Shown here piece by piece: positions 1 to 26,188 of a stretch of 26,188 bases of DNA. Source of the stretch: a virus; the IMG/VR virus record IMGVR_UViG_3300035665_000211, positions 1-26,188 of that record; one strand, 5' to 3'. Both the position numbers and the translations under genes were made by a program. A model generated the notes under the pieces. That model ran no database searches, had not been told where the DNA came from, and was given only the letters and a program-made list of their open reading frames with translations. Within the stretch, counting starts at the first letter, position 1, and every line of letters begins with the position of its first letter.

Positions 1-1
1 T

Positions 2-499
2 CCTTATCTCGCTGGGATTGGTAGCACAATCACGAATGAGCAATCATTGGAGAACGAGGAAGTTCAGGCTCAAAGGGAATCAATCAATGACAGATTGCGT
101 AAGCTTTCCGCTGAAAGACTTAAACAAAAACTTGAGATTGCAAAAGGCGACACTCGCACTGGAGCTATGGAGCTTGGTCTTGGTCTTGTAGGGCTGAAGA
201 AAAGATCCGATGTAATGAAGGAGCTTGAGGCCGAACGTGGGGTGCTTCAAGGAAGAATGGCAGAGCTTGGATTCAACAGGCAAACTGGTCAAATGGAAAC
301 CGAGACTCCAGAAGGCGCACCAACAGCTACAGCCCCAAGCGCGCCAGCTATTGCTGCACCAACAATGGAACAGCAACCAGCCCAACCCCAAGCACCAAAG
401 AATTTCAATAGTCTTCAAGAAGCAAGGGCAGCAGGCGTGAAGCCTGGGGAACTTATCTACATCAACGGAAAGCCAGGACGACTGCAAGCGAGGCAGTAA
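2..499 (+). CDS. Virion-associated coiled-coil protein, 5'-truncated
   Basis: The frame is open from the left edge of the window, so the true start lies outside; the TTG at 47 is only the first start-like codon inside. About the first 85 visible residues are charged and helical, suggesting a coiled coil. A Gln/Pro/Ala-rich linker follows, then a short conserved-looking C-terminus (FNSLQEARAAGVKPG, then a Tyr-Ile-Asn-Gly-Lys turn). That type of tail is common at the end of phage structural proteins. The stop is 3 bases before the next gene, so it is co-expressed with the large ejection-type protein. A structural role is inferred from this position; no enzyme motif is seen. Confidence 0.7.
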   Translation, partial: PYLAGIGSTITNEQSLENEEVQAQRESINDRLRKLSAERLKQKLEIAKGDTRTGAMELGLGLVGLKKRSDVMKELEAERGVLQGRMAELGFNRQTGQMETETPEGAPTATAPSAPAIAAPTMEQQPAQPQAPKNFNSLQEARAAGVKPGELIYINGKPGRLQARQ

Positions 500-502
500 G
501 CA

Positions 503-3500
503 ATGGCTATAGAGCCAGAGCTTGAGTTCGTTCCAGAGCAGGAACAAGATTTAGAGTTCGCCCCGCTTTCTCAAGAGGAAGCTGGAAACTTAACCAAAGC
601 CGAATATCTCGCATCTGGTGGCAAGCCAGAGGAAGTTATCTCGCCAGAACGCAAGGCTTTACTAGATCAAGAAACACAGCGTCAGCTACAGGCTGGAGCA
701 ACTCCACGGCAAGCATCCATTGAGGCTGGCAAAGCCTTGGATGCAATGGGCGCGATCCGCAGGCCAGACGGAACGATAGCGGAAGGATACAAGCCAACAG
801 CGCAGGCGTTGGCTGAAGGCATTATCGAGACTCCAGCAATCCCAGCCGTAAAGGAAGCACAGAGGTTGGGCATCGAAACCGTATCCTCTGGAACGGACAA
901 AGCTACAGGCGTTGGATTTGCAATTGGAAGAAACAAGGACGGCAAGGTGGTACGCTTTGAGGCTGACAAGGATGGCAATGTTGACTCCTTTGAGCTTGAG
1001 CCAGAAGAACCCAGCAGGCTAGGCGCGATTGCTCGCACTGTTGCAAGCCAAGTAATCCCCGCAACCACTGGTGCTGTGGCTGCTGAAACCGCTGCTGCAC
1101 TTACACCTGGAGGTATACTCCCAAAGCTGGCTACTGGCGCGATTGCTGGTATCGGTGGATTTATCGCAGGCCAGAAGGGTCAAGAGGCTGCTGGTAAAGC
1201 GTTGCTAGGTCCAGAGCGTATGGCTCGAATCAGCGAAGTATTACAGCGCGATGTTGAGAAGTATCCAATAACCACAACGGCTGCATCCATTCTTACGCCT
1301 ACTGGCGGTGGGTTGGTTGGATTGGCAAAAGGAGTTCGCGGCGCATTAACTCGCCCAGCCACTCAAGCTGCTGAAGCTGTTGCACCTGCCGTAACCCCAG
1401 CGGTTGAGGGTGCTTTGCCGAAGGCAGTTGAGGCAGTTGCTCCGAAGGCAGAACAAGTAGTAGCAAAAGCAAGCGTTCCTCCAGTTGAATTGCCAATTGA
1501 ATTGCCTGCAACACCAAAGGGAATTGGGTATAGACAAGCTGGAGTAAAGATGGTGAAAGATCCATTCCTTAACAGAGAAGTGCGCGAACAGCTTGCAAAG
1601 AGTGAGGATATAAAGTATGCAAAGTTTGGTCAGAAGGCATTGCAAGATGCCCTAGCAAACGAGTCCGATGATGTTGTAAGAGGAATTTTTGAAAGCGGAA
1701 CTGCTCCTCAAAAAGTAGTTGCCAATGCCGAGCTAATTAACCGAGCATCAAAACAGAATGATGTTAAGTCATTGATTGATCTTGCGAAGACAAGAATAAA
1801 ACTACCTACAGAAGCTGCTCAAACTGTTGCAGCAATGAGGACTCTCCCATCGGCAACCCAAAATGGATACCTTGCTACACTAAGCGTTTTTCTTGATAAG
1901 AATGGAAGAACCCTTACTCAGCCTCTTCTTATAGAAGCCAGAAATCTTTTTAAGCTACAAGCCAGAACTAGGTCAACCTATGAAACTCTTGCGGAAAGAG
2001 CAAGAAATACGCTGGATGATGTTGACATACAGAAAGCAATTCAAGCAGAGAAAAGATTTGTTGAAAGTGCGTTTAGATTCCAGAACTTTGAGTCAAGACT
2101 TGTTCCTAAAAAGTTTTTTGCTGAAACTCTGCCAACCGTAATACAGGGAAATCTTCTTGCTCCTTTGTCATTGGTCACAAATCTTTGGAGCAATGCGGTA
2201 AGCTCATTGCCCAGAGCGATGGGAAGACAGGGTGCGTTTATAAGCCAAGAAGTAGCAAGGGCGTTCAAGAAATCAGTTGGACTTCCAGTTGCAGAGAGAA
2301 CTGTGTCATCACCAATATCTTTGGCTGGAGCAAGAAGAGTTGGGGAAACAGTTAAAGCATTTGTTCGTGGAGGCGGAGAAGGATTGGCTGGGTTAAAAAG
2401 AGGCATCAGTGCCGAAGGGTTATTGTCTGGAGAGAAAATAAGAGGATTCCAGCCAGCCCAAGCGTTTAGACAATTTTGGACAGGATCTGGATTGGCTAAA
2501 CCAGTTCTTAACGGATGGAAAGGATTGGGGCAGGCTGGGCTTGATAGGGCTAGACTGGCCGCCGAAACGGTGCTTGGCGTTCCGCCAGAAACAATGTTGC
2601 GACTACTTCAGCTTGGAGATACTCCATTCAGAAGAATGGCTCAAGCAAGGCTTTTGGCTGAATCCGCACAACTTCAAAGAGTATCCAAGATTTCTTCTCT
2701 TAATAATGAGCTTTCAAAATTGTTGTCAAAACCCAAAACAACAGCAACTGACTCAGCAAAAATACAAGACATTAGAAATCAAATTGAGTCGATTGGCAAA
2801 AGAGAAATTGGAAAAGAAATTTCAGTAGCAACAAGACTTCCATCAGCGGAAGCTTTAGGAAAAATAGAACAAGAGGCAGCAGAAGCCGTGTTCCAGCAGG
2901 ACACGCCGCTATCAAGAGCAGCCTTGAGCGTATCAAATATGTTTGGCCTTGGTAATAGGGTTGGATTGGCGAGGACTCTTGGGAAGACAATTATCCCATA
3001 CGCAAAGACACCAGCAAATGTGATCGATGAAATGCTTGATTATTCGCTTCCTGGTTATGCGCTCGTCACAAAGGGAATACCAGCAATGCAATCCAAGGAC
3101 GCTAGAGGCGTACACATGGCAATAGGAAAAACATTAACAAGCCTAACCATAGGGGCAGTTGCAAAAACATTGTCGGACGCTGGGGTGATTGGCGGGTCGG
3201 CAGAGGATTCCGAGAAGACTAGGGACATACAATACAAAACACTTCCTCCTCGAACAATAAACCTTAGCGCGCTGGAAAGATTTGCGGAGGGTGATTCCAC
3301 AGACCTCCAGCCTGGTGATCGTGTTATGAATCTTGAGAAAATGGGGATTGTTGGCGGAATGCTTGCAACTTGGAATGAGGCAAGTAAGGCAACGGACAAG
3401 GGTGAATTTATAAGTCCAGAATTTTTAACTGCACTTGTCCCAGAAACCTTGTCATTTGCTATGAACCAAAGCTTTCTGAAGGGAACAAACAGCCTTCTTT

Positions 3501-4168
3501 CGGCAATGCTGGACGGCAAGAGAGATAGGATGGATAAGTGGATTGCCAATTACTTTGGAACAGTATCTTCAATAGTTTTCCCCAATACGCTTAGTGCTGT
3601 GTCAAGGTCTATGAGCGATTCATTACCAGAGAAAATAAAGATTAAGGATATTGAGGGTGAAGATACAACAGAAAGAACGCTAAATTTATTTGGCGAAGTC
3701 CTCAAGAGGAAGCTTCTTGGCTATGCAGAGGATTTGCCAAGAAAGATTGATATATGGGGAAGAGAAATACCGCAGACACCAGAAGGTGCTGATCCAGTAA
3801 TGTACAACTTCTTTGATTTCACCAAGTCAAGAGAAGCAACATACGATAAAACCACCTTGGCAATTTACAAGCTATTCAAGGAAACTGAAAATGGAGATGT
3901 GATACCACCGAAGCCTTTAGAGCAATTTATGATTGGCAACGAAAAGTACAGGCTATCTCCAGAGTTGTATGAAAAATACTCAAAGATAAGAGGCCGAGCC
4001 AACCGCGCTGCTGCTGAAGCATTGCTTGGTGATAGTGGCTTCAAGAGGCTTGGTAGCGAGGATAAGGTTAGGGCATTAAAGAGCGCGTATTCTCAAGTTG
4101 GCAGTGACGCAAGAAAAGAGTTTTTGATTCGTAATGAGTCAAAAATTAAGCAAGGCCAAAAACAATGA
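503..4168 (+). CDS. Giant internal virion / DNA-ejection-type protein
   Basis: A 1221-residue protein starting at ATG 503, 3 bases after the previous stop. The N-terminus is acidic. Residues about 172-236 are rich in Ala and Gly, with glycine-zipper-like hydrophobic stretches (ATGAIAGIGGFIAG); further hydrophobic segments lie near 255-276, 543-571 and 872-899. Most of the rest is charged, helical and Lys-rich. Size, composition and position just before a peptidoglycan-degrading gene match the large internal virion proteins of podoviruses, which leave the capsid and form a channel across the cell envelope during DNA entry. No transglycosylase or protease motif was recognised. The stop overlaps the next start by 4 bases (ATGA), so the two are probably translationally coupled. 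Role inferred from size and context. Confidence 0.6.
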   Translation: MAIEPELEFVPEQEQDLEFAPLSQEEAGNLTKAEYLASGGKPEEVISPERKALLDQETQRQLQAGATPRQASIEAGKALDAMGAIRRPDGTIAEGYKPTAQALAEGIIETPAIPAVKEAQRLGIETVSSGTDKATGVGFAIGRNKDGKVVRFEADKDGNVDSFELEPEEPSRLGAIARTVASQVIPATTGAVAAETAAALTPGGILPKLATGAIAGIGGFIAGQKGQEAAGKALLGPERMARISEVLQRDVEKYPITTTAASILTPTGGGLVGLAKGVRGALTRPATQAAEAVAPAVTPAVEGALPKAVEAVAPKAEQVVAKASVPPVELPIELPATPKGIGYRQAGVKMVKDPFLNREVREQLAKSEDIKYAKFGQKALQDALANESDDVVRGIFESGTAPQKVVANAELINRASKQNDVKSLIDLAKTRIKLPTEAAQTVAAMRTLPSATQNGYLATLSVFLDKNGRTLTQPLLIEARNLFKLQARTRSTYETLAERARNTLDDVDIQKAIQAEKRFVESAFRFQNFESRLVPKKFFAETLPTVIQGNLLAPLSLVTNLWSNAVSSLPRAMGRQGAFISQEVARAFKKSVGLPVAERTVSSPISLAGARRVGETVKAFVRGGGEGLAGLKRGISAEGLLSGEKIRGFQPAQAFRQFWTGSGLAKPVLNGWKGLGQAGLDRARLAAETVLGVPPETMLRLLQLGDTPFRRMAQARLLAESAQLQRVSKISSLNNELSKLLSKPKTTATDSAKIQDIRNQIESIGKREIGKEISVATRLPSAEALGKIEQEAAEAVFQQDTPLSRAALSVSNMFGLGNRVGLARTLGKTIIPYAKTPANVIDEMLDYSLPGYALVTKGIPAMQSKDARGVHMAIGKTLTSLTIGAVAKTLSDAGVIGGSAEDSEKTRDIQYKTLPPRTINLSALERFAEGDSTDLQPGDRVMNLEKMGIVGGMLATWNEASKATDKGEFISPEFLTALVPETLSFAMNQSFLKGTNSLLSAMLDGKRDRMDKWIANYFGTVSSIVFPNTLSAVSRSMSDSLPEKIKIKDIEGEDTTERTLNLFGEVLKRKLLGYAEDLPRKIDIWGREIPQTPEGADPVMYNFFDFTKSREATYDKTTLAIYKLFKETENGDVIPPKPLEQFMIGNEKYRLSPELYEKYSKIRGRANRAAAEALLGDSGFKRLGSEDKVRALKSAYSQVGSDARKEFLIRNESKIKQGQKQ

Positions 4169-4941
4169 AGTTTTCAGTAAACCCATCCAAGGATGTTTCC
4201 TTGCGAAACGATATGGTGGCAAGAGAGCTTACTGGAACTGGATACGAGCCAGTACCAGAAGAGATAAGAAGGATTGCCCCAATTGAGAAAGCTAGAGAAT
4301 ACGCCAAGCAAGCACCGCAAGTACAACAATCTGTGCCAGAACAACCAGAACTTGACTTCATAGAGGAACAACAGCCTATGCAAACAAAACCAGAACAAGA
4401 TGCACTACAAACAGCAGCGTTAAAGACGATTGATTTTGAGGCAAGGAAGGACAAGCAAGGAAACGTGCAGGTCTATAAATTGCCAGCAGGAGATATGGGT
4501 GGTAATTTTGAGGTTGCTGGTATTAACGACAAGTATCATCCAGATGCCTTCAAAAGAATCTCATCGCTCCCAGCGCAAGAAAGAGCGCAGGCTGCGGCAC
4601 AATACGTCAAAGAGTACACCAGCCCATTCGTCTCTAAACTTCCCCAAGAAGTCCAACCATTCGCACAGGATCTCGCGTTTAATCGCGGGATGGGCGGCGC
4701 AACGAAGTACATCCAGCAAGGATTGAACACGCTGGGGCAGAAGGTGACGGTAGATGGAGGATTAGGTCCGAAGACATTGCAAGCCATCAACCAAGTCGAC
4801 CCAAAGGCGTTAATGCGTGCAGCCAGCGATGCTCAATTGCAAGACGAATACCGAATGGCTCAACGCAACCCAGCCAGAAAGAAGTTTATTGGTGGACTCG
4901 AAAGCAGAATACGAAATAGGCTCGCAATATTTGGAGCTTAA
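4165..4941 (+). CDS. GH108-like peptidoglycan hydrolase with PG-binding C-terminus
   Basis: 258 residues, start overlapping the previous stop (ATGA). Residues 1-80 are a Pro/Gln-rich linker. Residues about 85-205 resemble the glycoside hydrolase 108 / ZliS lysozyme group: DFEARKD near 90-96, AGDMGGNFEVAGINDKYHP near 108-126, an aromatic YVKEY segment near 147-151, and the DLAFNRGMGGA to IQQGLN region typical of the fold. Residues about 190-210 (VDGGLGPKTLQAIN) match the short peptidoglycan-binding motif that follows it. Glu92 is the best candidate for the catalytic acid, but the classic EGG motif is not present. It could be the cell-entry muralytic enzyme carried in the virion or the endolysin; its place behind the ejection protein favours the first. 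It converges with, and overlaps by 4 bases, the minus-strand gene that follows. Confidence 0.7.
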   Translation: MKFSVNPSKDVSLRNDMVARELTGTGYEPVPEEIRRIAPIEKAREYAKQAPQVQQSVPEQPELDFIEEQQPMQTKPEQDALQTAALKTIDFEARKDKQGNVQVYKLPAGDMGGNFEVAGINDKYHPDAFKRISSLPAQERAQAAAQYVKEYTSPFVSKLPQEVQPFAQDLAFNRGMGGATKYIQQGLNTLGQKVTVDGGLGPKTLQAINQVDPKALMRAASDAQLQDEYRMAQRNPARKKFIGGLESRIRNRLAIFGA

Positions 4942-5303
4942 TCATTGTCCTCTTCTTGAGATCCAACCCAAACAGCACCTTCATTCATATAGGCAGAACC
5001 AGCCTTAATCGTTGTGGAAGTTCCGTAAAAGAAATTCTTAGACTTCGATATGAATGTTTCATCTTTTCCAACAACACTACTTCCAGACTTATAATAAAAA
5101 CCATCAGTTGAAATTATTGACCTACCAGATGACGATGAATAAGCCATTCCACCATCCTCGGATATTACGCATCCACGGCCACATGAGAATCCGTTGCGTT
5201 TTAGCACTGCTCCCACAAAATCAGCAGCGTCAGCTTCATCATCATCAGCCATCACCGATGCCATCAGCATCGCCGTCAGTGTCATAGTTATTATTGCTTT
5301 CAT
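4938..5303 (-). CDS. Small exported protein, moron-like, reverse orientation
   Basis: 121 residues. The N-terminus has a clear signal peptide: Lys2, a hydrophobic core to about residue 18 and a likely cut after Ala19 (SVMA before DDDEADA). The mature part has two Cys (CGRGC, about 41-45) and a Ser/Thr/Gly/Tyr-rich stretch from about 52 with repeated turn-like units, which suggests a beta structure. No family recognised. It is the only minus-strand gene between plus-strand virion genes and the nucleic-acid module, and its stop overlaps the hydrolase stop by 4 bases. No strong ribosome binding site is visible upstream. A lone, inverted gene for an exported product fits a phage 'moron' acting on the host envelope; that role is inference. 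Confidence 0.65.
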   Translation of the reverse strand: MKAIITMTLTAMLMASVMADDDEADAADFVGAVLKRNGFSCGRGCVISEDGGMAYSSSSGRSIISTDGFYYKSGSSVVGKDETFISKSKNFFYGTSTTIKAGSAYMNEGAVWVGSQEEDND

Positions 5304-5341
5304 TGGGAAAAGTCTCTAGCACAAACCGAATGCCGTCAAGG

Positions 5342-5725
5342 ATGAAATTAACATCACGCCAAGTTGGTGCGGTAGGAGTAGCTCGCGTTACTGGCGCGTT
5401 GCTGCGGTGCGGATACAACGTGCTTACGCCCTACGAGGATTTTGCTGGGTACGATGTCGTGGCCGAGAAGAACAATAAGTTTTTCCGCATCCAAGTTAAG
5501 ACCGCACAGACCGTAGAGCCTGGGCGCACCAAGTACCGCTTCACCACCAGCAGTGGCAATGGCTTTAATATCCCCAAGCGCGCTATCAGTGGCGTGGATT
5601 ATGTGGCGTGCTGGGGTATGAATGATGATCTATTCTGGCTGTTACCCATCGCCAAGTGCAAAAGCATAACAACTAAGCTTTGCCCCTCGACAGGTCAGAA
5701 CTGGCGTGTATTCCAAAGCTTGTGA
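5342..5725 (+). CDS. PDDEXK-type nuclease, intron-endonuclease-like
   Basis: About 127 residues from ATG 5342. A start at ATG 5330 or TTG 5294 is also possible, since none has a good ribosome binding site; 5342 was chosen because similar proteins begin close to this helix. The core is GYDVVAEKNNKFFRIQVKT: Asp38 followed by Gln51-x-Lys53, a known variant of the D...(E/Q)xK active site in the PD-(D/E)XK superfamily, as in group I intron-associated endonucleases. The usual Glu in the first helix is not obvious. Its stop overlaps the next start (GTGA). It could be a free-standing homing-type nuclease or a repair nuclease. Confidence 0.65.
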   Translation: MKLTSRQVGAVGVARVTGALLRCGYNVLTPYEDFAGYDVVAEKNNKFFRIQVKTAQTVEPGRTKYRFTTSSGNGFNIPKRAISGVDYVACWGMNDDLFWLLPIAKCKSITTKLCPSTGQNWRVFQSL

Positions 5726-5901
5726 ACGAGAAAGAGGCTTGGGCTAAGTTTGAGGAGGGATTGAAGGACATGGAGTCCTTTGATGAGGCTGTGGCTTGGG
5801 TTAAGAAGAACAAGAAGATAGTTGAGAAACTGACCATGATGGCAATGATTAGGCGATTTAATGAGGATATTAGCCACGCTAATAAGACTTGGCGGAACTG
5901 A
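5722..5901 (+). CDS. Small helical protein of unknown function
   Basis: 59 residues, starting at GTG 5722, which overlaps the stop of the nuclease gene by 4 bases (GTGA). A longer reading from TTG 5680 would overlap the nuclease more and has no better support. The protein is charged and helical, with a Lys-rich middle (WVKKNKKIVEKL). No family recognised. The tight overlap suggests it is co-translated with the nuclease upstream. It is followed by about 54 AT-rich bases with runs such as AAAATATATAT that may hold a promoter for the next genes, but no clean -35/-10 pair is seen. Confidence 0.55.
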   Translation: MNEKEAWAKFEEGLKDMESFDEAVAWVKKNKKIVEKLTMMAMIRRFNEDISHANKTWRN

Positions 5902-5955
5902 AATAGATTAAAATATATATCGACACCATCGCAGGTTGACAGCTAAACCCGATGG

Positions 5956-6402
5956 ATGGGCAAAATCAATAGTCGGGCTAAAGGTGCAGCGGGTGAGCGA
6001 GAGTTAGCAAATTACCTGCGCGAACAAGGATGGCAGAAGGCTCGCCGTAGCCAACAGTTTGCAGGCAATCCAGAAGGCGGTAGCGGTGATGTGGTTTGCG
6101 AGAACTTCCCATTCCATATTGAAGGCAAGCGTTGCCAAGCACTCAAGCCCGAAGAGTGGATGGAGCAAGCCAAGCGGGATTGTCCGAAGGGCAAGATCCC
6201 ATCTGTATTCTTCCGCCGCAATGGTCGCAAAGAATGGCTAGTCATAATGACCGCCGACAGCGTTTGTGAATTAGCTCGACAGATCGCGCCCGCCAATGTC
6301 ACTATTGAATATGCCAAGACCGCAACCATCGCACAGGGCTTTTACGTTAAGTCACCAGCTTTTGAAGACCTTACCCCAACAACAATAAACCCAAACAAAT
6401 AA
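5956..6402 (+). CDS. Holliday-junction-resolvase-like PDDEXK nuclease
   Basis: 148 residues. The catalytic layout is clear: Glu14 in the first helix (AAGERELANYL), Asp45 (GGSGDVV), and Glu56-Gly-Lys58 (FHIEGKR). A basic patch ARRSQQ lies between the first two. This is the D...ExK order of archaeal-type Holliday junction resolvases and related phage endonucleases, which cut branched DNA made during replication and recombination before packaging. It sits just before the SSB-like and RecB-like genes, which supports a role in DNA processing. ATG 5956 is the only good start in frame; a clear ribosome binding site is lacking. Confidence 0.75.
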   Translation: MGKINSRAKGAAGERELANYLREQGWQKARRSQQFAGNPEGGSGDVVCENFPFHIEGKRCQALKPEEWMEQAKRDCPKGKIPSVFFRRNGRKEWLVIMTADSVCELARQIAPANVTIEYAKTATIAQGFYVKSPAFEDLTPTTINPNK

Positions 6403-6418
6403 ATAAAGGAGAAATAAC

Positions 6419-7060
6419 ATGGCACTAACATTAAGTGAATCAGCAAAACAAGAACGCAAGTTGCCCGAAGCTGGCGCTACTGTAGGCGTTCTTTATAGCC
6501 TAGTTGACCTAGGCCACCAGAAAACTAACTGGGATAACCAAGAGAAGTGGACACCTAAAGTCCGCTTGACGTTTGAGTTACCCGATCAAACCGATGAGTT
6601 TGAGGTCGAGGAGAATGGCAAACGCACCACAGTTCAAAAGCCTATGGTCGTCAGCATTGAGCAGACCCGCAGCCTTGGCGAGAAAGCCAGCCTACGCAAG
6701 CTTCTCGAACAATGGCGCGGTCAGACCTTCACCAGCAAGGAACTCCAGGCATTCAGCCTAAAGAACCTTCTTGGCAAGCCAGCTATGCTGACGCTGATCC
6801 ACAAGACCAGCCAGCAGGGTCGGCAATACTGCGCCATCGCAGGTGCATCCAAACTCCCCAAGGGAATGAAAGCACCAACTACCACCACCAACGATCAGTT
6901 GTACTACGAGATCGAACAGGGTGAAGCTGGTCAGTTCAACGATATGCCCGATTGGTTGCAGGAAAAAATCCGCGCCTCCAAGGAGTTTGCTACCGCTGCT
7001 GGCAAGTCCACGGCCACTAAGGTTGAGGTGGACGCAGACGGCAACCAAGTGCCATTCTAA
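6419..7060 (+). CDS. Phage single-stranded DNA-binding protein (SSB-like)
   Basis: 213 residues with a strong ribosome binding site (AAAGGAG, 8 bases before ATG). The N-terminal half carries beta-strand-like segments (VGVLYSLVDLGHQ, then WTPKVRLTFELP) seen in a phage SSB-like group. The tail is acidic and ends in Pro-Phe (VDADGNQVPF), like the C-terminal tip that true SSBs use to recruit replication partners. It would coat single strands during replication and recombination. The neighbours, two PDDEXK nucleases, support this. The family is recognised by pattern only; recombination mediators or other OB-fold proteins are alternatives. Confidence 0.65.
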   Translation: MALTLSESAKQERKLPEAGATVGVLYSLVDLGHQKTNWDNQEKWTPKVRLTFELPDQTDEFEVEENGKRTTVQKPMVVSIEQTRSLGEKASLRKLLEQWRGQTFTSKELQAFSLKNLLGKPAMLTLIHKTSQQGRQYCAIAGASKLPKGMKAPTTTTNDQLYYEIEQGEAGQFNDMPDWLQEKIRASKEFATAAGKSTATKVEVDADGNQVPF

Positions 7061-7065
7061 ATTGT

Positions 7066-7884
7066 ATGGCTCTTACAATCACAGCTAAAGAGCCTACTAA
7101 TTCCCGTCTGGTCGCAACTGACCAGGCGGGACATTGGTACACAGCCGAGGGTGAATCCGCCCACGTTGTGATTGGCAAGAACGGAAAAGAAAGAAACACA
7201 ACCGTAGCCGATGCGCGCCAGATGGGATTGTACCCATCCGTAACCAGCGTGCTTGGCATTATGGATAAGCCGCAATTGACGGCGTGGAAGATAGAGCAGG
7301 CCATTATGTCCTCGCTCACACTTCCGAAGGAGGCAGATGAAACGCTCGAAGCTTATGCGAAAAGGATCGTCAAGGACTCAAGAGAGTCAACAACCAAGGC
7401 AGCGGAACACGGAACGAGGATGCATGAATGTATGGAGAACATCCTCCTTGGAAGAGCTGTATCCACAGATGAAACACTTGCTCCGTACATCGAAACCTTT
7501 AAGAAGTGGTCCGATGCAAACATTGAGAAAACCTACTGGTGCGAAAAGGGTCTTGTCGGCGCAGGCTATGCGGGAAGGTGTGATGCCTACGTCAAGCTAC
7601 GCGGTATTGGTGACGCTATCATCGACCTAAAGAATCGTAAGGTTAATCCTAAGTACGATCCATTCTACGATACAGATTGCGCCCAACTTTGGGCATACCG
7701 AAATGCAAGCGAGAATCCTAAGTGTGCCTGCGTGTCGGTGGTCCTAGCATCCAACGATGCTACCAAGCTGACAACGAAGGTGTGGGACGAAGACGAACTC
7801 TACCAAGCTGGTATTGCCTTTTGTGCAATGCAGAAAGTCTGGGCTTGGGTTAAAGGCTACACGCCTCCTGGGATGAAGTTATGA
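7066..7884 (+). CDS. RecB/Cas4-like PDDEXK exonuclease
   Basis: 272 residues. Motifs in order: His120 in GTRMHECMEN, Asp173 in AGRCDAYV, Asp187-Leu-Lys189 in IIDLKNRK, and Gln207...Tyr211 in AQLWAYR. The final QxxxY motif is characteristic of RecB-family nucleases (RecB, AddB, Cas4, phage exonucleases). The ExK Glu is replaced by Asp, which is common in this group. The product probably degrades or trims DNA ends for recombination or repair. It follows the SSB-like gene by 5 bases and overlaps the next gene by 4 (ATGA), so it belongs to the same operon. Confidence 0.75.
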   Translation: MALTITAKEPTNSRLVATDQAGHWYTAEGESAHVVIGKNGKERNTTVADARQMGLYPSVTSVLGIMDKPQLTAWKIEQAIMSSLTLPKEADETLEAYAKRIVKDSRESTTKAAEHGTRMHECMENILLGRAVSTDETLAPYIETFKKWSDANIEKTYWCEKGLVGAGYAGRCDAYVKLRGIGDAIIDLKNRKVNPKYDPFYDTDCAQLWAYRNASENPKCACVSVVLASNDATKLTTKVWDEDELYQAGIAFCAMQKVWAWVKGYTPPGMKL

Positions 7885-8396
7885 TCCCAGTAAAATTAGA
7901 GCCATACGAGATGAATGTTGCCATAGCTGTTGGTGCTGCTAGGAACGCGAGCGCAATATTAAAGGGATCTAAAAACGTATATGATGGAGATCCAGTTAGA
8001 TATTGGGGTCAACACATTGACGGTGCTGGCGCGGAAATGGCATTTGCCAAGTTCATTGGATTGTATTGGGATGGCTCTGTTGACACATACAGGAAGAACA
8101 GCGGTGATCTTCCGCACACTGGCATTGATGTTAAGCATTCCAAGGATGGATTCTGGAAGGTGAAGGATCGGGATAAGGGTGATCTTGTTTTGGTTAGCGG
8201 GATAATGCCAGAGTTTATTATTGATTCATATTGTGATTCAGATGAAGTCAAGCAAGCATCTCCTCAGATAAGCACTGGATTGTGGAATGTTGCCGAGTCA
8301 GTCAAGAGAAGGAATTTCGATGTCTTGATGAAAAGAATATGGCGTAAGTCATTTGATGCTCGAACAGCAATTATGAATATGGGAGGAAGTTTATGA
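7881..8396 (+). CDS. Putative PDDEXK-fold protein
   Basis: 171 residues, start overlapping the previous stop (ATGA). Motif-like residues are Glu52 (GAGAEMAFAKF), Asp76 (NSGDLP) and Asp83-Val-Lys85 (GIDVKHS), followed by a strand-like DLVLVSG. The order and spacing resemble a compact PD-(D/E)XK nuclease with DxK in place of ExK. The match is weaker than for the genes on either side. Two ATGA overlaps show it is translated with its neighbours. If it is a nuclease it is the fourth in 3 kb; otherwise it is a conserved phage protein of unknown role. Confidence 0.5.
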   Translation: MIPVKLEPYEMNVAIAVGAARNASAILKGSKNVYDGDPVRYWGQHIDGAGAEMAFAKFIGLYWDGSVDTYRKNSGDLPHTGIDVKHSKDGFWKVKDRDKGDLVLVSGIMPEFIIDSYCDSDEVKQASPQISTGLWNVAESVKRRNFDVLMKRIWRKSFDARTAIMNMGGSL

Positions 8397-8464
8397 TTGA
8401 CCCACAAGACGTACTTTGGCTAGAAGGATTGCTAGACGAATTTTATAGGAGGCTTGCAAAATGA
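8393..8464 (+). CDS. 23-residue microprotein in an ATGA chain
   Basis: A very short frame that starts on an ATGA overlap with the gene before and ends on an ATGA overlap with the gene after. The predicted peptide is acidic then basic (IDPQDVLWLEGLLDE, then FYRRLAK). It has a ribosome-binding-like GGAGG upstream and supplies AGGAGG for the next gene. It may be a real microprotein or a coupling leader that keeps ribosomes moving to the gene at 8461. No family recognised. Confidence 0.4.
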   Translation: MIDPQDVLWLEGLLDEFYRRLAK

Positions 8465-8757
8465 CTGCACCAACGATTCAAGAAATGGGCAATGCCGCAC
8501 AGGAGATTGTGTGGCGTGTTATGGGTAAAGGATCAGACAAGTCTGCCTACGGAGATTGGTTGGAGAAGGATAGGCCGACTCACGATTACCATATTGCCAG
8601 GGCGATTCGCCACCTAGCCACAGCGCAAATGCAGCTGCACAAGTCCTCGCCTTGTCCAGATAATAACGGCGAAACAAGTGTTGACCACTTAGAGCGTGCG
8701 CTGGTAAGGTCGCTGTTCGTGTTAGCACAAATCAAAAAGGAAGTACCAAGACTATGA
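8461..8757 (+). CDS. Conserved-looking helical phage protein
   Basis: 98 residues, start overlapping the previous stop (ATGA) and preceded by AGGAGG. It is mostly helical. The segment with HDYHIARAIRHLATAQ, a loop containing NGETSVDH and a last helix (LERALVRSLFVLAQI) is reminiscent of small phage proteins of the DUF5664 type, some of which are proposed dNTP pyrophosphohydrolases, but catalytic residues could not be assigned. The stop overlaps the next gene. Function left open. Confidence 0.6.
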   Translation: MTAPTIQEMGNAAQEIVWRVMGKGSDKSAYGDWLEKDRPTHDYHIARAIRHLATAQMQLHKSSPCPDNNGETSVDHLERALVRSLFVLAQIKKEVPRL

Positions 8758-8924
8758 ACCAAGAAGAAATAGACAAAGATTGGGATGAGTTTTTCAGCAA
8801 GCCTCGTCCTTGGCTTTACTCAAACTATGGAGACAAAGCAAGCGACAGCGATGAATCTGAAACACAGGAATCTTTCCAGAAGTTTTGCGATAACGAAGGA
8901 AACAATAGGTATCCCAGAGAATGA
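8754..8924 (+). CDS. Small acidic protein
   Basis: 56 residues, beginning and ending on ATGA overlaps with its neighbours. The peptide is strongly acidic (QEEIDKDWDEFF near the start, then a Ser/Asp/Glu-rich middle) and ends RYPRE. No family recognised. Small acidic phage proteins sometimes mimic DNA or bind host proteins, but nothing here shows that. The clean double overlap is the main evidence that it is translated. Confidence 0.55.
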   Translation: MNQEEIDKDWDEFFSKPRPWLYSNYGDKASDSDESETQESFQKFCDNEGNNRYPRE

Positions 8925-9058
8925 AGATCACTCGCGTAGTTAAGATTGACGGAGGCTGGGAGCTTTACGGCATATCCGAAAAGGAAAAGAAAGAGATCCA
9001 AGTTGGATTCTGCGGCGAGAACCTACCGCTGGATGCTTGGGTTAGGATTGAGAAATGA
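8921..9058 (+). CDS. 45-residue small protein
   Basis: ATG 8921 overlaps the previous stop and the TGA overlaps the start of the glycosyltransferase gene (ATGA at both ends). The predicted protein alternates strand-like and charged segments (ITRVVKIDGGWELYG, KEKKEIQVG, LDAWVRIEK), which fits a small beta protein. No family recognised. Its place suggests it is made together with the glycosyltransferase. Confidence 0.5.
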   Translation: MKITRVVKIDGGWELYGISEKEKKEIQVGFCGENLPLDAWVRIEK

Positions 9059-9720
9059 AACAAGCATTAGTAACTCAATCTTTTGGTGAGGATTGGCAGA
9101 AGATTATTGATCTGACCAGGCCGAGGATGGAGGCGTACTGCAAACGCCATAACTGCGACTTCATTCTGATTGATAAACCACTCACGCATCCAGCCCAATA
9201 CTCCAAGTCTGCCATTGGAAACATCATGGCAACCAAGGGCTATGAGCAGGTCACATTTGTTGACGCTGATGTTTTGATTGCAACCGATTGCCCCAAGCTT
9301 TCAGATGACGCTGGCGTGTTCTGTGCATTTGACGAGGGAGCTTATCTGGATCGCAAGCCAGATATGGTCAAGTTGGCTGGAGCTTTCGGCGGAGTGATTG
9401 AGCCTAAGTTCTATGTAAATACTGGCGTGTTTGTAGTCCATACCAAGGCCGTTGGTATATTATCAATGCCGCCCATTGGCCTGCACCCTAACCACTTTGC
9501 CGAGCAGACATGGCTCAACGTGATGGCGCACCTGTGGAACATCCCGCTGACCGAGCTTGATCCGTCATTCAACTGCATGACTAGCGTGGAGTCGCACTTT
9601 GGTTTGGACCGCTACAAGGATGCGATGATTATTCATTACGCTGGGCAGTCAAATGATCTAACTAGATTATCTAACCAGATTAAGGCTGACGAAGCGAAGC
9701 TGGTGGAGCTTGGTCGGTGA
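9055..9720 (+). CDS. GT-A fold glycosyltransferase (GT8-like)
   Basis: 221 residues. Asp70-Ala-Asp72 in TFVDADVLI is the metal- and nucleotide-sugar-binding DxD motif. FYVNTGVFVV near 119-128, AEQTWLN near 149-155 and IHYAG near 193-197 are the acceptor-side and metal-binding motifs seen in GT8-like enzymes such as glycogenin and LPS glucosyltransferases. It should move a sugar from a nucleotide-sugar to an unknown acceptor: modified phage DNA, a virion protein or host surface glycan. It shares an operon with a 2OG oxygenase and a cytosine methyltransferase 1-3 kb downstream. Starts and ends on 4-base overlaps (ATGA and GTGA). Confidence 0.8.
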   Translation: MKQALVTQSFGEDWQKIIDLTRPRMEAYCKRHNCDFILIDKPLTHPAQYSKSAIGNIMATKGYEQVTFVDADVLIATDCPKLSDDAGVFCAFDEGAYLDRKPDMVKLAGAFGGVIEPKFYVNTGVFVVHTKAVGILSMPPIGLHPNHFAEQTWLNVMAHLWNIPLTELDPSFNCMTSVESHFGLDRYKDAMIIHYAGQSNDLTRLSNQIKADEAKLVELGR

Positions 9721-10037
9721 GGTCAACCCAGCTATGTCGCGGTGATTACGATGACAGAGTGCAGCAGTTGGCTGGAGAGGTTGCACTCCAAGCTATCCGC
9801 GACCTGCGGATGCTACGCAAGCGAGGGATGGTTAAGGGCATGAAGATTGTTAAAGGCCACCAAGGCGTGCCACTAAACGATGCTCTGGAGTATAAGAACT
9901 CGCACGAAGTACAGAAGCTACTGCGTGACTTTAAGACTGGCGTTGTCTCCTGGTGGTGCAGGGCAAGCGGGGTGCAGATCGACAACCGCACGTTGCTACG
10001 GAAACTAAAGGAAAACGACTATGTTCTGCCTACTTGA
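9717..10037 (+). CDS. Basic phage protein of unknown function
   Basis: 106 residues, starting at GTG 9717 in a GTGA overlap with the glycosyltransferase stop. It is basic and mixed helical (VALQAIRDLRMLRKRG, KLLRDFKTGVVSWW, NRTLLRKLKEN). The alternation of basic helices would suit nucleic-acid binding, but no known motif was found. Its end overlaps the next, membrane-protein, gene by 17 bases. Confidence 0.6.
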   Translation: MRSTQLCRGDYDDRVQQLAGEVALQAIRDLRMLRKRGMVKGMKIVKGHQGVPLNDALEYKNSHEVQKLLRDFKTGVVSWWCRASGVQIDNRTLLRKLKENDYVLPT

Positions 10038-10167
10038 TATTGGCTCAATAGTTTGGGTAATCGGTTGGTTTGTGCTTTACAGTTCGCTGACTTTGTCGGC
10101 AATCTACTGCGCTGGTTACTTGATCTTCAAGTTAATCGAAATCATAAGAAAGGAACTAGACAGATGA
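10021..10167 (+). CDS. Small membrane protein
   Basis: 48 residues from ATG 10021, too short for usual gene cut-offs. Residues about 8-40 are almost entirely hydrophobic (VWVIGWFVLYSS, then AIYCAGYLIFKLI) and could form one long or two short membrane helices; the tail is charged (RKELDR). It overlaps the preceding gene by 17 bases and the next by 4 (ATGA), and its end carries AAGGA, which can serve as the ribosome binding site of the next gene. It could be a holin-like or host-membrane-targeted protein; not assigned. Confidence 0.55.
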   Translation: MFCLLDIGSIVWVIGWFVLYSSLTLSAIYCAGYLIFKLIEIIRKELDR

Positions 10168-10361
10168 AAAAGAAAAACAGAAAGATAACTCTGGTAAAAA
10201 CATTAGAGCAAGAATCCGTAAGGGTAATGATCGATGTCGACGATGATCTCTACGAGGCGTTGGCAAGGGCTGGCCGTCAGCACTTGGCTAAAGATAAGAT
10301 GGCTTGCTTTGAGTACGCTTTGAACAAGGCGTTGCTGGAACTATGCGAGGAACTCAAATGA
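10164..10361 (+). CDS. Ribbon-helix-helix-like small DNA-binding protein
   Basis: 65 residues. ATG 10164 was chosen over a longer reading frame from 10053 because it overlaps the upstream stop (ATGA) and has AAGGA 9 bases before. After a basic N-terminus, SVRVMIDVDDDLYEALARAG looks like the strand and first helix of an Arc/MetJ-type ribbon-helix-helix domain, followed by a second helix (CFEYALNKALLELCEEL). Such proteins bind DNA as dimers and often act as repressors or antitoxins. No toxin partner is evident. The assignment is by pattern only. Confidence 0.5.
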   Translation: MKKKNRKITLVKTLEQESVRVMIDVDDDLYEALARAGRQHLAKDKMACFEYALNKALLELCEELK

Positions 10362-10930
10362 CCGAGTTTAAGCAGAAGGTATTGACCGCATCAGTAGATC
10401 GCTACGTCCTGACCAAGACGCAGTGTGAGATGCTGCGCCAGGATGCAGAAGTGATCGGGATGAAGCGTGCGCCAGTGTTATCGAAGGATGGAGTAACACG
10501 TACGGTATCACGTACGCGAACCTGCTCATCGTGCTGGATTCCGTATGCCAAGCATTATAACTGGATCTACAATATTATGCGCGAGATTACGGACGGCATC
10601 AATGCCGAGCAATGGCGATTCGACATTCAGGGCATCCAACAGTTGCAGATCCTGCGCTACCGCCCACTACAGAAGTTCTCCTGGCATTGGGACACCTACA
10701 CATCCGAAGCACCAGTTCGCAAGCTTACGGCTGTGGTGAACCTGTCCGCGCCAGAGGAGTATATCGGAGGAGGGTTGCAGGTTAAGGCTGATATGGAGAA
10801 CGCTCAGTTCGTCCGCGAGCAAGGAGCAGGCTGCTGGTTTCCATCCTACCTAGAGCATCGTGCGCGTGCGCCTATCTGGGGTACGCGCTGGGTGTTGGTG
10901 GCTTGGTTTACTGGACCTGCTTGGCGATAA
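10358..10930 (+). CDS. 2-oxoglutarate/Fe(II)-dependent oxygenase
   Basis: 190 residues from ATG 10358, which overlaps the previous stop (ATGA). The iron ligands are clear: His110-Trp-Asp112 in FSWHWDTY and distal His167 in YLEHRARAP. Arg177 (GTRWVLVAWF) is the likely 2-oxoglutarate anchor. Between them are the expected core strands (KLTAVVNLS, YIGGGLQV). This fits the prolyl-4-hydroxylase-like branch; many phages carry such genes and their substrates are mostly unknown. With a C5 methyltransferase and two glycosyltransferases nearby, oxidation of a methylated base is an attractive but unproven role. Confidence 0.8.
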   Translation: MTEFKQKVLTASVDRYVLTKTQCEMLRQDAEVIGMKRAPVLSKDGVTRTVSRTRTCSSCWIPYAKHYNWIYNIMREITDGINAEQWRFDIQGIQQLQILRYRPLQKFSWHWDTYTSEAPVRKLTAVVNLSAPEEYIGGGLQVKADMENAQFVREQGAGCWFPSYLEHRARAPIWGTRWVLVAWFTGPAWR

Positions 10931-11556
10931 TGGCAACGCTCAACGAGAACATCCCTAGCTTAAAGGCTATGGTGAGGAAGTCGTTTTTCACCAAGAACGA
11001 GTCGGACAAGGAGTTTTACAACGTCTACGTCTTCGCCTTGCAATCTTGCGCTGGTGCAATCCTAACCTTCCACGTTATGACTGACTCTGGAATGCTGCGG
11101 AGTCGAGTACCCCTATCGGAGATATACACTCACGAGCCAGAGTCCGACATCCCATTCAACTACAAACAGCTTTGGGATTGCTTCTCTGAGAATGTAACCG
11201 TGACCGAGTACAGCTTCTTGGCCTACCACCGCGCACAGATACTACTTAGGGATGCGACCAAGGTTTGGGGTACATACCTATTTACTGTGGATTGGTTTAA
11301 CAATCCCTACAGCGATGAGCCGTCAGACTACAAGTGCGGTCATGTATTCGCTGGTGATGATGGCTACTTACTTTGCATGCCGAACAATCGAATCTTCTGG
11401 CGGGATAGTAATTGGGTTACCAAGAAGTTGCCCGATAATCTCAAGCAATTTCGGGTTGATACCGACCTTCCATCCGTGGAGAATCAGAGTGACAAGTGGG
11501 TGACGGAGGATACGGATTCGTTTTATTATGATCTTCACAAGTCGGAACAACCATAA
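10930..11556 (+). CDS. Conserved phage protein of unknown function
   Basis: 208 residues. ATG 10930 shares one base with the stop of the oxygenase (TAATG), which is why it was preferred to an upstream GTG. It is rich in aromatic residues, with strand-like segments (NVYVFALQSC, YSFLAYHRAQILLRD, TYLFTVDWF). No catalytic motif was recognised. Tight linkage to the oxygenase suggests a shared pathway, possibly substrate recognition, but this is speculation. Confidence 0.6.
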   Translation: MATLNENIPSLKAMVRKSFFTKNESDKEFYNVYVFALQSCAGAILTFHVMTDSGMLRSRVPLSEIYTHEPESDIPFNYKQLWDCFSENVTVTEYSFLAYHRAQILLRDATKVWGTYLFTVDWFNNPYSDEPSDYKCGHVFAGDDGYLLCMPNNRIFWRDSNWVTKKLPDNLKQFRVDTDLPSVENQSDKWVTEDTDSFYYDLHKSEQP

Positions 11557-11575
11557 ACAGAAAGGAAAACAGAAT

Positions 11576-11755
11576 ATGCCATTAGGTAAAGACGTATCGA
11601 AGAATATGAGTGAGTTGGCTAGGGATAATCGCAGGAAGGGTAGCGAGCGTGGAGCAGGCGGTAAGCCTCGCTCGCGCGAGCAGATGATTGCCATTGCGTT
11701 GTCAGCAGCAGGCAAGAGCAAGCCACGCAAGTTTCGGATGCGGTCTGGTTCGTAA
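11576..11755 (+). CDS. Small basic protein, DUF6496-like
   Basis: 59 residues from ATG 11576, preceded by AGAAAGGAAAAC, a good ribosome binding site. The sequence is basic and Gly/Ser-rich, with SREQMIAIALSAAGKSKPRK at the C-terminal side. The pattern 'R(E/K)QxxAIALSxAGxSK' is recurrent in small phage and bacterial proteins grouped as DUF6496, function unknown. Its stop shares a base with the next start (TAATG). Confidence 0.6.
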   Translation: MPLGKDVSKNMSELARDNRRKGSERGAGGKPRSREQMIAIALSAAGKSKPRKFRMRSGS

Positions 11756-11934
11756 TGCAAGTCGAGGCTAAAGCTAGGCTCAAGTGGGCGCGCGAGATCC
11801 TTTCAATTGCACGCAATAAGCTTGTAGTTGAGAGGAATCGCGCGACTCACGGACACGCTATAGATATGATCCAGATCATTACAATGGTGGATGCGGCAAG
11901 CCTTGTGTGCAAGGAAGTGGTAGGTGAAGAATGA
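11755..11934 (+). CDS. Small helical protein
   Basis: 59 residues, start in a TAATG junction with the previous gene and stop in an ATGA overlap with the next. Predicted helical throughout, basic N-terminal half (LKWAREILSIARNK) and a hydrophobic C-terminal half (IDMIQIITMVDAASLV). No family recognised. Both junctions are tight, so translation within the operon is likely. Confidence 0.5.
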   Translation: MQVEAKARLKWAREILSIARNKLVVERNRATHGHAIDMIQIITMVDAASLVCKEVVGEE

Positions 11935-12119
11935 AAAGCAAGGATGAGTTGGCGATGCAGGTGAGGAAGGAATGGGATGAGAAGGGATATAGATGGAGGC
12001 TGTGGGTTGAAACTGGCGGATTCAGATCCGAGATATTTTGTTATGAGTGGAATGAGAACGAATACTCCAAATGCGTCAGAGAATTGGTTGACCACGCTTA
12101 CCAGATGCAGAGCGTATGA
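11931..12119 (+). CDS. Small protein upstream of the DNA methyltransferase
   Basis: 62 residues, with ATGA overlaps at both ends. It begins with a charged helix (SKDELAMQVRKEWDEK) and then strand-like segments with several aromatic residues (YRWRLWVETGGF, IFCYEWNENEY). No family recognised. Direct coupling to the methyltransferase gene makes a supporting role possible. Confidence 0.55.
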   Translation: MKSKDELAMQVRKEWDEKGYRWRLWVETGGFRSEIFCYEWNENEYSKCVRELVDHAYQMQSV

Positions 12120-13591
12120 AGTACCTATCCGTATGTTCTGGCATTGAGGCAGCGTCCAAGGCTTGGGAGCCTATCGGATGGGAGCCAGTTGCGTTTTCAG
12201 AAATAGAGCCATTTCCGTCAGCGGTGCTGAAGCATCATTGGCCGAAAGTACCAAACCTAGGAGATATGAGTAAATATGAACAATGGAATATACAAAGCGG
12301 ATCAGTTGACCTTCTGGTCGGAGGCACACCCTGCCAATCCTTTTCAGTCGCAGGACTCAGGCAAGGACTCAAAGACCCCAGAGGTAATCTTATGCTTACG
12401 TACCTTGGGATCGCTGAACGTCTCAAACCTCGATGGCTTGTCTGGGAAAATGTCCCTGGTGTCTTGTCATCTAACGGAGGAAAAGATTTTGGTTCCTTCC
12501 TCGGAGCGTTGGGGGAGCTGGGGTATGAGTGGGCATACCGAGTCTTGGACGCTCAATGGTTCGGAGTGGCCCAAAGACGCAGACGTGTGTTCGTTGTCGC
12601 ACATCTTGGAGAAGGGAACCTTGCCGCAAAGGTTTTATTTGAGTCCGAAAGCGTGTGCAGGGATACTCCGCCGAGCAGAGAAACGCGGAAAGGAGTTGCC
12701 ACCGATGTTGAAGCAGGCGTTGGAGTTAGTCCAACAATCACCCAGTGCAAAGGGAGCCGAGGAGGATGTAGTGACGAAGCCTTGATGGAGATTAAGGCAG
12801 TTCACGAAGCGATTAACGCTGGCATACCAGATGTATGTGCAACGATTGACTGCGGACTAGCAAAACAAGTTGGCAAACAACTGACGCAACAAGCTGAAAG
12901 TTTTTACTTTCCAATCCCAATCCACGATCAAGCCACACGCAACGCTGGCAAGCGTGGTAACAAGCAAGACGGAAAGGGAAATGGACTTGGGGTGGGTAAG
13001 CCAGGTGATCCTGCGCCCACCCTAACTAAAGGAGACAAGCACGCAATTGCTTTTCAAACTTCCGAGCTTCGACTTACAGGAAAGCTAACCGAGAAATCTG
13101 TTTGCCCAACTCTCAAGGCAAACACAAAGGCTGGCGATACTGAGGTCAAGGTTGTCCTCTACGAAAACCACCCCAACGACAGCCGAGTAACTGGCCCACA
13201 CGATGTCGCTCCTAGTTGCGTATCACGATATGGAACTGGTGGTGGGAATGTGCCGTTGGTGCAGGAGGCGATTGCCTTTGAGCCTGGCATTGCAACTAGA
13301 GAAGGCAACGAGAGCAGATTTGTAAAAGAACTATCTCCGACATTGCGGAAGGAGATGGGGGATAATCAGGTGGCGGTTAGTGATAACCGAATGGCAGTAC
13401 GCAGGCTCACACCGAGAGAATGCGAACGACTGCAAGGCTTTCCAGACGATCACACGCTAATTCCTTGGCGTAACAAGCCAGCCGATCAATGCCCCGATGG
13501 TCCGCGATACAAGGCTCTTGGTAACTCTATGGCCGTGCCGTGCATGGCTTGGATTGGGAAAAGGATTGACGCAGTAGAAAAAACAAAATAG
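12116..13591 (+). CDS. dcm: Cytosine-C5 DNA methyltransferase
   Basis: 491 residues. All key motifs are present: motif I SVCSGIEAA (5-13), catalytic Cys73 in GGTPCQSFS (motif IV), WENVPG at 110-115 (motif VI), QRRRRVFVVAH (motif VIII, about 153-163) and, after a long variable target-recognition region, RLTPRECERLQGFPDD (IX) and YKALGNSMAVP (X). It methylates cytosine in a short DNA site using SAM; no partner restriction enzyme is seen, so the likely role is protection of phage DNA or the first step of base modification. The segment 12276-12785 also encodes a second protein in another frame. The ATG overlaps the previous stop (ATGA). Confidence 0.93.
   Translation: MKYLSVCSGIEAASKAWEPIGWEPVAFSEIEPFPSAVLKHHWPKVPNLGDMSKYEQWNIQSGSVDLLVGGTPCQSFSVAGLRQGLKDPRGNLMLTYLGIAERLKPRWLVWENVPGVLSSNGGKDFGSFLGALGELGYEWAYRVLDAQWFGVAQRRRRVFVVAHLGEGNLAAKVLFESESVCRDTPPSRETRKGVATDVEAGVGVSPTITQCKGSRGGCSDEALMEIKAVHEAINAGIPDVCATIDCGLAKQVGKQLTQQAESFYFPIPIHDQATRNAGKRGNKQDGKGNGLGVGKPGDPAPTLTKGDKHAIAFQTSELRLTGKLTEKSVCPTLKANTKAGDTEVKVVLYENHPNDSRVTGPHDVAPSCVSRYGTGGGNVPLVQEAIAFEPGIATREGNESRFVKELSPTLRKEMGDNQVAVSDNRMAVRRLTPRECERLQGFPDDHTLIPWRNKPADQCPDGPRYKALGNSMAVPCMAWIGKRIDAVEKTK
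12276..12785 (+). CDS. Overlapping gene nested inside the C5 methyltransferase
   Basis: A 169-residue frame lying wholly within the methyltransferase gene, in the +1 frame relative to it. ATG 12276 has AGGAG about 11 bases upstream. Its sequence is protein-like: GRW-type and SGM motifs (ERWGSWGMSGHTESWTLN, about 77-94), then SLSHILEKGTLPQRFYLSPK and ACAGILRRAEKRGKELP near 106-145. From general knowledge, similar proteins (patterns like 'LSDILE.G..P.R(F/Y)YLS..AC.GILRRAE.RGK') recur in phages, often next to or overlapping dcm-type genes; their function is unknown to me. The nested reading covers motifs IV to VIII of the methyltransferase, so the DNA is constrained in two frames. I judge it a real gene, not a chance open frame. 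Confidence 0.7.
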   Translation: MNNGIYKADQLTFWSEAHPANPFQSQDSGKDSKTPEVILCLRTLGSLNVSNLDGLSGKMSLVSCHLTEEKILVPSSERWGSWGMSGHTESWTLNGSEWPKDADVCSLSHILEKGTLPQRFYLSPKACAGILRRAEKRGKELPPMLKQALELVQQSPSAKGAEEDVVTKP

Positions 13592-13604
13592 AAAGGCAGG
13601 CCAA

Positions 13605-13739
13605 ATGAGCGCACTATACGATTGGATCGTTGTCGGAGCAGGATTGGCAATAGGAAAGCTTCTTGTTGCCATTGCGGTTATCACAGTAGTCACAGCGATT
13701 CTTGCTGTGTTCTTTATTATAGAGGAGAAAACCAAATGA
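13605..13739 (+). CDS. Single-pass small membrane protein
   Basis: 44 residues from ATG 13605, with AAAGGCAGG upstream as ribosome binding site. Residues about 8-39 are hydrophobic (WIVVGAGLAIGKLL, then VITVVTAILAVFFII), giving one long or two short membrane helices, ending in EEKTK. It overlaps the glycosyltransferase start by 4 bases (ATGA). Could be holin-like or a host-membrane factor; no family recognised. Confidence 0.55.
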   Translation: MSALYDWIVVGAGLAIGKLLVAIAVITVVTAILAVFFIIEEKTK

Positions 13740-14833
13740 AACTATGGACAAATAACACTAACGCAATTCACAAGGTCGATGACAACATGCTCTACCCGCG
13801 CACTACCTATGTGCTGCCCGATGAGCTAACTGGACCAACTTGGGACGATTCAATCCCTTGTCCGCACAAGATCAAGCCGTACTACAAAGGGCGTGCTGCT
13901 GGTGGTGCAACAGCCGTCTACCGCGCTGGTGCAATTGGTGACGCGATCATTGCTACTGCCTTCGTAAACTACTTGGTGCAGGAGTCGGGTGGGGTTGTGG
14001 AGGTTTACGCTCCTGCTCGTAACCTACCTCTCTACGCTGGGCTGGGTGCAAAGCTGTGGCCGTTGCCATCCTCGCTGGAGGCTTGGGATTCATTTGACGC
14101 ACACCTACCTACTGACGATCTGTTCAGCGGGCAGGTTGGCAACACGAAGTTAGGCACTGGCGGTGGCAACTGCTACCAGCGGATCTATGAGTGGATGGGT
14201 GTATGGGACGAAAAGACTATGGCGAAGTATTGTAAGCCAGTTCTACATCTCATTGAGCCAGACCACGATGAACTAAAGGCGATGGGCAAGTGGCCGTTGC
14301 CTAGTCCGTTCTTTGCTTATCATGTCAGCAGTTCTGGTCCGACCCGAACCTACCCGCCAACGATGGGGCAGGAGGCGGTGCTGGCGTTGCTTGAGGCTTA
14401 CCCCAAACATCACGCTGTGATTATTGGGCTGGATAACTCAAACAACTTTAAGGTGGATCATCCGCGAGTGATTGACCTATTTAACTGTACTAAGGCTGTG
14501 CGCTCGCTGTTCCCGATTATCAGCGGGGCTGACTTTGTTGTCGCGCCAGATAGCAGTGTCAATCACATGGCTGCTGGGTTGGATACGCCGTGTGTGTCGT
14601 TGTGGGGAAGTTACGATCCAAAAGATCGTGTTAGTTTTTACCCTAAGAACGTATCGATATTCAAGCCCGATACCTGTCCGCACGCGCCTTGCCGTCCACA
14701 CGCTGGGCTGCCACAGGCCAAGTGTAAGGATGCGACCAACAAAACTCCCAAGACGCAATACTGGTGCAATGCTCTGCGGAATATAACAGCGCAGGATATT
14801 GTGCTTGCATCGCAAAAGGCGATTGAGTTATAA
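13736..14833 (+). CDS. GT9 / heptosyltransferase-like glycosyltransferase
   Basis: 365 residues from ATG 13736, which overlaps the upstream stop and has GAGGAG before it; a longer frame from 13622 was rejected for that reason. VYRAGAIGDAIIATAFVNYL (61-80) is the N-terminal nucleotide-binding motif and ISGADFVVAPDSS (262-274) with the following HMAAGLDTPCVSLWG is the donor-binding motif of ADP-heptose LPS heptosyltransferases (GT9, GT-B fold). The C-terminus has four Cys (314, 319, 330, 344) that could bind a metal. The acceptor is unknown: host LPS, virion glycan or modified DNA. It is the second glycosyltransferase in the operon. Confidence 0.8.
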   Translation: MKLWTNNTNAIHKVDDNMLYPRTTYVLPDELTGPTWDDSIPCPHKIKPYYKGRAAGGATAVYRAGAIGDAIIATAFVNYLVQESGGVVEVYAPARNLPLYAGLGAKLWPLPSSLEAWDSFDAHLPTDDLFSGQVGNTKLGTGGGNCYQRIYEWMGVWDEKTMAKYCKPVLHLIEPDHDELKAMGKWPLPSPFFAYHVSSSGPTRTYPPTMGQEAVLALLEAYPKHHAVIIGLDNSNNFKVDHPRVIDLFNCTKAVRSLFPIISGADFVVAPDSSVNHMAAGLDTPCVSLWGSYDPKDRVSFYPKNVSIFKPDTCPHAPCRPHAGLPQAKCKDATNKTPKTQYWCNALRNITAQDIVLASQKAIEL

Positions 14834-14859
14834 GACAAATAACTAACTGGCGTTGTGGT

Positions 14860-14878
14860 ATGCAAGGAGATCTTGCAT
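14860..14878 (+). other. Perfect hairpin in a 98-base gap
   Basis: ATGCAAG at 14860-14866 pairs perfectly with CTTGCAT at 14872-14878 around a 5-base loop (GAGAT). It lies in the only sizeable gap between 13605 and 17377, between the glycosyltransferase and a nuclease-like gene. There is no T-run after it, so it is not a standard terminator. It could slow transcription, protect mRNA ends or bind a protein. Confidence 0.45.
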
Positions 14879-14931
14879 CGGGCGTTTCCTCAGTGTGTCT
14901 ACCCCTTGAATCAGAGCCAGTTTGAATTTCT

Positions 14932-15438
14932 ATGAGTGAAGAGATAAAGATGTTTAGTGGATTGGCCGAAGAGCCAGAACAGTATCTGTTTGGCTTTGCA
15001 GCCGAAACGGAAACATTAAGCACGACAGCATTGTCAATTGATGCAATGCACTACTCGCACAAAGTCGGCGAGATAGGTGAGTTGCAGTTTGATATATGGG
15101 CAATCAGCAATGGGCTGAATGCGTGGAGGTCAATCAATCCTCATACAAAGATAGATCGGATAGTCGCAATGAATGATGGAACATTTAGAGGATTCCACAT
15201 AAAGACCTCCACGTTTCAAAAAAACAAAAATAGGTATCAGTTTAAAGCTTCATCAGATCCAGATACATTTCCAACAGATTACTGGTTTCTAGTTGGATTA
15301 AATGGTGATCTTGGGGTTGCCTTCAAGCTAATTGTTCCATTTGATAAATTTGGACACGATCAGTCAATTACAATAAGCAATACCTACATTCAGGATTATG
15401 TTGAATACCTTAAAGTACCAAGCGAGTTTGTGATATGA
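14932..15438 (+). CDS. Putative PDDEXK-like nuclease
   Basis: 168 residues. The middle contains Glu50 (VGEIGELQFDIWAIS), Asp75 (TKIDRIVAM) and His89-Ile-Lys91 (FRGFHIKTSTF), the same layout as intron-endonuclease-like PD-(D/E)XK proteins such as the gene at 5342, but with His in place of Glu/Gln before the Lys. The first 35 residues are acidic and probably not part of the fold. The stop overlaps the primase start by 4 bases (ATGA). It may be an active nuclease or a degenerated relative. Confidence 0.5.
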   Translation: MSEEIKMFSGLAEEPEQYLFGFAAETETLSTTALSIDAMHYSHKVGEIGELQFDIWAISNGLNAWRSINPHTKIDRIVAMNDGTFRGFHIKTSTFQKNKNRYQFKASSDPDTFPTDYWFLVGLNGDLGVAFKLIVPFDKFGHDQSITISNTYIQDYVEYLKVPSEFVI

Positions 15439-16367
15439 ACGACAAACAACGGCAAGCTGAAGAGATTGTAGGCCAAGTGGATTGGCAGTCCGAGAACCAC
15501 GGGTTGTGCAAGTGTCCAGGCGAGGCTGCTCATACCAGCCACACTCGCATCCGTGACACAACGGTGTTTGTAGATGGCGCGCCGACTATATTTTGCTGGC
15601 ATACTTCCTGCACGCCGTATCGTGATGAGGCTAACCGCAAGTTGCGCCGAGCCATATCGAGCGATGTGCTTTACAAGCCAGTCAACATTATGTCGGGTGG
15701 CACAGCCGTACCGAAGTTGGTCATCAAGAAAGACCCGCACTCCGAGGTTCTGGACAGGATCAAGACGATTGCTGAATCCAACAAGCAACGATACTTGACT
15801 CACTACACTTGGGACCCAGCGGATATGTACGAGGAAAGTCCGACCAAGCTTGGCGATCCAGCGCAGGACTATCAGTTGTTCCTATCGCTGTTCAACGCTC
15901 TTGACAATATCTGGATAGGCAACGTAACGGACAGCGGGAAGCATCCACAGAACTTCCGCATCGCTTACGAGTGGAAGAAGCTGGATGAGCCAATCGGACA
16001 GTACACAACTGGAGCGAGCTACAAGCAGGGTACAGTCAGCCGATCCAACGATACGGTTGAGCATAGGGTGTTCTTGGTTGTCGAGTCGGATGTACTCAGC
16101 AAGCCAGAGATGGGCGCGGTGTTCCAATTGATGCGCGATTTATTCAGCATGAAACTACACGCTGTCGTGGATACTGGCGGAAAGAGCTTGCATGGTTGGT
16201 TTGAGATGCCACCAAAGAACGAATGGGTGGAACAATTAAAAGCTTTTCTTATTCCGTTGGGCTGCGATCCTGCAACATTCAAACCCAGTCAACCCGTTAG
16301 GATTCCTGGGGCAAAGAGAGAAGACAAAATGCAAAGCCTATTATGGTTTTGCAAAGGAGGAAAATGA
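15435..16367 (+). CDS. Archaeo-eukaryotic-type (AEP) DNA primase
   Basis: 310 residues. The N-terminus has Cys25, Cys27, Cys54, His56 and Cys59, a probable zinc-binding module. The C-terminal half carries the AEP motifs: Glu217-x-Asp219 (VFLVVESDV) for metal binding, Ser251-Leu-His253 (GGKSLHGWFE), and VRIPGAKR (288-295). This combination is typical of phage and plasmid AEP primases that start DNA synthesis. It overlaps the helicase gene downstream by 4 bases, so primase and helicase are made together as a split pair. The first motif has Glu rather than Asp. Confidence 0.7.
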   Translation: MNDKQRQAEEIVGQVDWQSENHGLCKCPGEAAHTSHTRIRDTTVFVDGAPTIFCWHTSCTPYRDEANRKLRRAISSDVLYKPVNIMSGGTAVPKLVIKKDPHSEVLDRIKTIAESNKQRYLTHYTWDPADMYEESPTKLGDPAQDYQLFLSLFNALDNIWIGNVTDSGKHPQNFRIAYEWKKLDEPIGQYTTGASYKQGTVSRSNDTVEHRVFLVVESDVLSKPEMGAVFQLMRDLFSMKLHAVVDTGGKSLHGWFEMPPKNEWVEQLKAFLIPLGCDPATFKPSQPVRIPGAKREDKMQSLLWFCKGGK

Positions 16368-17377
16368 TAGAGCCAGCAGTAGCACTAGGTATCAAACCGA
16401 AGACGGACGAGTGGCCGCCAATCAAATCTTATGCACAACTTGTTAAGGAAGACTTACCCGCACCAGAGACGTTAATTGAGGGAATGCTGCACAGAGGCGG
16501 GAAGATGTTGCTGGGTGGAGGTAGCAAGGCGTTTAAGAGTTGGAGTCTAATTGACCTAGCCCTTTCGTTACACGCTGGCGTGCCTTGGTGGGGGCAACAG
16601 TGCAAGATGTCGCGGGTGTTGTTCATTAACTTTGAGATCCAAGAGTGGTCGTTCCGCAATCGGTTAGCCGATGTTATCAAAGCCAAAGGACTAGAAGACA
16701 AAGCCGATGACTTTGATGTGTGGACGCTACGAGGCCACGCTGCCGACTTGACTCTCATCCGTCCTATGATTGAGAAGCAAATCGAAGGCAAGGGCTACCA
16801 AGCGATTATCCTTGACCCAAACTATATGCTGATGGGTGAGAGAGATGAGAACAGTGCTGGCGATATGTCGAGTCTGATGAATGAGTTTGAGTACCTAGCG
16901 ACACGCCACAATCTTTCGATCATTCTGTCACACCACTTCAGCAAGGGTAACAAGTCGGGTGCGGAGTCGATTGACCGCTTCAGTGGGTCGGGCGTGTTCG
17001 CCCGTAATCCAGATACCTTGGTCGTTCTGACTGCCCACGAGGAGGATGAGAAGACTTACACTTGTGACATCACATTGCGTAACTTTCCGCCAGTAGATAG
17101 CTTTGTCGTTCAGTGGCATTACCCGCTGTTCCAAGCCAACTTTGCACTCAATCCCGACAAGCTAAAGAAGCCAGGCGCACACAAGGCTGTTGACGATAAA
17201 AGGTTCTTAACCGAGATGGGTAGCAAGCAGTGGCAAGCGGGTGATTTATGCCGCCATATCATCGAAAAGTTGGAAGTATCCGAAAGTACCTTTTATCGCT
17301 ATCTTAAACGCCTCCATAAAGCTAACAAGATATTGTCTGACAGTGGCTTGTATATTGCCAATCAGACCACTTTCTAA
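16364..17377 (+). CDS. RepA-like hexameric replicative helicase
   Basis: 337 residues from ATG 16364, chosen over an upstream TTG because of the ATGA overlap and GGAGGAAA just before it. Walker A is LLGGGSKAFKSW (49-60) with Lys58; the usual Gly before Lys is Phe, as in some RepA/AAA_25 proteins. Walker B is AIILDPNY with Asp151. SHHFSKG (189-195) is the sensor motif typical of this family. The last 80 residues look like a winged-helix domain (CRHIIEKLEVSESTFYRYLK). It should unwind the fork ahead of the coupled primase. It is the last gene before the structured non-coding block. Confidence 0.8.
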   Translation: MIEPAVALGIKPKTDEWPPIKSYAQLVKEDLPAPETLIEGMLHRGGKMLLGGGSKAFKSWSLIDLALSLHAGVPWWGQQCKMSRVLFINFEIQEWSFRNRLADVIKAKGLEDKADDFDVWTLRGHAADLTLIRPMIEKQIEGKGYQAIILDPNYMLMGERDENSAGDMSSLMNEFEYLATRHNLSIILSHHFSKGNKSGAESIDRFSGSGVFARNPDTLVVLTAHEEDEKTYTCDITLRNFPPVDSFVVQWHYPLFQANFALNPDKLKKPGAHKAVDDKRFLTEMGSKQWQAGDLCRHIIEKLEVSESTFYRYLKRLHKANKILSDSGLYIANQTTF

Positions 17378-17416
17378 TCCACTTTCAAAACACTATCATT
17401 CCTTGAGCAGTCAGAC

Positions 17417-17434
17417 TCCTTATATATATAAGGA
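17417..17434. repeat. 18-base perfect AT-rich palindrome
   Basis: TCCT, five TA units and AGGA read the same on both strands. The core is easily melted DNA. It lies about 40 bases after the helicase stop. It could be a binding site for a dimeric protein, an unwinding element, or a hairpin in the mRNA. Confidence 0.75.
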
Positions 17435-17451
17435 ATAATTCGCGAAGGAAA

Positions 17452-17489
17452 AGTAGGAACAGGACTCCTTAGTCCGTCCTGTCCCTACT
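17452..17489. repeat. Long inverted repeat (14-base arms, one mismatch)
   Basis: Arms at 17452-17465 and 17476-17489 pair with one A/C mismatch around a 10-base loop. An alternative smaller hairpin exists inside it (GGACT, loop CCTT, AGTCC), so the RNA could switch between two folds. The stem is GC-rich near the loop. No T-run follows. Confidence 0.7.
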
Positions 17490-17512
17490 ACGCTACGCTA
17501 TTTCCGTAGCGT
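17490..17512. repeat. Second inverted repeat (8-base perfect arms)
   Basis: ACGCTACG at 17490-17497 pairs with CGTAGCGT at 17505-17512 around a 7-base loop. It abuts the preceding long hairpin with no spacer, so the two may stack in RNA or extrude as neighbouring cruciforms. Confidence 0.7.
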
Positions 17513-17531
17513 TCTCCTAAATGAACAAACA

Positions 17532-17553
17532 GGGCTGGCTGGGCTGGGCTGGG
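17532..17553 (+). other. G-quadruplex-type motif made of GGGCT repeats
   Basis: Four GGG tracts at 17532-17534, 17541-17543, 17546-17548 and 17551-17553, with loops of 6, 2 and 2 bases, fit the usual G3N1-7 rule. The motif arises from tandem GGGCT/GGCT units. On the plus strand it could fold in single-stranded DNA or in RNA just upstream of the next genes. Confidence 0.6.
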
Positions 17554-17590
17554 CTGGCTCGCACACGTTCACACCTGCCAAGGAACGAAG

Positions 17591-17620
17591 TTGGTTATTA
17601 GGTGGTGGGTGTGGTACAAT
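17591..17620 (+). promoter_or_regulatory. Weak sigma70-like promoter candidate
   Basis: TTGGTT and TACAAT (17615-17620) are 18 bases apart. The -10 box is only 6 bases before the next ATG, so a transcript from it would be leaderless or nearly so. The -35 match is poor; treat as a candidate only. Confidence 0.25.
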
Positions 17621-17626
17621 CGTGAA

Positions 17627-17770
17627 ATGAACAAGAGTAAGCCTGGTTTGTACGCCAACATTAACGCCCGCCGCAAGGCTGGCACTAGCCGTCCTAAATC
17701 TAAAAGCACCATCAGCCCCAAGGTGTGGCGCATGATGAAAGCCAAGAAGGGCGGGTTTGAACCAAGATAG
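17627..17770 (+). CDS. Small basic protein, 'KPGLYANI' type
   Basis: 47 residues from ATG 17627. It is strongly basic and starts with KPGLYANINARRKAG, followed by a Lys/Ser-rich stretch. Small proteins with the 'KPGLYxNI' start are common in environmental phages; their function is unknown to me, though nucleic-acid binding would suit the charge. It has no clear ribosome binding site, consistent with a leaderless transcript. It overlaps the next frame by 14 bases. Confidence 0.55.
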   Translation: MNKSKPGLYANINARRKAGTSRPKSKSTISPKVWRMMKAKKGGFEPR

Positions 17771-18038
17771 AGAGCAGTTGAAGGTAGCGCACAAGTTCAT
17801 TGCCCTGCTTCAACGTGAGAATGCACAGTTGCATGGCGTCCTACGTTTGCTAGGCCAGTTGGTGGACGATATGAATGCCAACTGCTCCTATGAGGTCTTT
17901 GAGGTGCAATGGAACAGCCTTACCGAGCAGGTCAAGAGGCTGTCAGGCTTCTTTGAGAGTCACCAGAAGGCACTACAATCGCTCCACGATGCTTGCCCTG
18001 AGGTTTGGGATACCGACGAGGTAGATGATGAATCCTAG
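17757..18038 (+). CDS. Small coiled-coil protein
   Basis: 93 residues, starting at TTG 17757 within the end of the previous gene; no ATG in frame gives a sensible length. GGCGGG before the TTG is a weak ribosome binding site. The protein is helical with heptad-like leucines (KVAHKFIALLQRENAQLHGVL region) and ends in an acidic tail (DTDEVDDES). No family recognised. Its stop overlaps the next start by 11 bases. Confidence 0.5.
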   Translation: MNQDREQLKVAHKFIALLQRENAQLHGVLRLLGQLVDDMNANCSYEVFEVQWNSLTEQVKRLSGFFESHQKALQSLHDACPEVWDTDEVDDES

Positions 18039-18264
18039 AGAACTGCCTTGCAACAGCCCCAGGCGTACACCTGGAGAGGCGCGTAAATTCGTAGTCCGAG
18101 CGTGTAAGGATGGGCAAAGCAAGGTTATCCGCTATGGTGACCCCAAGATGACCATCAAGAAGAGCAATCCAGAGCGCAGGCGTAGCTTTAGGGCTAGGCA
18201 TAAGTGTGACAGCAACCCTCCCAGCAAGCTAACAGCCCGTGCGTGGTCATGCAAAAACTGGTAA
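18028..18264 (+). CDS. Small basic phage protein with RRSFRARH motif
   Basis: 78 residues from ATG 18028, 6 bases after GAGG; ATG 18025 is an alternative. It is basic and includes VIRYGDPKM (about 34-42), NPERRRSFRARHKCD (about 47-61) and a C-terminal ARAWSCKNW. The pattern 'RFGD...NPxRRxSFRARHxC...ARYWSCxxW' occurs in a widespread small phage protein family of unknown role; the conserved Cys residues may bind a metal. It overlaps the previous gene out of frame. Confidence 0.65.
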   Translation: MNPRELPCNSPRRTPGEARKFVVRACKDGQSKVIRYGDPKMTIKKSNPERRRSFRARHKCDSNPPSKLTARAWSCKNW

Positions 18265-18265
18265 T

Positions 18266-18430
18266 ATGCCAAAAGTAGCCAAAAAAACACGTCAGGATGC
18301 CTCAAAATTGAGCAGAAATGCCGTTTTTAAGCGTCTTCGCGCGAAAGGTGATGCACGAGACCTTCCAGTAGTCAAATTTAGGGTTGAGGAGCTAGGAAAC
18401 CGAGCCTGCTGTTGCCGTATTGGTCGCTAG
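18266..18430 (+). CDS. Small basic protein before the convergent junction
   Basis: 54 residues from ATG 18266, just after the previous stop; a longer frame from 18239 would overlap that gene. Lys/Arg-rich (PKVAKKTRQDASK, NAVFKRLRAKGDARD) with a CCC cluster near the end. No family recognised. It ends where the GCTNCCGTTT repeats begin and faces the minus-strand cassette. Confidence 0.45.
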   Translation: MPKVAKKTRQDASKLSRNAVFKRLRAKGDARDLPVVKFRVEELGNRACCCRIGR

Positions 18431-18481
18431 GCTGCCGTTTGCAGCACCCTTATAGGGCTAACGCTCCCGCGAAAGGCTACG

Positions 18482-18652
18482 CTACCGTTTGGGTGTCTGC
18501 GCTTCCGTTTGACGCTCCCGATACTTAGCCCAACGGATACCCACCGCCTTCTGATAGTGTTCTTTAGGTCGCACCTTCTGCGGACCCTTGACGCTCCCGC
18601 CTTTACGCCCCAAGCGCGAAAGGTAGGCTTTGATAATTTCGTCTTCAGTCAT
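18482..18652 (-). CDS. Small KGG-like basic protein
   Basis: 56 residues. ATG 18652 was chosen because it overlaps the stop of the gene upstream (ATGA); two ATGs further up are less likely. After a short acidic helix (TEDEIIKAYLSRL) comes GRKGGSVKGPQKVR and then HYQKAVGIRWAKYRE, resembling small bacterial and phage 'KGG / RWAKYR' proteins that are basic and may bind nucleic acids. The last residues and stop codon are made from the GCTNCCGTTT repeat. Last gene of the minus-strand cassette. Confidence 0.65.
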   Translation of the reverse strand: MTEDEIIKAYLSRLGRKGGSVKGPQKVRPKEHYQKAVGIRWAKYRERQTEAQTPKR

Positions 18653-18855
18653 CTTAAATCCCATAATTTCATCCACTCAAAACATTCCCGCTTGGTTTTG
18701 TATATTGCATCCAATCCATTGCCAAGATGCTGAATCCACCAATGCGGGCGGTGCGGATACATCGTTCCCAACATTTCGGATGGCTTTCTGATATAACCAT
18801 ATTCAAAGCATCCTATCCTTTTTATTCTTTTGCTAATTCTTTTTTTAGTTTTCAT
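18649..18855 (-). CDS. Small basic/aromatic protein of the minus cassette
   Basis: 68 residues, ATG 18855 with a strong ribosome binding site (AAGGAG, 5 bases before). The N-terminus is highly basic (KTKKRISKRIKRIG); the rest has many aromatic residues (RPHWWIQHLGNGLDAIY, then CFEWMKLWDLR). No family recognised. It overlaps the next gene by 4 bases. The spacer upstream contains a large hairpin and one GCTGCCGTTT repeat. Confidence 0.65.
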   Translation of the reverse strand: MKTKKRISKRIKRIGCFEYGYIRKPSEMLGTMYPHRPHWWIQHLGNGLDAIYKTKRECFEWMKLWDLR

Positions 18856-18914
18856 ATTCTCCTTATAGGCTGCGCTGCCGTTTATAGGATGCCCTGGCGA
18901 GAGCCAAAATCCAT

Positions 18915-18951
18915 CCTCCGTCCACCTCCGCTACAAGGTGGATCGAGGAGG
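18915..18951 (-). terminator. Intercistronic hairpin, possible terminator or processing site
   Basis: TCCACCT (18921-18927) pairs with AGGTGGA (18936-18942), extended by CCTCC/GGAGG outside a small internal loop. It begins 2 bases after the stop of the minus-strand gene ending at 18954, and a short TTTT appears on the minus strand about 6 bases after the stem. This could end or reduce transcription, or be cut by RNase III. Confidence 0.5.
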
Positions 18952-18953
18952 GA

Positions 18954-19280
18954 CTAGCTGGCTACAAGTTCCCCTATATTTACCGATGTAGCATCCTTGA
19001 GGCTTGCCATAAACTGCATCGCCTTCCTAGCTGACTCGAACTTTAACTCCACAGACTCAACCCAAGATGAATTGAGTTTAATTGATACCCAAGCAACTTC
19101 GTTCAGAGTCTCTGGACACTCGCAAAACTCTGAAACCAAAACTGCAACCATTTCATTATAGAAACGCTTGACGATGAAGTCGCAACTTCCACCAGTTGCT
19201 ATGCATTCAAGGTTTAACTTGTCTGCATACTCTCCAACTTGTTTTCCGATGTTGTGTGACTCCCAATAGTTTTTGCTCAT
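18954..19280 (-). CDS. Unknown protein of the minus cassette
   Basis: 108 residues from ATG 19280, with AAAGAAAGGA 10 bases upstream as part of a leader shared with two other genes of the cassette. Mixed alpha/beta composition with several Cys (CIATGGSCDF, CECPE) and strand-like WVSIKLNSSWVESVELKF, then a helix (SARKAMQFMASL). No family recognised. As a gene with its own conserved leader next to a promoter-driven cassette it is a candidate early or host-takeover gene. Confidence 0.65.
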   Translation of the reverse strand: MSKNYWESHNIGKQVGEYADKLNLECIATGGSCDFIVKRFYNEMVAVLVSEFCECPETLNEVAWVSIKLNSSWVESVELKFESARKAMQFMASLKDATSVNIGELVAS

Positions 19281-19326
19281 TGTGCGTGTGTCCTTTCTTT
19301 TCTGTTTGTTAGGCCATCTCTATCGA
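19281..19326 (-). promoter_or_regulatory. Conserved leader, copy 3
   Basis: On the minus strand it reads TCGATAGA, then 38 bases ending in the AAAGAAAGGACACAC ribosome-binding segment and the ATG. It matches the leaders at 19804 and 20299 in both sequence and spacing. Confidence 0.6.
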
Positions 19327-19332
19327 GTTTGA

Positions 19333-19366
19333 CCTCTCCCACCCTCGGTTAAGAGGATGGACGAGG
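19333..19366 (-). terminator. Intercistronic hairpin
   Basis: CCACCCTC (19339-19346) pairs with GAGGATGG (19353-19360) with one wobble, and CCTC/GAGG extend the stem beyond a 2x2 internal loop. It begins 5 bases after the stop of the 27-residue gene and sits just before leader copy 3. No T-run follows, so mRNA processing or protection is as likely as termination. Confidence 0.5.
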
Positions 19367-19371
19367 GAAAA

Positions 19372-19455
19372 CTATTTCCAAACCAACTCAATCCAGCTTG
19401 CTAGGCTCAAGCCTAACAAGATCCCAAACATCAAAATGGTGTATGCCTTAATCAT
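19372..19455 (-). CDS. 27-residue membrane microprotein
   Basis: ATG 19455 is preceded by GAAAGGAGGTG, one of the best ribosome binding sites in the window, 4 bases before the start. The peptide is almost all hydrophobic from residue 4 to 25 (AYTILMFGILLGLSLASWIE), a clear single membrane helix with a Lys at each end. It overlaps the previous microgene by 8 bases. No family recognised; membrane microproteins of phages often disturb host membrane functions, but this is not shown here. Confidence 0.6.
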   Translation of the reverse strand: MIKAYTILMFGILLGLSLASWIELVWK

Positions 19456-19582
19456 TCCACACCTCCTTTCTCACTACATAATCTTGGATGCCGTGGAACT
19501 TCCTCCACATTTCGGCTCGGCTGCGTTCCATAAAACGGCAGACGAATGAGCCATTTCGTGAGTAGATGGAGAAGCATATCAC
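19448..19582 (-). CDS. 44-residue basic microprotein
   Basis: GTG 19582 overlaps the upstream stop (GTGA), with GGAGAAG 6 bases before it. The peptide has a protein-like composition: SRNGSFVCRFMERSRAEMWR, then KFHGIQDYVVRKEVWND. An ATG at residue 18 could be an alternative start. Another frame in the same stretch also fits an ATGA overlap, but its composition is less convincing. Role unknown. Confidence 0.45.
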   Translation of the reverse strand: MICFSIYSRNGSFVCRFMERSRAEMWRKFHGIQDYVVRKEVWND

Positions 19583-19803
19583 GATTGCTTCTCCATTACT
19601 CCCTCTGCCAGCAATTTGTTTTCACCAGTTCCGTGCCAAGGCACTAGCTCGACACGATATGATGTCGAATTGGTTTTCTTGTCGTGTTGCAAGGCAACCT
19701 TTACTGCTCCATTCCAGCAAGCAGAGTGGGTCACCAATTCACGATGCCCACATCGTGTTGCCATACCCTTCGCTCCTTGAATCGTTCCGTATAATGCACT
19801 CAT
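19579..19803 (-). CDS. Small phage protein, 'ATRCG' type
   Basis: 74 residues from ATG 19803, chosen over an upstream start because the conserved leader with AAAGAAAGGA ends there. It starts with ALYGTIQGAKGMATRCGHREL, split here as a turn-rich N-terminus with Cys, then SACWNGAVKVALQHD and YRVELVPWHG, suggesting a small beta protein. Similar short proteins with 'G(T/S)xxGxxxxATRCG' and 'WNGxVxV' patterns occur in phages and plasmids; function unknown to me. Confidence 0.65.
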   Translation of the reverse strand: MSALYGTIQGAKGMATRCGHRELVTHSACWNGAVKVALQHDKKTNSTSYRVELVPWHGTGENKLLAEGVMEKQS

Positions 19804-19851
19804 TGTTCTATGTGTCCTTTCTTTTTGGTTTCTTTTGTTCCAGCCTATCGG
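19804..19851 (-). promoter_or_regulatory. Conserved leader, copy 2
   Basis: On the minus strand: CCGATAGG, then 40 bases including AAAGAAAGGACACA, then the ATG. Same order and spacing as copy 1 (40 bases) and copy 3 (38 bases). Confidence 0.6.
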
Positions 19852-19852
19852 C

Positions 19853-19891
19853 CAGACCGAAACACACTCTTGCAAATGTGTTCGGGGTCTG
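19853..19891 (-). terminator. Intercistronic hairpin
   Basis: CAGACC (19853-19858) pairs with GGTCTG (19886-19891), and ACACA (19862-19866) with TGTGT (19877-19881); the stem between is imperfect with small bulges, and the loop is about 10 bases. It lies 5 bases after the stop of the first cassette gene and directly before leader copy 2. A terminator, attenuator or RNase site are all possible. Confidence 0.5.
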
Positions 19892-19896
19892 ATCGC

Positions 19897-20298
19897 CTAG
19901 TTTTTTAACACTTTGTAATTCTCCCCAAATATCTCAACTAATTCCTCGTGGTTCAATCCATAATCCTTTTCTGGATCTGCTTCGAATCTTCCGCAGTCAG
20001 ATTGAAAAGGATTAGTCACAAAGATTCCTTTATGAGTAAACCCGCAAACGTGCGTACAATGTCCGTCGAGAGAATACAAACCAAATTCGTCTGCCTCCGC
20101 ATTGTCGTAATCCTCCACATCTCCTCCTTGCTCCTCACATATTTTCCTTAACTGATCGAATGTGGCTTTATCGACTCGGACGCAGTCCCAGCCGTTCCAA
20201 GTTTGCCCAGCATAATATCCGATATAATAGATGGGATCATCATATCGGAATATAACTTTATTGTCTCCGCAATCGTCTGGTGTTTTGATTTTGTTCAT
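19897..20298 (-). CDS. First gene of the minus cassette, acidic unknown protein
   Basis: 133 residues from ATG 20298, with TAAAGGA 11 bases upstream. It is acidic, with strand-like DNKVIFRYDDPIYYIGYY, WNGWDCVRVDKATFDQL, an acidic middle (EEQGGDVEDYDNAEADE) and Cys/His (GHCTHVCGFTH). The Cys/His pairs could bind a metal. No family recognised. As the promoter-proximal gene it should be the most strongly expressed of the cassette, typical of an early host-acting protein; that role is inference. Confidence 0.65.
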   Translation of the reverse strand: MNKIKTPDDCGDNKVIFRYDDPIYYIGYYAGQTWNGWDCVRVDKATFDQLRKICEEQGGDVEDYDNAEADEFGLYSLDGHCTHVCGFTHKGIFVTNPFQSDCGRFEADPEKDYGLNHEELVEIFGENYKVLKN

Positions 20299-20346
20299 TG
20301 TGCTTGGCTTCCTTTATTTTGTTTTTATCTCGGAAGTTCCTATCGG
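20299..20346 (-). promoter_or_regulatory. Conserved leader, copy 1
   Basis: On the minus strand: CCGATAGG, then 40 bases with AAATAAAGGA, then ATG. In this copy CGATAGG can also pair with CTTATCG about 9 bases upstream, forming a hairpin near the predicted 5' end of the transcript. Confidence 0.6.
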
Positions 20347-20365
20347 ATCTCCCTCGATAAGATGC

Positions 20366-20394
20366 ATACTATATCGGCTTGTCTATTAGGTCAA
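20366..20394 (-). promoter_or_regulatory. Sigma70-like promoter for the minus cassette
   Basis: On the minus strand, TTGACC (5 of 6 matches to the -35 consensus) is followed after 15 bases by TATAGT (5 of 6), or after 17 bases by TAGTAT (4 of 6). The predicted start lies near 20355-20360, just before the leader hairpin. This is the best host-type promoter seen in the window. It lies between the divergent cassette and the terminase operon; no equally good plus-strand promoter was found there. Confidence 0.6.
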
Positions 20395-20431
20395 CACTTT
20401 TTTTCTGCCTGGAATATGGTAATTTTAGCGG

Positions 20432-21103
20432 ATGGATGAATCGGCAGCGGACTCCACCGCACCTATCGAAAAGGCTAAGAATGGGCGAGAGATATTTACC
20501 AAAGAATTGGCCGAGGAAATCATATCGGCGTGCGGGTCTGGATTTACTTTAGAAAAGGCTGGTGCGTTAGTTGGCGTCAATCCTTCCACAATCAAAACGT
20601 GGGCGAGTAGAAAGCCAGATTTCGCTAAGCGTGTAGAGTCCGCCAGAAAAAAGCACGAGCTTTCCTTACTGCGAGACATAGAACTGGCTGGTCAGAAATC
20701 GTGGCAAGCTAAAGCGTGGATGAGCGAACGAGTGTACGGATATGCGCAACCCTCTGCCCGACTGCAAGTTAGCCAGGATGTTACGCACGGCATCAGCGGA
20801 AACTTGGCCTCACTTCTCGCTGGCATCGCGGGCAGAAAGAAGGAGAAGAAAGCGGAAGTTATCAATATAGAACCACCCAAAAACAAAGTTGATACAATAT
20901 TTTATTGTGCGACTTCTGCTGGTGATGCCATTGATACTACAAGCACTTGTGCCGAAATTTCAAAGCCAATTATCTCACCACATAAGCAAACTTTGCCTAA
21001 GCCTCGTCACAAGCGAATGAAACTACGCAAGCCTAGAGCCGAGTCACTAGCCAAGTATCCGCCCACCACCACGCCACCCGCCAACCCCCCAGCCCCCATT
21101 TAA
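20432..21103 (+). CDS. terS: Terminase small subunit-like protein
   Basis: 223 residues. Residues about 22-60 form a helix-turn-helix (FTLEKAGALVGVNPSTIKTW), as in small terminases that recognise packaging sites. A helical stretch follows with KSWQAKAWMSERVYGYAQPS, typical of this family, and a Pro/Thr-rich tail after about 180. It lies directly upstream of the large terminase gene. The start is ATG 20432 with only a weak ribosome binding site. The protein would bind phage DNA and regulate the motor. Confidence 0.7.
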   Translation: MDESAADSTAPIEKAKNGREIFTKELAEEIISACGSGFTLEKAGALVGVNPSTIKTWASRKPDFAKRVESARKKHELSLLRDIELAGQKSWQAKAWMSERVYGYAQPSARLQVSQDVTHGISGNLASLLAGIAGRKKEKKAEVINIEPPKNKVDTIFYCATSAGDAIDTTSTCAEISKPIISPHKQTLPKPRHKRMKLRKPRAESLAKYPPTTTPPANPPAPI

Positions 21104-21164
21104 TACGCATAAACCCCCCCAAATTATTCTGGCTCAAAACAAAAAGAGGTCTTAAACATCACCA

Positions 21165-22589
21165 ATGCCAAAACCTCCCAAGCGTAGTCAAGAAGAGATA
21201 CTCGAAGACCTCTCTAAACCCTCTGCATTCGCATCTAATGTATTGGGCATCAATCTTTATGATTGGCAAAGGAAGGTATTACGTGATTTAGAGCCTAGAG
21301 ACTGTCGCGTAGCCCTGCGTGCAGCCAACGGCTCTGGCAAGACAAGCACCGTCATTTCGGCTATTTTGATATGGCACGCGCTCGTTTACCCGCGATCAAT
21401 CGCCGTAACTACGGCAGGCGTTTTCCGCCAAGTCGAAAGCCAACTCTGGCCTAGCCTGCGCAATCACATTGCCAAGCTTGGTGGTGCTTGGGAGGTCACA
21501 TCTGGCGAGATTCGCTACCTCCACCCCAACGGCAACACATCACGCATTATAGGCTACTCAGCGACTGATCCTGGGCGTGCTGAAGGCTGGCACGCAGAGG
21601 ACCACGAATACCATCCGTTGCTGATGGTGGTGGACGAAGCCAAGACCGTAGCCGACCCGTTGTTCGAGGCCATCAGCCGATGTCAACCAACCCGCTTGCT
21701 AATCGCATCCAGCCCTGGAGGGACTAGCGGTGCGTTCTATCGTGCGTTTACCAAGGAAGCAAATATGTGGCAGAAGCACGCAGTCACAGCGTTTGACTGT
21801 CCGCACATCACGCAGACTCAGATTGATGAGGTAGTCCAGCGTTACGGCGAGAAGCACCCTCTGACCCGATCCATGATCTACGGCGAGTTTGTTGACATAG
21901 GACTGGAAAGCCTAGTTATCAGCCTCACCCAGCTACAGAACTGCTACAACACACCACCACGATTCAGACCAGGTGTACGCATAGCAGGCGTGGACTTTGC
22001 AGCGGGCGGCGATCAGAACGTGATCTGCATAAGCGATGGCAACAAGATCCTGCCTATGATCGCTTGGCGTGAGAAAGACACGATGGCAGCCGTAGGCAGG
22101 TTTATAGTCGAGTTTAAGAAGGCTGGGCTGGAAGCCAACAATATCTACGCTGACGCAAGTGGCATGGGGATGGTTATGTGCGATGCCTTGGCTGAGTCTG
22201 GCTGGGTAGTCAATCGCGTGAACTTTGGGGCTACGGCCTACGACAACAACGCCTATACCAACAGATCGGCTGAGATGTGGTATGGGATGGCAAAGAAGAT
22301 TGAGGATGCTGAGATCATACTGCCAGAGGATGAGGACTTGACAGCGCAGTTGACCTGCAGGCGTACAATCACCAACAGCAAGGGCAAACTAGGCGTGGAG
22401 TCTAAGGACTCAATGCGTGCCAGAGGCATAGCCTCACCCGATAGGGCTGACGCGCTGGCCTTGTGCCTCAGTAGCACAAATGTCGGTCTTGACTTGACAT
22501 TTCAGATAGAGCGTCCAACTTGGAAGTCACTTCAAGAAATGATGGTATCCCACGATCCCGTCATGGCTGGATTTGACCCAGGAGGATAA
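21165..22589 (+). CDS. terL: Terminase large subunit
   Basis: 474 residues. ATPase: Walker A AANGSGKTS with Lys59, Walker B LLMVVDEAK with Asp157-Glu158, and the coupling motif ASSPGGTSG (181-189). Nuclease: Asp277 (AGVDFAAGGD), Asp330 (IYADASG) and Asp426/Asp429 (ASPDRADAL). This is the motor and cutter that packs DNA into the head. ATG 21165 is 62 bases after the small terminase gene with AAAGAGG upstream. A run of seven C lies in the gap (about 21113-21119). Confidence 0.95.
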   Translation: MPKPPKRSQEEILEDLSKPSAFASNVLGINLYDWQRKVLRDLEPRDCRVALRAANGSGKTSTVISAILIWHALVYPRSIAVTTAGVFRQVESQLWPSLRNHIAKLGGAWEVTSGEIRYLHPNGNTSRIIGYSATDPGRAEGWHAEDHEYHPLLMVVDEAKTVADPLFEAISRCQPTRLLIASSPGGTSGAFYRAFTKEANMWQKHAVTAFDCPHITQTQIDEVVQRYGEKHPLTRSMIYGEFVDIGLESLVISLTQLQNCYNTPPRFRPGVRIAGVDFAAGGDQNVICISDGNKILPMIAWREKDTMAAVGRFIVEFKKAGLEANNIYADASGMGMVMCDALAESGWVVNRVNFGATAYDNNAYTNRSAEMWYGMAKKIEDAEIILPEDEDLTAQLTCRRTITNSKGKLGVESKDSMRARGIASPDRADALALCLSSTNVGLDLTFQIERPTWKSLQEMMVSHDPVMAGFDPGG

Positions 22590-22594
22590 ACACT

Positions 22595-22765
22595 ATGAAT
22601 ATCTGGAATTGGATTACTTCAAATTGGCAAGAGATCGTAGCCGCTGTTGGCGGCATCGTTCTTGCAGCTCGCATCATTGTTAAACTCACACCGACCCCAG
22701 CGGACGATACGTTCTTGGAAAAGATCGTAAACTTCCTCAAGACAGTCGGACTGAATATTAAATAA
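22595..22765 (+). CDS. Holin-like small membrane protein
   Basis: 56 residues, ATG 22595 preceded by a strong ribosome binding site (AGGAGG). One membrane helix at about 13-29 (IVAAVGGIVLAARIIVK), then LTPTPADDTFLEKIVNFLK. The 'TPTPxDD' motif after a membrane helix recurs in small phage proteins that are often annotated as holin-like. The gene just downstream pairs with a lipoprotein frame, completing a lysis cassette. It probably helps permeabilise the inner membrane. Confidence 0.6.
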   Translation: MNIWNWITSNWQEIVAAVGGIVLAARIIVKLTPTPADDTFLEKIVNFLKTVGLNIK

Positions 22766-22771
22766 TCTTTT

Positions 22772-22960
22772 GTGCTGCGTGCAATCCTTGAGATCATCGC
22801 AGCCGTGTTTCGCATCATTCCAGGTTGGAAAGAAAAGCGGACACAAAACCTTGAAACCGATTGGCGCAAGAATCGCGAAGCTATTGAGCGTGATCTGCGT
22901 AGTGAGTCTTGGTGGTTGCGCAACAACGACACCAGTAACACAGACAACGGGAGCAGTTGA
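22772..22960 (+). CDS. Lysis-cassette small protein, possible inner-membrane spanin
   Basis: 62 residues from GTG 22772, 6 bases after the holin-like stop. The first 18 residues are hydrophobic (LRAILEIIAAVFRIIPGW) and could anchor it in the inner membrane; the rest is a charged helix (KEKRTQNLETDWRKNREAI). This arrangement, with a lipoprotein frame overlapping its 3' half, resembles the Rz/Rz1 spanin pair, though it is much shorter than lambda Rz. It lacks a clear ribosome binding site and may rely on coupling. Confidence 0.5.
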   Translation: MLRAILEIIAAVFRIIPGWKEKRTQNLETDWRKNREAIERDLRSESWWLRNNDTSNTDNGSS

Positions 22961-23090
22961 GTCTTTAATACGAGATGAAAACTATTCTGCTGTCCGTACT
23001 GCTGATCCAAAAGTACGCGCTTGGGCAAAGCGCGCTTTACATTACGTCAACGATCTGTCATTTGAATTGAGCAGAGAAAGACAAAAATGA
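22851..23090 (+). CDS. Rz1-like outer-membrane spanin lipoprotein
   Basis: 79 residues from TTG 22851, in a different frame from the gene at 22772 and overlapping it by 110 bases. It has a clear lipoprotein signal: Lys2, Arg7, Lys10, hydrophobic LLSVICVVSLGG and lipidated Cys23 followed by ATTTPVTQTTG. The mature part ends in a charged helix (YVNDLSFELSRERQK). A lipoprotein whose start is nested in an upstream small-protein gene is the hallmark of Rz/Rz1-type spanins, which fuse the two membranes at lysis and imply a Gram-negative host. A longer frame from 22770 was rejected because TTG 22851 gives a proper signal. The stop overlaps the portal start by 4 bases. Confidence 0.65.
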   Translation: MKPIGARIAKLLSVICVVSLGGCATTTPVTQTTGAVESLIRDENYSAVRTADPKVRAWAKRALHYVNDLSFELSRERQK

Positions 23091-24967
23091 ACGCTAAAGA
23101 TACCGCAAGAACAGAATATTATACGAGAATCATCGAGGCTCTTAACCAGCGCGAAACCTGGGAGAACCGCCAGCGGTTGTTCTATCAAGCCCGTTACTTT
23201 GGTGTACGCCGTAAGGTCAAGCCTTGGCCTACAGCCGCCGACCTGCACGTTCAGCTGATTGACACAGCGATTGAGAAGTTAAAGCCTTCATTCGTCAACA
23301 GCGCGATTGGTAACGACATCCTTTCCAGCTTCGTGCCGATGCGCCAGCAGTTAGCTCCGCTGACAGTTTCAGCCGAGCGTTGGTTTGATTATCAGATGCG
23401 TGAGCGCACCAACTTCCAGAAAGAGATTGTTTCCGTAATTGATAACTTGCTTCTCTACGGGCGTGGTGTGTCAAAGGTAGTCTGGAACGAGGATAAGAAG
23501 CGCATTGACTTTGAGGCTATTGATCCCTTCCATATTATTGTTCCTTCCTATACCAAGGAGTTCAAAGATGCAGATTTCATCGTTCACATCATCTCAACGA
23601 GTGTCGATTCCTATAAGGCAAATCCCTTGTACAAGCAGGATGAGGACTTTATCAAAACAATTTCGGGTAAGGCCTCAAAATCAGTGGGCTTACGAAGTGA
23701 GATTCAAGACGAGATTTACAGGCGTGAAGGAATTACTCAAGAGGCTGAGAACGACCGTATTGTCCTTTGGGAAATGTACACCCCATCCGAGGATGGATGG
23801 AAGGTCGAAACTTATAGCCCGCTTGTTTTAACCGAAGATGTCCGCAAACCTTTCACATTACCCTATCGTCACGGTGAACCACCTTTCGTAGATTTCCCTT
23901 ATGAAGTTACTGGTGGCGGTTGGTACAGTCCACGAGGTGTGGCCGAGATCCTCCTCCCGAATGAGAACCTCCTCAATAAATTAAAAAATAGTCTCTCTGA
24001 CTATGTGGAGCTTGCCAACCGCCCAGTTTTTGAAGCACAGAATCCCATCTCGCTAAACACATCGAACTTGAAGATGCAGCCTGGGCAGATCCTGCCACAA
24101 GGTTTGAAGCCAGTTCAGTTTAGCCAACCTCCATTTGACTTCCAGAAACTGATGCTTGAAGAGCGTCTGCTTTCCGAACAGCGGATGGGCAATCCAGACT
24201 TTGGTGCTGGGTCGCAGTTCCAGGTGTCGGATCGCAAGACTGCCACCGAGATTCAAGCGTTGCAGTCGCAGGCAGCAGCTTCTGGCGATTTACGCAATCG
24301 CATGTTCCGAATGGGTCTAGCCCATCTCTTCAAACAGTGCTGGTCACTTTACACGCAGTACAACAAGAAAGACTTGATGTATCGCTATGCGGAAGAGACA
24401 GGCTCGATGCCACCCGAAGGTATCCACGATGAGTATTCAATTGAGCCAAAGGGTGGATTGGATTTCATCAATCGTCAGTTCGCGTTGCAGAAATCTGTAT
24501 CGCGTATGCAGATGTTCCAAAATAATCCTTTCATCAACCAAGGCGAATTGGTAAAGTCAGTGCTTGAACAAGACGATCCCTCGCTGGTCCGCAGACTCTT
24601 CCAAGATCCAAACGCAGCCTCTGGCGATCAAGCTGAAGATCAAGCGACTGAAATCGCGACTATGCTTGCAACTGGATTCCCAGTCGCAATCAAGCCTAGC
24701 GATGATCACAAAGCGCATATATCCGTTCTCTTCGCGTTTAACCAAGCGGCTCAACAGCGACAACAGCAGGTCGATCAGAGCGCAATGCAAGTTCTAATGG
24801 CGCACTTACAACAGCACTTGCAGGCGTTGGAACAGATCGACCCCAACACATCCCGCGCTATCCAGAAACAGCTTCGTGATGCAGGTAAGGCTCAGATGCA
24901 ACAGCAGGGGCAACAATTGCCTCCAGAAGCAATGCAAGGCCAAGCACCAGCACCGATGGCAGGTTGA
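23087..24967 (+). CDS. Portal protein (head-tail connector)
   Basis: 626 residues, within the range of podovirus portals. It has PWPTAADLHVQLIDTAIEK near 48-66, a wing-type alpha/beta region (VDFPYEVTGGGWYSPRGVAE, about 268-287), a helical stem region near 370-420 (QVSDRKTATEIQALQSQA) and a Gln-rich C-terminal barrel-like helix (about 550-610). Portals form the twelve-part ring through which DNA enters and leaves the head. The start overlaps the lipoprotein stop (ATGA). The gene order terminase-lysis-portal-scaffold supports it. Confidence 0.85.
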   Translation: MNAKDTARTEYYTRIIEALNQRETWENRQRLFYQARYFGVRRKVKPWPTAADLHVQLIDTAIEKLKPSFVNSAIGNDILSSFVPMRQQLAPLTVSAERWFDYQMRERTNFQKEIVSVIDNLLLYGRGVSKVVWNEDKKRIDFEAIDPFHIIVPSYTKEFKDADFIVHIISTSVDSYKANPLYKQDEDFIKTISGKASKSVGLRSEIQDEIYRREGITQEAENDRIVLWEMYTPSEDGWKVETYSPLVLTEDVRKPFTLPYRHGEPPFVDFPYEVTGGGWYSPRGVAEILLPNENLLNKLKNSLSDYVELANRPVFEAQNPISLNTSNLKMQPGQILPQGLKPVQFSQPPFDFQKLMLEERLLSEQRMGNPDFGAGSQFQVSDRKTATEIQALQSQAAASGDLRNRMFRMGLAHLFKQCWSLYTQYNKKDLMYRYAEETGSMPPEGIHDEYSIEPKGGLDFINRQFALQKSVSRMQMFQNNPFINQGELVKSVLEQDDPSLVRRLFQDPNAASGDQAEDQATEIATMLATGFPVAIKPSDDHKAHISVLFAFNQAAQQRQQQVDQSAMQVLMAHLQQHLQALEQIDPNTSRAIQKQLRDAGKAQMQQQGQQLPPEAMQGQAPAPMAG

Positions 24968-25494
24968 AAGTACCAGTAATGCGCGATGCCTTCCAAGCGG
25001 AAGGCTTGGCAAAGCTGTGTGAGTGGGCGAACGAACAGGGTGCAACTGGTAGGGCGGTTGAGATTGGTTCTTATAGTGGCGAGGGAACAGTAGTCATAGC
25101 AAAGTATTTTAAGGATGTTCTTGCCGTAGATCCTTGGCTGAACGGGTACGACATTAACGATAGGGCGAGTCAGCAATGCCCAATGAAGTTTGTCTTTGAT
25201 GCGTTCCAAGAGCGCGTATCCCCATTTAAGAATGTTTTATATAGCAGAGGCAAAAGCTTGGATGCGCTCCAATTCTTCAAGGATGGCGAGCTAGACCTAG
25301 TTTATATTGACGGAGATCACCGCTACGAAGGCGTGCTGGCAGACCTAAAGGGTTGGCGCAAGAAGCTTAAAGAAGGCGGGATTATGGCTGGTCACGATTG
25401 GAGTTGGAAGTCAGTCAAGATGGCCTTACTTGAAGAAATAGGACAAAAGGACTATACACTATTTCAAGGCGATTCTTGGGCAATAAAGCTATGA
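24964..25494 (+). CDS. Class I SAM-dependent methyltransferase
   Basis: 176 residues. AVEIGSYSGEGT (about 31-42) is the SAM-binding loop, VLAVDPW (about 52-58) carries the acidic ribose contact, LDLVYIDGDHRYEGV (about 110-124) and EGGIMAGHDW (about 136-145) match the Methyltransf_24-type fold. The target is not evident; relatives act on small molecules or sugars. The start used is TTG 24964, overlapping the portal stop (TTGA); ATG 24979 is equally possible. Its place between portal and scaffold genes is unusual. Confidence 0.75.
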   Translation: MKVPVMRDAFQAEGLAKLCEWANEQGATGRAVEIGSYSGEGTVVIAKYFKDVLAVDPWLNGYDINDRASQQCPMKFVFDAFQERVSPFKNVLYSRGKSLDALQFFKDGELDLVYIDGDHRYEGVLADLKGWRKKLKEGGIMAGHDWSWKSVKMALLEEIGQKDYTLFQGDSWAIKL

Positions 25495-25814
25495 GAAAAC
25501 TAAAAGCAGCATTGGCGTTCATTCGCGACCAAGAATGGGTCAACGAACCGCAATGGGAGGATGAGGATGAGAAGGCGTGGACGGGATTCTTGTCAACTCC
25601 AACAGGACAGAAGCTAAGTCTTATTTTGCTCAACCTAACCCTGCGTCAGAATGGCTCTGCTGTGATGAAGAAATCAGAGGCACTTGCAGACGCTTGTGGT
25701 TATGCTAAAGGATTTCGTGGGTGTGTTGCGACCTTAGAATCGCTCGCATCCCAAAAACTTAACTCCGCCATCCCAGGCTATGGGGATGGATCGGATGAAC
25801 CAGTAGCCGACTAA
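25491..25814 (+). CDS. Unknown protein between portal and scaffold genes
   Basis: 107 residues from ATG 25491 (ATGA overlap with the methyltransferase). N-terminal basic helix (RKLKAALAFIRDQEW), then an acidic patch, a helix with LSLILLNLTLRQNGS and a C-terminal half rich in small residues. No family recognised. A short inverted repeat (GGTAG/CTACC, 25821-25839) follows it. Confidence 0.6.
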   Translation: MRKLKAALAFIRDQEWVNEPQWEDEDEKAWTGFLSTPTGQKLSLILLNLTLRQNGSAVMKKSEALADACGYAKGFRGCVATLESLASQKLNSAIPGYGDGSDEPVAD

Positions 25815-25863
25815 CCTTTAGGTAGAATGACTCCCTACCGAAAAGTGTAAAGAAAGGGTCAAA

Positions 25864-26188
25864 ATGGCAGATTCAAATAACCTGACTGAAGCGGATGTAT
25901 TGGCGATGGCGCAAGCGGCTGACGAAGGACGGGATTTTAATCCTACTCCCAAGGAAGACGAAAAAGCCAAAGTAGAAACGGAAGCTACAGAAAAGGTCAG
26001 CGGAGATAACGAGCAGACACCCGCGCCTGCTGAAGAAGCCGAAAAAACAAAACTAGAAGCATCGGATGATGTTTCGTCTGCCAAGGAGAAATCCGAGGAA
26101 GATAAAAGTTCTTTAACAACGCAATCTTCAGAAGACAAGTCGGAGTCGGCTTCCGAAAAGAAGCCTACCCGTTACGAGAAGGCTAAGT
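25864..26188 (+). CDS. Putative scaffolding protein, 3'-truncated by window end
   Basis: ATG 25864 has GAAAGGG 4 bases upstream; the frame stays open to the right edge (108 codons). The visible part is highly acidic and rich in Glu, Lys, Ser and Ala with almost no aromatic residues (KVETEATEKVSGDNEQTP, KSEEDKSSLTTQ), as expected for the flexible N-terminus of a capsid scaffold. It is placed after the portal where scaffold genes usually sit. Inferred from position and composition. Confidence 0.6.
   Translation, partial: MADSNNLTEADVLAMAQAADEGRDFNPTPKEDEKAKVETEATEKVSGDNEQTPAPAEEAEKTKLEASDDVSSAKEKSEEDKSSLTTQSSEDKSESASEKKPTRYEKAK

Follow-up and report, generated by a model that had tools for sequence, protein, structure and literature searches.

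Organization of the cassette

The source record is a linear IMG/VR entry of 26,188 bases, which was analyzed over its full length and is called the window here. Judged from its sequence, it belongs to a tailed phage, with an SU10-type portal and both terminase subunits, small and large, recognized. The recognized genes lie on the plus strand; the minus-strand exception is a cassette of seven small ORFs, flanked by the primase/helicase gene on one side and the gene of the small terminase subunit on the other. All seven genes of the original prediction were present, as ORFs of 133, 74, 44, 27, 108, 68, and 56 amino acids (aa) at 18482–20298. Four of the seven lie directly behind a leader (A to D, described below; the place behind each one is called a slot), and the other three begin at overlapping stop and start codons. 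A nucleotide search of annotated phages gave no relatives of the window, and leader B alone found a single chance-like match of 24 nt there. Relatives were gathered with the large terminase in viral contigs; 227 were found and 80 were kept (their loci carry an L number).

The slot A gene (19897–20298, minus strand, as are all cassette genes) encodes the 133-aa protein, which has relatives of 69%–100% identity in 13 contigs and, besides these, two weak short matches. Pfam gave no match for it, and its structure model was poor (mean pLDDT 51) and was kept out of the fold search. In L078, the slot A gene encodes no more than a relative of the C-terminal part of this protein. Slot B holds three genes. 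The first (19579–19803, 74 aa) belongs to a family also present in L104 and L124; its ATG start suffices, and a TTG-started ORF of 98 aa is not needed. The second (19448–19582, 44 aa) has a GTG start that overlaps the preceding stop, and the third (19372–19455), read from the sequence with an ATGA overlap, would encode a hydrophobic peptide of 27 aa, MIKAYTILMFGILLGLSLASWIELVWK. The stop codon of this last gene overlaps the first bases of leader C. The slot C gene (18954–19280, 108 aa) has relatives in six contigs. Slot D contains an ORF of 68 aa (18649–18855) and a gene of 56 aa (18482–18652, ATG at 18652), of which a GTG-started ORF of 64 aa is an extension; the family of the second gene is the commonest behind leader D. 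Searches of Pfam, PHROGs, and NCBIfam gave no known function for any of the window's seven cassette proteins, in agreement with the earlier remark that they could not be assigned.

Directly past the last gene, a stretch of 36 nt (18447–18482) is 97%–100% identical in many relatives and better kept than its surroundings; it is possibly a 3′ end or a processing signal. Short repeats of the form AAACGG(C/A/T)AGC(G/C)(C/T)AG occur in the D leader and past the last gene (18426–18440, 18476–18490, and 18869–18883 in the window), with one to six copies in most relative loci. A AAACGGCAGCGCAG-like motif is found on the minus strand at 18883, 18510, 18490, and 18440.

Head promoter and leaders

A single sigma70-like promoter had been proposed at the head of the cassette, and TTGACC-17-TAGTAT (20366–20394, minus strand, reading from 20394) was the only one found there. 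Promoter-like matches in the region are not above chance (four found, 4.6 expected); the position of the head promoter is kept in many relatives, in the forms TTGACC, TTGACT, TTGATG, or TTGCTA, a spacer of 17, and TAGTAT, TAGATT, or TATCTT. Leader A (20299–20360) follows directly behind the promoter and consists only of a small-loop hairpin with a GATA loop (20325–20360; −16.3 kcal/mol, z −4.2), then an A-rich segment and the ribosome-binding site (RBS). The primary transcript is predicted to begin with this hairpin. Heads without hairpin A (L033, L038, L056, L058, and others) look leaderless, with the −10 box, 6–7 nt, and then ATG; their first coding stretch is well kept and continues into different ORFs.

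In leaders B, C, and D, a small hairpin (H2), usually GATA-looped, comes immediately after a large one (H1), and an unstructured A-rich stretch, the RBS, and the ATG follow. Leader B (19804–19896) has H1 at 19853–19891, a GATA hairpin H2 at 19839–19856, and the RBS at 19811–19824; the outer stem of its H1 is weak. Leader C (19281–19373) has a long H1 at 19326–19373, its GATA-looped H2 at 19311–19335, and the RBS at 19287–19300. Leader D (18856–18955), missed in the original prediction, has a long H1 at 18908–18955 and H2 at 18886–18917 with the loop TCTC. The long H1 of leader C is built of AGUUU/AAACU, a 2 × 2 loop, CCUC/GAGG, a G·A mismatch, and nine pairs; in C and D the long H1 has about 20–21 layers, or two helical turns, with an internal loop 10–12 layers from the base. 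In all three leaders, H1 and H2 have sequence in common, the 3′ arm of the former and the 5′ arm of the latter overlapping, and the full forms of the two hairpins are therefore mutually exclusive. RNAfold z-scores on the sense strand were −2.8 to −4.2.

The element first noticed in these leaders was the hexamer CGATAG, whose significance lies in position and comparison, not in count. As a word it occurs 12 times in the window, where 7.55 occurrences would be expected, which is near chance. Copies on the minus strand at 20345, 19850, and 19325 stand 41, 41, and 39 nt before an ATG, and in relatives many different cassette genes carry it 35–43 nt upstream of their start codon. AAAGAAAGGACACA occurs exactly twice, with 0.36 occurrences expected at up to two mismatches. 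Among distinct sites in relatives, CGATAG was closed by a stem of at least three pairs at 39 of the 44 located 35–44 nt before an ATG and at only 15 of the 59 located elsewhere. The hexamer is the closing pair and loop of a small stem that changes with compensation (CUC-GATA-GAG, UUC-GATA-GAA, CGC-GATA-GCG, GCC-GATA-GGC, and UCC-GATA-GGA), and it recurs because it caps this stem. The stem is kept with other loops as well: leader A of relatives has GAUA, GCUA, AUUC, or UAUC, and the window's D leader has TCTC. We rejected CGATAG as a sequence signal, since its count is near chance and other loops replace it in relatives.

The idea of a leader shared by three genes was thus right in its layout and ATG spacing, both kept in relatives, and wrong in its number: there are four leaders in the window, because D has the same architecture with the loop TCTC, not GATA. 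The hairpins reported at 19853, 19333, and 18915 exist and are part of the leader of the next gene, not of the 3′ end of the previous one. The comparison with relatives that had been proposed as a check showed that the head promoter is kept, as are the leaders and the way they are spaced. Plain terminators, one outcome that had been set against the prediction, were rejected because no T-run stands behind the stems. That the region holds nothing more than intergenic terminators, or is an ordinary operon with chance hexamers, agrees with the count of CGATAG; it is contradicted by the covariation, model specificity, and conserved order reported below, and we give it next to no credence.

No Rfam 15 family exceeded its gathering score (best E 0.22, far below), and the leaders are a new conserved RNA family. 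The lack of a matching family also bears on antitermination, in which nascent tandem hairpins, similar to HK022 put or nut sites, would modify RNA polymerase for read-through. Put sites are paired stem-loops as well, and here tandem hairpins are found near the promoter and again before later genes. However, the cassette minus strand contains no terminator-like site (one was found on the plus strand; 4.1 expected), and the leaders sit from stop to start at a fixed distance to the ATG. We regard antitermination as quite unlikely.

Covariation and specificity of the leader models

In the alignment of leader C, 99.8% of the cells of the long H1 were paired, compared with 45%–64% in slid controls. 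Six of its pairs, with 29 cells, changed on both sides, and none of the 500 shuffles reached that; the alternative of H2 plus the top of H1 is kept at 97.2%. In leader D, 58 cells changed on both sides, outer-stem pairs among them, and in leader B all cells (100%) were paired and seven changed on both sides; all these counts are of cells, not of independent events. Over the stem cells of the B, C, and D alignments, we counted 114 G-U and no A-C combinations, so selection acts on the RNA in the cassette sense.

Part of the sequences used here had also served to build the covariance models. In 939 kb searched on both strands, the strong matches of these models were nearly all on the cassette strand of the cassette. 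The set of 14 records was mostly of 35–39 kb. Model R2 matched all 14 records, with one to three matches per record; every match lay in the cassette, and one of them was the mirror image on the opposite strand. Model R3 matched 10 of the 14. The models of C and D match each other, and because they find each other we treat these two leaders as one family.

Fixed order of leaders and exchange of genes

The leader order A-B-C-D was never broken in 79 relative loci, and no leader was doubled, except in two loci where the C and D forms could not be distinguished. The genes behind the leaders differ. Slot B had 11 unrelated gene families over 33 loci, slot C had 25 over 52 loci, and slot D had 27 over 52 loci; 12 families were shared between leader types, in every case between C and D forms. 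In loci with different slot B genes, identity was 89% over the leader but fell to 62% over the first 85 nt of the gene and to 64% at the upstream gene's end, the last two values being close, by our estimate, to what the method gives for unrelated DNA. In loci with different slot C genes, the respective values were 73%, 62%, and 68%. Sequence comparison thus shows a succession of folded RNA leaders that stays fixed while the small, unrelated genes behind them are swapped.

Such a pattern might be expected if the leaders were exchange sites at the DNA level, recombination islands or attC-like elements whose folding serves recombination. As such sites would have it, sequence homology does not extend past the start codon on one side or into the upstream gene on the other, and members of one gene family can stand behind different leaders. 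The 114 G-U against no A-C combinations and the fixed spacing of RBS and ATG point instead to mRNA; the slot order is fixed, unlike that of integron arrays, and a search for tyrosine integrases found none in the 14 records, with all 14 controls detected. We therefore consider exchange sites very unlikely as the function of the leaders; homologous exchange through them may be a by-product.

A probable Ocr-like protein among the slot genes

For nearly all of the slot genes that were compared with Pfam, PHROGs, and NCBIfam, no function could be assigned. The slot C gene of L037 had a RusA-like or sliding-clamp-like match. Immediately downstream of leader B, L060 and L015 carry a gene, absent from the window, for a protein of 128 aa; it occupies slot B of L060/L168 and L015/L175 and stands behind leader A in L173. 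The L060 protein matches PHROG_2568, an Ocr-like anti-restriction family (E 3.4e−5), and tblastn in annotated phages gave weak matches, mostly annotated as Ocr (E 0.04–0.8). With a profile of 16 relatives, the best PDB match was T7 Ocr (E 0.0094, residues 18–125, almost the whole protein). The AlphaFold model (pLDDT 91.5) had as its best PDB match in Foldseek Ocr 7eew_B (probability 0.80, TM about 0.5, E 0.56). Each of these lines is weak; jointly, the sequence and model comparisons make it probable that the protein is Ocr-like.

The original prediction pointed to this cassette as a place to look for anti-defense factors, and this suggestion gained support from the probable Ocr-like gene in the slots of relatives. 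Because one of the swapped genes resembles a restriction-blocking protein, we read the slots as a store of counter-defense genes, which the predicted likeness supports without proving. In L170, the Ocr-like gene lies behind another tandem-hairpin leader, upstream of 3001 (CCCCUUCGGGG then UUUGCGGUUGGCUACCGCAAA), which suggests further leader types.

Phage type and host

The cassette had been likened to the early region of T7-like phages. A search for the single-subunit RNA polymerase (PF00940) found none in the 14 records (26–39 kb, not proven complete), and the positive control, phage T7, was detected at 9.9e−110. Since no T7-type polymerase was found while the control was positive, the phage is, by its sequence, not T7-like, and the portal is of SU10 type; that part of the prediction is not supported. 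The idea of processing may hold even so.

The search for a host through TerL gave no close relative in genomes. The alignment search reached 11 loci in 84,980 genomes, 10 of them in Verrucomicrobiota, at 33%–54% identity; these 10 belong to Akkermansia, Luteolibacter, Haloferula, or a Verrucomicrobiaceae MAG. As 10 of the 11 terminase loci belong there, the host is probably a member of Verrucomicrobiota, at the level of phylum, and the phages form a large uncultured group most likely infecting Verrucomicrobiota. Elsewhere in the window, 12116–13591 is by its sequence a probable DNA cytosine methyltransferase gene, whose counterpart in L159 matches DNA methyltransferase PHROGs; this is in line with restriction pressure in the host.

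A proposed model of leader processing

We favor, with somewhat better than even confidence, a hypervariable accessory operon with one host-type promoter and a structured leader per slot, in which H1 would be cut and H2 would refold, and which would carry several counter-defense genes. The long H1, with about 20 layers and two helical turns in C and D, would form, which co-transcriptional folding would favor as the first structure, and RNase III would cut its internal loop. This cutting is proposed as the likely step. The cut would free the 3′ arm of H1, which would refold into H2. By analogy with the T7 R1.1 site, processed 5′ ends are predicted near 19859 (B), 19338 (C), and 18920 (D), and the processed leaders would be mostly 52–63 nt, longer in D. 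Transcription from the head promoter would open the primary message with leader A, a hairpin of the same type, so that the 5′ ends of all messages would be alike: a short protective hairpin and then an open RBS, whether the mRNA is primary or processed. In this way, each swapped-in gene would obtain a stable, well-translated message whatever its neighbors.

The geometry of an RNase III site, a two-turn irregular duplex with an internal loop, is kept by covariation in C and D; its occupancy is low in C, and the outer stem is weak in B. The computed ensemble share of the long H1 was 0.17 in C, 0.52 in B, and 0.57 in D. When the leaders were cut virtually at the internal loop, a position of our own choice, the products showed three unpaired bases, H2, and then an open RBS. 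A 5′ hairpin formed in 25 of 25 distinct B leaders, 51 of 51 C leaders, and 44 of 57 D leaders, compared with 20%–22% of shuffles; the other 13 D leaders gave none. With rare exceptions, the hairpin of B and C started 3 nt in. The RBS was 89%–98% unpaired after the cut, and most B and C leaders then measured 52–63 nt.

These folds can also be read without any cut. The leaders would then be structured 5′ segments whose intercistronic tandem hairpins insulate translation or block exonucleases, RNase III taking no part. The minimum free energy form of C, which is the top of H1 plus H2 without the long duplex, agrees with this, as does an RBS that is mostly open in uncut leaders too. The outer stem of H1, however, is kept by paired changes (UA to CG at pair 14–57 in C; pairs 14–54 and 20–48 in D), and these speak against uncut leaders because a stem that never formed would need none. 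H1 and H2 also overlap in all three leader types. We think this reading rather unlikely. A more general form of the cut-and-refold proposal is an expression rack, in which bistable, self-trimming leaders of a new family would turn every cistron into an independent message protected by its 5′ hairpin, and counter-defense genes would be freely exchanged between fixed slots; we put it forward tentatively, at a little less than an even chance.

Comparison with known systems

Small tandem RNA hairpins are known from early leaders with HK022 put and lambdoid nut sites. The leaders described here differ from them in that no terminators were found, several copies are tied to start codons, and Rfam has no match. 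Integron attC sites resemble them in that small genes flanked by folded elements are exchanged, and differ in that here no integrase was found, the slot order is fixed, the mRNA strand folds with G-U pairs, and the distance to the RBS is kept.

There is a likeness in structure with the RNase III sites R0.3–R1.1 among the early genes of T7, irregular intergenic hairpins with an internal loop before the RBS of small genes read from host-type promoters; Ocr (gene 0.3) is encoded at a comparable position there. R1.1, an RNA of 60 nt whose internal loop is asymmetric, is cut into pieces of 47 and 13 nt, the shorter one from the 3′ end (PMC6121014); the cut proposed here would be at the same place. 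In contrast to T7, where cutting occurs, cutting is a proposal here, the leaders carry a second, overlapping capped hairpin and are mutually homologous, and the cassette has fixed slots and runs against the direction of the other recognized genes, in phages where no T7-type polymerase was found.

The literature search gave one close concept, the shared promoter of SIRV2 (PMC11065993). There, as in other archaeal viruses, most early genes stand behind a common promoter segment, which served to uncover new anti-defense genes (PMC11065993). That segment is a DNA promoter standing before most early genes, whereas here one head promoter is combined with RNA leaders between genes. Besides offering a two-state mechanism open to testing, the leaders point to about 60 slot-gene clusters, at least one of them probably Ocr-like; the phages concerned probably infect a phylum whose phages have been little studied. 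In both systems, one conserved regulatory segment precedes many unrelated, fast-changing genes and is usable as bait (PMC11065993), and the leader models could pull counter-defense candidates directly from metagenomes, as was done with the SIRV2 promoter.
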